Assembly (NCBI RefSeq): GCF_002083135.2
Contig: NZ_NBTM02000001.1
Location: forward strand, 620,001 to 684,000
From: Aerococcus viridans
Lineage (GTDB): Bacteria > Bacillota > Bacilli > Lactobacillales > Aerococcaceae
Reading direction: 5' to 3'
Length of the DNA: 64,000 nucleotides
The notes beneath the pieces are model-generated. The model did no database searches. It had not been told where the DNA came from and saw only the letters and a list, made by a program, of their open reading frames with translations. Positions 1-64,000 of the stretch are shown here, one piece after another (positions within the stretch are counted from its first letter, which is position 1; each line of letters opens with the position of its first letter). The translations under genes were made by a program, and so were the position numbers.

Positions 1-1099
<1,099 letters not shown>

Positions 1100-1194
1100 T
1101 TTTCATGAGCTTGATTGCTCATTAAAGTTTGCTGACTTATTTATAGTAGTTCTCACTACTTTTGATTGTTGGAATCGAATGATTCCATACACAA

Positions 1195-1235
1195 TTTTTG
1201 GTTTGTCTTCTTTGTTCAGTTTTCAAAGGTCTATC
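1195..1235 (-). promoter_or_regulatory. rRNA leader boxA-like antitermination element
   Basis: On the minus strand the leader contains GACCTTTGAAAACTGAACAA, the stretch found upstream of 16S in many Firmicutes rrn operons. There it corresponds to the boxA/Nus factor region and the processing stem. It lies between the promoter-proximal start region and the mature 16S 5' end. Confidence 0.5.
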
Positions 1236-1260
1236 TCGTTGCTTTATTAGCAACTCATAT

Positions 1261-1290
1261 ATCATATCATCTTCATTCGGCGTTTGTCAA
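1261..1290 (-). promoter_or_regulatory. rrn promoter, proximal
   Basis: Perfect -35 TTGACA (1290-1285), an 18-nt spacer and -10 TATGAT (1266-1261), reading into the 16S gene. The predicted start lies about 150 nt upstream of mature 16S. Confidence 0.8.
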
Positions 1291-1439
1291 CAAAAAGTTT
1301 TAAAAAGTTTTTTTGCTATTTTATACAAACGATGTCGTGTTGACGACTTGAATATCATATCACTTGCCTTGAGCTATTACCAACAAGAATTTAAAATTTC
1401 TTTTGCATCTCATTGTCACCCTTAACAAGCAACTTTTGT

Positions 1440-1468
1440 ATATTAACTCAAGTTTAGAACCAAGTCAA
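1440..1468 (-). promoter_or_regulatory. rrn promoter, middle
   Basis: -35 TTGACT (1468-1463), a 17-nt spacer and -10 TAATAT (1445-1440), pointing to the 16S gene. The same hexamer pair and spacing recur at 1524-1552, which supports a tandem rrn promoter array. Confidence 0.75.
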
Positions 1469-1523
1469 CAAGTATTTTCCAATAGTATTTAACGCACGTT
1501 GTCGTCTCCGCTATTGGATATTT

Positions 1524-1552
1524 ATATTAGCACCCTATTCTATCAAAGTCAA
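1524..1552 (-). promoter_or_regulatory. rrn promoter, distal
   Basis: -35 TTGACT (1552-1547), a 17-nt spacer and -10 TAATAT (1529-1524). It lies just downstream of the terminator of the preceding methyltransferase gene, so it is the first promoter of the rRNA operon. Confidence 0.75.
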
Positions 1553-1607
1553 TGGTTTCGAATTAAAAATATTTGACAGATTTTCCCTTCTCAAATTTCA
1601 GGTTAAG

Positions 1608-1637
1608 AAAAAAGCCGTGAAGTTCCCTACACGGCTT
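1608..1637 (-). terminator. rho-independent terminator after trmR-like gene
   Basis: Minus-strand stem AAGCCGTG/CACGGCTT with a short loop followed by six T residues, 20 nt beyond the stop codon of the methyltransferase gene. Confidence 0.85.
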
Positions 1638-1657
1638 GATTTCTATCTATATTTTCC

Positions 1658-2401
1658 CTAGAAATTTTTCTCTAACATGTAGGAGAAATCTGTATCATCA
1701 ATTTTCTCTACAAGTAAGACTCCATCACCTAAGGGTAGGACAGAGGTTTTTAAGTTTGGATGCCCCACCACTTCTTCTAAAAGTAGATTTAATTTTTTAT
1801 GAATTTTCCGCACACGTTTTGGAATGGTATCTAATTTATTAAAGACTGTACCACCTTGGAAGATATCATCAATCATCAAAATCCCGCCAACTTCTAGTCG
1901 GTCCATGATTAACGGGAAGAAGTCGAAGTATTTTGCTTTCGCTGAATCTAATAAGGCAAAGTCATATTTAGTTTCTAGAGTTGGCAATACATCTTTGGCG
2001 TCACCTTCATGGATACTCACTTGGTCTGCTACACCTAATTTTTCAAAGTTGACTTTAGCAGCAGCAATCATTTTGTCATAACGATCGATGGTATCTAAGG
2101 TTCTTTCAGGGTGGTCGTAAACCATTAGTGATCCAGAGAATCCGATGGCCATACCGATTTCTAGAATTTTCTTTGGTTGTTTAATACTTAATAAAAAGTC
2201 TAAGAAAACTGCTGTTTCATGAGGAATTACTGGTACGCGGTTTTCATGGGCGTAATCTTCTAATTCTTTTAGTGGTGCTGGAAAGTCGTTCTGTCCAGTA
2301 CGCATGAAGTTCAATACACCTGCTTCTACTACTGGGCGGTCCATCATTTCATTTTGCACTACTTTTTCTTTAGTCTTGTTTACTTCGTTTGCTTGAGTCA
2401 T
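1658..2401 (-). CDS. trmR: SAM-dependent O-methyltransferase, TrmR/YrrM type
   Basis: A 247-residue class I methyltransferase of the caffeoyl-CoA/catechol O-methyltransferase family. SAM-binding motif I is EIGMAIGFSG at residues 81-90, followed by LDSAKAKY (151-158) and MIDDIFQGG (176-184), which carry the acidic metal-binding positions of this family. The closest characterised member I know is B. subtilis TrmR (YrrM), which methylates 5-hydroxyuridine in the tRNA wobble position; that assignment is by family resemblance. The ATG is preceded by AAAGGAGT. It has its own terminator (1608-1637) and follows the terminator of the upstream CNNM gene, so it is probably transcribed separately. About 20 extra N-terminal residues (rich in K, E, N) precede the usual fold. 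Confidence 0.8.
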   Translation of the reverse strand: MTQANEVNKTKEKVVQNEMMDRPVVEAGVLNFMRTGQNDFPAPLKELEDYAHENRVPVIPHETAVFLDFLLSIKQPKKILEIGMAIGFSGSLMVYDHPERTLDTIDRYDKMIAAAKVNFEKLGVADQVSIHEGDAKDVLPTLETKYDFALLDSAKAKYFDFFPLIMDRLEVGGILMIDDIFQGGTVFNKLDTIPKRVRKIHKKLNLLLEEVVGHPNLKTSVLPLGDGVLLVEKIDDTDFSYMLEKNF

Positions 2402-2420
2402 ATTTACTCCTTTTAGTTGA

Positions 2421-2448
2421 AAAAAGTCCGGAAAGATTCCGAACTTTT
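2421..2448 (-). terminator. terminator after CNNM transporter gene
   Basis: Minus-strand hairpin AAGTTCGGAA/TTCCGGACTT with one mismatch and a T run, directly after the stop at 2454. Confidence 0.75.
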
Positions 2449-2453
2449 TAATG

Positions 2454-3797
2454 CTATTTATTTTCTTCTACTTCTTCTTCAGCTAATTCATCGATATCTA
2501 ACTTCTTAACTTGGATACCACGGATACGTCCATTTTCTACTGCAGTAGTCATTAGTTTATAATTTTCGATTCGGATTACTTCTTCTGCTCGGTCTTCAGG
2601 GAAGTAACCTAGAATTTCAATCATGTAACCTGCGATGGTATCTGATTCATCGGATTCTACACTTGTTTTAAATAATTGGTTAAACTTATCGATTGGCATG
2701 ATTCCATTGATGATGTAGGTGGTATCATTGATGCGTTTGTAAAGATGTGAAATTTCATCATATTCATCTTCAATATCGCCGACGATTTCTTCGATTAAGT
2801 CTTCTAGGGTAACTAAACCAACTACACCATTATACTCATCTTTGATGATGGCGAGATGTTGGTGATTTTTCTTAAAGTCGAATAGTAAATCATCAATAAA
2901 GCTGGTTTCCGGTGCAAAGAAAGCTGGTTTAAGAACGTTGGTGATTTCGATATTTTCAAACCCTACTTTACGCGCTTCACGTAAAATATCTTTTGTATGG
3001 ATAATCCCAACAATGTTATCTTTGTCATCTTTAAAGACTGGCACACGAGAATATTGCGAGCTTAAGATTTCATTTACGATTTCTTGGTTGTCATCTTCAA
3101 TATCTACCATAAAGGTATCTGTACGAGGTGTCATTACCTCTCTAGCCAATTTAGTATCCAAGGATAATACACCTTGCATCATCTGGAACTCGTCACTATC
3201 AATTACACCTTCACGACGTGAGGAATTAATAATCCCTTGAATTTCTTCACGAGTAAATTGTTGGCTATCTTCAGAAAACTCGAGTGGAGTGATTTTCTTC
3301 AATATATTTGTTGACGCTGTTAGCAACCATACGAAAGGTTTGAAGAATGTTTTTAACACAGAAATAATACCAGCTGATTGTCGTGCATACGATTCAGGCA
3401 CTTGTAAAGCTAATTGTTTTGGATATAGCTCACCTAATACCAATGTAAAGTATGACAAGATTAAGGTTACAGCTGCCGTAGCAATTGTCTCACCTGCTGG
3501 AATACCAGATAGATACGGTTCTAAATAAGAAACGAAGGTGGTAGACGCTGCTGCAGACGAGAAGAAACCAGCAAAAGTAATTCCTACTTGAATCGTTGAT
3601 AAGAAATCATCAGAGTTTTCAAGAAGTTTTAGTACTTTTTGAGATTTTATATCTCCTTCTTCTGCCATAGTTTCTAATTTTGAATGGTTCACAGATACAA
3701 AGGCCATTTCAGCCCCTGCCAGGAAGGCATTCACCAATGTTAAAACAATAATTAATAATATCTGTCCACCTACGTTTGAGGCCCCAGGATCTCCCAT
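2454..3797 (-). CDS. CNNM/CBS-domain membrane protein (CorC/HlyC family, MpfA-like)
   Basis: A 447-residue protein with the standard three-part layout. An N-terminal DUF21/CNNM membrane domain (about residues 8-180) shows AFLAGAEMAFVSVN and GELYPKQLAL. A CBS pair (about 210-335) begins VMTPRTDTFMVD and contains DEYNGVVGLVTLEDLIEEI. The C-terminal CorC/HlyC domain is about 350-430, and the tail is acidic. The family exports Mg2+ or Co2+ (MpfA in Staphylococcus, YhdP/YugS in Bacillus); older databases call it hemolysin. The ATG follows AAAGGAGAG and the promoter at 3847-3875. No partner gene is adjacent. Confidence 0.85.
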   Translation of the reverse strand: MGDPGASNVGGQILLIIVLTLVNAFLAGAEMAFVSVNHSKLETMAEEGDIKSQKVLKLLENSDDFLSTIQVGITFAGFFSSAAASTTFVSYLEPYLSGIPAGETIATAAVTLILSYFTLVLGELYPKQLALQVPESYARQSAGIISVLKTFFKPFVWLLTASTNILKKITPLEFSEDSQQFTREEIQGIINSSRREGVIDSDEFQMMQGVLSLDTKLAREVMTPRTDTFMVDIEDDNQEIVNEILSSQYSRVPVFKDDKDNIVGIIHTKDILREARKVGFENIEITNVLKPAFFAPETSFIDDLLFDFKKNHQHLAIIKDEYNGVVGLVTLEDLIEEIVGDIEDEYDEISHLYKRINDTTYIINGIMPIDKFNQLFKTSVESDESDTIAGYMIEILGYFPEDRAEEVIRIENYKLMTTAVENGRIRGIQVKKLDIDELAEEEVEENK

Positions 3798-3846
3798 AAT
3801 GTCGAATTCTCTCCTTTATTATATGTATGTACAATAATCTGATTTT

Positions 3847-3875
3847 AGTATACAACCACTAGGTTTAAAAGGCAA
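3847..3875 (-). promoter_or_regulatory. promoter of CNNM gene
   Basis: -35 TTGCCT (3875-3870), a 17-nt spacer and -10 TATACT (3852-3847), about 50 nt upstream of the CNNM start codon. Confidence 0.6.
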
Positions 3876-4004
3876 GATTCAACTTATAAGTATGGGTAAA
3901 GATTGCGGATCTCATCCTGTTTTAAAAATTTTTGACTAACTGTTTTGCAAAGAGACAAAACCCAACAAACTAAAGGAGTTGTATAGAAAACAAATATCCC
4001 TCAT

Positions 4005-4340
4005 TTCTACAGATTCTAATTTAGTTTTAGCTAGGTTAACACGGTCAGCGTATACGTCAGCTGAGGAGTAATGAGTATCTTCGAAACTAGTGAATGAATC
4101 AACTGAGTCAACATCTTTGAACGCTTCAGGACCTTGCGCTAATTTTTCTAATAAGATTTCTAGGTTGAAGTCTTTATCATCATAAGCGTTGATCTAAGTT
4201 TGTACTTGAGGTACATCAGCTAAAGCAACTGGTTGGTTCACTGCTACCTAAATTGTTGGGATTTCGTTGACGTAGAATGGAATATCCGGAGTACCTCTAG
4301 ATGCTGGCCATGCAACACGTTGTAGAGTACCTGCAGCCAT
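4005..4340 (-). pseudogene. remnant of a GH3 glycosidase (NagZ-like) C-terminus
   Basis: No intact gene lies between 3800 and 4437. The minus strand from an ATG at 4340, preceded by AGAAGG, can be read in one frame for about 110 codons broken by two TAG codons (near 4250 and 4196). The reading contains NEIPTI-stop-VAVNQPVALADVP, INAYDDKDFNLEILLEKLA and FTSFEDTHYSSADVYADRVN. This pattern (AVNQP-x-L-x-DVP, INAY, EKL, a D-F-x-x-x-DT box) matches the C-terminal domain of family 3 beta-N-acetylhexosaminidases as I know it. The catalytic N-terminal barrel is absent. Both stops could come from CAG or GAG codons. I infer a decayed 3' fragment. The family call rests on motif memory only. Confidence 0.5.
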
Positions 4341-4393
4341 TTTTGCAACCTTCTAACCTTGCTATAATCTTTAGCATGATTTTGCCATTTTTA

Positions 4394-4402
4394 TGTTATA
4401 AT
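4394..4402 (+). promoter_or_regulatory. extended -10 promoter of CBS/ACT gene
   Basis: TGTTATAAT (TG at 4394-4395, TATAAT 4397-4402) lies 36 nt upstream of the start codon at 4438. No good -35 is visible, as is common for extended -10 promoters. Confidence 0.55.
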
Positions 4403-4437
4403 GAGGTCGAATATAACGAAAGAGTGAGGTCATACAT

Positions 4438-5085
4438 ATGAACATCCGCGAATTAAGTATCAAGCGGGAGGACATCAAATATGTCACCGAGGCTAATACA
4501 TTACAAGAAGCCTTAGACATTATGAAAGAAAATAATTTCCGGTCCTTGCCGATTTTAAGCCAGTCCGGAACGATGTATCGCGGAAACATTTACCGACAAC
4601 ATATTTACAAGAGACTATCAAATGACGAGTCTTTAGATGTATCGGTTACCCACCATCTAAAGAATGCGACGAAATACATCTATACCAATTCAACCCTATT
4701 CCAAACTATCTTTGCCATTCGGGACCTGCCTTATATCAGTGTCTTAAACGAAGACCATACCTTCTATGGCATCCTAACTCACCGTGCTTTTGAACGCGGT
4801 TTGTTCAAGGCTTGGTCATTGGATGAGGACGGCTTTGTCCTGACTATCGAAGCAAACCAGGAAGACCGGGGTGCCTTGGCAGTAATTTCTCGCATTATCG
4901 GTCGCTTCGCTTCTATCAATACAGTCGTCACAACTGTTGATCCGAAAACTGACTTATCAAATATCATCATTTCATTAAAAGGTGATTGTTCTCATCAGTC
5001 GCTTGAGAAAATTATCTCAAGGATTGAACGGAAGAATTATAAGATTATTTCAGTTGGTAATACAAAATCAATTGCCTTGAGCTAA
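4438..5085 (+). CDS. CBS-pair plus ACT-domain regulatory protein
   Basis: A 215-residue soluble protein. Two CBS motifs occupy roughly residues 5-125: the first around TLQEALDIMKENNFRSLPI, the second around YISVLNEDHTFYGILTHRAF. A C-terminal ACT-like domain covers about 135-212 (ALAVISRIIGRFASINTVV). This architecture is an AcuB-like small-ligand sensor. Firmicute CBS proteins of this size include cyclic-di-AMP binding proteins (CbpA/CbpB of Listeria), which is a possible but unproven role. The start is supported by GAGTGAGG seven bases upstream. It is a single-gene unit with its own promoter and a terminator at 5103-5155. The stop codon starts the sequence TAAGGTGT, also seen at the 3'UTR repeats described elsewhere in the window. 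Confidence 0.75.
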   Translation: MNIRELSIKREDIKYVTEANTLQEALDIMKENNFRSLPILSQSGTMYRGNIYRQHIYKRLSNDESLDVSVTHHLKNATKYIYTNSTLFQTIFAIRDLPYISVLNEDHTFYGILTHRAFERGLFKAWSLDEDGFVLTIEANQEDRGALAVISRIIGRFASINTVVTTVDPKTDLSNIIISLKGDCSHQSLEKIISRIERKNYKIISVGNTKSIALS

Positions 5086-5102
5086 GGTGTACATTTATAT
5101 AC

Positions 5103-5155
5103 AAAAAAACCTAGACCTTTGACTACCGTAATGGCTTCATTGGACTAGGTTTTTT
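5103..5155. terminator. bidirectional terminator between convergent genes
   Basis: Inverted repeat AAAAAACCTAG / CTAGGTTTTTT with a 30-nt centre between two converging genes. It has T runs on both strands. Confidence 0.75.
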
Positions 5156-5182
5156 CTATATTTATAAATATCCATTTCTTTT

Positions 5183-5788
5183 TTAGAGATTGCCTTGTAA
5201 AAATGGATTGGTCGCCTTTTCCTGACCGATTGTCGTAATCCCGCCGTGTCCCGGTAGAACTTGGGTTTCATCCGGTAGGGTCAACAAATGACGTTTAATG
5301 CCTGAGATCAAGGCATCTTGGTCACCGTGGTCTAAGTCGGTTCGGCCAATAGTCCCTTTGAATAAGGTATCGCCAGCAACGACGAAGCCGTCTTCTTCAA
5401 AAATATATACAACGGATCCTGGGGAATGCCCTGGTACATGTGCGGTTTTAAAAGTGAAGCCAGCAATGGAGTGTTGCCCCATTTTGTTCCAATAACGGGT
5501 ACGGGTTTTAGGAATTCTGGTTTGCTTGTCTTTCAACCAGTCGGCTTCAATAATGTGCTGCCAAACATCGATGTTGTAGCGCTCACGGATGTCTTCTACA
5601 GCACCGATGTGGTCGAAATGGGCGTGGGTCAAGAGAATTGCTACTGGATTTAACTGGTTTTCTGCGATTAGTTCTTCGATTGTTTCTGCCTGGTCACCAG
5701 GATCAATAATCAGTGTGTCCTTGTTGTCTTTGACGATAAAGTAAGGATGTTCTTGGATAGGTCCTACTGTTAATTGATATACACGCAT
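5183..5788 (-). CDS. MBL-fold metallo-hydrolase, glyoxalase II-like (YqgX type)
   Basis: A 201-residue metallo-beta-lactamase fold protein. Metal ligands are visible as THAHFDH (residues 54-60), PGHS (119-122), AGDTLF (138-143) and the C-terminal PGHGG (179-183). The length and motif set match the short YqgX/YcbL class of hydroxyacylglutathione-hydrolase-like enzymes, which hydrolyse thioesters; the physiological substrate is unknown in most Firmicutes. The start follows GGAGGG six bases away, and the gene stands alone. The glyoxalase function is inferred from fold and motifs only. Confidence 0.85.
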   Translation of the reverse strand: MRVYQLTVGPIQEHPYFIVKDNKDTLIIDPGDQAETIEELIAENQLNPVAILLTHAHFDHIGAVEDIRERYNIDVWQHIIEADWLKDKQTRIPKTRTRYWNKMGQHSIAGFTFKTAHVPGHSPGSVVYIFEEDGFVVAGDTLFKGTIGRTDLDHGDQDALISGIKRHLLTLPDETQVLPGHGGITTIGQEKATNPFLQGNL

Positions 5789-5872
5789 GCGTTATCCCTC
5801 CACCTTTATTAGACGGTTATAATGTGTCTTTCCTCACGTATTTTAGCAATCAACCCTCTAAAGGACAAGCAA

Positions 5873-6367
5873 TTACCCTTCCATCAATTTTCTGAAGTTT
5901 AGGCGTTTGTCTAAGTAATAGAATAGTGGTGCGGTGATTCCCATGATGATGATTTCACTTAAGAATGTAGTGAAGTATGTCAACCAGAATGGGAGTTGGA
6001 TCACCCAGAATAATTCTAGCGCGATGATGAAGATCATGACTGAGAATACCATACTGATGATGAACATGCGTTGTTTGGTGTCTTTAGCGAATCTGAATAG
6101 GTACTCGGCCACTAAGAATGATAGCAATGTATGCAGTGTCCCAAATACGATGTCATAAATGCCTAAAGTTGCTGAGAACATCAGGTTAGATAGGAATACC
6201 CCCAGTACGACGCCCCATTTGTAGTCTTTGTGGAAAACGGCTAAGTGGTTCAAGCCCTCTGATACGCGGAATTGAATGGCGCCGAATCCTAAAGGTTGGA
6301 CGAAATACATTAAAACGATGTAAATCGCGGTGATCATAGCTGAGTTCACCAATTTTCTTGTTTTCAT
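5873..6367 (-). CDS. queT: QueT, queuosine-precursor ECF transporter S component
   Basis: A 164-residue integral membrane protein with five to six hydrophobic segments, beginning MKTRKLVNSAMITAIYIVL. The Q-F-R-V-S-E-G-L-N motif (about residues 32-42) and the overall sequence match QueT, the substrate-binding subunit that captures preQ1-type queuosine precursors and works with the shared ECF AT module encoded elsewhere. I chose the ATG at 6367, 24 codons inside the longest frame, because it sits seven bases after AGGAGG, and because that AGGAGG is the expression platform of a preQ1 riboswitch (6375-6413). The riboswitch independently confirms the substrate. No queuosine biosynthesis genes are nearby, consistent with salvage. 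Confidence 0.92.
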   Translation of the reverse strand: MKTRKLVNSAMITAIYIVLMYFVQPLGFGAIQFRVSEGLNHLAVFHKDYKWGVVLGVFLSNLMFSATLGIYDIVFGTLHTLLSFLVAEYLFRFAKDTKQRMFIISMVFSVMIFIIALELFWVIQLPFWLTYFTTFLSEIIIMGITAPLFYYLDKRLNFRKLMEG

Positions 6368-6374
6368 AAAAATG

Positions 6375-6413
6375 CCTCCTAGTTTTTTTCTGTTGGATGG
6401 TTGCGAACAACAG
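6375..6413 (-). promoter_or_regulatory. preQ1-I riboswitch controlling queT translation
   Basis: On the minus strand, stem CTGTTG (6413-6408) pairs with CAACAG (6395-6390). The loop TTCGCAACCATC is followed by a run of seven A residues and CTAGGAGG. This is the class I preQ1 layout: a single hairpin, an A-rich tail that docks into the minor groove, and the downstream pyrimidine pairing partner merging with the ribosome binding site. Ligand binding would hide AGGAGG (6380-6375) and lower QueT production. Confidence 0.85.
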
Positions 6414-6473
6414 TTATAAAAATACAGTAACTTTGACAATAATACAAGATAGGAATAGCGTTATTTTGCCTAT

Positions 6474-6515
6474 AAAAAAGCAGTGACTGACTTTGTTGTC
6501 AATCACTGCTTTTTG
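6474..6515 (-). terminator. terminator after UPF0316 gene
   Basis: Near-perfect minus-strand hairpin AAAGCAGTGATTGAC / GTCAGTCACTGCTTT with a T run. It separates the UPF0316 gene from queT and its riboswitch. Confidence 0.85.
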
Positions 6516-6590
6516 TTGTACTACCTATTCTTTACCTGAGTTTTCATCTGTATCTTGCTTAGTTGAAGGGTCTTTTGTTGCTTGGTTGAC

Positions 6591-7220
6591 CTATTCTTCG
6601 AATAAGTGACCTGTTTCTTCCACGTACTCTTCTCTTGATTCTACTTCTTCAACCACAATATTGTCGGTTTGTTGGTCTTTGGCTTTCGACCGTTTGATCA
6701 AACGCGGGTTTACCCGTTTAGACCAGAAACCGCCATGGATATATTTGGCATCATAAGATAGGTAGAATGCTTTGGGATCAATTTCATCGATTGTCCGGTG
6801 TAAATAGACTTCATTTGACCGCGGTGTCAGGATCGTCAAGATTAACCGGTCACCGTCACGGCCGTAACCCACTTGAATGGTTACCCCGTAGCCACGCTCA
6901 CGTAAGGCGTTAGCTAGGGTATGGTCGTCATTTTGCACATAAACTTCGACTACTGAGTAGCCCAGAGCAAGTTTGGTTTCAATTAGCATCCCACAATAAA
7001 TCCCAACACCGAAACCTAGGGCATAGGCAATTAGGTAAATCGGATTAGATAAATATTGCATTACCATAGATAATCCTAGAGTGTAAATCGTCACCTCTAC
7101 AACAGCAATTACCGGTGCAATTCTTTGGTAACCACGTATGGCTAATAGAGTTCGTATGGTATTCAACATGATATATATCAGGTTGATGAGAAAGATTTGC
7201 AGTAATAAACTCCAGTCCAT
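6591..7220 (-). CDS. UPF0316/DUF2179 membrane protein (YebE-like)
   Basis: A 209-residue protein with three N-terminal membrane helices (about residues 5-22, 32-50 and 58-78) and a soluble DUF2179/PII-like domain after about residue 100 (GYGVTIQVGYGRDGDRLIL, then IDEIDPKAFYLSYDAKYIHGG). The family is conserved in Firmicutes and has no settled function. The final 30 residues are a charged, probably disordered tail. The start follows AAAGGATGAG. It lies 27 nt downstream of the opuC operon on the same strand, so it may be read as the last gene of that unit before the terminator at 6474-6515. Confidence 0.75.
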   Translation of the reverse strand: MDWSLLLQIFLINLIYIMLNTIRTLLAIRGYQRIAPVIAVVEVTIYTLGLSMVMQYLSNPIYLIAYALGFGVGIYCGMLIETKLALGYSVVEVYVQNDDHTLANALRERGYGVTIQVGYGRDGDRLILTILTPRSNEVYLHRTIDEIDPKAFYLSYDAKYIHGGFWSKRVNPRLIKRSKAKDQQTDNIVVEEVESREEYVEETGHLFEE

Positions 7221-7247
7221 TAACTCATCCTTTCATTTATTGCTAGA

Positions 7248-7913
7248 TTATTTGGTTGATGAAGGGTCTAGTCGTTTTTCAATTAGTCCTAACAACCAGT
7301 CAGCTAGGATTGACATAAGTGAGATTGGAATCACAGCTGCGATGATGATAGAAGTACCATCTGATGCATTTACACCGCGTTGCAACACGTCACCAAGTCC
7401 ACCGGCACCAACGAATGTACCGATTGTGGAAATCCCGATACCTGTAATGAAGGCATTACGGATACCACCCATAATAACTGAAAGCGCTAGTGGTAATTCA
7501 ACTTTATAAATCACTTGCCAAGGGGTCATCCCCATCCCTTTACCAACATCTACCATTGTATCATCTACACTGATAACACCGGTATAAGTATTTCTTAGAA
7601 TTGGTAAGATTGAATATAGGAAGATGGTGAATACAACCAAGTTAGGTCCTAGACCCATCACTAACATAACTACTGAAAGTAAGGCTAAGTTCGGCACAGT
7701 TTGAATAATGTTGGCTAAACCTATGATAAAGCTAGATGTTTTACGCTTGTGGGCAATAAAGAAACCTAAGGGTACGGCCACAATAATCGCAAAGACTACC
7801 CCGTAAGAGGTCATCAATAGTTGGCGGAAGAATTGTGATAATAGGTACATCCCATTTTGCTGGAAGTAATACACGATTTGCTCAAATAAGTCTAATTGTG
7901 TAACGTCAACCAT
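7248..7913 (-). CDS. opuCD: osmoprotectant ABC transporter permease (OpuCD)
   Basis: A 221-residue permease with five to six hydrophobic helices and the BPD_transp_1 EAA-type loop DVGKGMGMTPWQVIYKVELP (about residues 121-140), which contacts the ATPase. It is the second of two permeases flanking the binding-protein gene, the standard order opuCA-CB-CC-CD for glycine betaine/carnitine/choline uptake. The ATG overlaps the stop of opuCC by one base (ATGA-type junction at 7913), implying translational coupling. Within the operon it shares about half its residues by eye with OpuCB, as expected for the heterodimer. Confidence 0.88.
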   Translation of the reverse strand: MVDVTQLDLFEQIVYYFQQNGMYLLSQFFRQLLMTSYGVVFAIIVAVPLGFFIAHKRKTSSFIIGLANIIQTVPNLALLSVVMLVMGLGPNLVVFTIFLYSILPILRNTYTGVISVDDTMVDVGKGMGMTPWQVIYKVELPLALSVIMGGIRNAFITGIGISTIGTFVGAGGLGDVLQRGVNASDGTSIIIAAVIPISLMSILADWLLGLIEKRLDPSSTK

Positions 7914-8896
7914 TATTCTTCACCTCCTAAATTATCTTGCGACACTGGTTCAATAAAGGGTTCTGCATCTTCGAAATAGTTATTTTCTTCTAAAAAGCGT
8001 TCTGCAACGACTTGTGGTTCCAGTAAGTATTGGTCACTTTGGAAGTTTAATTCTTGCATGGTTTCGTCAGAAATTGTACTAGCTAATTTTTGGAAAATGC
8101 CATCCAATTCAGGATACTGTTCGCGTGCTTCATTTGTAACAACTGCAGCCCCATCATATGGTGGGAAAAGACGTTTATCATCTTCAAGGACAACTAAGTC
8201 CTCAGAAATGATACGACCATCTGTTGAATAACCTAATACAACATCCACTTCACCAGATGATACGGCTGAATAAACCAAACCGATCGTCATTGGGTACAAT
8301 TCAGAGAATTCAAAACCGTAAACTTCTTTAAAAGCATCGTAACCATCACCTTCACGATTTAACCAAGTATTATCTACACCAACTGAAAATTCGTCAGCGT
8401 ATTCTTCTAAGTCAGATACTGTTTCTAAACCATATTCTTCTGCATCTTCACGGCGAACCATGAAGGCATAAGTGTTGGCAAAACCATAACCTGGTGTGTA
8501 CCAATGCATATCATATTGCGAATCAAATTCTGAAATAACTGTTTCTAAGGCCACTTCTGGATCTGTTTCAGCTTCCATACCCAACTCACCTGTTAGTGAA
8601 GTCCCGGTATAGTTTACTGCTGATACGTTGGCGTCCCCTGTTTCTAAGGCCTGGTGGTTCATGGTTGATGAGCCCAAGTTTGGAATAATGTTTGTTGGTG
8701 CATCAATGTAATGTTGCACCATCCCCTCAACAATATGCCCTAAGATTTGTCGTTCAGTTGTTGATCCGGAAACAATGGAAATACCATTTTCAGATGATCC
8801 CCCTAATCCAGGTAATGAACAAGCTGTTAAAATAATTGTCGATAAGACAGCAACAATCGATGTCTTAAGATATTTCATTTTACGCAAGTGATTCAT
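7913..8896 (-). CDS. opuCC: glycine betaine/carnitine/choline-binding lipoprotein (OpuCC)
   Basis: The substrate-binding subunit of the OpuC ABC transporter. The N-terminus has a lipoprotein signal peptide: basic residues, a hydrophobic core and the lipobox LTAC, so the mature protein is anchored to the outer face of the membrane by a diacylglyceryl cysteine. The following 290 residues are an OsmF/OpuAC-type domain with GSSTMNHQALETGDA and MHWYTPGYGFANTYAF. The start is uncertain. The ATG at 8896 directly abuts AAAGGAG. A TTG at 8887 has ideal spacing (9 nt), and an ATG at 8878 begins MKYLKTS. The longest form is given; TTG is my preferred initiator. The gene overlaps opuCB slightly. Confidence 0.88.
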   Translation of the reverse strand: MNHLRKMKYLKTSIVAVLSTIILTACSLPGLGGSSENGISIVSGSTTERQILGHIVEGMVQHYIDAPTNIIPNLGSSTMNHQALETGDANVSAVNYTGTSLTGELGMEAETDPEVALETVISEFDSQYDMHWYTPGYGFANTYAFMVRREDAEEYGLETVSDLEEYADEFSVGVDNTWLNREGDGYDAFKEVYGFEFSELYPMTIGLVYSAVSSGEVDVVLGYSTDGRIISEDLVVLEDDKRLFPPYDGAAVVTNEAREQYPELDGIFQKLASTISDETMQELNFQSDQYLLEPQVVAERFLEENNYFEDAEPFIEPVSQDNLGGEE

Positions 8897-9530
8897 CTCC
8901 TTTCTTAGAAGAGGTTGTTGGTGTAACCCAATCCTCTATACGCGCCATCACCAAGTCAACAATGACCGCAAGGATGGTTACAGGAATCGTACCACCTAAA
9001 ATTAAGTCTGGTCTAAATAGGTTCAATCCGTTAAAGATCATATCCCCTAGGCCACCACCACCGATATATGAGGCAAGTGTTGTCCAGGCGATAACATAGA
9101 CTGTTGAAAGACGAATACCCGCCATAATAACTGGTACTGCGAGTGGTAGTTGTACTTGGCGAATAATTTGCATCCGTTTCAACCCCATCCCCTTAGCAGC
9201 GTCAAGTAAATCTGGGTTTACGTTCGACATCCCTAAGTAAGTATTACGGAGAATCGGTAATAGCGAGTAGATAAATAAGGCGACAATTGCCGGCACCTTA
9301 CCAACGCCTAGGAAGGGAATCATTAAAGCTAAAAGTGCTAACGTTGGAATTGTTTGTAACACTGATACGATAGAAATCACGACATTGGCTACTTTGGGTA
9401 CTTGTGACAATAAGATTCCTAGTGGCACAGCCACAATAACCCCGAGACCTAGGGAGATTAGTGACACATAGATATGCTCCCAAAGTAGGCGAATAACCTC
9501 ACTACCTTGGCTGGCAATAAACTCTTGCAT
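8880..9530 (-). CDS. opuCB: osmoprotectant ABC transporter permease (OpuCB)
   Basis: A 216-residue integral membrane permease of the BPD_transp_1 family with the ATPase-contact loop LLDAAKGMGLKRMQIIRQV (about residues 111-129). It forms the channel with OpuCD. Its ATG overlaps the last base of the opuCA stop codon (9530). Its C-terminus (KKGDESLA) overlaps the upstream part of opuCC, and the opuCC ribosome binding site lies inside its last codons. The tight packing supports one transcript opuCA-CB-CC-CD. Confidence 0.88.
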   Translation of the reverse strand: MQEFIASQGSEVIRLLWEHIYVSLISLGLGVIVAVPLGILLSQVPKVANVVISIVSVLQTIPTLALLALMIPFLGVGKVPAIVALFIYSLLPILRNTYLGMSNVNPDLLDAAKGMGLKRMQIIRQVQLPLAVPVIMAGIRLSTVYVIAWTTLASYIGGGGLGDMIFNGLNLFRPDLILGGTIPVTILAVIVDLVMARIEDWVTPTTSSKKGDESLA

Positions 9531-10750
9531 TATTTATCAGCTCCTTCAGTAGGCGCTTCAATTGGGTGAACTGCTGTTGTTTCTGCATTCTCGAATAGGG
9601 GTTCATCAGTTAATTTGTCAATTTCTTCCTCGTCACCCCAAATTGAGTTGTAAACAAGGTTTACCAATGCTGAACGGGTAACCAGACCAGTTAAACGGCC
9701 TTCACGGTCAACCACTGGCATATTAGGAATACGTCCTTTTAGTATTTGCGTAGTTGTGTCTTGTACTAAAGCATCCTCAAATACAGGACGAATTTTCGTA
9801 TGCATCACATCTGCAACAGATAAACTTGAGTTTGCTGTACGTGAAGCCACATCATTTAAGGTCAATAGCCCTTTTAGATGGTTGTCATCATCGATAACGA
9901 ATAGCGAATCGACATGGTTATCACGCATGATTGTAATCGCCTTAGCTAAAGACATCCCTAAGGTGGCAGTTAATGGTGTGGTTAACATGATCTCTTTTAC
10001 TGTAATGAAATCAGTTTGCGCTTGCATTAAGCGTTCTTCACCTAAGAAACCACGTACATGCTCGTTAGCTGGATTACGTAAAATTTCGTTTGGCGTATCA
10101 TATTGGATTAAGTCACCTTCATGCCATACTGCGATACGGTCAGCTAAGTTTAAAGCCTCATCCATATCATGGGTTACGAACACAAAGGTTGAACCAAATT
10201 CCACTTGTAGTTCTTTTACTAATTCTTGTAAAGCATCACGTGTAATAGGGTCTAAGGCACCAAATGGCTCATCCATCAAAACGATTTTTGGATTGGCTGC
10301 TAAGGCCCGAATAACACCGATACGTTGTTGTTGCCCGCCTGATAACTCACTTGGATAGCGGTCTAAATATTCAAGTGGTAACTCCACGCGTTCCATTAAA
10401 CGTTCTGCAGTTTCTCTATTTTTCTTTTCATCCCACTTTAGTAAGCGAGGTACTGTTACAATGTTATCATATACGGTCATATGTGGCATTAAGCCTGTTT
10501 GTTGGATTACATACCCAATACCGCGACGTAATGCGACCGGATCTTTTGATGTTGTTGGTTCACCATCAATCAGAATTTCACCTCTTGATGGATCATGCAT
10601 GCGGTTAATCATCCGAAGCGCTGTTGTTTTACCAGAACCGGATGTCCCAATAAAACATACAAACTCACCATCATCAATTGTCAAAGAGGCGTCTTTAACA
10701 GCGGCAGTTCCCCCTGGATATACCTTTTCGACATTCTTGAACTCTATCAT
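9530..10750 (-). CDS. opuCA: osmoprotectant ABC transporter ATPase with CBS pair (OpuCA)
   Basis: A 406-residue ABC ATPase. Walker A is GTSGSGKTT (35-43), the signature LSGGQ (136-140) and Walker B IVLMDEP (156-162), followed by a tandem CBS module (about 255-375). In OpuA/OpuC proteins the CBS pair senses ionic strength or cyclic-di-AMP and gates uptake of compatible solutes. The acidic C-terminal tail (EEEIDKLTDEPLFENAE) fits that role. The ATG follows TAGGAGGA. It is the first gene of the four-gene operon; the upstream region holds no recognisable sigma-A promoter that I would defend, so osmotic control could involve another factor. Confidence 0.92.
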   Translation of the reverse strand: MIEFKNVEKVYPGGTAAVKDASLTIDDGEFVCFIGTSGSGKTTALRMINRMHDPSRGEILIDGEPTTSKDPVALRRGIGYVIQQTGLMPHMTVYDNIVTVPRLLKWDEKKNRETAERLMERVELPLEYLDRYPSELSGGQQQRIGVIRALAANPKIVLMDEPFGALDPITRDALQELVKELQVEFGSTFVFVTHDMDEALNLADRIAVWHEGDLIQYDTPNEILRNPANEHVRGFLGEERLMQAQTDFITVKEIMLTTPLTATLGMSLAKAITIMRDNHVDSLFVIDDDNHLKGLLTLNDVASRTANSSLSVADVMHTKIRPVFEDALVQDTTTQILKGRIPNMPVVDREGRLTGLVTRSALVNLVYNSIWGDEEEIDKLTDEPLFENAETTAVHPIEAPTEGADK

Positions 10751-10848
10751 TACTTAGTCCTCCTAATTTTTGCCTTTTATAGAAAAAGTCTCTTATAACT
10801 CTATCAAAATTTGAAAAAATGACCAAATTTATAACAGTTGATTTAGCT

Positions 10849-10930
10849 AAAAAGGCGACAAATCCGCTTTTTAAAGAAATTAACTTAGCAATTAACATTG
10901 TATAAGTTATAAGGAATTGGTCGCCTTTTT
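10849..10930 (-). terminator. long-loop inverted repeat, probable acpS terminator
   Basis: The two arms, 10930-10912 and 10865-10849 read on the minus strand, pair over about 16 bp (AAAAAGGCGACCAATTCC against GGATTTGTCGCCTTTTT) across a 46-nt AT-rich centre and end in five T residues. The stretch 10751-11052 holds nothing else that I can identify apart from the opuCA ribosome binding site. The long centre is unusual for a terminator, so an operator or attenuator for opuC is an alternative. Confidence 0.5.
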
Positions 10931-11052
10931 ATGGCTAAAATTTAAATTTTTGAATATACAATAATTGTACACTTTAAATGTAAAAACTTTGAAAACTGAT
11001 AGCTACAAGATTTATAATATCAAAGCTAGACTAGTTACTCTTAATTAAACTC

Positions 11053-11409
11053 TTAGTCCTCAATAATAACCGTTGCAGTAGCATAATGGTCAGTGTGACT
11101 GATGGTGATATGAATCGGACTTGTGATCTTATTGCAAATAATGATGGGTTTACGTTGGTCATCGTTAGAGACTTCAATATCGTGAAAATGTAGCTGACTT
11201 GAAATACCTGTTCCATAAGCTTTGGCGAAGGCTTCTTTGGCAGCCCAACGACCAGCAACAAACTCTATCTGCCGTTTTTCATTATAAATCTCTTGATAAG
11301 TGCTGAGTTCTTTATCTGTGAGTAATTTACCGACGAAGCGTGAATTCCCGGCAATCGCCTCCTTAATTCGTGCTGTTTCAACTAAATCTGTTCCTAAACC
11401 AATAATCAT
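11053..11409 (-). CDS. acpS: holo-[acyl-carrier-protein] synthase
   Basis: AcpS transfers 4'-phosphopantetheine from CoA to a serine of acyl carrier protein, activating fatty acid synthesis. The 118-residue protein starts MIIGLGTDLVE, with the Mg2+-binding Asp in GTDLVE (residues 6-11) and the second conserved acidic motif in GRWAAKEAFAKA (about 51-62), both diagnostic. I chose the ATG at 11409 over 11427 because GGAAGAGG lies just upstream and the family starts with this motif. In many Firmicutes acpS precedes alr; here the next gene on the strand is the unrelated opuC operon. Confidence 0.93.
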   Translation of the reverse strand: MIIGLGTDLVETARIKEAIAGNSRFVGKLLTDKELSTYQEIYNEKRQIEFVAGRWAAKEAFAKAYGTGISSQLHFHDIEVSNDDQRKPIIICNKITSPIHITISHTDHYATATVIIED

Positions 11410-11493
11410 GGGGCCTCTTCCTATCATCTATTACGATATTGTTTATATATATTTTAACGCATTTATTTCAAATCTGCACCTTTATGCCTACGC

Positions 11494-11536
11494 AAAAAAA
11501 CAGGCAAATGAAGTACTTTACCTCACTTACCTGTTT
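11494..11536 (-). terminator. terminator after cshA 3'UTR
   Basis: Minus-strand hairpin of about 16 bp, arms AACAGGTAAGTGAGGTA and TACTTCATTTGCCTGTT, with seven T residues. It lies about 175 nt beyond the cshA stop, after the repeat at 11598-11711. Confidence 0.8.
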
Positions 11537-11597
11537 GATTGGGTCGAAAGTCTATAAGGGTTTGGATGTTAGCCTTTTAAACTTTGCACTGTAATAG

Positions 11598-11711
11598 GGC
11601 TTCAAAAGCCAGACTTGGCCGACACTTCGCAAAATACGCTAAACGCTTATAGTGTTTATTCGACTCTTGTTGCAGCGCGGTACAAGTCTAAACGACTATT
11701 GTTACACCTTA
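11598..11711 (-). repeat. 3'UTR repeat element, copy A (after cshA)
   Basis: Starts immediately after the cshA stop with TAAGGTGTAAC and runs about 114 nt. It shares GTTTAGACT, GCGTATTTTG-C-GAAGTGTCGG and TTTTGAAGCC with copy B at 40776-40890. An internal hairpin (AAACACTATAAGCGTTT) occupies the place where copy B has a different hairpin. The terminator at 11494-11536 follows, so the element is in the transcribed 3'UTR. Not a recognised family. Confidence 0.65.
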
Positions 11712-13241
11712 CTAACGAATTTTAAATTCTGCTGATTTGCCTTTTGATTGTTTGTTACCACCGTTTGACTTTTTACGGTCGTAGTTGTTGCGGTTTTTGT
11801 CTTTAGCGTTACCTTTGTAGCCACCTTTACGGTCGCCTTTGTAGCCGCCGCCTTTACCGTTACGATCACGGTTTCCGCCAGCATTGCGGTTTGACGCATT
11901 ACGGTGGAAGTTACGTTTGTTACGGTTAGGTAATGGACGTTCCGGTGTGATTTCTACTTTTACAGAAGATGGATCTTTCACTAATGAACGAACTAATGCT
12001 AATGCAATTTCGTCTTCTGTGTAGTTTTCTGACAAGTAAGTGATAGCGTCTTGATACATATCTGTATTTTCAACTTCAGTTAACTCTTTTACTACTTCAA
12101 CTACGTTAGCTAACTGGCCACGGAAGGCTTCTTGTGTCGTAGGTGGACGTAGGGCAGACATTTGCTTCTTGGTTAAGTCTTCAATCGTACGTAGGTATGA
12201 CATTTCGTTACCTGTAACAAATGTTACTGACATACCTTCTTTACCAGCACGTCCCGTACGACCAATACGGTGAACGTATGATTCAGGGTCTTGTGGAATA
12301 TCGAAGTTGTAAACATGTGTTACACCTGAAATATCCAAACCACGTGCAGCAACATCTGTTGCTACTAAGATATCTAATTTACCGTTTTTAAAGTTACGTA
12401 AAACGCCTAAACGTTTTTCTTGACTTAAGTCACCGTGGATACCTTCAGCTGAATAGCCACGTTCAATTAATCCACGTGCCACTTCATCAACGCGACGTTT
12501 TGTACGGGCGAAAACGATTGACAATTCAGGATTATGTACGTCAACAAAACGTGTTAATAAATCAAATTTTTCGTAGTCTTTACAACGTGTATAGTATTGA
12601 TCAATTAAGTCCGCAGTCATTTGTTTTGTTTTGATATGAACAGTTACTGGGTCTTTCATGAAGTTATCTGCAATACGTTTGATTTCTTGCGGTACTGTTG
12701 CAGAGAAAAGTAGTGTTTGACGCTCTGTTGGTAATTCACGAATAATTGATTCGATATCTTCAACAAAGCCCATCTTCAACATTTCATCTGCTTCATCTAA
12801 TACTAATGTTTCCACAGCATTTAATTTCAACACACCACGTTTAATTAAGTCTAAGATGCGACCTGGTGTACCAATCACAACTGGTGGGTTCTTCTTCAAT
12901 AATTTGATTTGGTGTCCAATTGATGCACCACCATATACGGTTGTGGTATGGATACCTTTGAATTTACCAAGGCGGTATAATTCTTCACCTGTTTGCACAG
13001 CTAATTCACGAGTTGGTTCAATAATTAGGGCTTGTACGCCACCAGTTTCATGTACTTTTTCTAGTAACGGCAAACCAAAAGCGGCTGTTTTACCGGTACC
13101 TGTTTGGGCTTGTCCAAAGACATCTTTCCCCTCAAGTGCCATCGGGATTGTTTGTGCTTGGATGGGTGTTGCTTCCTCAAAACCCATCTCTTCGATCGCG
13201 CGAAGCAGTGGCTTTGATAGATTCATTTCATTAAATTTCAT
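11712..13241 (-). CDS. cshA: DEAD-box RNA helicase CshA
   Basis: An ATP-dependent RNA helicase that unwinds structured RNA in ribosome assembly, cold adaptation and mRNA decay as part of the degradosome-like complex. In the 509 residues: Q motif GFEEATPIQAQ (20-30), Walker A AQTGTGKT (45-52), DEAD in VLDEADEML (about 149-157), SAT (about 181), and motif VI HRIGRTGRAGK (about 325). The last 75 residues are a low-complexity basic tail rich in N, G, K and R (RDRNGKGGGYKGDRKGGYKG), typical of CshA RNA-binding tails. AAAGGAGAG precedes the ATG. The 5' leader carries a terminator-like hairpin that may control expression. Confidence 0.93.
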   Translation of the reverse strand: MKFNEMNLSKPLLRAIEEMGFEEATPIQAQTIPMALEGKDVFGQAQTGTGKTAAFGLPLLEKVHETGGVQALIIEPTRELAVQTGEELYRLGKFKGIHTTTVYGGASIGHQIKLLKKNPPVVIGTPGRILDLIKRGVLKLNAVETLVLDEADEMLKMGFVEDIESIIRELPTERQTLLFSATVPQEIKRIADNFMKDPVTVHIKTKQMTADLIDQYYTRCKDYEKFDLLTRFVDVHNPELSIVFARTKRRVDEVARGLIERGYSAEGIHGDLSQEKRLGVLRNFKNGKLDILVATDVAARGLDISGVTHVYNFDIPQDPESYVHRIGRTGRAGKEGMSVTFVTGNEMSYLRTIEDLTKKQMSALRPPTTQEAFRGQLANVVEVVKELTEVENTDMYQDAITYLSENYTEDEIALALVRSLVKDPSSVKVEITPERPLPNRNKRNFHRNASNRNAGGNRDRNGKGGGYKGDRKGGYKGNAKDKNRNNYDRKKSNGGNKQSKGKSAEFKIR

Positions 13242-13304
13242 CTAGTCTCTCCTTTTTCTACTTGAGTGAACTATTTATCTCTGTGAAAAAGCTTTTCACA
13301 TAAC

Positions 13305-13347
13305 AAAAATAGCCGAGTATGCCAAATGCATCAGGCTCGACTATTTC
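13305..13347 (-). terminator. terminator-like hairpin in the cshA leader
   Basis: Minus-strand AAATAGTCGAGCCTGATGC pairs with GCATACTCGGCTATTT around a TTTG loop and ends in five T residues. It lies between the predicted cshA promoter (13414-13422) and the start codon at 13241, so it is a candidate attenuator. It is too far from murF (start 14901, stop 13501, with its own weak hairpin near 13433-13470) to be simply the murF terminator. Confidence 0.65.
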
Positions 13348-13367
13348 CAACTGATATTGATTACTTT

Positions 13368-13388
13368 AGTAGCAGAATTTCCGCTACT
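13368..13388 (-). promoter_or_regulatory. leader hairpin upstream of cshA attenuator
   Basis: Short perfect stem AGTAGC / GCTACT with loop GGAAATTCT in the cshA 5'UTR, just before the terminator-like hairpin. Candidate sensor or alternative pairing element. Confidence 0.4.
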
Positions 13389-13413
13389 CCTCTAAACATA
13401 CTCAAGCTAATAT

Positions 13414-13422
13414 AATATAGCA
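13414..13422 (-). promoter_or_regulatory. extended -10 promoter of cshA
   Basis: TGC-TATATT on the minus strand (13422-13414), giving a leader of about 165 nt. No consensus -35. Confidence 0.5.
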
Positions 13423-13500
13423 CATCTAAAGGCGAGATACAAACGAAAAGCACAAATCTCGCTAGAGTTTAATTCAAACACTAACAGGATTCAAGGCCTA

Positions 13501-14901
13501 CTATTCTTCCGGTGAAGCGATTCTTAACGCTTCTACTACCTCAATTAATCCCATCCCATTACTTGCCTTCACCAATACCTTGTCTTCCGGTTGTAAAATG
13601 GCTTTAACTTCTTCAATCAAGGCTTCCTTGTCTGACTCAATATAAGTAATTAAATCTGGATGCATCCCTTTATCAACTAAAGCATCTACTAGTGGGTGGA
13701 TGCGCGGTCCGTATAAAAAGACATGCTTAAAGGTATTCAGGCCAATAACGGTAGCAATCTCTTTATGCAATTCATCAGAGAAAGCACCCAACTCCAACAT
13801 ATCTCCCAAGACTAAAATCTTTTGCGACATGCCTTTTGAGGAAATAGCTGAGAAGTTACGGATGACAGCTTTCATGGCTGAAGGACTGGCATTATAGGTA
13901 TCGTTCAAAATCTGCGTATCTAAAATCCCACGTTCCCATGAACCCCGGTCGGCTGTAATTGAAAACTCAGCTAAATGAGGTTGGACTTGCTCCATGGATA
14001 AACCAAATGAGTAGGCAACGCCTAAGGCATATAAGGCGTTTTGTACGTTATAACCACCTGATAAAGGAATTTCCATCTTCAATTCTGGTGATAAATTGGT
14101 GAAGAAAGTCGATTGGAACTGGTCCATCATTACGTCAAAGGCAAAGATATCTTGATCCTCATTTAAGCCAATTGTTAAGGTCGATTGCGATAAATCGGCC
14201 GGCATTTGGTCGACAATTAAAGGCTCGTCGCCTGGGTAAATAAAGGTCCCTTCTTCTTTCAAGCCATCTAAAATTTCCAATTTAGCCTTGGCGATATTTT
14301 CCCGTGACCCTAGGAATTCGATGTGGTTTTCCCCAATCATGGTAATAACCACAACATCCGGTTCCGCCAATTTACTCAAGAAGGAAATTTCACCAGCACC
14401 TGACATACCCATCTCTAGGACAATAACGTCAGTATCTTCTGGCATATCAAGGATGGTTTTAGGTAAACCAATATCATTGTTGTAGTTACCGTTTGTCTTG
14501 TGGACTTTTAAGGCCGTCGATAAGGCTGCTGCCGTCATATCTTTGGTCGTTGTTTTCCCAGAAGAACCGGTTATCCCAACCACTTTCGGCTTGATCCATC
14601 CTAGGTAAGCCTTGGCAAACGCCTGCATGGCAACCAGGGTATCTTCTACTTGAATAATTGGAAAACCAACAGGCGCCTCATTGGGGTCGTTCGACCATAA
14701 GGCCGCTACCGCCCCGTTTTCAATGGCTTTATCAATATAAGAATGGCCATCTGTCACACCTTTCAAGGGTACAAACAGGGCGCCTGGGGTAATTAATCGT
14801 GAATCGAATTCGACTGAATCAATTTCTGTAAACCGAGCAGTTGATGTGAAATCAATGGCATCAACGACTTTTACGATATCTTTAATCTGTGTGGGTTTCA
14901 T
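13501..14901 (-). CDS. murF: UDP-N-acetylmuramoyl-tripeptide--D-Ala-D-Ala ligase
   Basis: MurF adds D-Ala-D-Ala to UDP-MurNAc-tripeptide, the last cytoplasmic step of peptidoglycan precursor synthesis. The 466 residues show the three Mur domains: an N-terminal UDP-binding domain, an ATP-binding centre with GITGSSGKTTTKD (109-121), VLEMGMSG and NDTYNASP, and a C-terminal ligase domain (LGDMLELG). The gene follows ddl on the same strand, 126 nt downstream; Ddl makes the dipeptide that MurF attaches, so the pair is functionally linked and probably co-transcribed. The start follows AGAGAGGCAAGT. Confidence 0.95.
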   Translation of the reverse strand: MKPTQIKDIVKVVDAIDFTSTARFTEIDSVEFDSRLITPGALFVPLKGVTDGHSYIDKAIENGAVAALWSNDPNEAPVGFPIIQVEDTLVAMQAFAKAYLGWIKPKVVGITGSSGKTTTKDMTAAALSTALKVHKTNGNYNNDIGLPKTILDMPEDTDVIVLEMGMSGAGEISFLSKLAEPDVVVITMIGENHIEFLGSRENIAKAKLEILDGLKEEGTFIYPGDEPLIVDQMPADLSQSTLTIGLNEDQDIFAFDVMMDQFQSTFFTNLSPELKMEIPLSGGYNVQNALYALGVAYSFGLSMEQVQPHLAEFSITADRGSWERGILDTQILNDTYNASPSAMKAVIRNFSAISSKGMSQKILVLGDMLELGAFSDELHKEIATVIGLNTFKHVFLYGPRIHPLVDALVDKGMHPDLITYIESDKEALIEEVKAILQPEDKVLVKASNGMGLIEVVEALRIASPEE

Positions 14902-15027
14902 ACTTGCCTCTCTAACTATTAAAGGTCGCTCATTCTTGCATCCAGCGCCTTAGCTGTAATCACTTCTGTGATTTAGTGACTATTTAGACTACTTATTTAA
15001 GGTATCCTATCAGACTTGCTACAGTGA

Positions 15028-16080
15028 CTAGAGTGACTGCTGAATACTTTGTTTCTTATTATAGCGACTTAATCCTAATTGAATCAATTCTTCTAATAAA
15101 TCAGCGTAAGATTTACCGCTTGCTTCCCATAAAGCTGGGTACATAGAAAATTGGGTGAAGCCTGGTAAGGTATTCACCTCGTTAATATAGATTTCACCAG
15201 TTTCCGTTAAGAAAAAGTCCGCCCGCGATAAACCTGACCCATCTAGGGCTAGGAAAGCCTTACGTGCATAGTCTTGCAATTTCGCCACCGTTGGCTCGTC
15301 AATCGCTGCCGGAATGATCATCTCAGTGGTATTGTTCAAGTATTTCTCTTCATAGTTGTAGAAACCTTGCCCCTTCGCTAATTCACCAGGCACTGAAACG
15401 AAAACTTCGTCGTTCCCCAAGACTGCTAGTTCCACTTCACGCGGATTTTGCACGCTGGTTTCAACTAAAACACGGCGGTCGTAACGGAAGGCTAGGGTTA
15501 AAGCTGCTAATAATGAAGCATCATCAATCGCTTCAGATACCCCAACACTTGACCCCATATTGGCTGGTTTCACAAATACTGGGTAGGCCAGTTCATTGGT
15601 TACTTTTTCAATGGCCACTTCCTGGTCCTTCTCCCAATCATATGAAGTTAGAGCCACAAATGGCACTTGCGGTAAGCCCGCTTGGTCGAACAAGTGTTTT
15701 GAGACAATCTTATCCATACCAGCCGACGACGCTAAGACGCCTGCACCAACGTAAGCCACGTTTAAACTTTCGAATAAACCTTGAATGGTTCCGTCTTCCC
15801 CATTTGGTCCGTGTAGTGCTGGGAAAACGATTTGGTCAGTCCCTTCTAGCAAAACGTCAGTAGGCACAATCGCTTGGCCCACTTGGTCTAGCTGGAAGTT
15901 TGCTTGCGCATCTGGTTTTTCGGTCATGTTCGCACCTTTAAACCAGTGGCCTTGGCGGTCAATATATACCGGTGTTACGCTATGGCGATTGTATTGAATA
16001 TTTTGCATGATGGCTGTTGCGGTTAAGATAGAAATATCATGCTCCGCACTTTTTCCACCGAATAAAACGATAATTTCCAT
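15028..16080 (-). CDS. ddl: D-alanine--D-alanine ligase
   Basis: Ddl joins two D-alanines for cell-wall synthesis. The 350-residue ATP-grasp protein has FGGKSAEHDISI (residues 7-18), ALHGPNGEDGTIQG (about 88-101), KPANMGSSVGV (about 170-180) and the metal site NEVNTLPGFT (about 308-317). The last motif is followed by F-S-M-Y-P. A conserved Tyr or Phe in the omega loop distinguishes D-Ala from D-lactate ligases. Here the loop reads FYNYEEKYLNN, which fits a vancomycin-sensitive D-Ala-D-Ala enzyme. The start follows GGAGGAATTTTC. First gene of the ddl-murF pair. Confidence 0.95.
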   Translation of the reverse strand: MEIIVLFGGKSAEHDISILTATAIMQNIQYNRHSVTPVYIDRQGHWFKGANMTEKPDAQANFQLDQVGQAIVPTDVLLEGTDQIVFPALHGPNGEDGTIQGLFESLNVAYVGAGVLASSAGMDKIVSKHLFDQAGLPQVPFVALTSYDWEKDQEVAIEKVTNELAYPVFVKPANMGSSVGVSEAIDDASLLAALTLAFRYDRRVLVETSVQNPREVELAVLGNDEVFVSVPGELAKGQGFYNYEEKYLNNTTEMIIPAAIDEPTVAKLQDYARKAFLALDGSGLSRADFFLTETGEIYINEVNTLPGFTQFSMYPALWEASGKSYADLLEELIQLGLSRYNKKQSIQQSL

Positions 16081-16126
16081 GAAAATTCCTCCGTCGATTG
16101 TCTGTCTTATTAAAATCTGTTAGTTT

Positions 16127-16906
16127 TTAAGCTTGGAAGTCCCAAGTTTCTGTTATTAAATCATAGGTGAGTCTACCGAATAATAAATGTGAGGCCTTGT
16201 CTGTTTCAACAAAACGTGGGTTATCATCAGCTAGGTATACGCGAAATTCCCGTTTATTGGCACCGACGTGGTCAGCGCCCTCAAAGGTAATGACGATACC
16301 GTCGTAACTCAACCGAGCTAAGTGGCCTAAAATAGGCTTGGTCGGTATCGGAACTGGCTTGACTGTTTTCACGACCGTCTTCTTGCGGAATAAAAACATG
16401 GGCTTTTGCTCCTGTATGTCTTCAGTCACTTTTTCAGCTAAGACGTAGCCTAGTTGTCTGAAGAAGTCGTGAATGTCACGGTAGTACATTTTAGTTGTTG
16501 GGTATGAATTCGGATAGGTTGAACCGAAAAAGGTAAATCGGTTACCCAACTTATAGAAAGTCGGCTGGTTCAACGGTGCATCCGTATGGCCTAAAAATAA
16601 AAGCTCCGCAATTTCCTGGTCAGATAGCTGCTGGAATAGGGATTCATATTTAAAATCAATCCATTTGGTTTTGGCTTGGACTTCGTTGGCTTGGCCATCA
16701 ATAAAGTCTTTCACAGCCTCGTGTCCGCTCACTATATGGAAACGGGTAAATTCATCAAAACGACCTAAATGGTTTGGATTCTTGATGAGTAACAAGTTAT
16801 TTGGTACTGTATTTACCGCACTTGTAAAATATTTCAGACCCACTCCTAATGATTGTACCTGATTCGAGATAGGGTTTGTAAAAATGTATATATAGTCATT
16901 TGTCAC
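16127..16906 (-). CDS. conserved hypothetical protein, 259 aa
   Basis: I do not recognise a family. The protein looks globular and cytoplasmic: no signal peptide and no membrane helix. It contains a central charged linker (FLFRKKTVVKTVKPVPIPTK, about residues 172-191) that may separate an N-terminal domain from a C-terminal beta-rich domain. The start is the ATG after AAGAGGTGCACAGCTG (16906). It is divergent from the SUKH protein gene at 17031 across 124 nt and lies 46 nt upstream of ddl on the same strand, so it may head the ddl-murF transcript. Base composition is like the neighbours. Confidence 0.6.
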   Translation of the reverse strand: MTNDYIYIFTNPISNQVQSLGVGLKYFTSAVNTVPNNLLLIKNPNHLGRFDEFTRFHIVSGHEAVKDFIDGQANEVQAKTKWIDFKYESLFQQLSDQEIAELLFLGHTDAPLNQPTFYKLGNRFTFFGSTYPNSYPTTKMYYRDIHDFFRQLGYVLAEKVTEDIQEQKPMFLFRKKTVVKTVKPVPIPTKPILGHLARLSYDGIVITFEGADHVGANKREFRVYLADDNPRFVETDKASHLLFGRLTYDLITETWDFQA

Positions 16907-17030
16907 AGCTGTGCACCTCTTATTCCAGTAAATATTTTATCAAATTACGTTTCAAAACACTATCTTTCGTCAGATAAAAGCTTTAAAATACCAATGATTG
17001 ATAGTCAAATCTTTAAGGAGGCTTTTCAAC

Positions 17031-17735
17031 ATGCACTTGATTGCATCTCCATTGCAAAAACAATTTTACACTTATTTACCTAAATCACCAATATATAAAC
17101 AGTATTCTATCGCAGATTTACCAATTTCTTATCATAATCTGGTCAACCAACAAAATGGGGGCTATACCTCACACAGTTACGTGGCAAGTAAACGCCCAAG
17201 TCGAGACGCTCTTACCGCCGTCTATATTCCTTATATCGCTGGTATGTACGAACAGAAACCAGGCGCCGATTACCATATCCCGTCCATCACTAGGCAAAAT
17301 GACTTCGTCCACCGACCTAATATTCCAGATACTGGGATTATCTTTTACGAAGATCAAGACCGCGTCGCCTATTTCGACTTTAGTCGAGTCAGCGACAAAG
17401 GCGAACCGGCCGTAGCCTATATGGATGTCGGCTTAGATCAAGTCAGCATTTTAGCGCCCGACTTCGCTAGCTTTTTAGACCTATTCGAACACCGGTTTTT
17501 AGGACTACCAGCACCAACATTAGTCTCCTATCACCGGGTGAATGTGGCCATCTTACAGGCCAAGTCTTTCCAAGAAATCGCCAATCTACTGGCAGACTAC
17601 GGCCCCCTTTTAGGGCAAGAATGGCAAAATGACTGGCAAAACTTGCTAGCTCATTTCGGTACAAAACCCTTCGACCAATTCCAAACAGCCTTGAATACTT
17701 ACAGCCAAAGCCACAAATCAATTTTATCCTTATAG
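17031..17735 (+). CDS. SUKH-like (SMI1/KNR4) domain protein
   Basis: A 234-residue soluble protein. The N-terminal third contains DLPISYHNLVNQQNGGYTSH (about residues 30-49), the L-P-x-x-Y...N-G-G motif of SMI1/KNR4 (SUKH) proteins. Later come YMDVG and VSILAPDFASFLDLF, matching the SUKH strand-helix end that reads 'a-x-s-F-x-x-F'. In bacteria such proteins are mostly immunity proteins to polymorphic toxins, but no toxin gene is adjacent, so the role here is open. I chose the ATG at 17031 because AAGGAGG lies ten bases upstream. The terminator at 17746-17784 ends this single-gene unit. Confidence 0.6.
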   Translation: MHLIASPLQKQFYTYLPKSPIYKQYSIADLPISYHNLVNQQNGGYTSHSYVASKRPSRDALTAVYIPYIAGMYEQKPGADYHIPSITRQNDFVHRPNIPDTGIIFYEDQDRVAYFDFSRVSDKGEPAVAYMDVGLDQVSILAPDFASFLDLFEHRFLGLPAPTLVSYHRVNVAILQAKSFQEIANLLADYGPLLGQEWQNDWQNLLAHFGTKPFDQFQTALNTYSQSHKSILSL

Positions 17736-17745
17736 GATGCTATTT

Positions 17746-17784
17746 AAAAACGGCTAACCCTTTCAACTGGGCTAGCCGTTTTTT
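17746..17784. terminator. terminator between SUKH gene and srtA
   Basis: Perfect inverted repeat AAAAACGGCTA / TAGCCGTTTTT with a 16-nt centre, usable by both converging genes. Confidence 0.85.
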
Positions 17785-17815
17785 GTCTCTATTATTTTAT
17801 CATTATTGGAATGCT

Positions 17816-18520
17816 CTACTGAAATAATGCTTTCACTTCAGCTGGCGCCTCACCAAAAGCCACTGTCTCTGTTAAATCCCCTTGCACAATCCATCGTTGG
17901 GTCAAATCAGCTGTACACGTCATCAAGGTAATAATAGGATCACCTGTCACTTCTTGCGAAATATATTGCACTTGATCAGGATTCACTGCTTCAACGAAAA
18001 AAGTATCGTATACGTAAACGTTGGTCAAATCTGTCAAGTAAATTTTATCCCCAACCGTCACTGAATCCGAAATGTTATTCAGTAAGATATCTGTCCCGTA
18101 GCCGATATGGTGGCTAGCTAAAGTATAATTCCCTTGGCCCATGACTTGGTCTGGGAACATGGTCCCTGCACCCGACACCATGGCCGCATCAGACAACCCT
18201 TTAATGACCGCGGTATTTAAATTGGCCTCCGGAATAGCTACTGCACCCAAGATATCCAAGTTCGCTTCGCCAGATTCAATATCTGACCGCACTTGGTTGA
18301 CTTCTACCGCCGACACATTACGGACCTCATTGAAATCAAACTGGCCATTTGACTGGTCTGTCGCGTTTTCTTGCAGCTCTTCAGCTGTATAATTCGCTAC
18401 CGCCACATCCTGCTGGTTTAAATACACCTGTACCACTGGCCAAGCCTGGTGGACCATAATGACTATCCCAATCCCCAATAATATCAGTCCTAAAATCCGA
18501 CGAAAGCCCAATCTTCTCAT
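17816..18520 (-). CDS. srtA: class A sortase
   Basis: The housekeeping transpeptidase that cleaves LPXTG surface proteins and links them to the cell wall. The 234-residue protein has one N-terminal signal anchor (about residues 8-27: ILGLILLGIGIVIMVHQAW), then the sortase fold. The catalytic His is in LASHHIGYG, the catalytic Cys in TLMTC, and the Arg in TQRW, all in order. I prefer the ATG at 18520 (MRRLGFRR, after GTAGGTG) to the upstream one at 18547, which would add nine residues. No LPXTG substrate is encoded next to it, which is usual for SrtA. Confidence 0.9.
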   Translation of the reverse strand: MRRLGFRRILGLILLGIGIVIMVHQAWPVVQVYLNQQDVAVANYTAEELQENATDQSNGQFDFNEVRNVSAVEVNQVRSDIESGEANLDILGAVAIPEANLNTAVIKGLSDAAMVSGAGTMFPDQVMGQGNYTLASHHIGYGTDILLNNISDSVTVGDKIYLTDLTNVYVYDTFFVEAVNPDQVQYISQEVTGDPIITLMTCTADLTQRWIVQGDLTETVAFGEAPAEVKALFQ

Positions 18521-18611
18521 CAATAGACACCTACTTCCAATTCGCATTATTTTCTAGGCTCATTATGACATATTTTCCAACCATCCGCTATCTAAGCCTT
18601 TGTCACAAATT

Positions 18612-18878
18612 CAATCCACAGACAGGATTATGACTTTCCACCAACTTATTCACACCACTTGAAAAATAACAGCCTTATTTATCAAGTTTTCAACCGTTTT
18701 TACACATGTTTCCCACAGGTTGTTGATAAGTATCCAATTATTTACACAGATTTTACACAAAAACACCCCCATTTACCCACATACTTATCCACAAATCCAC
18801 AGACTCACACACAAAATGCAGGCAAAAAAGGACACTTTTGCCTTAAAAAGTGTCCTTTTCCTGATTTACTGTGGATGA
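18612..18878. other. cluster of DnaA-box-like 9-mers (DnaA-binding cluster)
   Basis: The AT-rich gap between srtA and cysE contains a perfect DnaA box TTATCCACA (18785-18793). One-mismatch boxes are TTATTCACA (18646-18654), TTATCAACA on minus (18729-18721) and TCATCCACA on minus (18878-18870). At least five two-mismatch sites include 18612-18620, 18738-18746, 18751-18759 and 18793-18801. No dnaA or dnaN gene is near, so this is not the standard oriC. It resembles the chromosomal DnaA-box clusters that titrate or regulate DnaA in B. subtilis and E. coli (inference). Confidence 0.6.
18824..18858 (-). terminator. terminator after cysE
   Basis: Hairpin AAAAGGACACTTTT / AAAAGTGTCCTTTT with a short loop and T run on the minus strand, downstream of cysE. 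It lies inside the DnaA-box cluster. Confidence 0.8.
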
Positions 18879-18970
18879 AGGCGGTTTTAGCCATATATAT
18901 CCACTGAGTCATGAAATTTATCCCCATTTTCAAGATTACGGTATTAAATAAAGGGCAATACTCCCCTATT

Positions 18971-19540
18971 TTAAATACTGTATTCACCAATCCGGTTCCA
19001 ATTCTTGTCATGCAAAATAATGCGAGCAGGTACCCCAACGGCTGTCGCATAGGGCGGCACATCATGAATCACAACAGCATTGGCCCCAACTTTGGCATGG
19101 TGCCCAACTGTGACATTACCTAAAACGGTAGCGTTAGCCCCCACTTCAGCGTCATGTTGGATGGTCGGATGGCGCTTCGCCCCCTTGTCATTACCAGTCC
19201 CACCTAAAGTGACCCCGTGATATAACTTGACTCGGTCGCCAACAATAGCCGTTTCCCCAATGACAACGCCCATACCGTGGTCGATAAAGACATTTTCCCC
19301 AATTTGGGCACCAGGATGGATTTCAATGCCTGTATCCTTGCGGGTGGCTTCTGCCATTTTCCGGGCACCATAATAGTCTTCTTGTAAATAAAGTTCTCGC
19401 TCAGTGATATGGCGGATCACTGCTTGGAAACCTGGATATAGAAAGACTTCTTCTATGGAATGGGGCGCTGGATCGTGGTCATAGATATATTGGGCGAAGT
19501 CGCGGTGGGCTTCATTTAATTCATCACTCAGCATGCCCAT
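18971..19540 (-). CDS. cysE: serine O-acetyltransferase
   Basis: CysE makes O-acetylserine from serine and acetyl-CoA, the substrate of CysK. About 190 residues with an alpha-helical N-terminus and a C-terminal left-handed beta-helix of hexapeptide repeats ([20 protein letters not shown], then the catalytic VTLGGTG, then [20 protein letters not shown]). It is the short Gram-positive form. The start is uncertain: ATGs at 19540 and 19534 both lie inside the end of cysK (stop 19524), giving an overlapping, translationally coupled pair. The longest frame to 19600 lies entirely in cysK and is unlikely. Confidence 0.9.
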
Positions 19541-20444
19541 CACCGAATTGGCCGGTTGATAGGTAACGTTCACCTGAATCTGGTAATACGGTGACAACAA
19601 CCTTACCTTTACCTAACTCTTTAGCGAGTGCTTTTGCCGCTACATAATTAGCACCTGAAGAGAAACCAGCGAAAATCCCTTGAGTAGTCGCCAATTCTTT
19701 GGCTGCCGCAATCGCATCTTCATTTGAAACAGTCGCTACTTTGTCTAAAATAGATTGATCTAAAACTTTAGGAATAAAGTTGGCACCTAACCCTTGAATC
19801 TTATGAGGACCTGCCTTACCTTCAGTTAATAGCGGTGAATCACTTGGCTCACCACCCCAAATAACAGTAGCTGGATTCTTCTCTTTTAAGACATGACCAA
19901 CACCTGAAACCGTACCACCAGTACCGATACCAACAACAAAGCCGTCAACATTCGGTAAGTCAGCTAAGATTTCTTTGGCAGTTGTTTCCTCGTGGGCAGT
20001 CACATTGGCTCCGTTTGTAAATTGACCAAAGACCACACCATTACGTTCAGCCGCAACTTTTTCAGCGGTTTCACCAGCCAATGCCATACCCCCAGATTTA
20101 TCTGTCAAAATCAGTTCCGCACCATAAGCTTGGATCAATTGACGACGCTCGATACTCATTGATTCTGGCATCACGATCACGACATTGATGCCTAAAGCCG
20201 CACCAACCATAGCTAATCCAACACCCGTATTACCAGAAGTTGACTCAACAATCGTTCCGCCAACTGCTACTTTACCGGAATCCAACAAGTCTTGGACAAT
20301 GTATTTTACTGGACGGTCTTTTACCGAACCGGATGGATTATTTTTCTCTAATTTGACATAGATATCCGCAGAATCTTCATCCAAACCATTAATTTTGACC
20401 AAGGGTGTATACCCAATCGCGTCTACAATATTTTCAAATAACAT
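19524..20444 (-). CDS. cysK: cysteine synthase A (O-acetylserine sulfhydrylase)
   Basis: A PLP enzyme that converts O-acetylserine and sulfide to cysteine. In 306 residues it shows the PLP lysine in [11 protein letters not shown] (Lys42), the substrate loop TSGNTG (about 67-72) and the phosphate-binding loop [10 protein letters not shown] (about 173-182). The ATG at 20444 is chosen because GGAGGG lies five bases upstream and the family begins MLFENI..GYTPL; the longer frame adds 38 unrelated residues. Overlap with cysE allows the two enzymes, which form the cysteine synthase complex, to be made together. A promoter lies about 130 nt upstream (20571-20599), leaving a leader with no T-box that I can see. 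Confidence 0.95.
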
Positions 20445-20570
20445 AAATTCCCTCCATATATAAGCTATCATCATTTTTTGATTACTTGCTTTCACGCTAT
20501 ACTTCTCTGCATTTCTCAAGAGTTTTCTACAATTTTTTCTAACTGAAAGACAAGTCAACTATCTACTCGA

Positions 20571-20599
20571 ATAGTACCTTTTTCATTAGCCATTAGCAA
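20571..20599 (-). promoter_or_regulatory. promoter of cysKE
   Basis: -35 TTGCTA (20599-20594), a 17-nt spacer and -10 TACTAT (20576-20571) on the minus strand. Confidence 0.5.
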
Positions 20600-20680
20600 T
20601 TGCTTTGCTCACTTTAAGGCTACTGAATAATTGAAGGATTTTGATTGTATTTGCCTATCAGGAAAAGAGGGATAACCATT

Positions 20681-20708
20681 TTGACAATAAGGATTAAAGG
20701 CGTATCAT
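20681..20708 (+). promoter_or_regulatory. promoter of acetyltransferase gene
   Basis: TTGACA (20681-20686), a 16-nt spacer and TATCAT (20703-20708). Transcription would start about 20 nt before the ribosome binding site GGAGG. Confidence 0.65.
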
Positions 20709-20736
20709 GGACTTATTAAATCTTTTGGAGGCACAT

Positions 20737-21201
20737 ATGGATATTCGATTCGCACAGGATATAGATATTCCTGATATTTTAAAACTACTAGAACAAGTCA
20801 ACTTAATCCACCACCATGCTCGGCCGGACATCCTGAAGAAAGCGCCTAAGTATACTTCGGATGAAATTGCGAACATTATTGAAGATCCACAACGCCCAAT
20901 TTTAGTCGCTGTTGAAGGCAATCATATACTTGGTTACATGTTTGGGATTTACCAAGTAACCGCTGAAAGTGAGTTTTTAGTTGGCGAGAAATTCTTATAC
21001 ATTGATGATATCTGTGTTGATCAAAACGCCCGCGGCAAACATGTCGGCCAAGCCCTTTACCAAGCCACTAAAGAATTAGCCGCCGATACAGGTTGTCGCC
21101 GCATCACCTTAAACGTTTGGGCCTTCAACAACTCCGCCAAATCTTTCTATGAAAAAATGGGCATGCAGACCTTTAAAACGACATTAGAAGATATTTTATA
21201 A
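20737..21201 (+). CDS. GNAT family N-acetyltransferase
   Basis: A 154-residue single-domain GNAT protein. The acetyl-CoA pyrophosphate loop appears as the V-D-Q-N-A-R-G-K-H-V-G-Q-A-L motif (about residues 92-105, the Q/R-x-x-G-x-G/A class). It is followed by LNVWAFNNSAKSFYEKMGMQ, the usual end of the fold. Substrate unknown. I start at 20737 because GGAGG lies five bases upstream; the longer frame from 20707 begins inside the predicted promoter. The gene is divergent from cysKE and ends at a terminator. Confidence 0.85.
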   Translation: MDIRFAQDIDIPDILKLLEQVNLIHHHARPDILKKAPKYTSDEIANIIEDPQRPILVAVEGNHILGYMFGIYQVTAESEFLVGEKFLYIDDICVDQNARGKHVGQALYQATKELAADTGCRRITLNVWAFNNSAKSFYEKMGMQTFKTTLEDIL

Positions 21202-21210
21202 ACAAGATTC

Positions 21211-21245
21211 ACGACCCGTCTATTCAAAAAGGCAGGTCGTTTTCT
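21211..21245 (+). terminator. terminator after acetyltransferase gene
   Basis: ACGACCCG / GGCAGGTCGT hairpin (one bulge) followed by TTTTCT on the plus strand. Confidence 0.6.
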
Positions 21246-21263
21246 ATTAGAATACTAACAAAA

Positions 21264-21299
21264 TAAAAAACGCGTTGATGAGATCATTCACCAACACGC
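21264..21299 (-). terminator. terminator after ridA
   Basis: Minus-strand GCGTGTTGGTGA / TCATCAACGCG with six T residues. Confidence 0.8.
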
Positions 21300-21382
21300 A
21301 TAAAAGCTATTCAATATTTTCTTTTTTTATAATTCTGCTTGGAAAGCTACTCTTTCAAATCTTATACTTTATTTTTCAGTCA

Positions 21383-21766
21383 CTAACCTTCGACGGCAAC
21401 TGCTTCGATTTCAACAAGCGCGCCTTTTGGAATCGCGGCTACTTCAAAAGCAGCACGAGCAGGCGTTACACCTGTAAAGAATTCAGCATAGACTTCATTC
21501 ATAGCCGCAAAATCATCAATATTATCCAATAAAACGGTTGTCTTTACTACATTAGACATATCCAATCCCGCTTCCGCTAAAATAGCTTGAATATTGGTTA
21601 ATGATTGACGGGTTTGCCCTTGAATATCAGTAGACGCAAATTCACCCGTTGCTGGATCAATTGGTAATTGTCCAGACACATAAACAGTCCCATTCACACT
21701 AATGGCTTGAGAATATGGCCCTAGAGCTGCTGGTGCCTTTTCAGTTGCAATTGCTTTTTTTGTCAT
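21383..21766 (-). CDS. ridA: RidA family reactive-intermediate deaminase
   Basis: A 127-residue YjgF/YER057c/UK114 protein that hydrolyses reactive enamine/imine intermediates released by PLP enzymes. It contains LGPYSQAISVNGTVYVSGQL (about residues 15-34) and the ligand-binding Arg in PARAAFEVAAIPKGALVEIE (about 102-121), the archetypal RidA signature. I start at 21766 (nine bases after GGAG) and not the ATG at 21775, which abuts the ribosome binding site. It is an independent gene with its own terminator. The linkage near cysK, a PLP enzyme, is loose. Confidence 0.93.
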   Translation of the reverse strand: MTKKAIATEKAPAALGPYSQAISVNGTVYVSGQLPIDPATGEFASTDIQGQTRQSLTNIQAILAEAGLDMSNVVKTTVLLDNIDDFAAMNEVYAEFFTGVTPARAAFEVAAIPKGALVEIEAVAVEG

Positions 21767-21928
21767 ATATAACATCTCCTCTAATTATTTTTTAATCTTC
21801 TATATCTATTATTTACTAAATTAGGAGAATTGTCGATGGTTAAATTAACATAAAGAGTTCCCTATCCACCTTTTAGGGTTATCATCATTATAAACATTAG
21901 ATATATGATGACCTAAATTTAAATACAT

Positions 21929-21958
21929 AAAAAAAGGATATCCAACATGGATACCCTT
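21929..21958 (-). terminator. terminator after rpmE2
   Basis: Minus-strand AAGGGTATCC / GGATATCCTT with a five-base loop and seven T residues. Confidence 0.85.
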
Positions 21959-21984
21959 GAAAACTGATAAACTCAGTCTTTTTA

Positions 21985-22248
21985 TTATTCTGCAGCGTTT
22001 TCGTCTTTGAAACCGTATTTTTTGTTGAAACGGTCCACACGACCATCTGCTTGTGTGAATTTTTGACGTCCAGTGTAGAATGGATGTGAGTCTGATGAAG
22101 TCTCAACACGGATTAATGGGTAAGTGTTACCATCTTCCCACTCAACTGTTTCAGCAGAATTAACTGTTGAACCAGATAAGAATTTGTATCCTGTACTTGT
22201 ATCCATAAATACTACTGGATGGTAATCTGGATGAATCTCTTGTTTCAT
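21985..22248 (-). CDS. rpmE2: 50S ribosomal protein L31 type B
   Basis: An 87-residue protein starting [20 protein letters not shown] and ending with [20 protein letters not shown], the hallmark of L31. It has none of the four cysteines of the zinc-binding form, so it is the zinc-independent type B paralogue. In organisms with both, type B is made under zinc starvation; no Zur box is obvious here, and it may be the only L31. Its promoter (22316-22344) lies between it and rho. The leader contains a small hairpin, CTCTGGGCTGCAG followed by CTTCAGGG-like pairing, just before GGAGAG. Confidence 0.95.
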
Positions 22249-22315
22249 TTGTACATACTCTCCTTTTCGCCCTGAACTTCTGCAGCCCAGAGATTATTTT
22301 TAACATAACACGAGT

Positions 22316-22344
22316 AGTCTATCATAATGCCCCATCACTTTCAA
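22316..22344 (-). promoter_or_regulatory. promoter of rpmE2
   Basis: TTGAAA (22344-22339), a 17-nt spacer and TAGACT (22321-22316) on the minus strand, about 70 nt upstream of rpmE2. Confidence 0.6.
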
Positions 22345-22352
22345 GTAGATTT

Positions 22353-23648
22353 TTATGATTTACCCTTGTTTTTCCCTTTGGATAAGAAGACATCAAGCCG
22401 GTCAATAAATTGATTATTGGTTTCAGTTTTCTTCATTTCCTTCAGCATTTCATTGGTATAAACCAACATATCACCCTTCATCGTCTGGCGCAATTTCCAT
22501 AAAACTTTCAAGGTTGCTTCATCATGCAACAACTCTTCCTTACGTGTAGACGAACGACGAATATCAATCGCTGGGAAGACACGAGACTCTGCCAAGTCAC
22601 GAGATAAGTGAATCTCAGCGTTACCCGTTCCCTTGAACTCCTCATAAATCATATCATCCATACGAGAACCCGTATCTACTAAAGCTGTCGCCAGAATAGT
22701 TAAGGAACCCCCATCTTCAATATTTCGGGCTGATCCAAAGAATTTCTTCGGCTTATAGAAAGCCGCTGGATCAATACCACCAGATAGCGTCCGGCCACTC
22801 GGCTTCTCAACCAAGTTGTAAGCACGGGCTAAACGCGTAATTGAATCCATCAAAATGACCACATCACGCTTATCTTCCACCAAACGGCGAGCCCTTTCTA
22901 AAACCAATTCCGCAATCCGCACATGGTTTTCAGGTCGTTGATCGAAAGTAGACGAAACCACTTCCCCATCAATTGACCGCTCCAAATCCGTTACCTCTTC
23001 AGGCCGCTCATCAATTAAAAGCATAATCAACTCAACATCCGGATTATTAGCTGTAATCCCGTTGGCGATTTCCTTCATCAAGACCGTCTTACCAGCCTTA
23101 GGAGGTGCCACAATCAAACCACGTTGACCGTAACCAACAGGCGAAATCAAATCAATCATCCGCGCAGACAAACGTCCAGGCGTCGATTCCAACCGTAACT
23201 GTTCATTCGGATAAACAGGGGTCAAGGCTGGGAAATGCGCCCGTTCCTTCGCCTCATCCGGGTCCTTACCATTCACCGCGTACACATGCATCAAACCCAA
23301 ATACCGCTCAGAAGCCTTAGGCGGACGAGCTGTACCCGACACCAAATCCCCATTCCGCAAACCAAACCGGCGAATCTGAGAATTTGAAATATAAATATCC
23401 TCCTGACTAGGCGAATAATTAATCGACCGCAAGAAACCAAAATCAGACCCCGTAATATCAAGCACACCCTCGACATTCATAAAGCCCTGACTCACCTCTT
23501 GTGCCCGCAAGACAGCCATAATCAGCTCTTTCTTATTCATTTGACTATAATAAGGGACCTTATACGCCTTCGCATACTGGTAAATCTCCTTCAAAGTCAT
23601 GGCCTGCAAACTATGCAACTTCACGTGTTCTTGCTCATTATCTGACAT
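22353..23648 (-). CDS. rho: transcription termination factor Rho
   Basis: Hexameric RNA-dependent ATPase that terminates transcription. The 431-residue protein has the N-terminal Rho_N helix bundle ([20 protein letters not shown], residues 11-30) and the OSB/cold-shock RNA-binding domain with DFGFLRS and [13 protein letters not shown] (about 70-95). The ATPase core shows Walker A APPKAGKT (about 182-189), Walker [12 protein letters not shown] (about 213) and the Q/R-loop region [10 protein letters not shown]. Length and layout are normal. In Gram-positive bacteria rho often lies between murA (murZ) and rpmE, and the same murA-rho-rpmE order is seen here. Confidence 0.97.
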
Positions 23649-23864
23649 AAAAAAACCTTCATTTCTATCAATACTTAGTTACTTTCTGGAAAAGGACGAC
23701 CGCCTTGAAGCTGAGTGCTTAAAGATATCGCTAGCTATCATGAAGCCAGGAGCTCCTTGGGTCTAAGAAGTGTTAAGAGAGGACTTGCTTGTTGTTTGGG
23801 TAAAAATGTAAAGGACTGCGACACCCTTGCCGCAGTCCTAACATGCATCACTACAGCGACAACA
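23649..23864 (-). other. murA-rho intergenic / rho leader
   Basis: 215 nt holding the murA terminator (23801-23840) and then about 150 nt of rho leader. The leader contains several short dyads (AGCTAGCGATATC, AAGGAGCTCC) but no riboswitch or T-box that I recognise. rho has only a weak ribosome binding site (GAAGG). Rho autoregulation through the leader is known in other bacteria but is not shown here. Confidence 0.4.
23801..23840 (-). terminator. terminator after murA
   Basis: Minus-strand AGGACTGCG / CGCAGTCCT with a 10-nt loop, then TTTACATTTTT. Confidence 0.8.
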
Positions 23865-25145
23865 TTAGTTTACTGTAGAATAATCGTATTGTACCAATTG
23901 AATATCAGCACCTAAAGCTGACAATTTTTCATCGATATGGTCATAACCACGTAAAATATTACCGGCACCATATAATTCAGTTTCACCCTCAGCCATTAAC
24001 CCAGCAATCACTAGACCAGCACCAGCACGTAAGTCTGAAGCCGTCACAGTTGCACCTGTTAATTGGTTAGGACCATTGTAAGTAATTTGGTCATTGTGTT
24101 CTTCAATATTTGCACCCATACGCGCTAACTCAGGTACATGTTTCACACGTTTTGGATAAATCGTATCTACTAATTTACCGTTACCATTCGCTGTTAATAA
24201 TAATGGCGTAACAGGTTGTTGTAAGTCAGTTGCAAAACCTGGGTATGGTGCTGTTTTAACATCTACAGCTTTTAATTGACCATCATTTGGATGAATGTAG
24301 ATAGCATCATCGCTGATGTCCATTTTGACTCCCATCTCACGTAATTTCGCTAGGAAGCTTTCAATATGTTCAGCAATGACGTTATTGACAGTAACCCCTT
24401 GGCCAACTGCCGCAGCAGCTGCAATATAAGTGCCGGCTTCGATACGGTCAGGAATTTGTTGGTGAGAAGCACCGTGCATCTCGTCCACACCTTCGATACG
24501 GATAGTAGAAGTACCCACACCTTTAATCTTAGCACCCATTTTGTTTAAAAGCATTGCAATATCAATGATTTCAGGTTCGCGGGCTGCATTTTCAATGACA
24601 GTTGTCCCTTTAGCGCGAGAAGCTGCCAACATAATGTTGATTGTTGCACCAACGCTGACAACATCTAGGTAAATTTCAGTACCAGTTAGGCCGTTACCGT
24701 TAGTTGTTAAATGCATAGCACCTAATTCATTGCTTACTTCAGCACCTAAAGCTTCAAAACCTTTTAAGTGTAAATCCATTGGACGAGGACCCAAGTTACA
24801 ACCACCTGGTAAACCAACAACACCCTCACCGTATTTACCTAATAAGGCACCCATGAAGTAGTAAGATGCGCGCAAGCTTTGGATCTTACCATCAGGCATT
24901 GGGATATTTTCCATGTTCGTTGGGTCAATACGCATCACGTGCTCATTGAAATCAACGTCTACATTAAAGTCTTTCAAAATTTCAATTAAAGCGAACACGT
25001 CGTCAATTTCCGGTACGCCCTCAATTACCACCGGTGAATCCGCCATAATCGCTGCAGGAATTAGCGCTACTGCACTATTCTTCGCTCCAGAAACTGTAAT
25101 CTCACCCTTTAACGGATTACCACCCTTGATGATAAATTTTTCCAT
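23865..25145 (-). CDS. murA: UDP-N-acetylglucosamine 1-carboxyvinyltransferase
   Basis: MurA transfers enolpyruvate from PEP to UDP-GlcNAc, the committed step of peptidoglycan synthesis and the fosfomycin target. The 426-residue protein starts [20 protein letters not shown] and has [10 protein letters not shown] near the start. The catalytic loop reads [22 protein letters not shown] (cited by its parts GGCNLGPRP and DLHLKGFE); Cys lies in the PGGCNLG position (about 115-121), so the enzyme should be fosfomycin sensitive. The start at 25145 follows GAGGGG. As the gene next to rho, it corresponds to the MurZ/MurA2 paralogue of Gram-positives. Confidence 0.95.
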
Positions 25146-25513
25146 TATAAAACCCCTCACTCATCGTTTTCATTTTCGTTTTATTTACGCTATTTTTCAT
25201 TCTGTTAATTTCATAGACTAACTCTTGTTTGTTCATTAATTACCTATACTCGTCACACATGCTATTTTTACACACTTTTTCCGATTCTATGATAGATAAT
25301 GCAAGATTGATTATACCTAATTCTCTATGATATAACTACCGTCCCCGCCAATTTTAATTGTTTTTTTAACTTCTATGTAAAATTTGACATATATACAATC
25401 AGTTATGGGAGCCATTTAATTTATTATAACCCATGAATCAACCATTATTCATTCGAAAGGTTTAAACATCTTGCAAAAAGGGCAATTTCACGTAAATCTG
25501 AGGATTTCAAGTA
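25146..25513 (-). other. intergenic region between fba and murA
   Basis: About 370 nt upstream of murA, strongly AT-rich. It contains two TATAAT hexamers on the minus strand (near 25425 and 25317) without convincing -35 partners. I see no ORF with a ribosome binding site, no riboswitch and no repeat. Confidence 0.4.
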
Positions 25514-25548
25514 CAAAAAAAGAGCAACAACCAAAAGGTCATTGCTCG
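25514..25548 (-). terminator. terminator after fba
   Basis: Minus-strand GAGCAATGACC / GGTTGTTGCTC around TTTT, with seven T residues. Confidence 0.85.
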
Positions 25549-25589
25549 AAAAAGGATATATAAAGCGGAAATTCACTGGCTAAAATGAA

Positions 25590-26444
25590 TTATGCTTTGT
25601 TTGATGAACCAAACATACGTAATGTTTCACGTGCTGTTTTAACGATCGCAGCTTTACCTGGTGCTAAAACTTTACGTGGGTCGTATACTTTGTCATCGTT
25701 GTTTAAGTTTTCACGAACTGCAGCAGTAAATACGACTTGTAATTCAGTATTTACGTTGATTTTCGCATGACCGCGTTCGATTGCTTTTTTAACTTGCTCT
25801 TCTGGAATACCTGAACCACCGTGTAATACTAATGGTGTGTTTGTGTATTCAGAAATTTCTTTCATTTCATCGAAACCTAAAACAGGTTCGCCAGAGTATG
25901 GACCATGAACTGAACCTAAGGCTGCAGCTAATGCATCGATACCAGCTTCTTCAACGATACGTTTACATTCTTCTTTATCTGCGTAGTTGATACCAGCAGT
26001 AACGCCGTCTTCAGTACCACCAACAGTACCGATTTCACCTTCAACAGAAGCGCCACGTTCGTGTGCGTATTCTACAACTTGTTTAGTCATAGCGATGTTG
26101 TCATCAATTGGGTGATGAGAACCATCGATCATTACTGAAGTGTATCCAGCGTCGATTGCACGTTTACAAGTTTCAAAAGATGAACCGTGGTCTAAATGTA
26201 ATGCAACAGGAACAGTGATTTCCATTGTTTCAATTAAAGCTTTAACCATAGCGGCAACAACTTCTGGGCCACCCATGTATTTACCAGCACCCTCAGAAAC
26301 ACCTAAAATTACTGGTGAGTTTTCTGCTTGGGCTGCTTCTAAAACAGCTTGAGTCCATTCCAAGTTGTTAATGTTTAATTGTGCTACTGCATATTGACCG
26401 TCTTTCGCTTTTGTCAGCATGTCGACCATGTTTTCTAATGGCAT
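25590..26444 (-). CDS. fba: class II fructose-bisphosphate aldolase
   Basis: Glycolytic aldolase, zinc-dependent, splitting fructose 1,6-bisphosphate. The 284 residues contain [11 protein letters not shown] (about 77-87; DH supplies the catalytic Asp and a zinc His), [14 protein letters not shown] (about 132-145), and two later His in GSVHGPY and [13 protein letters not shown]. This is the Gram-positive FbaA type. The start follows AGGGGGAT. The promoter at 26487-26516 and the terminator make it a single-gene unit. Codon use is strongly biased (CGT for Arg, GGT for Gly), as expected for a highly expressed gene. Confidence 0.96.
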
Positions 26445-26486
26445 AAATAGATCCCCCTGATTTTTAATTTTGATGTGCTCGTGCTT

Positions 26487-26516
26487 ATTGTAACCCTTAT
26501 CAATTGCATTTTACAA
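26487..26516 (-). promoter_or_regulatory. promoter of fba
   Basis: TTGTAA (26516-26511), an 18-nt spacer and TACAAT (26492-26487), 43 nt upstream of the start codon. Confidence 0.65.
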
Positions 26517-26692
26517 GAGTTTTGCCTCATAAAAAATTAAATATTAATTGATGCCATAAAATAACAATTCGCAAACGCATACATCGTTTTTATTATTCTG
26601 TTCATACAATTTTTGCAATAATAATCCTAATCGTTTATAGGCTTTTTTGACTGAAAATAATCATTTTCCCCTAAACCAGGCTATTACACTGA

Positions 26693-27973
26693 CTAAGACT
26701 GGCTAGCACTCGAATCTTCATCAGTAGCAATAGCTGCAGGGGTTGTATCTGCTACTTCTGCATCACTTGCACCACTTTTAGCATCAGCTTCCACAGCGTT
26801 TTTGTCATCGTGACTCCATGCACCATTCATTGAAGCGCTAGTTGAAGCATCAGTTGTATCTTCCTCAATTTTCACTAACTTTTGTCCTGTTTGTTCTAGA
26901 TACCACTCAATTACAGGTTGCAAGTCTAAAACATGCTCGTTGATTCCACGATACTTACCATCTTCATCATGAATAGCCACATAATTATGGACAACATAAT
27001 TTTCTTTATGGATTGGTACGTGTACATGAACACCTTCCATGTTTCCTGACCGCAATTGAGAGATTACCCAAGAAACGTTCTTCACAGCACGTGGTGGGTG
27101 AACAGCACCAAGTGGGCTACCAACATCTTTTTCGTAACGAGAAGCAAACATGTCTTGACCAGGTTTCACGCGATTATAATAGATGTATTGGTTATTTTCA
27201 TCTGCATAAGTCAATTCAAGAGGAATTGTCTTTAGGAACCAGTTTAATTGGTCTACTGTTAACAACCCTCTATCCAGTTTCACATAGGTATCACCTTCGA
27301 CAGCGCCCACTCTTGCTGCAGCTTGCTCAACCCAATCCGGTGCGGTCATATCTACACCTTCAATGGTTGTGTCACAATGCTTAGTTGCAGTTAAATCTTC
27401 CTCAGGGAATACGGGGTTATCTTTAAGTGGTTGAACAGATTCAACGTACTTCATAAACTTCTCTAAGCTACCTTTCAAGAAACTTACAGTGCTAGGTTCA
27501 ACTAAATCACCATTAGCGTTGATTGCCTCTTTACAATTTCCTAATAGGAACTCTTGCCCTGGCATGACTAAAGCATCAATTCCTGGTGCCTCAAGAATTT
27601 GACGTAAGTGTAATTGTGATCGTGATGTTCCCTGATCTAGATAAGAAGCACCGATGATTTTTACAGGTTTGTTTTTCAATGGATGAATTGTGAAGGATAA
27701 CCATTCCAATGCACTCTTCAAAGGCCCTGGCGTTGTATGGTTGTGCTCCGCTGTAGCAATAATCACACCATCTGCTTGGCGGATTTTCCGATTCAATGTG
27801 TGAACAGGCCCCTCCGTCGCTAACTCCGGGTTATCTTGGTTAAATAAAGGTATTTGGTCAATTTCAAGAATCTCTAGATCAAATAAATCAGTGAATTCTC
27901 TTTGAATATATTGTAACAATAAACGGTTATATGATTTTTCAGCAGTTGAGCCAACAATTCCAACAATTTTCAT
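26693..27973 (-). CDS. NADPH-dependent FMN reductase fused to a PAS-like domain
   Basis: A 426-residue fusion. Residues 1-190 are a flavodoxin-like NAD(P)H:FMN reductase (MKIVGIVGSTAEKSYNRLLL, then TAEHNHTTPGPLKSALEWLS, then GQEFLLGN). Residues 220-370 form a PAS domain of the DUF438/heme-type class (PLELTYADENNQYIYYNR, then SPLGAVHPP, then ENYVVHNYVAIHDEDGKYRG). The last 55 residues are a disordered acidic tail rich in A, D, S and T. It is homologous to the next gene upstream but longer. It probably transfers electrons to flavins or quinone-like substrates. The PAS domain may sense redox state or bind a cofactor (inference). It is the last gene of the DUF454-apbE-reductase-reductase cluster. 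Confidence 0.75.
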   Translation of the reverse strand: MKIVGIVGSTAEKSYNRLLLQYIQREFTDLFDLEILEIDQIPLFNQDNPELATEGPVHTLNRKIRQADGVIIATAEHNHTTPGPLKSALEWLSFTIHPLKNKPVKIIGASYLDQGTSRSQLHLRQILEAPGIDALVMPGQEFLLGNCKEAINANGDLVEPSTVSFLKGSLEKFMKYVESVQPLKDNPVFPEEDLTATKHCDTTIEGVDMTAPDWVEQAAARVGAVEGDTYVKLDRGLLTVDQLNWFLKTIPLELTYADENNQYIYYNRVKPGQDMFASRYEKDVGSPLGAVHPPRAVKNVSWVISQLRSGNMEGVHVHVPIHKENYVVHNYVAIHDEDGKYRGINEHVLDLQPVIEWYLEQTGQKLVKIEEDTTDASTSASMNGAWSHDDKNAVEADAKSGASDAEVADTTPAAIATDEDSSASQS

Positions 27974-27992
27974 TTTGTCATCCTAGTCCTTT

Positions 27993-28598
27993 CTACTTGG
28001 TCCACTCGTAGTTTTCAGCAGCTGCTTTTGTCTCAGTTCTTAGCTGCGTAAATTCTTGTGTATGATCAATAAATTGAATAAATTCTTTAAAAATAGCTTC
28101 TAATTGTTCAACAGATTTTTGGTCACTTAAATCACCATCATCATCAAAAGCTTGTAAAGAATTTCCTAATAAAAATTCTGAATTTGGTATCACACGTGCT
28201 CTAATATCTGGTGAGTCTAGAATTTGGCGCAAGTGCATTTGTGCTCTAGAAGATCCTAAACGACCGTTAGAAGCACCAGTAATCATAATTGGTTTATCTG
28301 CTAAGGGATAAATATAATAGCTTAACCAATGTAAGGCATTAGTTAGTGAAGAAGTAATGGAATGATTATATTCTGCAGCACTAATAATAACCGCATCCGC
28401 TTGCTCGATTTTTTTAGCATCCTCTTCAACAATATTTGGAAGTGTCTTATCTTCTGGTTTAGTAAATATTGGATAATCACGGATTTCCAATAATTCAATT
28501 TCAGCTTGATCTGCAAAATGTTTCTGAATATATTTCAGAAGTTTTCTATTAGTAGATTTCTTAGAATTTGTACCTACGATTCCGATAATATGCTTCAT
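27993..28598 (-). CDS. NADPH-dependent FMN reductase
   Basis: A 201-residue flavodoxin-fold reductase without extra domains. Motifs are MKHIIGIVGTNSKKSTNRKL at the N-terminus (phosphate-binding loop for FMN), SAAEYNHSITSSLTNALHWL (about residues 94-113) and a C-terminal NSEFLLGNS. It is a paralogue of the neighbouring fused protein (tandem duplication followed by fusion or loss is likely). The start follows GGAAAGGACAG. It lies 19 nt upstream of the fused reductase gene and 36 nt downstream of apbE, so it is one transcription unit. Azoreductase or quinone reductase activity is an alternative to free-FMN reduction. Confidence 0.82.
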   Translation of the reverse strand: MKHIIGIVGTNSKKSTNRKLLKYIQKHFADQAEIELLEIRDYPIFTKPEDKTLPNIVEEDAKKIEQADAVIISAAEYNHSITSSLTNALHWLSYYIYPLADKPIMITGASNGRLGSSRAQMHLRQILDSPDIRARVIPNSEFLLGNSLQAFDDDGDLSDQKSVEQLEAIFKEFIQFIDHTQEFTQLRTETKAAAENYEWTK

Positions 28599-28634
28599 GA
28601 TTTTCTGTCCTTTCCATAGTAGAAATATAACCTG

Positions 28635-29579
28635 CTAACAAATAAGTTCAACTTTGCCCTCTAAACCAGATGTATAGGTAACTTGTCCTTGTTGGTCAAC
28701 AACCAACACTTCAATATGGTCTATTTGTTCTGCTTGATTGATAATTGCTTCCTTAGATAAGGGAAACAATCGAGTAGTCCAAATCTCACCATCTAACGAA
28801 GATTCACTTACCACAGTAACACTGCGAACGTCCGCTTGAAAGGGCTTACCATTTGTGGAATCTAAAATATGATGGTAGAGATGTCCATCCTGTTCGAATA
28901 CGCGTACATAATCCCCAGACGTTACAACCGATCGGTTACCTAAATCGACAATGGCCTTGTTATAACCACGCGTTTGGTCAGGATCTTGGATACCTATACG
29001 CCATTGTGTACTTTCTGTATGACTGGGTCGATGGCCATAGAATCGAAGGTTACCACCAAGATTAATAGATGCCCTGGTTACGCCTTGATCTTTGAAATAA
29101 GCAATAATTTCATCTGCCGCATACCCTTTTGCAAGCGCACCTAAATCAATCGACATACCTGGTTTAGCAAGGTAAACTGTTTTCTCTATTTCATCCAGAT
29201 GAATTTCATTCGGGTCTACTAAAGTCAGCCGATCATCAATCTCTTGCTGGCTAGGTTTACGGTAATCCGAAAAACCAATCCGCCACAAGTTAACTAAAGG
29301 CCCAATCGCTATATTTAGCTTTCGTCCCGATGCAACACTCTCTTTTTTACCAATTTGAATGAGATGAAATAACTCTGGATGAACCTGAACTGCTTTTATC
29401 CCCGCAGCTTGATTCACTGCCATCAATTCAGACGAAGGATCATTTGCTGAAAAACGGGCCTCCAATTGAAACAAACGATGGACTGCAGCAAGTAATAAAG
29501 AATGACTATTTGGATGGTCAACCATTAGGTCAATCGTCGTACCCATCAAATTTATAGAATGCCGTTGCTCAAAGTCCAA
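28635..29579 (-). CDS. apbE: FAD:protein FMN transferase (ApbE)
   Basis: ApbE cuts FAD and attaches FMN covalently to Thr or Ser of target flavoproteins. The roughly 314-residue protein shows MSIDLGALAKGYAADEI (about 157-173 of the longest frame), SINLGGNLRFYG and the metal site SVTVVSESSLDGEIWTTRLF. The last is the usual V-x-x-x-S-x-x-x-A/D-x-x-x-S/T-T box. No lipobox is seen, so it appears cytoplasmic. The longest frame starts with TTG inside DUF454. I prefer the TTG at 29579, which has GGAGG eight bases upstream and avoids the overlap. No FMN-bind target with an S/T-G-A-T motif is encoded in the window. Confidence 0.85.
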   Translation of the reverse strand: MDFEQRHSINLMGTTIDLMVDHPNSHSLLLAAVHRLFQLEARFSANDPSSELMAVNQAAGIKAVQVHPELFHLIQIGKKESVASGRKLNIAIGPLVNLWRIGFSDYRKPSQQEIDDRLTLVDPNEIHLDEIEKTVYLAKPGMSIDLGALAKGYAADEIIAYFKDQGVTRASINLGGNLRFYGHRPSHTESTQWRIGIQDPDQTRGYNKAIVDLGNRSVVTSGDYVRVFEQDGHLYHHILDSTNGKPFQADVRSVTVVSESSLDGEIWTTRLFPLSKEAIINQAEQIDHIEVLVVDQQGQVTYTSGLEGKVELIC

Positions 29580-29598
29580 ATCACTAGCCTCCAACTCC

Positions 29599-29973
29599 TT
29601 AAACCTCGTCCACCCTGAATAGTAGACAGTAACCAAAAATTAAACCACAAACGCCTACAAAAATTTGTACACCTCTCAATGGCATAAGTAACATTGATAA
29701 ACCCATCACAAGATAAGTTGTCATTAGGATATGAATTTTTTTGCGTTTGCTGATACCACCCTGTCGCTTAAATTCGCCTACATAGTTTTCATATAAACGA
29801 GTAGATTCTAACCAGTTTTTAAATCGCGGTGAACTTCGCGTGAAAAACCAGCCAGCAAGCAACAAGAAAGGGGTTGTAGGTAGAACGGGCAATATGACTC
29901 CTACACTCCCTAGGACCACACTTAACAAACCAAAAATTAGAAAACCCTTTTCTTTAATAGTCCTCATTTCCAT
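29599..29973 (-). CDS. DUF454 membrane protein (YbaN family)
   Basis: A 124-residue protein with three to four hydrophobic segments: GFLIFGLLSVVLGSVGVILP (about 10-29), TTPFLLLAGWFFTRSSPRF (about 33-51), and two more near 85-120. The L-P-x-L-P-T-T-P-F-x-L-L-A motif is the DUF454/YbaN signature. Function unknown; genes of this family often sit with haem or flavin redox genes. The start follows AAGGAGTGAGTA. It is the first gene of the flavin cluster, which starts after the terminator at 30062-30096. Confidence 0.8.
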   Translation of the reverse strand: MEMRTIKEKGFLIFGLLSVVLGSVGVILPVLPTTPFLLLAGWFFTRSSPRFKNWLESTRLYENYVGEFKRQGGISKRKKIHILMTTYLVMGLSMLLMPLRGVQIFVGVCGLIFGYCLLFRVDEV

Positions 29974-30061
29974 TACTCACTCCTTGAGAAAACATTCACA
30001 TGATAGGTCTACCTCAAATTACCAAATTATATTTATTCCGTCAATGAAATATCCAAATACT

Positions 30062-30096
30062 AAAAAGAGGGTGCAACATTTGTGTTACACCCTCTA
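30062..30096 (-). terminator. terminator after MFS transporter gene
   Basis: Minus-strand AGAGGGTGTAACA / TGTTGCACCCTCT, then TTTTTAG. Confidence 0.85.
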
Positions 30097-30137
30097 AAAT
30101 ATGTCTTATTTTATTATCAATCTTGAACCAAATTGTA

Positions 30138-31448
30138 TTACTTATCTAGCGCCTTATGACGAATATTTAATTGATGTTGTTCATAGTTCGCTTGTTTTAG
30201 TTGCGGCAAGCTCATCATGGCGATAAAGCTGACTAGATAAAGGCTTGCTAAGAAAAGCATTACCATACCTACACCTGAAGCATCTAAGATAAAACCAATG
30301 ATAACTGATGAAAAACCACCCACTGCACGTCCAACATTCAAAATAGTGTTATTGGCGATGGCATTCACTTTAAATGGATACAAACGAGAAATCATTGCCC
30401 CGTAGCCTGCGAACATGCCGTTTACGAAGAAACCTACAATAGCGCCTCCGATTAAGATGGTTAATGCTGAATTGGCAAAAGTGAACAGATACACTGAAAC
30501 TGCTGATGCAATTAAATACAAACCATAAGACAATCTTGGTCCTAGTCTATCTAAAATTTGCCCAAATGTCAGCATTCCCAAGCACATACCCAAGATTGTC
30601 GTTACCATCCAAGTAGATGACCCAGAAACCGTCACACCAACTTGTTCTTGCATGATTGTTGGTAACCAGTTCATCATCCCAAAGTAGCCAGCGATTTGAA
30701 CAGTTGTCATCACCATTAAGATGATTGTTTGATAGGTTTGCCCTGGTGTCTTAAATAATTCGCTAATAGAAGGTTTTTCATTTTTATTAATACCTACTAA
30801 GTCTTCTGTGACTTCATCTGTATTAATCCCTAATTCATCTTCCTTAATAGTTAATTTCGCCCATACCACCACTAGGATTGGTAAGATACCGAATAGGAAC
30901 AAGCCTCTCCAATCAAGCGTTGGCACGATAAAACCTGCGAGTAAGGCTGATGAAATTGAGCCGATTTGACCGACAACCCCGTTCAAGGATGAAATCCGGC
31001 CTAGTTGCTTAGCAGGAACAAGTCCGGCCATAATCGAGATGGCCACCCCGTACTCACCACCAACCCCGATACCCGCGATAAAGCGCAATAGATATAGGTA
31101 TTGAATATTTGGCGTGAAGAAGATTAAAGCTGTTGCGATAGAGAAAGTTAGAATCGTTAAGTAGAAAACCTTCATTTTGTCCCAACGGTCAGCTAAGACA
31201 CCGAATAGTAAACCTCCAGCTAGCATCCCTAAGTTGGTAATAGTGGCAATCCAACCGGCAGCTACACTTGAAATCCCTAGTTGGCTGATGATAGATGACA
31301 TTGAAAATGATAAGAACATCACGTTTAAATCATCTGTCCCTGATGCAATAATAGCAGCAATCAAGGCATTACGTTGCGATTTGTTTAATTTGTGATCTTC
31401 CGCTTGTAATGCATCTTTTCTTGTATTTTTTTCAATCGTTTTTTCCAT
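30138..31448 (-). CDS. MFS transporter, organic-acid type
   Basis: A 436-residue major facilitator with 12 predicted helices. The loop 2-3 motif GVLADRWDKMKVF (G-x-x-x-D-R-x-x-x-x) and the R-F-I-A-G-I-G-V-G-G-E-Y-G segment (helix 4) are typical of the aromatic-acid/metabolite:H+ symporter and sugar-porter groups. A cytoplasmic central loop (about residues 210-245) is present. I start at 31448 (MEKTIEKN), which follows GAGGAG. It is the third gene after pyrF and pyrE on the same strand, which suggests import of orotate or another pyrimidine precursor; this is inferred from position only. Confidence 0.75.
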   Translation of the reverse strand: MEKTIEKNTRKDALQAEDHKLNKSQRNALIAAIIASGTDDLNVMFLSFSMSSIISQLGISSVAAGWIATITNLGMLAGGLLFGVLADRWDKMKVFYLTILTFSIATALIFFTPNIQYLYLLRFIAGIGVGGEYGVAISIMAGLVPAKQLGRISSLNGVVGQIGSISSALLAGFIVPTLDWRGLFLFGILPILVVVWAKLTIKEDELGINTDEVTEDLVGINKNEKPSISELFKTPGQTYQTIILMVMTTVQIAGYFGMMNWLPTIMQEQVGVTVSGSSTWMVTTILGMCLGMLTFGQILDRLGPRLSYGLYLIASAVSVYLFTFANSALTILIGGAIVGFFVNGMFAGYGAMISRLYPFKVNAIANNTILNVGRAVGGFSSVIIGFILDASGVGMVMLFLASLYLVSFIAMMSLPQLKQANYEQHQLNIRHKALDK

Positions 31449-31577
31449 TTTTGTGCTCCTCTTTTGGTAAACCTGGTGTAATTCCCTCATTTAATCACCT
31501 TAAAAATAAAAATGGGCAAAAAAAAATAAGGTTGTAAATCTGGTAAAGCTGTTATTTGTATAGTAGATTAAGCCGAC

Positions 31578-32219
31578 TTAACCGTGTTTTTCAGACCAAG
31601 CTTTAGGATCTTGATACCATTCCATCAACTTGTCATAGTACGGTGATAATTTAGAATCTTTTACTGCATAATCCAAAATCTTCACGTAGTTTGTCAAGGT
31701 CACTAAAGGATAGCCAGCTTGTTCGAAAGCATCTTTTGAAGCTGCCAATAAATAGTCAAAAATAGCTACTGCTGCAATAACTTCTCCGCCCGCTTCTTGA
31801 ATCTTGTCAGCTGCTGTAATCACGCTACCACCAGTTGAAATCAAGTCTTCAATGATCACTACTTTTGCGCCCGCTTCTAAAGCACCTTCAATAGCATTTT
31901 GTTTACCGTGATCTTTGGCAGAAGAACGCACATAAATCATTGGTAAATCTAAACGTTCACTTACAAAGGCTGCATGAGGAATACCAGCAGTTGCTGTCCC
32001 TGCAATCACATCTACATCAGGAAAGTTTTCTTTGATTAATTCAGCCAAAGCATCTTCCACTGTTGAACGCACACTTGGGTATGACATGATTAGTCGGTTA
32101 TCTGTATAAATCGGGGCTTTAAGTCCGCTTGCCCAAGTATATGGTGCCTCAGGGCTAAAGTTTACTGCCTTAATTTCTAGTAATTTTTGTGCTACTAAAT
32201 CCGCCTTTTCTACTGTCAT
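31578..32219 (-). CDS. pyrE: orotate phosphoribosyltransferase
   Basis: PyrE converts orotate and PRPP to orotidine monophosphate. The 213 residues have the PRPP-binding signature VVIIEDLISTGGSVITAADK (about 118-137) and the flexible loop MIYVRSSAKDHGKQNAIEG (about 94-112). The ATG follows GGAGGGTGC-like AAGGAGGGTG. It is 12 nt downstream of pyrF, so the two are co-transcribed. The rest of the de novo pathway (pyrB, C, K, D, P) is not in the window. Confidence 0.96.
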   Translation of the reverse strand: MTVEKADLVAQKLLEIKAVNFSPEAPYTWASGLKAPIYTDNRLIMSYPSVRSTVEDALAELIKENFPDVDVIAGTATAGIPHAAFVSERLDLPMIYVRSSAKDHGKQNAIEGALEAGAKVVIIEDLISTGGSVITAADKIQEAGGEVIAAVAIFDYLLAASKDAFEQAGYPLVTLTNYVKILDYAVKDSKLSPYYDKLMEWYQDPKAWSEKHG

Positions 32220-32231
32220 CTTGCACCCTCC

Positions 32232-32939
32232 TTATTGTCCAGACCAATCATTTGTGATTTGGTCGTAAGTTTCTTTTGAATTTTCAGCTTGTGTAATTGG
32301 TCGTCCCACAACGATGTAGTCAGAACCACCTTTGGCTGCTTGGCTAGGCGTCATGATCCGTTTTTGGTCGTCTGCCACAGAAGTCGCTAGCCGGATACCC
32401 GGTGTAATCGTTTGGAAGTCTTCCCCGCAAGCCTCTTTAATAGCTGCTGCTTCAAGTGGTGAACAAACCACACCATCAAGGCCTGCTGCTTTAGTTAATT
32501 TAGCGTAGCGCAATACTGAATCCAATACTTCACCTGGAATACCTTGTTCTTCGTTCATTTGCTCAGTAGAAGTGGACGTTAATTGAGTGACACTAATTAA
32601 CATAGGGCGTTTACCTGTCGAACCTGCCTCTAAACCACGAAGTGCTGCTTGCATCATCTCTTTCCCACCTGCCGCATGTACATTGACCATTGCAACACCA
32701 GTACTGGCTAAAATGGCCATTGCGCGCTCAACCGTATTTGGAATATCATGTAATTTCAAGTCTAAGAAAATGTCGTGGCCTTTTGCTTGTAACTCTTTTA
32801 AGAAAGCTGTCCCACCAGCATAAAACAATTCCATACCTACTTTTACATTTAATTGTTGACCTTGGAACTGATCAAGGAACGCAAACACCTCTTCTTGATT
32901 AGGAAAATCTAAGGCAATAATTGGTTTCTTCGAATCCAC
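32232..32939 (-). CDS. pyrF: orotidine 5'-phosphate decarboxylase
   Basis: PyrF decarboxylates OMP to UMP. The 235-residue TIM barrel has the catalytic D-x-K-x-x-D box DIFLDLKLHDIPNTV (about 54-68) and the phosphate loop ITPGIRLA (about 178-185) with VVGRPIT at the end. The start follows GAGGAAGTGCC. It is the first gene of pyrF-pyrE-MFS. A promoter at 33174-33202, a leader of about 228 nt and an intrinsic terminator inside that leader indicate transcription attenuation. Confidence 0.96.
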   Translation of the reverse strand: MDSKKPIIALDFPNQEEVFAFLDQFQGQQLNVKVGMELFYAGGTAFLKELQAKGHDIFLDLKLHDIPNTVERAMAILASTGVAMVNVHAAGGKEMMQAALRGLEAGSTGKRPMLISVTQLTSTSTEQMNEEQGIPGEVLDSVLRYAKLTKAAGLDGVVCSPLEAAAIKEACGEDFQTITPGIRLATSVADDQKRIMTPSQAAKGGSDYIVVGRPITQAENSKETYDQITNDWSGQ

Positions 32940-33167
32940 ATGGCACTTCCTCTCATATCTTTCTATTATTTCTTCATTTTTCTCTCATTTATCTAAAAAT
33001 GGGCAAAAAAAATAACCAACAACGAAACAAGGTTGCTGATTATATACTAGCGGATGCTGGTCTTAAAATTTGTTCACTGACAATATAAAATGGTTATTCT
33101 TGTGAGCGAACAGCTCTTATGTGCAGGGCATCCTTACGCTAGTGCAGTTTCCCCTGTTTTTACTCTG
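32940..33167 (-). promoter_or_regulatory. structured leader RNA of pyrF operon (unidentified)
   Basis: Between the promoter and pyrF the transcript can form a long helix: ACTAGC-GTAA-GGATGC (33143-33128) with GCATCC-GCTAGT (33057-33046), a 12-bp stem with a GTAA bulge. Inside it is a hairpin, GAGC-TGTTC-GCTC. The intrinsic terminator (33005-33041) follows. I do not see the PyrR-binding consensus or the features of any riboswitch class I know. A pyrimidine-responsive attenuator is inferred from position. Confidence 0.55.
33005..33041 (-). terminator. intrinsic terminator in pyrF leader (attenuator)
   Basis: Ten-pair stem AATCAGCAAC / GTTGTTGGTT (two wobbles), an eight-base loop and eight T residues, about 65 nt before the pyrF start. 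Confidence 0.75.
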
Positions 33168-33173
33168 TTGGCT

Positions 33174-33202
33174 ATTGTACCGACTTAGAAAGAAAGAGTC
33201 AA
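33174..33202 (-). promoter_or_regulatory. promoter of pyrF operon
   Basis: TTGACT (33202-33197), a 17-nt spacer and TACAAT (33179-33174). Confidence 0.75.
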
Positions 33203-33264
33203 CATATATTTTAATAAATATTTACAATTACGATTAAAGACTGTCAAATCAATTATCGTACCAA

Positions 33265-33306
33265 TAAAAAAACCGTTCCTTTATACAAAACGTACAAAAA
33301 GAACGG
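33265..33306 (-). terminator. terminator after pyrG
   Basis: CCGTTC / GAACGG with a 22-nt loop that itself pairs AAGGA-like ends, followed by seven T residues. Located 30 nt after the pyrG stop. Confidence 0.75.
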
Positions 33307-33334
33307 ATAATTTGCATTTTTATCTTATTATTAC

Positions 33335-34951
<1,617 letters not shown>

Positions 34952-35013
34952 TTAAAAATTTTTATGCTTACAATAAGAAGGGAGATGCGGATAACTATTT
35001 TTCTTAGGAAAAA

Positions 35014-35051
35014 TAAAAAAATCCCCATCTTTCCTAAGAAAGACAGGGAGT
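35014..35051 (-). terminator. pyrG leader attenuator hairpin
   Basis: CTCCCTGTCTTTC (35051-35039) pairs with GAAAGATGGGGAT, followed by seven T residues. The 5' arm is pyrimidine-rich, so a poly-G 5' end of the transcript could pair with it and prevent termination. A competing hairpin TTCTTAGGAAA / TTTCCTAAGAA spans 35001-35040. Confidence 0.75.
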
Positions 35052-35098
35052 AACGTGTTCATCTCACAATAGTTATGAAACTAAAGTGCCCAAATAGA

Positions 35099-35127
35099 AT
35101 AATAATTCATTCACTTATTTGAGTCAA
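35099..35127 (-). promoter_or_regulatory. pyrG promoter with GGGC start site
   Basis: TTGACT (35127-35122), a 17-nt spacer and TATTAT (35104-35099). Seven bases later the template gives GGGC (35091-35088) as the expected first transcribed bases. Confidence 0.8.
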
Positions 35128-35128
35128 G

Positions 35129-35148
35129 GAAAAACAACATGTTTTTTT
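35129..35148 (-). terminator. short terminator after rpoE
   Basis: AAAAACATGTTGTTTTT-type hairpin on the minus strand, 22 nt after the rpoE stop; it overlaps the upstream edge of the pyrG promoter. Confidence 0.45.
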
Positions 35149-35169
35149 ATAGAGGTTTAGAAATCTTTG

Positions 35170-35778
35170 CTAGAAGTCTTCTTCGTCTTCCTCATCATCA
35201 TCTTCGTCAACTAAGCTAAGGTCGCCTTCAAGACCATCTTCAAGATCTTCTTCTTCCTCGTCGTCGCCTAATTCACCTAAATCAGAAGAGTAAGCTGAAA
35301 TTTCGTCTTCTTCATCTTCTTCTTCGTCATCGTAATCTTCTTCGTCTTCAACGTAGTCCACATCTTCTGGGTCATCAGACGCGTAGTCGATTAAGTCTTC
35401 ATCTTCAACAGAAGCCAATAGACTCTTGCTACCTTTGTGTTTAGCTTTGATATCGTCATCATCAATTGACGAAACAATTTCTTCATCGATTGAATCAACT
35501 GCATACCATTCACGTAAGCCCCAACGGTTGTCTCCTAAAGAGATAAAGCTACCGTCATAGTTCATTTCTGTGTAGAAATTCGCCATTTTACTTTCTAATT
35601 CATCTTGTGGCATATTCAAGAAATCTTGAATTTCAGCTAATAAATCATTGAACTCGAATACATTATTCGTTTCTACTAAAATTTGGTATGCGACTTCGAC
35701 CATTGATAACTGTTCTTTGTTTTGACCAGCAAATCCTTTTAATTCCACTACTAGTTCATCCTTTCGCCTTATAACCAA
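35170..35778 (-). CDS. rpoE: DNA-directed RNA polymerase subunit delta
   Basis: RpoE (delta) is the Firmicutes-specific accessory subunit that promotes RNA polymerase recycling. The 202 residues split into a folded N-terminal HARE-HTH domain (about 1-95: MVEVAYQILVETNNVFEFND, then DGSFISLGDNRWGLREWY) and an almost wholly acidic C-terminal tail (about 115-202, long D/E runs). rpoE followed by pyrG is a conserved Firmicutes pair. The tail is long but within the family range. The ATG follows AAAGGATGAACTAGT with the initiator at 35778; a start a few codons in is possible. Confidence 0.93.
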   Translation of the reverse strand: MVIRRKDELVVELKGFAGQNKEQLSMVEVAYQILVETNNVFEFNDLLAEIQDFLNMPQDELESKMANFYTEMNYDGSFISLGDNRWGLREWYAVDSIDEEIVSSIDDDDIKAKHKGSKSLLASVEDEDLIDYASDDPEDVDYVEDEEDYDDEEEDEEDEISAYSSDLGELGDDEEEEDLEDGLEGDLSLVDEDDDEEDEEDF

Positions 35779-35819
35779 CGCACTTGTGATTAATCGTCTA
35801 GTATATCCATTATATATTA

Positions 35820-36272
35820 CTACACATGGACCCTTGTTTGCAATTCGATTTGGTATTGACCAATCATTTCTTCTGATTGGTATAAGTTGTATGCCATCCG
35901 GGCATTAAAGGTATCCGCATCGTTTTGGTCTACATTAAGTAAATTTAATTGTCCTTGGAAAGTAATTGCTTGTGCATCTGTCACATGGTAGAGGATATCG
36001 GTTTTTTTACCTTTGACTAAATTCATTGTCGTTTCTGTACCGTTCACTTGACGACGGATGGTCACTTTATCGTTAGCTTCAAATTTTAACCGAACCGCTA
36101 CGATGTTTTCGGTGATTTTTTCTTCATATTCTACATAAATAGCCTCGCCTACTTCATAGTAGTAACCCTTTGTTTTAGTGGTAAATTCCTCTTGCACTTG
36201 TTGGCCGTCACGATCTTGTTGGATATAGTTTTTAACTTTTAACTGGATTGCTTGTTTACCAGCATTTGCCAT
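35820..36272 (-). CDS. DUF1934 family beta-barrel protein (YwiB-like)
   Basis: A 150-residue cytoplasmic protein beginning MANAGKQAIQLKVKNYIQQD, with alternating polar/hydrophobic strands throughout (YYEVGEAIYVEYEEKI, KVTIRRQVNGTETTMNL). It matches the lipocalin/calycin-like DUF1934 fold as in B. subtilis YwiB. No function is established. It lies upstream of rpoE on the same strand (41 nt), the position YwiB-like genes hold near argS-rpoE-pyrG in several Firmicutes; argS is absent here. The start follows AGAGGAGGTTGCCAA. Confidence 0.8.
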   Translation of the reverse strand: MANAGKQAIQLKVKNYIQQDRDGQQVQEEFTTKTKGYYYEVGEAIYVEYEEKITENIVAVRLKFEANDKVTIRRQVNGTETTMNLVKGKKTDILYHVTDAQAITFQGQLNLLNVDQNDADTFNARMAYNLYQSEEMIGQYQIELQTRVHV

Positions 36273-36438
36273 TTGGCAACCTCCTCTAATGACAATTTTT
36301 CTTGTATATTTAACCTCTCCTATTCTAACATGGTTCGCTTAGACTTCAAAGATTAGATACCTTTGAAACCGCCGTCAAATAGGGGGAATAGCTACTTTTA
36401 TGGTACAATATAGACAAATTAGCGGGAAGGACTATCAC

Positions 36439-37314
36439 ATGATGTTTGACGACTTTAAAACAAGCGACAAACCGCTGACTATGGCGGTCTATAAAGACAT
36501 TACTAAAAATAATCAAGCCTATAGTTTAGAGGAGGCAGATGCAGCCTTGCTACCCTTTGCGGTTGATGATGCCATCTTGAATGCCATTAACCAAGAAACT
36601 TTTGAAGCCCCATTAGCCATTCATTTCTGGCCAACCCGCCCAACCGTTATCCTTGGGGGGTTGGACACTAGGCTACCAGACTTTAATCAGGCTGTGACTT
36701 GGCTGTATGAAGACCAAGCCATTTTGCCAGTTGTACGACCTGCTGGTGGTTTAGCGGTGGTATCTGACCCAAATGTCTTGAATGTCACCCTATTGATGGA
36801 CACCAAAAATCAAGCCTTTACCATTGATCAGGCGTATGAATTTATCGTCGCACTCTTACAAGAAATGATGGACGCACATGGTGTATCGCTAGAAGTTGGC
36901 GAAGTCGCTACATCCTACTGCCCTGGTAAATTTGACCTATCCATTCGTGGGCGAAAAGTAGCCGGTATTGCCCAACGTAGAATCGGTCATGCGGTAGGGA
37001 TTTACCTATACATGTCAATCACCGGAGACCAATCCAGTCGTGGCCAATTAGTCGCTGATATGTACGAATCCGGTCAAGCAGCTAAAGATGAAAAAGGCCG
37101 GTATCCAAACGTGGACCCTAGTTTTATGGCCAACTTATCCGACTTTGCGCCTATTGATACGGTCGAAAAATTTGTTGATGACCTGTTAACGGTGATTGCG
37201 GATGCTGGGGTTGAATTAGACAAACGAAGTCAAGAGGCTTTAGATACGGCGACTTATATCGAACGGATGCAGAAACGAAACCAAGTCCTTTACGACATAT
37301 TAGCAAATCAATAG
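36439..37314 (+). CDS. lipL: octanoyl/lipoyl transferase (LipL/LplA-like)
   Basis: A 291-residue protein of the biotin/lipoate protein-ligase catalytic family (BPL_LplA_LipB). Landmarks are VVRPAGGLAVVSDPNVLNV (about residues 106-124), SYCPGKFDLSI (about 155-165) and GRKVAGIAQRRIGHAVGIYL (about 167-186). The conserved Cys in YCPGKFD matches the acyl-enzyme Cys of B. subtilis LipL, which moves octanoyl groups from GcvH to other E2 proteins; a general lipoate ligase is the alternative. The start at 36439 follows GGAAGGA; the longer frame begins over the promoter. It is divergent from DUF1934 and 62 nt upstream of the HD-domain gene. Confidence 0.8.
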   Translation: MMFDDFKTSDKPLTMAVYKDITKNNQAYSLEEADAALLPFAVDDAILNAINQETFEAPLAIHFWPTRPTVILGGLDTRLPDFNQAVTWLYEDQAILPVVRPAGGLAVVSDPNVLNVTLLMDTKNQAFTIDQAYEFIVALLQEMMDAHGVSLEVGEVATSYCPGKFDLSIRGRKVAGIAQRRIGHAVGIYLYMSITGDQSSRGQLVADMYESGQAAKDEKGRYPNVDPSFMANLSDFAPIDTVEKFVDDLLTVIADAGVELDKRSQEALDTATYIERMQKRNQVLYDILANQ

Positions 37315-37376
37315 ATAGAAACCACCCGCCTTCACGTATAAATATTGAGAGGCAGAATTTGACAAAGGAGACTGTT

Positions 37377-38765
37377 ATGAGTATTGCAGAAGCGAGTAAA
37401 CGCATACCCGAGAAGGTGTTTCGGGACCCCGTGCACGACTACATCCACGTCCAACACCAGGTAATTATGGACCTGATCAATTCTAAAGAAATGCAACGCC
37501 TACGCCGAATTAAACAAATGGGGACGGCTTCTTATACCTTCCACGGGGCGGAACATTCACGGTTTAGCCATTCATTGGGTGTGTATGAAATTGCTCGGAA
37601 GATTTGTGATAAATTCGTCCGTAACTTTTCGATTGAAAACGGCGGGGTTTGGGATGATTCTGAGCGGTTAGTTGTTTTATGTGCAGCCCTTTTACATGAT
37701 ATTGGGCACGGACCTTTCTCTCATACCTTTGAAAATATTTTCAATACTGACCACGAAACCATGACAAGAGAAATCATTTTGTCAGAAGCCACTGAGGTCA
37801 ACCAAATTTTACGAGGGGTATCAGCTGATTTCCCAAGACAAGTAGCGTCTGTTATTGATAAAACCTATCCAAATCCGCAAGTTGTTCAGTTGATTTCTAG
37901 TCAAATAGACGCTGACCGAATGGATTATCTACTCCGTGACTCTTACTTCTCTGGCACTAATTACGGGAACTTTGATTTGAGCCGGATTCTACGAGTGATG
38001 CACCCTTATAAAGATGGTATTCGTTTTGACTACAACGGTATGCATGCAGTGGAGGACTATATTACAAGTCGTTATCAAATGTACATGCAAGTTTACTTCC
38101 ACCCTGTTTCAAGAGGGATGGAAATGCTACTCCACCACTTACTGAAACGTGCACAGGAATTGTTTCTGACAAAAAATGAATTTACCAGTCGTGATACCCA
38201 CGCTTCATTCTTAGAACCATTTTTTACTCAGGACTGGACATTAGAAGACTACCTGCGCCTAGATGACGGGGTCTTACAAACTTATTTCCAACACTGGATT
38301 TTCTATGCAGAAGACCCAATATTGCGGGACTTAGCTGACCGCTTTATCAACCGAAAACCATTTAAGTCAGTCACTTATAACGAGGTTGAAAACCAAGAAG
38401 ACGTGAAAGTATTGATCGACTTAGTGGGCAAATTAGGCTACGACATCCAATACTATGTTGCGATGAACTCGCGCTTTGATTTACCATATGATTTCTACCG
38501 ACCAAGTGCCGAGAAACCACGTACGCAAATTGAATTAGTTGAGAAAAATGGCCATATGGTTGAATTGTCAAAAGCTTCGAGTTTAATCGCAGCCTTTACT
38601 GGTCAACAACGCGGAGATGAACGGTTATTCTTACCAAATGAATTATTCTACGGGAAAAACCGTGACAACATTACCTTGTTTGAACCTATCTTGACGCAAA
38701 TCCACGCCATGACCAAAACAGGTAAAATCACACCACTAGACGAAAACTTGGTAGATGAATTTTAG
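37377..38765 (+). CDS. HD-domain phosphohydrolase (YwfO-like)
   Basis: A 462-residue dNTP/nucleotide triphosphohydrolase-like HD protein. The metal site is explicit: HSRFSHSLGVYEIARKI (first His), LLHDIGHGPFSHTFE (H-D pair), and the distal D in SSQIDADRMDYLLRDS. After the HD domain, a 200-residue C-terminal region (HYLLKRAQELFL onward) is typical of the YwfO/SAMHD1-like bacterial group; E. faecalis EF1143 of this group is a dNTPase. The ATG at 37377 follows AAAGGAG; the upstream TTG frame adds six residues. In B. subtilis ywfO lies near ywfL (lipL), the same pairing as here. Confidence 0.88.
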   Translation: MSIAEASKRIPEKVFRDPVHDYIHVQHQVIMDLINSKEMQRLRRIKQMGTASYTFHGAEHSRFSHSLGVYEIARKICDKFVRNFSIENGGVWDDSERLVVLCAALLHDIGHGPFSHTFENIFNTDHETMTREIILSEATEVNQILRGVSADFPRQVASVIDKTYPNPQVVQLISSQIDADRMDYLLRDSYFSGTNYGNFDLSRILRVMHPYKDGIRFDYNGMHAVEDYITSRYQMYMQVYFHPVSRGMEMLLHHLLKRAQELFLTKNEFTSRDTHASFLEPFFTQDWTLEDYLRLDDGVLQTYFQHWIFYAEDPILRDLADRFINRKPFKSVTYNEVENQEDVKVLIDLVGKLGYDIQYYVAMNSRFDLPYDFYRPSAEKPRTQIELVEKNGHMVELSKASSLIAAFTGQQRGDERLFLPNELFYGKNRDNITLFEPILTQIHAMTKTGKITPLDENLVDEF

Positions 38766-38960
38766 TGGATACATTTATCTAGCCTTCAGATAGAATAAGA
38801 TGTTGTTATTTACTTAATATAATGAACTGAAAGGCTTGGATACTGGACAATCAAACCAAGCACCACATTGGGATCTAGAAAGAGTCAAAGCTATTTTGAA
38901 TAAATAGTTTTAAGTAACTAGTCTTAAGCAAATAAGCTTAAAATTAAGGAGGGATTTTTT
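38766..38960 (+). other. intergenic region with possible coding remnant
   Basis: The plus strand between 38820 and 38908 reads without stops as NELKGLDTGQSNQ then APHWDLERVKAILNK and a TAG. It has no start codon or ribosome binding site, so it could be the tail of a lost gene. Nothing else is recognisable before the ribosome binding site of the small membrane protein. Confidence 0.25.
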
Positions 38961-39131
38961 ATCAAGGATTCGAAGTTGGCTATCACGCTTATAGTAGTTG
39001 TTGCGGTGAGCCAGTATATCATTTCCCTCTTTGACTTGATTACGTCACCCTTTGTCAATGTGCTTGTTTTAGCATTTCTAGTGATTGCCATGAATGACCT
39101 ATACAAGCTATTTCAGCGTAAAAACCACTGA
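38961..39131 (+). CDS. small membrane protein, 56 aa, probable AUC start
   Basis: A frame of 57 codons follows a near-perfect ribosome binding site AAGGAGGG (38946-38953) but begins with ATC seven bases later; no ATG, GTG or TTG is at that place. The product reads two hydrophobic helices, LAITLIVVVAVSQYIISLF and VNVLVLAFLVIAM, separated by DLITSPF, with a basic end FQRKNH. It resembles a two-helix membrane microprotein. No family recognised. ATC (AUC) is a rare but functional initiator, so either this start is used or the gene has lost its ATG recently. It follows the HD gene by about 195 nt. Confidence 0.5.
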   Translation: MKDSKLAITLIVVVAVSQYIISLFDLITSPFVNVLVLAFLVIAMNDLYKLFQRKNH

Positions 39132-39142
39132 GTCATTTTTCA

Positions 39143-39172
39143 AATAAAAAAGAGCAGCAAATCGCTACTCTT
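39143..39172 (-). terminator. small hairpin, possible terminator
   Basis: Minus-strand AAGAGTAGCG / TTGCTGCTCTT followed by a run of six T residues, between the small membrane protein and the tnpB element. It could stop transcripts leaving the element. Confidence 0.5.
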
Positions 39173-39215
39173 GGATACGTGGAGGTCGTAATATTCGTTT
39201 CGACCTCTTTTACTT

Positions 39216-39480
39216 ATCAACTACTCTCTGTTAAAACAGAGAGTTTGTCCTAAACATGGTGGTTGTACAAACGATGTAATATCTCCAACCGTTTAAAGAC
39301 ACTAAGGGATGGTTGACTGGCATCCCATTAGTAAGCGGTCTGTAGACACTTACTGAATATTGTTTTATGTTTAATAATTTTGTATTGGCACAATTTTTTC
39401 AAACCGTGGGTTTTTCTCACTCGACAGATATCGGTGACCCAATTCTTGAATATTGATAGCTGCCACACGGTCATCATTTG
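39216..39480 (-). ncRNA. predicted omega RNA (reRNA) of tnpB copy 1
   Basis: In IS200/IS605 elements the guide RNA overlaps the 3' end of tnpB and runs to the right end, with the guide taken from flanking DNA just beyond it. Here the minus strand from about 39480 to 39216 contains the tnpB 3' end, then GGGATGCCAGTCAACCATCCC (two arms, 39320-39340) and the end palindrome. The guide would be read from 39215 downwards. The 5' boundary is a guess. Confidence 0.5.
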
Positions 39481-40606
39481 ATTGATACCCACAATTCTGA
39501 CAAGTAAACAAGTGCTTATCTTGTTGTCTATTAGCTCTATCAATTGATTCGCATTTCGGACAACGTTGGGACGTAAATTGTGCGGATACTTTTAAAACTT
39601 GCGAACCACTTTCTAAAGCTTTATACATTAACTTTTCTTCAAAATCGAAGAATCGCCAAGAATGGTGTTCATACCGTGCAACTTGCTTACGGTGGTGAGT
39701 CGTGTTAAAAGTAACGTTCGTAAGATCTTCCACCACAAACAAGGTATTGGCCCCGTATCGGTCAACGAGTGTCTTTGATAATTGATGGTTCACATCATTC
39801 ATCCAGCGGTTCTCTCGTCTTTCAATTGTTCTAAGGCGTCTACGACTTGATTTGGTGTTCTTCGCTTGTAAGGACTGGCGCAATTTCTTAAAACGCCGTC
39901 TTTTCTTCATCAAGCTTTTACCCGAATAGAAGGTAGTATGAGTTGTATCATCCGCAATAGTTAGTATCTGTCTTAAACCACGGTCAATGCCTACAATCCG
40001 TTGAATATTAGTTTCATCTGGGCTGTCTATCTCTTTACTTGCGGACACGTGTAAGAACCACTTACCCTTACGACAGAGTAATTCAGCTTGACCGAACTTG
40101 TAAGCGTTCTGGCTAAATTGTTGAAGATAAGCGATATGTTGCTTATCACAAGACACTTTAATTCGTCCTTGATTGGTCGTCAGTGAATAGGTATTGTTTT
40201 GGTGATAAGCGTAGTTACGATTACGTACGAACACAGCTACTGGTTGCTTAAACCCTAGGGGTTTCGTTAAATGGTAAAGGTCTTTATATAGCGTATGATA
40301 TTTACCTGTATGGATATCTTTATAACGCTTAGGTTTTTGTTTAAACTGTGTTTTCACGGTCTTATATCTCGCGATTACCGTACGCATCACGGACTGGGCC
40401 ATTTGAGATTGCAGCCCAAAATCCTGACGTATCTGATGATACAAGGCGTTGTGCAAAGTCGTTTGACCTAATTCAAAGTCATGGTCAAAGATATATGTTG
40501 AAACAAAATTACAAGCGTTTAAAAACTGTTGTTGGGTTTCTTCGAACTTTTCAATATCACTAGCACTTGGGTATAATTGCACTTTAATCGTTTTCGTTAA
40601 CTGCAT
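39371..40606 (-). CDS. tnpB: RNA-guided nuclease TnpB (IS200/IS605 OrfB)
   Basis: A 411-residue TnpB. It has the N-terminal helix-turn-helix/OrfB_IS605 domain starting MQLTKTIKVQLYPSASD, RuvC-I in IVGIDRGLRQI (Asp about 218), RuvC-II in FVVEDLTN (Glu about 303), a CPKC...CQNC zinc ribbon (about 354-373) and RuvC-III in NDDRVAAIN (Asp about 378). All three acidic residues and four cysteines are intact, so the nuclease should be active. TnpB uses the omega RNA from the element's right end to cut matching DNA next to a TAM, which keeps the element at its donor site. The ATG follows AGAGGTGATAAG. Confidence 0.93.
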   Translation of the reverse strand: MQLTKTIKVQLYPSASDIEKFEETQQQFLNACNFVSTYIFDHDFELGQTTLHNALYHQIRQDFGLQSQMAQSVMRTVIARYKTVKTQFKQKPKRYKDIHTGKYHTLYKDLYHLTKPLGFKQPVAVFVRNRNYAYHQNNTYSLTTNQGRIKVSCDKQHIAYLQQFSQNAYKFGQAELLCRKGKWFLHVSASKEIDSPDETNIQRIVGIDRGLRQILTIADDTTHTTFYSGKSLMKKRRRFKKLRQSLQAKNTKSSRRRLRTIERRENRWMNDVNHQLSKTLVDRYGANTLFVVEDLTNVTFNTTHHRKQVARYEHHSWRFFDFEEKLMYKALESGSQVLKVSAQFTSQRCPKCESIDRANRQQDKHLFTCQNCGYQSNDDRVAAINIQELGHRYLSSEKNPRFEKIVPIQNY

Positions 40607-40618
40607 CTTATCACCTCT

Positions 40619-40655
40619 TTTCTCTTAAATACATTGTACCATCTATTTAGAGAAA
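40619..40655 (-). promoter_or_regulatory. tnpB promoter overlapping left-end inverted repeat
   Basis: TTATGT, a 17-nt spacer and TACAAT on the minus strand lie within or beside the imperfect palindrome TCTCTTAAATA...TATTTAGAGA. The palindrome may be the left-end hairpin recognised by a Y1 transposase. Confidence 0.45.
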
Positions 40656-40683
40656 ACATAAACGATAACCTAGTAAAATCAAC

Positions 40684-40751
40684 AAAAAGAGCTGTCTATT
40701 TCGCTAATTCCTCCTAGGTATCAATACCTAGGTTTCCTTAGCTGACAGCTT
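40684..40751 (-). terminator. long nested hairpin, terminator of the MFS gene
   Basis: Minus-strand AGCTGTC (40750-40744) pairs with GACAGCT (40696-40690) and is followed by CTTTTTG. Nested inside is a perfect palindrome, CCTAGGTATTGATACCTAGG. It ends the transcript of the efflux gene after the 3'UTR repeat. I considered it as the tnpB left end but prefer a terminator because of the T run in the right direction. Confidence 0.6.
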
Positions 40752-40775
40752 GTAAATGAAACCTCGCTTACAATT

Positions 40776-40890
40776 GGCTTTCAAAAAATCAAACTCTTCC
40801 GACACTTCCCAAAATACGCCAATTACTTAGCAGTAATGGTTTGGCTTTTGATCCATCGCGTCTAGTCTAAACAACTTTTGTCACACCTTG
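40776..40890 (-). repeat. 3'UTR repeat element, copy B (after MFS efflux gene)
   Basis: Begins as AAGGTGTGACAA three bases after the stop codon of the efflux gene. It shares GTTTAGACT, GCGTATTTTGGGAAGTGTCGG (arms of copy A) and TTTTTTGAAAGCC with copy A. Its own internal hairpin is CCATTACTGCTAAGTAATTGG, different in sequence from that of copy A but at the same position, so the structure and not the sequence is kept there. Confidence 0.65.
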
Positions 40891-40892
40891 CT

Positions 40893-42134
40893 TTATTTCA
40901 CTTTAGCTATCGGTTTCCCCGCTTCTAACAAGGCTTTATTCCGCAAAAAGCCAAATGACAGGATGACTAAGGCCAATCCTGCAAATAATAGGATATAAGA
41001 AATGGGCATAAAGTCGGCCAAGGGGCCAAATAAGGCCATTCCTAAAGGCATCATGGCGGTGTTGATCATAGACATAACACCAAACACCCGACCTAGATAG
41101 GCTTCTTCCACATGGGCTTGAATCAAAACCATAGATGGGGTATTGAATAAAGGGACGGCGATCCCTGTAATGACCATCAGGACGACATACAACCAGAAGT
41201 TGCTGGTCGAACCTAATCCCAATGTGCAGGCTGCCAAGATAAAGGAACCCAAGGCCATGGTCTTGATTCGGTTGGGAAATCCTTGCCACCAAGAAATCAA
41301 ACCGCCACCTAAGACGAACCCGACTGAGAAGGCAATTTCAATAGCTGACAACCGCCACACTTCGTCTCCGTATGTCCTTGTCACAACTAAAGTCGGTAAC
41401 ATGGAGGCTGGCGCGATTAGTAACATGAAGATTCCGAAGAAGATGAATAGGTTTCTTAGAAAGTCATGGTTTTTGACGTAGCGGACACCCAACATAAAGT
41501 CAGCAGTATAGGACGCTGACTGGTCCCTACTTGCCTTGTCATGGGTCCGAACTTTCAAAAATAACATGGTGACAATCGCTAATCCTGCTGTAACCACATC
41601 GACTAGGAAGATATAAGCCAGTGGCCAAGCTGCTAGCAAACCCGCTGATATCAAGGGCGACCCGAAGTTTAGGATCCCTTGAATAGAGGAGTTGAGGCCG
41701 TTGATCCGAGTTAATTCTGATTTTGGGACGATTTGTGGCAAAATAGCACCCACTGCCGGTGTTTGGACGGCTGCCCCAAAGGCACGAATGGCCGCCACAA
41801 TCAGTAACATCCAAATTTCTTGGTAACCCTGCATATACAACAAGGCTAAAATCAGCGTAGCCACCGCAATCCCACCATCAGCCCACATGATTAATTGCTT
41901 ACGGTTAAACCGATCAGCCCAGACCCCTGTTACTGGTGATAGTAAAAAGGTTGGTAAAAATGCGCAGATGATATACAAGGTCATCATGACACCGGACCCT
42001 GTTTCAATCGTAATATGCCACATAATGGCATACTGGACGATGGATGAGCCGAATAGGGAAATCCCCTGACTGGTTAGGAATAAAGCGACATCCCTTAACC
42101 AGTTTTTATTTGCCTGTTTATTGATTTCATTCAT
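40893..42134 (-). CDS. MFS efflux transporter (DHA3/MefA-like)
   Basis: A 413-residue 12-helix major facilitator. The N-terminal loop 2-3 carries GVWADRFNRKQLI (residues about 62-74), helix 4-5 shows RAFGAAVQTPAVGAILPQIV, and the C-half GISVPLFNTP-like segment reads GIAVPLFNTPSMVLIQ, all as in MefA/MdtH-like multidrug or macrolide exporters of the DHA3 group. The substrate is not predictable. I start at 42134, which follows GGGGGAG; five extra codons upstream are possible. Its 3'UTR contains the repeat B and then a terminator. Confidence 0.8.
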   Translation of the reverse strand: MNEINKQANKNWLRDVALFLTSQGISLFGSSIVQYAIMWHITIETGSGVMMTLYIICAFLPTFLLSPVTGVWADRFNRKQLIMWADGGIAVATLILALLYMQGYQEIWMLLIVAAIRAFGAAVQTPAVGAILPQIVPKSELTRINGLNSSIQGILNFGSPLISAGLLAAWPLAYIFLVDVVTAGLAIVTMLFLKVRTHDKASRDQSASYTADFMLGVRYVKNHDFLRNLFIFFGIFMLLIAPASMLPTLVVTRTYGDEVWRLSAIEIAFSVGFVLGGGLISWWQGFPNRIKTMALGSFILAACTLGLGSTSNFWLYVVLMVITGIAVPLFNTPSMVLIQAHVEEAYLGRVFGVMSMINTAMMPLGMALFGPLADFMPISYILLFAGLALVILSFGFLRNKALLEAGKPIAKVK

Positions 42135-42280
42135 GGAAATCTCCCCCATATTTCAAACTTTCTTTGTCTTCCATCTTACTCGACCAAGCCGTCCCTGTCG
42201 ATATTTAAGGCGTTCAAATGGCTATGTACAGGCAATTTATATTCATTTTTTGATCAAATTGAAACCCACTTTGACGAAAC

Positions 42281-42306
42281 AAAAAAATCGAGACCAGTGG
42301 CCCCGA
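42281..42306 (-). terminator. terminator after aminotransferase gene
   Basis: TCGGGGCC / GGTCTCGA (G-T wobbles) around ACT, with seven T residues on the minus strand. Confidence 0.75.
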
Positions 42307-42329
42307 CTGTATTTAATCTATTTATCTTT

Positions 42330-43481
42330 CTATAATGCTTCCATAAAGGCTTTCATCCGGTCCATGGCTACGGCAATATCCTCGTAGGCCGCGGCATAAG
42401 AGAAACGGAAGTAACCTTGGCCGCCTGGTCCAAAGGCTGAGCCAGGAATGACACCGACTTTCGCTTTTTCCGCTAGATCTAGGGCAAAGGCCTGGTCATC
42501 GTCGCCGTATTTGGCTGGAATGCGGGGGAATACATAAAATGCGCCAGCTGGATGCGGGATATCAAATCCCATAGCTGTCATCCGGTCCACAATCATCTTC
42601 CTGCGGTGGTTGTATTCACCCTTCATGTCATCAATGGCTTGGTCGCCGTCGTTATAAGCAGCTACCCCAGCCCACTGGTCAGGTGTTGATACGCAGGTTA
42701 CCATGGTTTGGAAAATCTTGAACAACTCTTCATATAGGTCAGCTGGAATATGTAAGAAGCCTAGTCTAAAGCCGGTCATGGCATAAGATTTAGACGCGCC
42801 TGCCAATAAAATTGTCCGGTCAGGCAATTCGTCAACCATTGAATAGTGGTCACCTTCATAAACCAAATCCCCGTAAATTTCATCCGACAAGACATAAACA
42901 TCCGGATACTTCCGCAAGACCTCCGCCAATCCCTTGACCTGATCCTTAGAATAAGTGGTCCCAGTTGGATTGTTTGGGTAATTCAGCATCAACAACTTGA
43001 TCTCAGGATGACCTTGTAGCTGGTGGTCCAAAGCTTCAGGCGTTAAGACAAAACCATCAGCAGACGTATCCACAAAAACCGAATCCCCACCAGATAAAAT
43101 AGTAGAATAGCCATATAGTGGGAAATATGGCGAAGGAATTAGGACCTTATCGCCAGGATTCAACAAGGCCATCATGGTAATCATAAAACCTTGACTAGCC
43201 CCCACCGTCACCATAATTTGTTGCCAGTTTAACTTCAGCTGATGACGACGTTGGTAGAAATTAGCAATCGCTTGTCGCAACTCCTGTAAACCATCCGAAG
43301 CCGCATAATGGGTAAAATTCTTATCCAAAGCCTCTTTCATCGCATCCTTAATAAATTCAGGCACATCAAAATTCGGCTCCCCAATCGTAAAATTCAACAA
43401 ACCAGGAATCGTCGATACCTGCGCATCAAAAGCCCGAATCTCAGACGGCGTAATCTGCTTCAATCGCTCATTAATCGTCAT
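42330..43481 (-). CDS. class I/II pyridoxal-phosphate aminotransferase
   Basis: A 383-residue fold-type I aminotransferase. The PLP lysine is in AGASKSYAMTGFRLGF (Lys about 235). NYPNNPTGTTYS (about 170-181), VLSDEIYGDLVYEG (about 203-216) and the C-terminal Arg in GYFRFSYAA complete the site. Closest classes are the PatA/AspB-like aspartate or aromatic aminotransferases of Firmicutes; substrate specificity cannot be read from the sequence. The start follows GAGAGGATTTTTGTGGT with the ATG at 43481. It is a single gene, divergent from the membrane protein at 43762. Confidence 0.88.
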   Translation of the reverse strand: MTINERLKQITPSEIRAFDAQVSTIPGLLNFTIGEPNFDVPEFIKDAMKEALDKNFTHYAASDGLQELRQAIANFYQRRHQLKLNWQQIMVTVGASQGFMITMMALLNPGDKVLIPSPYFPLYGYSTILSGGDSVFVDTSADGFVLTPEALDHQLQGHPEIKLLMLNYPNNPTGTTYSKDQVKGLAEVLRKYPDVYVLSDEIYGDLVYEGDHYSMVDELPDRTILLAGASKSYAMTGFRLGFLHIPADLYEELFKIFQTMVTCVSTPDQWAGVAAYNDGDQAIDDMKGEYNHRRKMIVDRMTAMGFDIPHPAGAFYVFPRIPAKYGDDDQAFALDLAEKAKVGVIPGSAFGPGGQGYFRFSYAAAYEDIAVAMDRMKAFMEAL

Positions 43482-43639
43482 ACCACAAAAATCCTCTCAT
43501 TAATCGGCCAGTCCTCCAACCGCATATTTCCTATATTGTAGCACTTATCCCCCAAAATCGTGATGCGTTTTCTAAACCTTTTTGTAAAAGGGCAGTTCCT
43601 AAGCTTTAAAAATTACAAAAGATTTAAAGGCTACCGCTA

Positions 43640-43720
43640 TTGGTCTGACTTTTGGTAGTATATAATGAAAAGGAAGTGGAAAAATAAGGGGTGCCAGCAA
43701 AAGCGCGATCCCCCCTTTTT
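43640..43720 (+). promoter_or_regulatory. promoter and leader hairpin of membrane protein gene
   Basis: TTGGTC (43640-43645) and TATAAT (43661-43666) are only 15 nt apart. Downstream, AAGGGG (43690-43695) can pair with CCCCTT ahead of TTTTTC near 43719, a terminator-like hairpin about 40 nt before the ribosome binding site AAGGAG. The stem is short, so this is tentative. Confidence 0.35.
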
Positions 43721-43761
43721 CTAAATAAATGTACCAAGTGTAATAATAAGGAGTGTATACG

Positions 43762-44847
43762 ATGGCACAACGGAGATATAATACGGATGCGAGTGTCAAC
43801 CAAACGCAAGCTTTGCGGGCGGAGACGCATGAGAAAGCCAACGCCTTGTCGGCGGATATGCGGTCCTTCTTCCAGGATTGTGAGGGGTATTTTCTAACTA
43901 GTGGTCCGGCGCAACCTGCGATTTATCAGGAGTTATCGAAATTGGTGGACCGATTGCAGGTAGCGGAACTGCGACAAATTTCAGCTGAGGAAGTGCTAGG
44001 GATGTCGGGGGAGGATTATTGTAAGTTGACCCTGCGTCGCTTGAATATTGAACGATATGATTTTAATTTAGCTAAGTATGTACCAGCTGTTCTATCATTT
44101 GTAGTTTTAACTTTAACCATTTATGCGACTTATATGTTTATTGCCGGCTTTGCTTGGTGGGGTGACTTTGCTTCTGCTATCCAGATGCCCGTTGCGGTAT
44201 CGATTTTAGGATTGCCCCTACAAGTTTTCGTGATTTTCACAGCCATTTTCTTCTGGGTGACTTTCAGCCGCAATACTGCCTTTGGCCGCAAGTGGTATCA
44301 AGGCTTTAATGTCTTATATTTATTGGCCGGAATCTTTTCTGCCGCTCTGGTCTTCACCCTACCCTACATGATCCATTCATACCGGGTAGCGCAGATTAAC
44401 CTACCAGTCTGGTTGGTATGGGCCATTGCCATTATCGCTGTCGCATACTACTTCTTAGTCTCCTACTTTAATGTGGGCGACAAAGTAGACTTGTGGATTT
44501 CAAACCGAGCAGCGCAGTCGACCTTAAGTGATGACGACACCTATTCACCAACTTTAGGCGCCTATTTAACAGGTCAACCGGGGAATGACGACAAGGATTT
44601 AACCCCAGTTCGGGAATTAGACCAAACACCTGATAGTAATAATGAGGAAAAACTGGCAGTCTCTGATGAACCCATGCATCTAAATAACTTGTGGAATACT
44701 ATCATGTTAAAACGTCCGATTATTAACCGGAAGACTTACCGGGAAATGCAGGACCGTCAAGAACGCGATGGTTACACTGATAAGGCAGATAAAGACGATA
44801 AGAAAAATAGCGAATCTGACAAAACCAGTCAGCGCCGTAAAAAATAA
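43762..44847 (+). CDS. multi-pass membrane protein of unknown function
   Basis: A 361-residue protein I do not recognise with certainty. An N-terminal helical cytoplasmic domain (about 1-105, charged, AELRQISAEEVLGMSGEDYC) is followed by five or six membrane helices (about 108-250, including LSFVVLTLTIYATYMFIAGF and LPVWLVWAIAIIAVAYYFLV). A long hydrophilic C-terminal tail (about 255-361) ends in a run of D, K, E and S residues (KADKDDKKNSESDKTSQRRK). The N-terminal part plus helices resembles DUF1129-type proteins of lactic acid bacteria. The start at 43762 follows AAGGAG. Confidence 0.65.
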   Translation: MAQRRYNTDASVNQTQALRAETHEKANALSADMRSFFQDCEGYFLTSGPAQPAIYQELSKLVDRLQVAELRQISAEEVLGMSGEDYCKLTLRRLNIERYDFNLAKYVPAVLSFVVLTLTIYATYMFIAGFAWWGDFASAIQMPVAVSILGLPLQVFVIFTAIFFWVTFSRNTAFGRKWYQGFNVLYLLAGIFSAALVFTLPYMIHSYRVAQINLPVWLVWAIAIIAVAYYFLVSYFNVGDKVDLWISNRAAQSTLSDDDTYSPTLGAYLTGQPGNDDKDLTPVRELDQTPDSNNEEKLAVSDEPMHLNNLWNTIMLKRPIINRKTYREMQDRQERDGYTDKADKDDKKNSESDKTSQRRKK

Positions 44848-44879
44848 AAGCTAGCAAAAGCTGAGAGACGCTGATTTTG

Positions 44880-44918
44880 GTACTGATTAATAGTACTAAT
44901 CTATTGTACTGATATATA
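44880..44918 (+). repeat. three tandem 13-bp repeats before the oxidoreductase start
   Basis: GTACTGATTAATA, GTACTAATCTATT and GTACTGATATATA follow each other without gap. They are directly upstream of GTAAGGAG, the ribosome binding site of the next gene. Half-sites for a DNA-binding protein or a slippage-prone spacer are both possible. Confidence 0.6.
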
Positions 44919-44934
44919 GTAAGGAGCTAACTAA

Positions 44935-46044
44935 GTGAAGATAGCAGTAATAGGTGGCGGGATCCTTGGATCGACCGCTGCCTTTTATTTAACCAAAGAC
45001 CATGATGTAACCCTATATGACGACGGAACTGGACAAGCTACTAAAGCGGCGGCCGGTATTATCTGCCCTTGGTTCTCTAAACGTCGCAATAAACCCTGGT
45101 ACCGTCTAGCCAATGGTGGGGCCCATTTCTACCGAGACTTATTGAAAGATTTGGCGGACGCTGGGATAGTGACCCAGGCTTATCAACAAAAAACGACTTG
45201 GTTGTTAAAGAAGAAGCCCAAACTAATCGATGATTTGATGGCGATTGCTCAAAAACGCCAGGCAGAAGCTCCTTTAATCCAAGAAATTAACAAGTTATCC
45301 CCAACTTATCAACAGGCTCGATTTCCCCATTTTCACTATGACAACGACCTGATTGAAACGGACGGCGGTGCGGTAGTAGACGGTCAAGCTTTATGTCAGG
45401 ATTTAATTGCCGCAGCTAGGGAGAAAAATCTAAAAGTTGTGAATGGTCGGGCTGATTTAACTTTCTTAGATAATGGTAAAGTTATGGTGAAAAATGATCA
45501 GGAAGTCTATGATACCATGGTTTTAGCGACTGGTGCTTGGCTAGGTCAGGTCCTTGACCCACTGGGCTACCAAGTAGATATCCGCCCTCAAAAAGGCCAA
45601 CTGGCAGTGATTGAAACCGACTGGGATACCCAAGCATTACCCCTGATTATGCCTGAAGGTGAAGGTGATTTTATACCCCATTTAGACGGAAAAATCTTTG
45701 TGGGTGCTAGTCATGAAGACGAACAAGGTTTTGATTTATCCACAGACCCAAGTCAATTAGGGGATATCTTTTCCACAATCTATCAACTAGTCCCTGAATT
45801 GGCTAACTATCCAGTCACTGACTATAAAATCGGTAGCCGGGCTTATACCTCTGACTATGCGCCCTTCTATGGACCATTACCTGACCGATCAAATGTTTAT
45901 GTGGCATCCGGCTTGGGTTCATCCGGTTTAACAACCGGCCCTTTGATTGCTAGAGAGATCAGTCGGTTAATCAACAATGAAGAAACCGCCCTTGATCCTA
46001 GCGACTATGCCGTTGAAAATTATATCCAAAAGCGTGTCCAATAG
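44935..46044 (+). CDS. FAD-dependent oxidoreductase, DAO family
   Basis: A 369-residue flavoprotein. The dinucleotide-binding motif IAVIGGGILGSTAAFYLT is at residues 2-19, followed by the DAO-family AGIICPW and the C-terminal FAD-contact YVASGLGSSGLTTGP (about 322-336). It is related to glycine oxidase/D-amino-acid dehydrogenase (ThiO, DadA). No thiamine genes are nearby, so the amino-acid substrate is unknown. It starts with GTG (44935) seven bases after AAGGAG. It lies 87 nt after the membrane protein gene, with a terminator at 46089-46128. Confidence 0.83.
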   Translation: MKIAVIGGGILGSTAAFYLTKDHDVTLYDDGTGQATKAAAGIICPWFSKRRNKPWYRLANGGAHFYRDLLKDLADAGIVTQAYQQKTTWLLKKKPKLIDDLMAIAQKRQAEAPLIQEINKLSPTYQQARFPHFHYDNDLIETDGGAVVDGQALCQDLIAAAREKNLKVVNGRADLTFLDNGKVMVKNDQEVYDTMVLATGAWLGQVLDPLGYQVDIRPQKGQLAVIETDWDTQALPLIMPEGEGDFIPHLDGKIFVGASHEDEQGFDLSTDPSQLGDIFSTIYQLVPELANYPVTDYKIGSRAYTSDYAPFYGPLPDRSNVYVASGLGSSGLTTGPLIAREISRLINNEETALDPSDYAVENYIQKRVQ

Positions 46045-46088
46045 TAGGAAAGTCTTTCAAACCATTTCAACTAAACAATACAATACAC

Positions 46089-46128
46089 AGTCCTTGCTGT
46101 CTCAAATGAATCAGCAAGGGCTTTTTTG
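46089..46128 (+). terminator. terminator after FAD oxidoreductase
   Basis: AGTCCTTGCTG / CAGCAAGGGCT around a 12-nt loop, then TTTTTT. Confidence 0.85.
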
Positions 46129-46311
46129 TATTCATTTTTATTTTTTTTGCACATTTAATTTCCATAACTTTTAACTTGTTTTTTCAGTCTTTTCAGTTCT
46201 GTGCTTTCCCTTACAAATATAACATGAATTGCGGAGATAATCTTACATTGATGAGAGAATCATGTGAGGTATTTTTCTGTTATGTTACCTTTTTGAAAAT
46301 ATTTTTAAATT

Positions 46312-46340
46312 ATTTTACACGGCGCAAACCCGTGTGAAAT
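46312..46340. promoter_or_regulatory. upstream operator-like palindrome of the citrate synthase operon
   Basis: ATTTTACACGG (46312-46322) and CCGTGTGAAAT (46330-46340) form an almost perfect dyad with a 7-nt centre, about 46 nt upstream of the -35 box. There is no T run, so an activator or repressor site is more likely than a terminator. The GC core stands out in AT-rich DNA. Confidence 0.5.
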
Positions 46341-46385
46341 AAGTAAAAGATTAGACTCACTCTCATCGTATTCTTAAAATAGTGG

Positions 46386-46414
46386 TTGACATTCAAATCC
46401 AAAATGACTAGGAT
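46386..46414 (+). promoter_or_regulatory. promoter of the citrate synthase-comA-prpD operon
   Basis: TTGACA (46386-46391), a 17-nt spacer and TAGGAT (46409-46414), followed by a leader of about 80 nt. Confidence 0.75.
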
Positions 46415-46431
46415 ACAGTTATCGAAACTGA

Positions 46432-46451
46432 CTTGTAGCGTTTTCTACAAG
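46432..46451. promoter_or_regulatory. perfect palindrome just downstream of the promoter
   Basis: CTTGTAG-CGTTTT-CTACAAG lies at about +12 to +31 of the predicted transcript, a typical repressor site. It looks superficially like a catabolite (cre) site, but the spacing does not fit the CcpA consensus. Confidence 0.55.
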
Positions 46452-46501
46452 ATTCTAGTTTTGCATGTTTTATTAAAATTAAAGAAAGGGTGCGGTATAT
46501 C

Positions 46502-47884
46502 TTGTCTATCGATTTTGATAACAGAGCGTTTGGACGTCAATTTGTTGATGTAGTAAAAGCTAACACGACCATCTCTCCTGATTATTATTCTACCTATGAC
46601 TTGAAACACGGTCTACGGAATGACGATGGTACAGGGGTATTAGTTGGGGTGTCAGGGATTGCTTCAGTTTCAGGTTATAAAATGCTAGATAATAAAATAA
46701 TGCCGACAGAAGGGGAGCTCCGTTATCGGGGAATTCGATTGACAGACTTAGTAGAGAATTATTTTAAAGAAGATAAGTTCGGCTATGAAGAAACCATCTA
46801 CCTCTTGCTCTCTGGCAGTTTACCAACTAAAGGAGAAATGGCTGCTTTTGATGAGTTACTGGAGGAGAATCGAAAACTCCCCGATAGCTTCATTGAAAAT
46901 TTCATTATTAATTCACCATCTGAAAACGTAATGAATAATATGCAGCGGGTATTGTTGGCACTTTATTCCTTTGATGATAAGGCGGAAGATCGTGATTTTG
47001 AAAATCAAATCTCTCAAGTCATTTCCATCATTGCGAAGATGCCACTCATACTTGCCTATTCCTACATAGGTAAAAAGTATTACTACGATGATGCGTCACT
47101 TATCTTGCATCACCTGGAGCCGAATATGTCGACAGCTGAAACAATTCTTCATCTCATTCGTCCAGACACGACATTTACAGATGAGGAAGCCAAGTTATTA
47201 GACCTATGTTTGATTATCCATGCCGAACATGGTGGCGGGAACAATTCAACCTTCGCTACTCACGTAGTGTCTTCAACTGGAACGGATACTTATTCAACCA
47301 TTTCAACAGCCTTAAGTTCGCTTAAAGGGTCAAAACACGGTGGCGCCAATTCCATGGTAGAAGCCATGGTGCAAGATTTAAAAGCCACAACGGCTGATTG
47401 GACGGATAAGGACCAAGTTGAAAAATACTTACGTGACATCTTAAATAAGCAAGCCTTTGACCAGTCAGGTCTCATCTACGGTATGGGGCATGCAGTATAT
47501 ACAAAGTCAGACCCACGAGCTGTTTTGCTGAAAGATAAGGCGAAAGAAATGGCCATTGAAAAAGGCTATTGCGATGACTTCAACCTCCTAAGTAACATCG
47601 AAGCCATCACCAAAGAACTCATCAATGAAAAGCGCCCTGGCAGTGAAATTTGTGCCAACGTCGATTTATACACGGGCCTTGTTTATAGAATGCTTGGACT
47701 GAGTCCAGACCTCTATACCCCAATTTTTGCCGTCGCACGAACTGCCGGTTGGTGCGCCCATCGCTTGGAACAAATTCAAGACCCGAAAATTATCCGCCCA
47801 GCTTATGTCAACATTTCCGAAAACAAGGCCTACCTTGCCATGGAAGATAGGCAAAGCAAACACAGTCAACTAGCTATCAAGTAA
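46502..47884 (+). CDS. citrate/2-methylcitrate synthase family enzyme
   Basis: A 460-residue citrate synthase fold. Catalytic residues are in place: His in IIHAEHGGGNNSTFATH (about 238-254), His in YGMGHAVYTKSDPRA (about 330), and Asp in NVDLYTGLVY (about 385), with an Arg in ARTAGWCAHRLEQ. It condenses acetyl-CoA (or propionyl-CoA) with an oxo-acid. It starts with TTG at 46502, about 11 nt after GAAAGGG; a GTG at 46490 overlaps the ribosome binding site. It heads a three-gene operon with ComA-like and PrpD-like genes. Lactobacillales usually lack a TCA cycle, so a dedicated side pathway is likely. Confidence 0.85.
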   Translation: MSIDFDNRAFGRQFVDVVKANTTISPDYYSTYDLKHGLRNDDGTGVLVGVSGIASVSGYKMLDNKIMPTEGELRYRGIRLTDLVENYFKEDKFGYEETIYLLLSGSLPTKGEMAAFDELLEENRKLPDSFIENFIINSPSENVMNNMQRVLLALYSFDDKAEDRDFENQISQVISIIAKMPLILAYSYIGKKYYYDDASLILHHLEPNMSTAETILHLIRPDTTFTDEEAKLLDLCLIIHAEHGGGNNSTFATHVVSSTGTDTYSTISTALSSLKGSKHGGANSMVEAMVQDLKATTADWTDKDQVEKYLRDILNKQAFDQSGLIYGMGHAVYTKSDPRAVLLKDKAKEMAIEKGYCDDFNLLSNIEAITKELINEKRPGSEICANVDLYTGLVYRMLGLSPDLYTPIFAVARTAGWCAHRLEQIQDPKIIRPAYVNISENKAYLAMEDRQSKHSQLAIK

Positions 47885-47934
47885 GGATCAAATAACAACA
47901 GACACTCTGGTTTACGAAAGGGAAAGTGATTACT

Positions 47935-48786
47935 ATGGGAAACAACACTGATTTAAACAACAAAGAAGCATTTGCTAAAATTAAACATAACAACCGTCAA
48001 GCAAAACCACGTACACGCGGGATTACAGAAATCCGTGGACCATACTATACGGTTATGGGTGAACGCTACTTACGCGATGTGTTAGAAACAATGGGTGAAC
48101 ATGTAGATATCTTGAAATTTGCTGGTGGTTCTTTCACCTTAATGCCTGAAGAAGAATTGATTAAAATTTTAGACTTGGCGCATGAATATGGTGTCAAAGT
48201 ATCTACAGGTGGATTCATGGAATATGTTTTAACACAAGGAATCGAAGCGGTAGACTACTACATTAGCGAATGTAAACGTGTTGGTTTTGACATCATTGAA
48301 ATCTCTACAGGATTTATTACCATGCCAACTGATGATATTGTCCGTTTAGTAGAACGCGTGCAAGATGCAGGTCTATTAGCCAAACCAGAAATCGGTGTGC
48401 AATTTGGTTCAGGTGGTACCAACACAATCGAACAAAATGAAGCAGCCGGTCTACTTGATCCAGCTCAAGCGATCGAAGTAGGTAAACGTTGTTTAGAAGC
48501 TGGGGCTTACATGTTGATGATCGAGTCTGAAGGAATCACTGAAAGTGTGGCTAGCTGGAGAACAGAAATTGCTACCCGTTTCGCTTCAGAATTAGGTACT
48601 GAAAAAGTCATGTTTGAAGCAGCTGATCCGGATGTATTCTCTTGGTACATTAAAAACTACGGTCCAGACGTGAACTTGTTCGTTGACCATAGTCAAATCG
48701 TACAATTAGAAGGTATTCGTCGCGGTATCTGGGGTAACAACGAATTATTCGGCCGTGTAATTACCTTAAACGACGGTAAAAACTAA
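47935..48786 (+). CDS. ComA-like phosphosulfolactate synthase
   Basis: A 283-residue TIM-barrel protein of the ComA/phosphosulfolactate synthase family, which adds sulfite to phosphoenolpyruvate. Motifs are RGITEIRGPYYTVMG (about 25-39), DILKFAGGSFTL (about 59-70), STGGFMEYVL, IEISTGFITMP and YMLMIESEGI (about 196-205). B. subtilis YitD and the methanogen coenzyme M enzyme are relatives; the plant heat-stress protein HSA32 also belongs here, so the reaction in this organism is not certain. No ComB or ComC is adjacent. The ATG at 47935 is used; AAAGGGAAAGTG lies upstream. It is 50 nt after citrate synthase. Confidence 0.8.
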   Translation: MGNNTDLNNKEAFAKIKHNNRQAKPRTRGITEIRGPYYTVMGERYLRDVLETMGEHVDILKFAGGSFTLMPEEELIKILDLAHEYGVKVSTGGFMEYVLTQGIEAVDYYISECKRVGFDIIEISTGFITMPTDDIVRLVERVQDAGLLAKPEIGVQFGSGGTNTIEQNEAAGLLDPAQAIEVGKRCLEAGAYMLMIESEGITESVASWRTEIATRFASELGTEKVMFEAADPDVFSWYIKNYGPDVNLFVDHSQIVQLEGIRRGIWGNNELFGRVITLNDGKN

Positions 48787-48890
48787 GTAGTCATATAAAC
48801 GTCAACTATAAGGGGTGTGCGTTTTTGACCATACCCTTCTTATATATCTATATAGAAAATAGACTGAATAACATATCGGAGGTCGAATAG

Positions 48891-50270
48891 ATGTCAAATG
48901 ATAAACAAACATTGGTTCAACAACTTGCAAGCTGGGTAGAAAGCCGTAGCTATGATGACTTATCAGATGAAGCCATTAAAGTATTAAAATTACGTCTCTT
49001 AGATAGTATCGGAGTCGGGATCGGCGCCTTAGAAGGCCAACCCGTGAAAGATATCCGCAAGATGACAGAAGATTTAGGTGGCGCCCCACTAGTAACCTTA
49101 CTTGGTGGCGGTAAATCCAGTCCTGACTACGCAACCTTTTATAACGGGGCGGCTATCCGTTATTTAGACTACAACGATTCATACCTAGCGAAAAACGAAA
49201 CCTGCCACCCATCTGACAATATTGCCCCAGTATTAGCCGCCACTGAATACGCTGGTGGTAGTGGGAAAGACTTCTTACTTGGCTTAGGCATCGCCTACCA
49301 AGTCCAAACCCGCTTATCTGACGTTGCCCCTGTACGAGACCATGGTTTTGACCATACCGTACAAGGGAGTTACGGTGCCGCTGCAGGTGCGGCCGCTGCC
49401 TTGAAATTAGACGCTGATAAGACCGCAAATGCGATTGCCATTGCAGGTACAGGCTACAATTCATTGCGGGTGACTAGAACCGGTGCCCTATCTCACTGGA
49501 AAGGGTTGGCTTATCCAAACACGGCCATGGGTGCTATGCATGCGACTTTACTCGCTAGCTACGGCATTACTGGACCTAAAGAAGTATTTGAAGGAAACAA
49601 AGGATTCATGGATTCGATTGCTGGTAAATTTGATATCGACTGGTCGAAAGAAGATTTAAACCGGGTAACCAAAACCATCACCAAACGCTACAATGCTGAA
49701 ATTCATTCCCAATCTTCTATTGAAGGTTTGTTGGAATTGAAAGACGCAGAAAATATTGCCGCTGATGACATTAAGGAAATTCGCTTGTACACCTTTGATG
49801 TGGCCTTCAATATTATCGGTGGTGGCGAGGAAGGTGGCAAAAAGAACATCCAATTCAAAGAGGAAGCAGACCATTCACTACCTTACATGCTCGCTGTCGC
49901 CTACTTAGACGGACAAGTTATGCCTGACCAATACGAACCAGCCCGCATTACTAGTTCAGACGTTCAAGACCTCTTACAAAAAGTCCATGTTGAACCAGTT
50001 CAAGCATACAGCGACCGTTTCCCAGCAGAAATGGCTTGCCGTATTGAACTAGAAACCAAAGACGGCCAAGTATTTGAAATTGAGAAAAATGACTACCACG
50101 GCTTCAACACCCACCCTGCCGATTGGGACGTCTTAATGGAAAAATACAAGGGTCTTACAAGTAAAATCGATGCTGACCTAGCAGATAAGATTGCTGCTAC
50201 CATCAAAGATATCGAAAACGTTGATATCTGCGTCTTAACTGACTTACTAGGACAAGTGAAAGTCAAATAA
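48891..50270 (+). CDS. MmgE/PrpD family enzyme
   Basis: A 459-residue protein of the family that includes 2-methylcitrate dehydratase (PrpD), cis-aconitate decarboxylase and iminodisuccinate epimerase. Signature segments are LLDSIGVGIGALEGQPV (about 33-49), the NGAAIRYLDYNDSYLAKNE...CHPSDN block (about 84-108), and HWKGLAYPNTAMGAMHATLL (about 200-219). Next to a citrate synthase the simplest role is dehydration of citrate or methylcitrate, but the family is catalytically diverse. The start follows GGAGG. It is the last gene of the operon, 105 nt after comA, ending at a strong terminator. Confidence 0.85.
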   Translation: MSNDKQTLVQQLASWVESRSYDDLSDEAIKVLKLRLLDSIGVGIGALEGQPVKDIRKMTEDLGGAPLVTLLGGGKSSPDYATFYNGAAIRYLDYNDSYLAKNETCHPSDNIAPVLAATEYAGGSGKDFLLGLGIAYQVQTRLSDVAPVRDHGFDHTVQGSYGAAAGAAAALKLDADKTANAIAIAGTGYNSLRVTRTGALSHWKGLAYPNTAMGAMHATLLASYGITGPKEVFEGNKGFMDSIAGKFDIDWSKEDLNRVTKTITKRYNAEIHSQSSIEGLLELKDAENIAADDIKEIRLYTFDVAFNIIGGGEEGGKKNIQFKEEADHSLPYMLAVAYLDGQVMPDQYEPARITSSDVQDLLQKVHVEPVQAYSDRFPAEMACRIELETKDGQVFEIEKNDYHGFNTHPADWDVLMEKYKGLTSKIDADLADKIAATIKDIENVDICVLTDLLGQVKVK

Positions 50271-50286
50271 GTACATTATGCCAACT

Positions 50287-50333
50287 AAAAAAAGCCTAGC
50301 TGAGTATACTTACATACTCAGCTAGGCCTTTTA
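50287..50333. terminator. strong bidirectional terminator, prpD-like and mscL genes
   Basis: AAAGCCTAGCTGAGTAT pairs with ATACTCAGCTAGGCCTTTT around a 6-nt loop. A-runs and T-runs on the two sides allow use from both directions. Confidence 0.9.
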
Positions 50334-50365
50334 CTTTATTCAAAATAGATGAAGGTAGATTAAAG

Positions 50366-50536
50366 GACGGCGCCTAAAATCGGGCTCACACCTTATAGTC
50401 GAGCTCGAGGATCTCGCATCCTAAAATCGGACTCGCTTTGGCAGTCAGGTGTTCACTTCAGGAATATTTGCAGCAAGTAAACTTGCTACGGCATATTCCT
50501 TCCAGTGCTACCTGCCTAAACGCCAAAGCTCACACC
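50366..50536 (-). repeat. 3'UTR repeat element, copy C (after mscL)
   Basis: On the minus strand it begins TAAGGTGTGAGC, where TAA is the mscL stop codon. It contains GCGTTTAGG and a long hairpin, GGAATATGCC-GTA-GCAAGT pairing with ACTTGCTGC-AAATATTCC. GAAGTG follows. It then has a second AAGGTGTGAGCCCGATTTTAGG near 50392, and GAG-CCGATTTTAGG occurs twice. It is longer than copies A and B and only partly similar, but has the same location between stop codon and terminator. Confidence 0.5.
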
Positions 50537-50932
50537 TTAATTATTATTTTGTTCTTTTAATAAGTCACGGATTTCTGTTAATAGTAATTCTTGGCTATCA
50601 ACAAGTGCTACCTCGTCGTCTTCTTCAACACCATCTTTTTCGAATTGGCTCTTCAATGATGCTACAGCTTTCATGACGAAGAATAATACCAATGCGATAA
50701 TTAAGAATGTGATCACTGCTTGGATGAAGTTACCTATAGTTAATACAGCTGAACCTAACTGAACTGTGATAGATGTAAAATCTGTTGACCCCAAAAATAA
50801 TCCAACAAATGGCATAATAATATCATTTACTAATGAGTTCACGATAGTAGTAAAAGCAGTCGCCATTACAACCCCGATTGCCATATCTAAAACGTTACCT
50901 TTAGCGATAAAATCGCGGAATTCTTTTAACAT
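50537..50932 (-). CDS. mscL: large-conductance mechanosensitive channel MscL
   Basis: A 131-residue channel that opens under membrane tension to release solutes in osmotic downshock. The N-terminus is MLKEFRDFIAKGNVLDMAIG (residues 1-20), followed by TM1 VVMATAFTTIVNSLVNDIIM, an extracellular loop, TM2 (FIQAVITFLIIALVLFFVMK, about 73-92) and a C-terminal amphipathic bundle EIRDLLKEQNNN. I use the ATG at 50932 (GGGAGG nine bases upstream); the longest frame adds 31 unrelated residues. It forms a functional counterpart to the opuC uptake system elsewhere in the window. Confidence 0.96.
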   Translation of the reverse strand: MLKEFRDFIAKGNVLDMAIGVVMATAFTTIVNSLVNDIIMPFVGLFLGSTDFTSITVQLGSAVLTIGNFIQAVITFLIIALVLFFVMKAVASLKSQFEKDGVEEDDEVALVDSQELLLTEIRDLLKEQNNN

Positions 50933-51066
50933 TTTTGTTTCCTCCCCTAAATAAAATATGATTAATAATACATAACTTATTAAACCATATCTCTTATTTT
51001 TTGTAAAAAAATAGCCTAAAACCATACAAAAAAGTACAATTCCAAGCTAAATGTTTCAATATTGTA

Positions 51067-52104
51067 TTAAAAATGTACGAAATTAATGACCCCCAAACCA
51101 ATCATCAAGCAAGAAACCGCCAGATGTAGCTTTCGGTGCATGAAAATAATGGCCACAAACTCCCGCACCCAATTTAAAATCCGCTCCATCATCGTCGCCT
51201 GAGCACCCACACCAGACATCTGGTACAAGCCCTCCATATTCGCGTACAACTGACTGCGATATAAATGGTAAGATGACGTCACAAAGACCGCTTTCGTCGT
51301 TTTCAACTGCTTCACATTCGCCTGCATAATCCCTTTTGCATAAATAAAATTCTCATGGGTATTTCGCGCCTGGTCCTCAAGCAAAATCATCTCAGGTGGC
51401 ACCCCATGGTCCACCAAATAATCGGCCATAATCCGCGCCTCACTCACCTGCGACTCCGCCCCAGTCGACGTCCCGCTCACGATAATCCGTGGTACCGATT
51501 GAAATTGGAACTGTTGCCGCTCGATATAATCCACTGCCATATCCAACCGACTCTCCAAAACACTCGAAGGCTTCCCGTCCTTAGACAACTGTTCCCCTAA
51601 AATGACCACAAAATCCTGTTGGCTCTCATCCTCCAACAAGGTCAATCGCAAGGTTACCACCAAATAATTGACGAAAGCGAGCACGAAATAGGCCATCGCA
51701 AACTGGAAGACCCTTACCACTTCCTGGTGAAAAAGGGTCGAGTAGAAGAAGCTGGCAACATATTGGAAGACAGTCCCGCCAATCAATACAGCAGCCAGTA
51801 GTAAACCTACCGTCAACTGCAATTTTGACTTTTCAATCCGATAGACTTTCAAAGCATAGGAAATCATCCCGATCCCAAAAATCATGGTAAATAAAGGCGC
51901 TAATAACCGGACATACCTGTCCAACCAATAAAAGACATGTTGGAAGAAGGGATGGTTGTTAAAAGTCGGATCATTTAAAATCGCGAAAAACAAAATAATA
52001 AAACCCGCTAAAAACAGGAAATTATCCACCAAATTCCTTGGTGCAATCACTAAAATGACGATGCCAACAAGAAAACATGTCAGCGCTATGAGATATGGAA
52101 TCAT
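51067..52104 (-). CDS. DUF218 (YdcF/SanA-like) membrane protein
   Basis: A 345-residue protein with about five N-terminal hydrophobic helices (1-150). A DUF218 domain (about 165-300) follows: DFVVILGEQLSKDGKPSSVL, then RIIVSGTSTGAESQVSEARIM, then LEDQARNTHENFIYAKGIM, then VFVTSSYHLYRSQLY. A last membrane helix near 325-345 closes the protein. Relatives (SanA, ElyC) affect cell-envelope integrity; the enzymatic activity is unknown. It lies 8 nt after rsmI on the same strand; the ATG is preceded by CTAGGAGGCTTT. It probably belongs to the yabA-rsmI transcript. Confidence 0.82.
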   Translation of the reverse strand: MIPYLIALTCFLVGIVILVIAPRNLVDNFLFLAGFIILFFAILNDPTFNNHPFFQHVFYWLDRYVRLLAPLFTMIFGIGMISYALKVYRIEKSKLQLTVGLLLAAVLIGGTVFQYVASFFYSTLFHQEVVRVFQFAMAYFVLAFVNYLVVTLRLTLLEDESQQDFVVILGEQLSKDGKPSSVLESRLDMAVDYIERQQFQFQSVPRIIVSGTSTGAESQVSEARIMADYLVDHGVPPEMILLEDQARNTHENFIYAKGIMQANVKQLKTTKAVFVTSSYHLYRSQLYANMEGLYQMSGVGAQATMMERILNWVREFVAIIFMHRKLHLAVSCLMIGLGVINFVHF

Positions 52105-52112
52105 AAAGCCTC

Positions 52113-53009
52113 CTAGATTTCGTGGTAAGCAGCGTACACGTCCCGCTTATTCACGCCCGTTTGCTTGGCCACTTGTTTAATGGCATCCTTTGTCGACAAG
52201 TCTTTTTGCCCCATCCACCAGTCCACCTGGTCTTTCAAGGACATCTCCTCTAAAGCATCCTGCAACATCGTTGCTTCAGTCACTGGCGCATCGTTACCCG
52301 CAATATAGAAGCAAATCTCACCTTTAATCGGTCCATTTTGGTCAAAATGCACAGCCAAATCATCCAGGCTGCCTCGGTTAAACTCTTCAAACTTCTTAGT
52401 TAACTCCCGTACCACTACCGCAGACCGGTCAGGACCGAAGGCATCTCGGCAATCCTCAAGAGTTTGCACCAAGCGGTAAGGCGATTCATAAAACATCATC
52501 GTGTAGGGAAAATTCACCAGGTCATCCAAGAAAGCCTTTTTCTCAGACTTCTTACGCGGCAAAAATCCAATAAAGGCAAACTGATTCGTATCCAAACCTG
52601 ACGCCACCAGCCCCGTTAAGGCCGCATTAGCCCCCGGAAGCGGCACAACCCGAATACCTTCTGCAATGGCTGCTTGCGCCAACTCAAATCCCGGATCAGA
52701 AATTGCTGGCATACCAGCATCCGACACCTGCGCCAAATTCTGCCCGTCCTTCAGCATAGCTAAAATTTGTGGAATCCGCGCCTGACTATTGTGTTGGTGG
52801 TAAGACATCTGGCCTGTCGTCACTTCGAAATGATTCAACAATTTCTGCGTATTTCGCGTATCCTCCGCTAGAATTATCTCCACAGACTTCAACGTATTGA
52901 CCGCACGAAAGGTCATATCCTCCAAATTCCCAATCGGCGTTGGCACCAAATACAAGGTCCCAAACCCTTCATTCTCCTGCTTTGTAAATGAATGTTGTAC
53001 CTGAACCAT
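52113..53009 (-). CDS. rsmI: 16S rRNA (cytidine(1402)-2'-O)-methyltransferase RsmI
   Basis: A 298-residue tetrapyrrole-methylase-fold enzyme that 2'-O-methylates C1402 of 16S rRNA. Motifs are GTLYLVPTPIGNLEDMTFRA (about residues 16-35), AEDTRNTQKLL (about 48-58), ISDPGFELA and LPGANAALTGLVASG. The end VNKRDVYAAYHEI is the DNA-binding-like C-terminal tail. I start at 53009 (MVQVQHS) after GAGGAGTGAGGG; the longest frame continues into the GIY-YIG gene. The rsmI-yazA-yabB-yabA order is conserved in Firmicutes. Confidence 0.95.
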   Translation of the reverse strand: MVQVQHSFTKQENEGFGTLYLVPTPIGNLEDMTFRAVNTLKSVEIILAEDTRNTQKLLNHFEVTTGQMSYHQHNSQARIPQILAMLKDGQNLAQVSDAGMPAISDPGFELAQAAIAEGIRVVPLPGANAALTGLVASGLDTNQFAFIGFLPRKKSEKKAFLDDLVNFPYTMMFYESPYRLVQTLEDCRDAFGPDRSAVVVRELTKKFEEFNRGSLDDLAVHFDQNGPIKGEICFYIAGNDAPVTEATMLQDALEEMSLKDQVDWWMGQKDLSTKDAIKQVAKQTGVNKRDVYAAYHEI

Positions 53010-53013
53010 GCCC

Positions 53014-53394
53014 TCACTCCTCATCTTTAACTGTTTTTTCTTTGTCCGGCAAAAAGGGTAAACCACTCTCCACGCTGTCAGCCACCCGGTCCACCCACGC
53101 ACTCGGTGGCCAAACCCGCTTGACCCCCTTATCACTAAGGAAGGCCTCCTTTTGACGCCGGGTCAACTGTTTAAACCGATACTCCGCTGACATGGCCCGC
53201 GACTTGGAGGTAAAAGGCTTGCTGTAAACCATATGAACTGGCCGACGCCCAGCTGCCTGAGTATACTTAGCCCCCTTACCTTGGTTATGCACCATTTCCC
53301 GACGATCAGGATCAGTCGTATAACCCGTATACAAGGTATTATCTGAACAGGCTAGCACATAGAAGTAGTGCCATTTTTCTGACTTATTCGCCAT
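53014..53394 (-). CDS. GIY-YIG nuclease domain protein (YazA/UPF0213)
   Basis: A 126-residue member of UPF0213. The GIY-YIG core reads [20 protein letters not shown] (residues 9-28), then the Arg in [18 protein letters not shown] and [21 protein letters not shown]. subtilis YazA is the direct positional and sequence counterpart. Nuclease activity in vivo is not established. The ATG overlaps the trmN6 end by 11 nt. Residues 85 onward extend past the domain with a low-complexity tail. Confidence 0.9.
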
Positions 53395-54142
53395 AAATTA
53401 ACTGTCTCATCTCCGGTGTATATTCATCTGAAACGGTTTGGGTATAGAAAGGTGGCAAGACCCGCAATCCTTTATCGTGACCATCTTTCATGAATTCGAG
53501 CAAAATAGTTTTCGCTTCTTTACCTGGTTTAGGATAGATAAACTGCAGCCGCTTCAAAGTTAAATGGTATTGGTTACCTAAAACAATCAACTCACTCAAC
53601 CGCTCAGGTCTATGGACAATATATAATTTACCACGGTTACGTAGGACAAACTGAGCCTGCTGGAAAATATCTTCCGCTGTCATGGCCACTTCATGACGCG
53701 CTAAGGTTTTCGCATCTAATAAATTGACCTTAGATTCATCATATTTTTTAAAATATGGTGGATTACAAGTCACTACATCCACAGAATCCTTTTTAAAGGC
53801 ATCACGGACAGCTTTTAAATCCATCTGGTGAACCGTAATTTTGTCCGCCAAGTCATTATGTACCATCGATCGCTTGGCCATGTCTGCTACTTGAGGTTGA
53901 ATTTCAATCCCATGAATCTGGGTTTTATCACTCGTTTTAGCCGACAGTAATAAAGGAATCACCCCATTACCCGAACAAAAATCAATGACCTGTTTCACCC
54001 GGCTCGAAGACACCTGGGCAAAATGCGCCAATAAAATTGCGTCTACTGAAAAGGAGAAGGTCAGGTCACTTTGAATAATTTCAAGATTTTGCGGAATTAG
54101 GGCATCCAACCGTTCGCCTGCTTGTAATAAGGGTGTCTCCAT
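53384..54142 (-). CDS. trmN6: tRNA1(Val) (adenine(37)-N6)-methyltransferase (TrmN6/YabB)
   Basis: A 252-residue N6-adenine methyltransferase. Catalytic motif NPPYFKK is in [15 protein letters not shown] (about residues 120-134). The SAM motif is [15 protein letters not shown] (about 52-66). It methylates A37 of tRNA1(Val) in E. coli (YfiC); the Gram-positive YabB group is the same family by sequence. The start overlaps the yabA stop by one base, implying coupling. Part of the yabA-trmN6-yazA-rsmI block. Confidence 0.9.
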
Positions 54143-54537
54143 TAGCCTTGATTCCCCTCACCAGCACGCTCACCATACAGAATATCTAAACAGAACATGC
54201 ACTGCTCGTCATTTCCACGGCGTTGGCCGTAGGAAATATTGCAAATATGGAAGCCATCTTCGTAGATATTCATAAGATTTTGACGGGCTTTTGACATCAC
54301 CTGTGGCGTATCCTCGTCAGCAGGTTCATCTGTTTTCGCAGTATTTTGCGATAAACTATCGTTTAATTCCGTTAACTCTTGTACCCGTTCACGTAAATAA
54401 AAATTTTCCATTTTCAAGTTATGGGAAGAAATCAATAATTTGTCCCATTCCTCATTGATAGCATCAATTTTTTCAATCATCCCCTGCAAATCACTCTTCA
54501 ATGCAGTAATTTCTTCTGCTACATGATGTTCATCCAC
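54142..54537 (-). CDS. yabA: replication initiation control protein YabA
   Basis: A 131-residue protein with an N-terminal leucine-zipper-like coiled coil (about 6-65: EEITALKSDLQGMIEKIDAI, then ENFYLRERVQELTEL). The C-terminal zinc-binding motif is visible as the His in DGFHICNISYG (HICN) and MFCLDILYGER. YabA binds DnaA and DnaN and restrains initiation in B. subtilis. The start follows GTGGGAACGTGG. It is notable that this same window also has a DnaA-box cluster at 18.6-18.9 kb. Confidence 0.93.
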   Translation of the reverse strand: MDEHHVAEEITALKSDLQGMIEKIDAINEEWDKLLISSHNLKMENFYLRERVQELTELNDSLSQNTAKTDEPADEDTPQVMSKARQNLMNIYEDGFHICNISYGQRRGNDEQCMFCLDILYGERAGEGNQG

Positions 54538-54894
54538 GTTCCCACACCTACTTTCTACTAGTCATCCTATACCTGTTTAGCCAAAGCCTATTTGGCTATC
54601 GAATCATTTCAGTTAAAACGCAATATCTACGCTTTTTTCACTCTCCATGATACCACATGATGTGGCTAACCTAAATGAAAACTTCATTTTCAACTAGCGT
54701 CAATTATAGCACACCTGTTCGGTTTTTGATTAGTAATTACGCTAAATCCAACTCAAGTAAATCATATTTTCACTGAGGAGCTAGCAAGTTATACCTAACC
54801 AGCACGATTTATTTTCCTAAACGATTAGTCTAAGCTGTGCTAAAATAGGAACAATAATATAGACAAAATTTTACGCAAGGAACGGAGCACACTC
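54538..54894. other. intergenic region between yabA and acetyltransferase gene
   Basis: 357 nt with no ORF that has a ribosome binding site. It contains a small perfect palindrome, CCACATGATGTGG (54653-54665), and a plus-strand TGC-TAAAAT extended -10 near 54838-54846 that could drive the acetyltransferase gene. No yaaT or other replication gene is present. Confidence 0.4.
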
Positions 54895-55785
54895 ATGCAA
54901 GCATTTACCTTTGACAATATGTTTACCCTAGCTGATACCTACGATGAAACCGAATTATACTATTTCATTGGTAATCGCAAGGTCCCTAGCATGTATAGTA
55001 ACAACAAAATCGTCCTAGATTTCGTCCCTACAGCCGAAGAATTAGATATTCTAGAAGACAATTTTCTAGATTACGCTTATGACTTAAACCTCGCCTACTA
55101 CAGCTTCGTACTACCTATGAATCAACCACTAGCCCCGGACCTATTCGCTTCAATCGGTGAAGTGGGCTATGAAATTTCCCTAACCAAGTTGATGGTGCTA
55201 GATCCCTCTGACTTCAAAGCTACAACAAAAGCCAAAGATACCTACGGCGACCGTCTCGTCTTAAAAGAAGTAGATCCTTCTATTGAACAAGACTACTTTA
55301 ATTTCAACCAAGTCTTTGATAAAGCGATTGATGACTCAGGCCAATTTGCAACACAAAAGTTAAATTATTACCCATGGTTTTTAGCGGAAAATAATACTAC
55401 TGCGCTAGCTGTCTATATCGATGACAAATTAGTCGCTATTACAGACATCATCCGCCTAGCACACGCCTATGAAATTGATAATTTCCAAGTTTTAGACGAT
55501 TACCAGCGTCAAGGAATCGGTTCACTCTTCCAACAATGGGTATGTGATAAAGCCCTAGCTGAAGGTAAAATGGTTATCCTGTCTGCTGATGCTGACGATA
55601 CCCCTTATGACATGTATGTAAAACAAGGCTACCAAGACCAGGGTATGCAAATTGGGCTAAATCGAAAAATCGAAGCCCCCATCATTGAAGACATCCAAAC
55701 TTACCAAGCTGACCCAGTTGCTTATATGCTTGAAAATGCTTCTTTTGATGACTTTGATGAATTCGAAGCATTTGAAGATGAATAA
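54895..55785 (+). CDS. GNAT family N-acetyltransferase, long form
   Basis: A 296-residue protein. The C-terminal half (about 110-265) is a GNAT domain with the acetyl-CoA loop DDYQRQGIGSLFQQW (about 201-215) and MYVKQGYQDQGM. The N-terminal 110 residues have no motif I know and may be a degenerate second GNAT domain (tandem GNAT proteins are common in this size class). The tail is strongly acidic (DDFDEFEAFEDE). The start follows AAGGAACGGAG. Substrate unknown. Confidence 0.78.
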   Translation: MQAFTFDNMFTLADTYDETELYYFIGNRKVPSMYSNNKIVLDFVPTAEELDILEDNFLDYAYDLNLAYYSFVLPMNQPLAPDLFASIGEVGYEISLTKLMVLDPSDFKATTKAKDTYGDRLVLKEVDPSIEQDYFNFNQVFDKAIDDSGQFATQKLNYYPWFLAENNTTALAVYIDDKLVAITDIIRLAHAYEIDNFQVLDDYQRQGIGSLFQQWVCDKALAEGKMVILSADADDTPYDMYVKQGYQDQGMQIGLNRKIEAPIIEDIQTYQADPVAYMLENASFDDFDEFEAFEDE

Positions 55786-55798
55786 AAGAAGTATTACA

Positions 55799-55867
55799 AA
55801 AACCCTTTAAACGTGTTAAATCTTTTGATTCACTAGCGTCGAAAATACATGAATAAAGGGTTTTTAT
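55799..55867 (+). terminator. terminator after acetyltransferase gene
   Basis: AAAAACCCTTT / AAAGGGTTTTT separated by about 45 nt, with T run; the long loop lowers confidence. Confidence 0.55.
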
Positions 55868-55909
55868 TCTACGTTTAAGTATAGTTCGTCACCCGTATTT
55901 AAAAATCAG

Positions 55910-55938
55910 TTGACAATATATAATTAACTTGCTAATCT
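55910..55938 (+). promoter_or_regulatory. promoter of birA
   Basis: TTGACA (55910-55915), a 17-nt spacer and TAATCT (55933-55938), 32 nt upstream of the start codon. Confidence 0.7.
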
Positions 55939-55969
55939 AATGCTTGTATAAAAAGAAAGGACACATGTC

Positions 55970-56986
55970 ATGACAGTTAAAGCAAAGTTATTGGCCTACC
56001 TATTAGACCATCCTGGACATTTTCATACTGGACCAGAATTAGCCGACCACTTCCAAGTCAGTCGCAACGCTGTTTGGAAAGCTGTGAAGCAACTAGAAAC
56101 TGAAGGATATGAAATTATCCGTCACCCTAAAAATGGCTATGCCTTAGAAAACCTAAACCATGCCATTGATCCTAGCCAAATTAGCCATGGCTTACAAAAC
56201 GTTTGGCCAGAGTTAAAGGTTTACTACCAAGAATCTACCTCGTCAACCAATGACCTTGGCCGTAAACATGCAGCAGATCACCCTAACCAGCCTGCCCTCT
56301 TTATTTCGAGTAAGCAAACAGTTGGACGTGGCCGTCGCGGTCGTACTTTTTATTCATCTCTTAGCCAAGGACTTTACTTTTCATTAGTGATGACGCCTCC
56401 AAGTGGTGTCAATAATGACCTGGTCGCTTCAATGACCATAGCTTCTGCTTCAGCCTATGCAGAAACATTATCTAGCTATTTATCTGATGATGTCATGATT
56501 AAGTGGGTGAATGACCTATTTTATCAAGGGAAAAAGGTTGTCGGTATCCTAACTGAAGCAACCTTTGATATGGAAAGTCAGACCATTTCACATTTGGTAC
56601 TAGGGATTGGGTCTAACCTTGCGGGTGACTTTGCCAAAGAAAATGCAGAAAATCAATCCGTTGCAGGTACCTTATTTGGATCACAATTACCAAGAACATT
56701 TAATACGAACGATTTAATTACAAACTTTGTAATTAAATTTAAATCCTACTATGATGATTTATCTAGTCTGGCTTTCTTGGACTATTACCGCAGTCACTTA
56801 TTAGGTAAAAACCAATGGGTTAACTATACAGAAAACCACGAAAACTACCGTGGTAAAATCCTTGGTGTAACAGAACTTGGTCATCTTTCAATTGAAACAC
56901 CTGAAGGTAAAGTACGAACCCTTGTATCTGGCGAAGTGTCTTTCTCTAGTCAGCAATTCGCCGACCAAAAGCGTACTGAAACTTAA
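55970..56986 (+). CDS. birA: bifunctional biotin ligase/repressor BirA
   Basis: A 338-residue group II biotin protein ligase. The N-terminal winged helix (about 1-65: GPELADHFQVSRNAVWKAVK) binds DNA. The ligase core has the biotinyl-AMP loop VGRGRRGRTFYS (about 119-130; GRGRRGR is the signature) and the Lys region IKWVNDLFYQGKKVVGIL (about 178-195). The C-terminal SH3-like domain closes the protein. It activates biotin and attaches it to carboxylases, and in the biotinyl-AMP form represses biotin transport genes. bioY follows 107 nt downstream with a palindrome before it, consistent with BirA control. The start follows AAAGGACAC. Confidence 0.95.
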   Translation: MTVKAKLLAYLLDHPGHFHTGPELADHFQVSRNAVWKAVKQLETEGYEIIRHPKNGYALENLNHAIDPSQISHGLQNVWPELKVYYQESTSSTNDLGRKHAADHPNQPALFISSKQTVGRGRRGRTFYSSLSQGLYFSLVMTPPSGVNNDLVASMTIASASAYAETLSSYLSDDVMIKWVNDLFYQGKKVVGILTEATFDMESQTISHLVLGIGSNLAGDFAKENAENQSVAGTLFGSQLPRTFNTNDLITNFVIKFKSYYDDLSSLAFLDYYRSHLLGKNQWVNYTENHENYRGKILGVTELGHLSIETPEGKVRTLVSGEVSFSSQQFADQKRTET

Positions 56987-57045
56987 CTATAGCAACAACT
57001 TTTGGATGTGTGATCATTTAGCACACATCCATGTATAAAATAAAT

Positions 57046-57073
57046 GGTCAACCGTAAATAAAATACGGTTGAC
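57046..57073. promoter_or_regulatory. candidate BirA operator upstream of bioY
   Basis: GGTCAACCGTA (57046-57056) and TACGGTTGAC (57064-57073) form a dyad over the expected bioY start region, just after a TATAAA hexamer (57034-57039). The AACC...GGTT half-sites resemble the BirA consensus, although the 13-nt centre is slightly short. Confidence 0.5.
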
Positions 57074-57093
57074 TCAATAAAAAGGAGAACAAT

Positions 57094-57609
57094 ATGACAA
57101 AATCATCTACTTACTACTGGGTACTTTCAGCACTTATGAGCGTAATTACATTCATTGCTTCATATGTTGTTGTACCATTCGGTGCAATTCCTTTCACACT
57201 ACAGACCTTAGCGGTTATTTTAACAGGTTTATTACTACCAAGAAAATATGCAGCAGTTGCTATGCTATTAAACGCCATTCTTTTATTTATGTTTAAAGGT
57301 GCCTTTATTTACAGCCCTTCTTTTGGTTTTATCATCGGCTTTATTGTAGCCATGATTTTTGCCAGTCAAAATCCAGCCCTTGAAAATGGTTGGAAAGTAT
57401 TAACCATGCGTGCAATTATTATGAATGTCATCATATTCTTATGTGGTTTAACATACATGTACTTGGCACTGAATTTCTTACTAGATTCACCAATCACTTG
57501 GATGCAAACACTTATGTCAGGTATGATTATTTTCCTACCAACTGATATCATTAAAAATTTAGCGGCCATTTCTCTAGCTTTAGCCTTGAAGAAACGATTA
57601 GCCCTATAG
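57094..57609 (+). CDS. bioY: biotin ECF transporter S component BioY
   Basis: A 171-residue membrane protein with six hydrophobic helices. It contains VVPFGAIPFTLQTLAVILTG (about 26-45), which holds the P-F/V-x-T-x-Q-T-L/F biotin-binding motif of BioY, and the later FLPTDIIKN. BioY binds biotin and uses the shared ECF energising module. With birA upstream, this is a compact biotin uptake and use unit; no biotin synthesis genes are seen, suggesting auxotrophy or dependence on uptake. The start follows AAAAGGAGAAC. Confidence 0.95.
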   Translation: MTKSSTYYWVLSALMSVITFIASYVVVPFGAIPFTLQTLAVILTGLLLPRKYAAVAMLLNAILLFMFKGAFIYSPSFGFIIGFIVAMIFASQNPALENGWKVLTMRAIIMNVIIFLCGLTYMYLALNFLLDSPITWMQTLMSGMIIFLPTDIIKNLAAISLALALKKRLAL

Positions 57610-57619
57610 AAATAGCCCT

Positions 57620-57675
57620 TACATTATGATAAAAAGGCCGAGACTTAACCGTCTCGGCCTTTTTATCATAATGTA
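57620..57675. terminator. 25-bp perfect inverted repeat, shared terminator
   Basis: The arms 57620-57644 and 57651-57675 are perfect reverse complements, with core AAAAAGGCCGAGAC / GTCTCGGCCTTTTT around TTAACC. It serves the convergent bioY and rgg genes; the last three codons and the stop of rgg lie inside the right arm. Confidence 0.92.
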
Positions 57676-58571
57676 TGCGAACTTGAACTCTCACCATCTT
57701 TACCATCATTTGATACTGAAATAGTAAGGATAGTTTGATAGCAAGATAATTCATCTCGGTGCATTTTAGCAAATGGTGGGTCAAATAGTTCAAAAACTTG
57801 GATGGCTTTATGACACTTACTTAATCCTTCATCCGATTGTCCTTCAACAATTTTGATAATCCCATATAAAAATAAAAGTCGATTTTTGAAATAATAAGCA
57901 TTTGTGCTAAGTTCAGATTGGACTTCAGCTACGATATCTTTCACTTCTTCAGTCCGCCCTGACCGTAAACGGTCAAAGCATACATTGATTAGAATGCTGA
58001 ACAAGTGACTTTTGATAGCGTCTGTGTCTTGTAGAGTAGGCAGTTTTTTAACCATTTCATGGACTAATAAGTCTTGCAAAGGCATTGTTAATCCTCTAAG
58101 GGAATTCCCTAATAAAATCACTTCATAAGTTGTCCAGATTGAACAATTCAAAATGTAATCGCTAATGGCTACCTTATCTGCTTCAGCAATCTCAACCTCA
58201 GTTAAATCATTTAGTAACAGTTTCGTCATAATGGCATTGTATCTAAACAATACCTGGTTGGTTTCAAGGTACAATTTTTCATGGGTTTGTATAATCACTT
58301 TCAATGCAGCAATATCGCCTTGTTTATAAGCACTATCAATTTCTTCAATATATAATTTATATGGACTATCGAATTTCTCAATAGCAGCAATAAATTCTGA
58401 AAAGGATATACCTAGATTATGAACTAAGTTCACCAAATGATGAATTGTGATACTAGATTCACCACGTTCGAATTTTGAGAGTTGGGAATAAGAAATCTCC
58501 CCGGTGGTTGCATCCTTTAAGGTTAACCCTCGCTCCATTCTTAAATCTCTATATATTGTACCAATGTTCAC
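57666..58571 (-). CDS. Rgg/GadR/MutR family transcriptional regulator
   Basis: A 301-residue regulator with an N-terminal XRE helix-turn-helix (about 5-60: YRDLRMERGLTLKDATTGEI, then SQLSKFERGESSITI). The Rgg C-terminal TPR-like repeat domain (about 70-290) is all helical. The length, the L-S-K-F-E-R-G motif and the divergent hydrophobic peptide gene at 58654 match the peptide-sensing RRNPP members of streptococci. It is convergent with bioY and shares its terminator. The start lies after AAAGGAGCAACAGCGTG. No other regulator target is obvious in the neighbourhood. Confidence 0.85.
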   Translation of the reverse strand: MNIGTIYRDLRMERGLTLKDATTGEISYSQLSKFERGESSITIHHLVNLVHNLGISFSEFIAAIEKFDSPYKLYIEEIDSAYKQGDIAALKVIIQTHEKLYLETNQVLFRYNAIMTKLLLNDLTEVEIAEADKVAISDYILNCSIWTTYEVILLGNSLRGLTMPLQDLLVHEMVKKLPTLQDTDAIKSHLFSILINVCFDRLRSGRTEEVKDIVAEVQSELSTNAYYFKNRLLFLYGIIKIVEGQSDEGLSKCHKAIQVFELFDPPFAKMHRDELSCYQTILTISVSNDGKDGESSSSHTL

Positions 58572-58653
58572 GCTGTTGCTCCTTTGTAATATATGACAAT
58601 AAATAAAATTTTCCCATAACTCTGCTATATTCTAACAAAAAGGAGACGAAATC

Positions 58654-58719
58654 ATGAAACAAAAGTTCTTATCTTTACTAGCAGCTACCTCTATCTTTGG
58701 TACTATTGGTGTCTTATAA
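58654..58719 (+). CDS. candidate short hydrophobic signalling peptide, 21 aa
   Basis: ATG preceded by AAAAGGAGACGAAATC, an excellent ribosome binding site, followed by 20 further codons and TAA. The product MKQKFLSLLAATSIFGTIGV-L has a basic N-terminus and a hydrophobic remainder, the build of SHP pheromone precursors. It is divergent from the Rgg gene, 83 nt apart, the standard rgg/shp layout. The -10 TATATT (58626-58631) has no good -35, as expected for an Rgg-activated promoter. An alternative is a cut-off signal peptide of a lost secreted protein. Too short for automatic annotation. Confidence 0.6.
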   Translation: MKQKFLSLLAATSIFGTIGVL

Positions 58720-58729
58720 AGATTTAAGT

Positions 58730-59743
58730 CTATTTCTTCCAGTAGGCTAATACCATATATTCCATAGCGGACTGTACACTCACATTTGATTGAATCATCC
58801 GCTGTGCTTGCCCTACTAAATGTAGGGCTTTTGTTGCTTCTTCGACCGTAATCTTAGCCAGCATGCCTTGGTATTTACCAAAGTCATTAGGGAAGACCAA
58901 TTGTGCTTGATTGTCTTGTCCCTGATCTGCATGCAGGAGTAAATATAATAAATCATGGAAATGAAAGGCCACTAGATTTAGGGCCTGAATCATATCCGCC
59001 CTACCCTTAGGACCCTTCATCCAGTCTGACGCCACCATGGTTAGACCACGAGGGTCCTTTTTCACGATTAAATCCACCCACTGCAAGGACCAGTTGAGTC
59101 GTTGCTGGAAATCTTCATTCTCTGCCAACGCCGTCGCTTCACCCACATCATTTGTTAAAGCAGTCAGAGTCGCCGCCATACTTGGCTTAATCCCCGCTTC
59201 CTCAAATAGGACTTGTAAGTCCACCTTGTTTAATTGGGGGAAATGAATCATCTGGCAACGAGACACAATCGTGGACAGGATCGCGTCCCTATTATTGGTG
59301 AGGAGGAAAATATAGACATTTTCATGTGGTTCCTCGATAAACTTCAACAAAGAGTTGGCTGCATTGACAGTCATTTTCTCTGCTTCATGGATAATAAAAA
59401 TTTGGTTGTCTCCTTCAAGTGAGGACATGGACAACCGTTCTTTTAAATCTCTCGTCTGGTCAATTTTAATGGTATTCCCGTCCGGTTGAATATGAAAAAC
59501 ATCCGGATAGTCAGCGGACAATATCCGACGACAATGGTTACATGTCCCGCAAGGTATCCCCTTGTCAGCTGGATTGAGGCAATTCAAATAGGCCGCTAAA
59601 TATAGGGCCATATCTTCTTGACCAGAACCTACCATGCCTTCAAAAATATAGGCGTGGCCAAGGCGGTTATTGACGAGGACCCGGTCCATCATAGCGGTTA
59701 AATCCGCTTGCTTCTTGGCGATATCAAAATGTTCGTGTGCCAT
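58730..59743 (-). CDS. holB: DNA polymerase III subunit delta' (HolB)
   Basis: Clamp-loader subunit of the replicative polymerase. The 337-residue protein has a degenerate P-loop region (GMVGSGQEDMALYLA, about 34-48; delta' does not hydrolyse ATP), a zinc module CGTCNHC (about 61-67), HEAEKMTVNAANSLLKFIEE and the SRC motif in TIVSRCQMI. The start at 59743 follows GGAAAGGAG; a start six codons upstream is less likely. It is 57 nt downstream of tmk on the same strand. In most Firmicutes yaaT and yabA follow; here the peptide and Rgg genes follow instead. Confidence 0.93.
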   Translation of the reverse strand: MAHEHFDIAKKQADLTAMMDRVLVNNRLGHAYIFEGMVGSGQEDMALYLAAYLNCLNPADKGIPCGTCNHCRRILSADYPDVFHIQPDGNTIKIDQTRDLKERLSMSSLEGDNQIFIIHEAEKMTVNAANSLLKFIEEPHENVYIFLLTNNRDAILSTIVSRCQMIHFPQLNKVDLQVLFEEAGIKPSMAATLTALTNDVGEATALAENEDFQQRLNWSLQWVDLIVKKDPRGLTMVASDWMKGPKGRADMIQALNLVAFHFHDLLYLLLHADQGQDNQAQLVFPNDFGKYQGMLAKITVEEATKALHLVGQAQRMIQSNVSVQSAMEYMVLAYWKK

Positions 59744-59800
59744 TGATGGACTCCTTTCCATTGCTTTAAGGCGCTTTAAAGATTTGAATGTTTAGCTGAA

Positions 59801-60460
59801 TTAACGAAATAAAGTTGGGAAATGGCTTTCTAAAATAGCCAAGGCATCCCGCTGCATACTTTCAGGGTCTTGGGTGGCATCAATAACTTGAATCCGTTCT
59901 GGAAAACGGTCTTTCAAGACGCCATACCCTTTATGAACCCGTTGATGGAAATCAATGGCTTCAACGTCCAGGCGGTTTTGTTCAGCCTGACTGCGGTTGG
60001 CTTGAATCCGGCGAATCCCCTCTTCAGCCGTAATATCTAAATACAAGGTCAAGTCGGGTTGGCGGCCATCTGTTGCGAATTGGTTGATGGCAATAATCCC
60101 CTCTTCCCCAATTTCACGACCGTAGCCTTGGTAGGCAATTGACGAGTCGACGAACCGGTCACATAAGACCATGTGCCCAGCTTCAAGTGCAGGCAGTACG
60201 GTATGGACTAAATGTTGACGACGGCTAGCTGCGTATAAAAGGGCTTCAGCTTTAGGATCTAGGGCCACATTTTCCGGACTTAAAATCACTTCTCTGATAT
60301 CTTCCGCAATCGGGTCGCCACCTGGCTCGCGCGTCAGCTTTAAGGGTACAGCTAACTTGTCTTCAAGCTTTTGTGTCAGTCCCTGAATAAGGGTTGTTTT
60401 GCCTGCGCCATCGGGTCCTTCAACAGTAATAAATTTCCCAGAAAATTTTTGTGTATCCAT
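59801..60460 (-). CDS. tmk: thymidylate kinase
   Basis: TMP kinase, making dTDP for DNA synthesis. The 219 residues contain the P-loop EGPDGAGKTTLI (about 14-25), the DR-x motif CDRFVDSSIAYQGYGRE (about 96-112) and the LID region RIQANRSQAEQNRLD (about 151-165). The start follows AAGGAGACCTC. It is 30 nt downstream of recR, in the usual recR-tmk-holB order. Confidence 0.96.
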   Translation of the reverse strand: MDTQKFSGKFITVEGPDGAGKTTLIQGLTQKLEDKLAVPLKLTREPGGDPIAEDIREVILSPENVALDPKAEALLYAASRRQHLVHTVLPALEAGHMVLCDRFVDSSIAYQGYGREIGEEGIIAINQFATDGRQPDLTLYLDITAEEGIRRIQANRSQAEQNRLDVEAIDFHQRVHKGYGVLKDRFPERIQVIDATQDPESMQRDALAILESHFPTLFR

Positions 60461-60490
60461 GAGGTCTCCTTAAAATCTGTTATAGACTAG

Positions 60491-61090
60491 TTAATCGATG
60501 TCACGGCGGCCTTCAAGGGCACGCAATAGGGTCATCTCGTCCGCATACTCAATGTCACTGCCGACAGATAAACCATAAGCAATCCGCGATACTTGAATGC
60601 CTGCAGGTTTAATCAAACGAGACAGGTAGGTTGCGGTCGCTTCCCCTTCAGCTGTCGCATTGGTCGCCACAATCACTTCCTTGATCTGGTCATCTTGCAG
60701 ACGGGTCAATAGAGGTTGGATATTCAAATCTTCCGGTCCAGTCCCTTCCATTGGTGACAAGACCCCGTGCAAGACATGGTAGAGGCCGTGATACTCACGC
60801 ATTCGTTCCATAGACACCACATCACGCACCTGCTCCACCACTAAAATCCGTGACCGGTCGCGGTTTTCATCCGCACAGATTTCGCAAGGATCAGACTGGG
60901 TAATATTCCCACAAACTGAGCAATAACGTAGCTCACGCTTGGCATCTACCAAGGAAGACGCAAATTGAAGTACATCCGCCTCAGGCATGTCCAAGACGAA
61001 GAAGGCCAACCTTGACGCTGTCTTTGCGCCAATCCCTGGTAACTTACTAAAAGAATCGATTAACTTGGCAATTGGTTCTGGATATTGCAT
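60491..61090 (-). CDS. recR: recombination mediator protein RecR
   Basis: RecR acts with RecF and RecO in gap repair. The 199 residues have an N-terminal helix-hairpin-helix ([20 protein letters not shown], about 14-33), a four-Cys zinc finger YCSVCGN...DPCEICAD (about 56-75) and a Toprim domain with [15 protein letters not shown] (about 83-97). The start follows AGGGGTGTAGAGA. It begins the second half of the dnaX cluster after a terminator that follows ybaB. Confidence 0.96.
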
Positions 61091-61230
61091 TCTCTACACC
61101 CCTGCATCTAACTTTCCTTACATTTTAAACCTTTTTGATAAAAGGATAACACGCTGACAAAATGAGACACCAACACTAGGTAGCTATGCTCATAATCTAA
61201 CTGTCCCTGTCTGTAATACCCTATCTTATC

Positions 61231-61266
61231 AAAAATACCATGGATAGTCTCCTACCCATGGTAAAA
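61231..61266 (-). terminator. terminator between ybaB and recR
   Basis: ACCATGG / CCATGGT with a 12-nt centre and TATTTTTG on the minus strand. Directly upstream a second hairpin, ATGGTTG / CAACCAT (61267-61290), adds to it. Confidence 0.7.
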
Positions 61267-61303
61267 AATGGTTGTTCATGGTCAACCATAAACTTTGTTT
61301 TGA

Positions 61304-61618
61304 CTATAGTCCTGGGATACCTTTTGTATATTTACCCATAACGTTTGCAGTTTCAGTGTCTACTTTTTCAAGTCCGTTGTTGACTGCTTCAATCAATAAG
61401 TCCTGTAACATATCAACGTCTTCTGGATCGACTGCATCCGGTTTGATGTTGATTGCTTTCACACGGCGGTCACCTGTTACCGTCACATTCACCATGCCTG
61501 ATGGTTCAGTCCCTTGAAACTCTTTTGTTTCAAGATTCTTTTGTTCTGACTCCATCTCTTGTTGCATCTTTTGCATTTTACGCATCATTTGTTGCATATT
61601 TGCCATTCCGCCTGCCAT
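61304..61618 (-). CDS. nucleoid-associated protein YbaB/EbfC
   Basis: A 104-residue DNA-binding protein that forms a tweezer-like dimer. It has an N-terminal coiled coil with many M, Q and K residues (MQQMMRKMQKMQQEMESEQK, about 7-26) and the core GMVNVTVTGDRRVKAINIKP (about 41-60). The start follows AAAGGAGACG. It is encoded 75 nt downstream of dnaX, the universal neighbour (dnaX-ybaB-recR). Confidence 0.95.
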   Translation of the reverse strand: MAGGMANMQQMMRKMQKMQQEMESEQKNLETKEFQGTEPSGMVNVTVTGDRRVKAINIKPDAVDPEDVDMLQDLLIEAVNNGLEKVDTETANVMGKYTKGIPGL

Positions 61619-61693
61619 TTTATCGTCTCCTTTTAGCTTTTCATATTTTTTAACTTACATATTCATTGTCATTTTGGCATCAAGCCCCATGAC

Positions 61694-63541
61694 CTAATCA
61701 TCTATTATTGTAACATTATCCTTACCAAATAGTGAAGTTGCTTGATCGATCTGCTCTTGACGCAAACGAGATTCTTCATCATTCAATCCGTTCTCATCCA
61801 GCCCATCATCCACCGCTTCATCTTCCTGGGTAAAGGCCTCAGCATCCGTTGCCGACCCCTTAGTAGCCACTGCATCATTCCCCACCAAGTCGCCCAGTTC
61901 GCCATTCTTCATGGCTTGGACATAACTTTGACGGGCAGACTGCCATTGGTCGCTCGTTAAATAGTACATCTTCGTTGGATGACCTAATTGATTAGATAGC
62001 AACCGCTCAATTTCTTGACGGGTCTCCGTATCGTCATCCACCTTCTTGCACAAGATTTCATAATCAAACCGAACTACGAAGGCATTTGGTGATGCTGCCG
62101 CTGGGAAAGTTGCCTTTAATAAGGCCGCCTGCATACTTGGTAGACTCTCAATTAGACCTTCCCATAAATTAGCAATATCATTCAAGTCTTTCTTAGTCGC
62201 TTGATTTAAGACTTGGAAGACCTTCGTCAGATTTGGCGTAAAGGCCGTCGCATTCCCTGACCGCTTAGCCGGCTTACTTGGTGCAGGTTTAGCTGGCTCT
62301 TTGCTCCCATTTTGAACCTGTGCCGTTAAATTTGCCACTTGTTCTTGCAATTCAGCTAACGCTTGACTCACTTGCGTTGGCAAGACATGTTCACCTTCTT
62401 GGTTAGCCACCACTTGTTGGTTACCACTTTGACCAACAGCCGCCTGACCACCGATTTGACTGGCTACCTGGACCGTCGCGACCTCTAGATAGATCGTTGG
62501 TTGCAATGAAAAACGAATTTCTGCCTGTGTTTCTCGGAAGACTTTCATCATCTTATACAAGACATTCACATCAATCGTTTTCGCTAGACTATAAAAGGCT
62601 TCGTCATAACGTTGGGTCAAATCTTCAATTTCAGCCGTATCCGCCTTGGTTTCCTTGGCAATCATTAAATCACGCACAAAAACCAACTGCTCTTCCACAA
62701 AACGCGCCGCATCTTGACCACCAGCCATTAAAGCATGTAAGTGGTCTAAAGCTGCCGTCACTTGTCCATTAGCTAAGGCCTCCGTATATTCAACCAACTG
62801 CTCTTCAGACAAGGCCCCCGTTACCAAACGACTCGTTTCAAGTGATAAAGTCCCATCGGAAAAGGAAATCACCTGGTCTAACAAGGATAAGGCATCCCGC
62901 ATCCCACCGTTCGCCGCACGGGCAATCACAGCTAAAGCGCCGTTCTCAAATTCAATCCCGTCTTGGTCTAAAATAAAAGCCATCCGGTCTTCAATCGATT
63001 GACGTGAAATGCGTTTAAAGTCAAAACGTTGGGTTCTTGAAATAATCGTTGCAGGTATCTTATGCGGCTCAGTCGTTGCTAATATAAAAATGACATTAGC
63101 TGGCGGTTCTTCTAAGGTTTTTAATAAAGCATTGAAAGCACCCGTTGAAAGCATGTGGACCTCATCAATGATATAGACCTTATATTGCGCTTCCGTTGGC
63201 GCATAGCGAACCTTATCACGGATATCACGAATCTCCTCAACCCCGTTGTTAGAAGCTGCATCGATTTCAATCACATCCGGCAAAGTGCCGTCCGTAATGG
63301 CCCGGCAAATCTCACATTCATTACATGGTTCCCCATCCACCTGGTTTGGACAGTTGATCGCTTTCGATAGAATTTTAGCCGCACTCGTCTTACCAGTACC
63401 TCTTGGACCCGTAAACAAGTAAGCGTGACTCGTTTTGCCAGTTCGAATGGCATTTTGCAGCGTACGCGCAACAGCCTCTTGGCCAACAATATCTCCAAAT
63501 GTCTGCGGCCGCCAAACGCGGTATAATGCTTGGTAACTCAT
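61694..63541 (-). CDS. dnaX: DNA polymerase III subunits gamma/tau
   Basis: Clamp-loader ATPase. The 615-residue protein has Walker A GPRGTGKTSAAKI (about 45-57), a zinc module in CPNQVDGEPCNECEIC (about 64-79), Walker B and DEVHMLS (about 120-126), the SRC motif, domain III, then a linker rich in Q, A and P (about 370-440) and the tau C-terminal domain that binds the polymerase. I start at 63541 (MSYQALYRVWRP) after AAGGAGG; the longest frame adds 14 codons. An IS end lies only 49 nt upstream and may shape the promoter. I see no programmed frameshift signal for gamma. Confidence 0.95.
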   Translation of the reverse strand: MSYQALYRVWRPQTFGDIVGQEAVARTLQNAIRTGKTSHAYLFTGPRGTGKTSAAKILSKAINCPNQVDGEPCNECEICRAITDGTLPDVIEIDAASNNGVEEIRDIRDKVRYAPTEAQYKVYIIDEVHMLSTGAFNALLKTLEEPPANVIFILATTEPHKIPATIISRTQRFDFKRISRQSIEDRMAFILDQDGIEFENGALAVIARAANGGMRDALSLLDQVISFSDGTLSLETSRLVTGALSEEQLVEYTEALANGQVTAALDHLHALMAGGQDAARFVEEQLVFVRDLMIAKETKADTAEIEDLTQRYDEAFYSLAKTIDVNVLYKMMKVFRETQAEIRFSLQPTIYLEVATVQVASQIGGQAAVGQSGNQQVVANQEGEHVLPTQVSQALAELQEQVANLTAQVQNGSKEPAKPAPSKPAKRSGNATAFTPNLTKVFQVLNQATKKDLNDIANLWEGLIESLPSMQAALLKATFPAAASPNAFVVRFDYEILCKKVDDDTETRQEIERLLSNQLGHPTKMYYLTSDQWQSARQSYVQAMKNGELGDLVGNDAVATKGSATDAEAFTQEDEAVDDGLDENGLNDEESRLRQEQIDQATSLFGKDNVTIIDD

Positions 63542-63581
63542 CGCTGCCTCCTTAAACTTGCTACATTTAATCATCTCGAAC

Positions 63582-63590
63582 ATTATAACA
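63582..63590 (-). promoter_or_regulatory. extended -10 promoter of dnaX at the IS junction
   Basis: TGT-TATAAT read on the minus strand (63590-63582), with the T of TG being the last base shared with the IS end. No consensus -35 is available in the IS sequence at the right distance (TTTTAA). Confidence 0.5.
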
Positions 63591-63855
63591 TCAACTACTC
63601 TCTGTTAAAACAGAGAGTTTGTCCTAAACATGGTGGTTGTACAAACGATATAATATCTCCAACCGTTTAAAGACACTAAGGGATGGTTGACTGGCACCCC
63701 ATCAGTAAGCGGTCTGTAGACACTTACCGAATATTGTTTTACGTTTAATAATTTTGTATTGGCACAACTTTTTCAAACCGCGGGTTTTTCTCACTCGACA
63801 GATATCGGTGACCCAATTCTTGAATATTGATAGCTGCCACACGGTCATCATTTGA
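63590..63855 (-). ncRNA. predicted omega RNA (reRNA) of tnpB copy 2
   Basis: Counterpart of the copy 1 RNA. The GGG(G/A)TGCC...ATCCC hairpin is kept, with the single change turning an A-U pair into a G-U pair. The 5' boundary is a guess. Confidence 0.5.
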
Positions 63856-64000
63856 TTGATACCCACAATTCTGACAAGTAAACAAGTGCTTACCTTGTTG
63901 TCTATTAGCTTTATCAATTGATTCGCATTTCGGACAACGTTGGGACGTAAATTGTGCGGATACTTTTAAAACTTGCGAACCACTTTCTAAAGCTTTGTAC
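63745..64000 (-). CDS. tnpB: TnpB, C-terminal part (continues outside window)
   Basis: The last 84 residues of a TnpB, cut by the window edge at 64000. The zinc ribbon CPKC...CQNCGYQSND and the RuvC-III Asp (NDDRVAAIN) are intact. It ends with the same EKNPRFEK-type tail and PIQNY as copy 1. Differences from copy 1 include R to K near the zinc ribbon (SIDKANRQQ) and D to G in QQGKH. Whether the full protein is intact cannot be judged from this window. Confidence 0.88.
   Translation of the reverse strand, partial: YKALESGSQVLKVSAQFTSQRCPKCESIDKANRQQGKHLFTCQNCGYQSNDDRVAAINIQELGHRYLSSEKNPRFEKVVPIQNY

Follow-up and report, generated by a model that had tools for sequence, protein, structure and literature searches.

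Rgg/SHP systems and the Aerococcus locus

Rgg/SHP signalling has been described as concentrated in streptococci. In its groups I and II the peptide gene is divergent, and the mature peptide carries a conserved acidic residue at its start, Asp in group I and Glu in group II (PMC13361665). The leaderless peptides (LCPs) of systems such as RopB-LCP (SIP) are 8–10 residues long, and these systems are spread across Lactobacillales (PMC10518010). Export by PptAB is common to the enterococcal pheromone and SHPs (PMC10075063). In the literature that we searched, there was no paper on Rgg, SHP and Aerococcus, in agreement with a preliminary description of the present locus that considered such a pair undescribed for this genus; subscription papers lay outside the search, and the absence is therefore not proof.

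The locus lies in a window of 64,000 nucleotides (the whole stretch of DNA that was analysed) from Aerococcus viridans, whose genome is a single contig of 2.0 Mb. The relevant features, numbered from the first base of the window, are as follows.

57620–57675, both strands: two-way terminator of bioY and rgg, a 25-bp perfect inverted repeat with A/T flanks
57666–58571, minus strand: rgg, GTG start, 301 residues, N-terminal HTH and Rgg_C repeat domain
58584–58599, no strand: proposed Rgg operator, palindrome TTGTAATATATGACAA, sharing 2 bases with the rgg ribosome binding site
58593–58620, plus strand: overlapping weak promoter, ATGACA (58593–58598), 16 bp, CATAAC (58615–58620)
58623–58631, plus strand: extended -10 element TGCTATATT of the shp-like gene, TATATT 26 bp past the operator, no -35
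58640–58645, plus strand: ribosome binding site AAGGAG of the shp-like gene, the same in all four carriers
58654–58719, plus strand: shp-like gene, 21 codons, ATG start, precursor MKQKFLSLLAATSIFGTIGVL
58810–58832, plus strand: predicted intrinsic terminator for shp transcription, within the 3′ portion of holB and on the opposite strand

The preliminary description had likened this arrangement to streptococcal rgg/shp pairs. The likeness to Rgg2/Rgg3–SHP holds for the divergent layout, for the short hydrophobic precursor with a basic start and a strong ribosome binding site, for the full-length Rgg receptor of related sequence and fold, and for the activator-type promoter without a -35 element. 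It does not extend to the conserved Asp/Glu, which the Aerococcus peptide lacks, or to the receptor, which falls in a separate clade (~24% identity); the genus is different, and the Aerococcus shp transcript is predicted to be monocistronic and convergent with holB. Because the acidic residue is absent in three of the four species and the receptor lies outside the Rgg2/Rgg3 clade, two marks of the streptococcal groups are missing, and the sequence comparison makes a good case for a variant that would nevertheless function like Rgg/SHP.

Other described systems are more distant in layout. RopB–LCP likewise combines an Rgg-type receptor with a divergent peptide gene, but the Aerococcus peptide has 21 residues and a charged KQK leader instead of being leaderless. 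MutRS and group III Rgg–SHP systems also pair an Rgg/MutR regulator with a hydrophobic peptide, but their peptide genes are convergent and overlap the end of rgg, whereas the Aerococcus gene is divergent. The receptor fold of enterococcal PrgX–cCF10 belongs to the same RRNPP group. PrgX senses conjugation pheromones and cCF10 comes from a lipoprotein signal peptide, whereas the Aerococcus receptor faces a stand-alone 21-residue gene.

The regulator and the divergent small gene

Profile searches with the product of 57666–58571 detected the Rgg_C domain (Pfam, E 7e-26) and TIGR01716 (E 8.5e-29), confirming the Rgg-family regulator that the preliminary description had placed on the minus strand with its start at 58571. 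The HTH and the Rgg C-terminal domain span the full-length protein, as in Rgg members of the RRNPP group. Among solved structures, those of the SHP receptors Rgg2 and Rgg3 are the nearest (E 1e-18 to 1e-20), and Rgg2 also ranked first in a fold search that used a predicted model with a modest pLDDT of 66. In A. viridans, the final ~20 residues are species-specific and extend into the bioY terminator, and codons 206–279 are likewise more divergent. The inverted repeat at 57620–57675 has a predicted fold of about -40 kcal/mol on each strand.

The divergent 21-codon ORF was also found where it had first been reported, starting at 58654 and preceded by a good ribosome binding site. Its precursor has a basic N-terminus (the KQK leader) and a hydrophobic C-terminus, as is typical of SHPs. 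The signal itself is likely to correspond to the C-terminal ~8 residues, IFGTIGVL in A. viridans and IFGIIGVL or IFDIIGVL in relatives. Asp is thus present in the peptide of one carrier only (G011), the other three having Gly. Taken together, the sequence features indicate that this small gene beside rgg very probably encodes a hydrophobic signalling peptide. Searches of the A. viridans genome also identified a member of the EcsB family (E 5e-78) and a protease of the Eep/RseP family (E 2e-81), which we take to represent the families of the streptococcal exporter subunit PptB and of Eep, respectively; as general genes, both are weak evidence for signalling.

Distribution of the pair and selection on the ORF

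We surveyed 16 Aerococcus genomes, one per species. Orthologous rgg occurs in four of them, namely A. viridans, G014 (89%), G007 (75%; the same genome as record L002, Aerococcus sp. UBA6277) and G011 (75%). All four have the ORF in the same place, 82–84 bases from the rgg start and always 21 codons long, although the carriers are close relatives and effectively two lineages, so that the conservation amounts to about two independent comparisons. The precursors (MKQKFLSLLAATSIFGTIGVL, MKRKILSLLTNISIFGIIGVL, MKQKILSLLTTIAIFGIIGVL and MKQKILSLLTTIAIFDIIGVL) all end in IFGIIGVL or a near variant. As in SHP systems, the adjacent divergent ORF and its ribosome binding site are kept together with the receptor, and neither rgg nor the ORF was found elsewhere in the genus. 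The prediction that related genomes with rgg would always have a divergent short ORF with conserved C-terminal residues is therefore borne out in every carrier. Two observations named beforehand as arguing against a peptide gene did not materialize: no carrier has lost the ORF or its frame, and a peptide search of the 16 genomes returned the four carrier ORFs alone, with no homologue extending into a longer secreted protein.

G003 and G009, the closest non-carriers, have bioY directly next to holB, so the rgg–shp pair represents an insertion between the two genes, as originally proposed. The holB gene of A. viridans (58730–59761) is nearly identical to that of G011 and G007, whereas rgg and shp are nearer to those of G014; from these differing affinities we infer that the locus has probably been shuffled by recombination. 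An Rfam scan of 55.7–60.0 kb gave no match, and a plasmid search returned distant Rgg homologues only.

Between G014 and G007, the shp ORF shows 17 base differences and only 3 residue changes, and none of 20,000 simulations with randomly placed changes was as conservative. Within the last eight codons every difference is synonymous, and peptide conservation is strongest over the C-terminal 8 residues. Judged from its codons, the ORF is selected as a protein, with purifying selection acting across the deeper split. This, together with its retention in four carrier species, argues that the ORF is more than a chance occurrence. The comparison of A. viridans with G014 gives 6 non-synonymous codons and 1 synonymous codon. 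An outgroup comparison assigns ~5 non-synonymous and 0 synonymous changes to the A. viridans branch, numbers too small to separate relaxed from diversifying selection.

Proposed operator and promoter architecture

A 16-bp palindrome, TTGTNATATATNACAA, was found by comparing the rgg/shp intergenic region with the region just 3′ of rgg in relatives. A genus-wide scan detected one exact copy in A. viridans, two in G014, three each in G007 and G011, and none in the 12 non-carrier Aerococcus genomes. The palindrome occurs at three loci: between rgg and shp, before a lipoprotein gene 3′ of rgg, and before nox. Since the pattern was defined from two of these, the nox locus is independent of the definition. 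The spacing from the box to the -10 element is 26 bp, or 27 bp for shp in G014, G007 and G011. At the shp, lipoprotein and nox promoters the -10 matches 5 or 6 of 6 positions, and there is no good -35. With a transcription start ~7 bases past the -10, the centre of the box would lie near -46, a usual position for an activator. Both the operator and the architecture, which is as expected of an Rgg-activated promoter, are predictions. The fair -10 without a -35 noted initially at shp corresponds to the extended element at 58623–58631, and the accompanying idea of an activator-dependent promoter gains strength from the recurrence of the palindrome at a fixed distance from a -35-less -10 at three loci.

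The second hexamer pair, which overlaps the box, reads ATGACA-17-TATAAT in G014, G007 and G011 and is poor in A. viridans; it could possibly provide basal transcription in the three relatives. That the palindrome is instead the -10 element of rgg is less likely, because it also precedes the lipoprotein and nox genes; such a role possibly explains some of the conservation seen at rgg. Most matches with one mismatch (for example at genes for RidA-like, DhaM-like and GNAT-like proteins, named by inspection only) lie within coding regions or coincide with the start codons of conserved genes, where they are shared by descent, and they were therefore not counted as part of the regulon. The literature searched held no published Rgg operator sequence for comparison.

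Predicted targets and the proposed circuit

In G014 and G011, a gene for a thioredoxin-like lipoprotein adjoins the 3′ end of rgg, with a promoter of the box-26-(-10) type in between. The similarity of the lipoprotein to PedC/BrcD is weak and below the family cut-off. The G007 contig stops 3′ of rgg, and the box is present there. In G014, G011 and G007 another box stands 74 bp 5′ of the start of nox, which belongs to the H2O-forming NADH oxidase family (NF046103, E 7e-109); its flanks have diverged among the three, while the 16 bases of the box differ at no more than one symmetric position class. As the same promoter type stands before both genes, Rgg should also control the lipoprotein and nox genes in the related species.

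In G014, an AgrA-like LytTR regulator and then a circular-bacteriocin cluster follow 3′ of the lipoprotein gene. This set of genes (L050:6109-9266) lies between rgg and bioY, and the cluster comprises the circular bacteriocin gene (TIGR03651, E 4e-21) together with genes for a SpoIIM-like protein, an ABC transporter and a large membrane protein.

The sequence evidence consists of the genes themselves, their co-conservation, selection on the peptide and the repeated operator and promoter architecture; export, cleavage, import, peptide binding and activation we infer. We consider it probable that the locus is a peptide-signalling pair working like streptococcal Rgg/SHP, with Rgg activating the shp promoter. 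The 21-residue precursor would be made, cut and exported, and the mature hydrophobic C-terminal peptide would be taken back up and bind Rgg. Bound to the palindrome at 58584–58599, Rgg would activate the -35-less shp promoter, creating positive feedback, and rgg could regulate itself through this site, which reaches into the rgg ribosome binding site. In related species Rgg would additionally act on the lipoprotein and nox genes through their box-26-(-10) promoters. Counted against this model are the close relationship of the carriers, the lack of Asp/Glu, the clade of the receptor, a sister clade without a clear shp-like ORF, the non-synonymous shp changes on the A. viridans branch, the deletion of the lipoprotein gene and the degenerate nox box. 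Peptide control in Aerococcus becomes directly testable, since the precursor, a candidate for its mature form, the predicted operator and the target genes can all be named.

The last three points against the model concern A. viridans itself. Here all sequence between rgg and bioY, including the lipoprotein gene, is gone, and the 3′ end of rgg has been replaced and continues into other sequence. The nox box is degenerate, with a one-base deletion and substitutions; at this promoter (G000:C1 ~696500, L116) the box is lost and TATAAT is kept. NADH oxidase may thus be uncoupled from Rgg in this species, and with one target deleted and the other box degenerate, the circuit may be reduced to a self-inducing core with one clear site left. 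A broader reading, which we put forward tentatively as a possibility, is a separate, non-streptococcal Rgg–peptide lineage with its own operator TTGTNATATATNACAA, fixed box-26-(-10) promoters and a redox regulon of NADH oxidase and thioredoxin-like lipoprotein. It would neighbour a circular-bacteriocin cluster in one species, and A. viridans would retain the self-inducing core only. The pair also suggests how a peptide circuit can shed targets while its core persists.

The same losses, together with the fast non-synonymous change in shp, could also mean that the Rgg/peptide pair, genuine in the relatives, is being reduced or is decaying in A. viridans. This is compatible with the signalling model but somewhat unlikely in our view, as the rgg and shp frames, the ribosome binding sites and the operator are all intact in A. 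viridans, and its shp box is 26 bp from the -10, as at the lipoprotein and nox promoters.

Relationship to other Rgg proteins

A tree of 57 Rgg proteins placed the four Aerococcus sequences in one group (100/99) with L007, L135, L137 and L145, which are Rgg proteins from other families with 29–35% identity to them. The Aerococcus receptor lies outside the Rgg2/Rgg3 clade, away from 4yv6 and 10lg. Box-like sites occur 21–23 bp before the rgg starts of L007 (TTGTAGAATATGACAA), L137 (TTATCATCTATGACAA) and L135 (TTATATAATATGACAA), placed as predicted self-regulating operators should be. TATACT, TAATCT and GATACT, respectively, follow them at 26-bp spacing. As matches to the box, these sites are weaker. 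Across eight Rgg homologues with a box-like site this spacing was not enriched, being seen in the sister clade alone. Conserved lipoprotein targets in the sister clade were considered, and the claim was dropped since the proteins are not clearly alike.

No clear shp-like ORF accompanies the sister-clade rgg genes. The peptide gene may therefore be specific to Aerococcus; alternatively, the sister clade may have lost it, or its counterpart in that clade may have diverged beyond recognition. Retention of the box without such an ORF would also suit a product that acts on membranes as a small effector or toxin-like peptide and is controlled by Rgg without being its ligand, Rgg sensing something else; the product is indeed short, basic then hydrophobic, and has its own terminator. 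However, a divergent autoinduced peptide beside Rgg is the standard ligand layout (PMC13361665), and conservation, like that of pheromones, is highest over the last 8 residues. We therefore regard a membrane-acting product as improbable and favor a signalling peptide.

The predicted shp transcript

The predicted terminator forms the hairpin GCCCTAC-TAAAT-GTAGGGC followed by TTTTGTT. It is present in all four carriers, two with a G–T pair, and absent from the eight non-carriers compared. The predicted product is a monocistronic shp transcript of ~200 nt, convergent with holB and expected to run from about 58638 to about 58836. Such a transcript would enter holB by ~100 nt on the opposite strand and end at a hairpin found only in carriers, and might thus act mainly as an antisense RNA on the 3′ end of holB, the peptide being incidental. 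Codon-level selection within an ORF that lies entirely outside holB makes this very improbable. Least credible, and largely refuted, is the main alternative raised at the outset, that the sequence, which resembles the start of a signal peptide, is a cut-off remnant of a secreted protein, and with it the idea of a random ORF: length and stop are the same in four species, change is biased toward synonymous sites, and the 16 genomes hold no longer homologue.

Other Rgg loci

Several other Rgg genes came to light in the course of the analysis. In another genus of Aerococcaceae, L072 (G070 C20:92699-93523) encodes an Rgg with 75% identity to Streptococcus thermophilus Rgg3. Divergent from it is a group-I SHP gene of canonical type (MKKNLKFILMFLLVMDIIVIVGG) with an AAGGAG ribosome binding site, which makes this a streptococcal-type pair outside Streptococcus. 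The Rgg homologues L064, L066 and L068 (G093, G096 and G089), all from one genus, share a divergent ORF beginning MLESIGTLIWEVIG, with AGGAGG at ~+104, possibly representing another family of peptide ligands. Near the Rgg homologue L071 (G085) there is a divergent ten-residue ORF, MLVLLFLSSM, with AAGGAG and resembling a leaderless peptide. Within Aerococcus, a different Rgg gene (L054:4523-8541, G012) is divergent from genes encoding a transporter and a protein with a ThiF domain; the set may represent a modified-peptide cluster.
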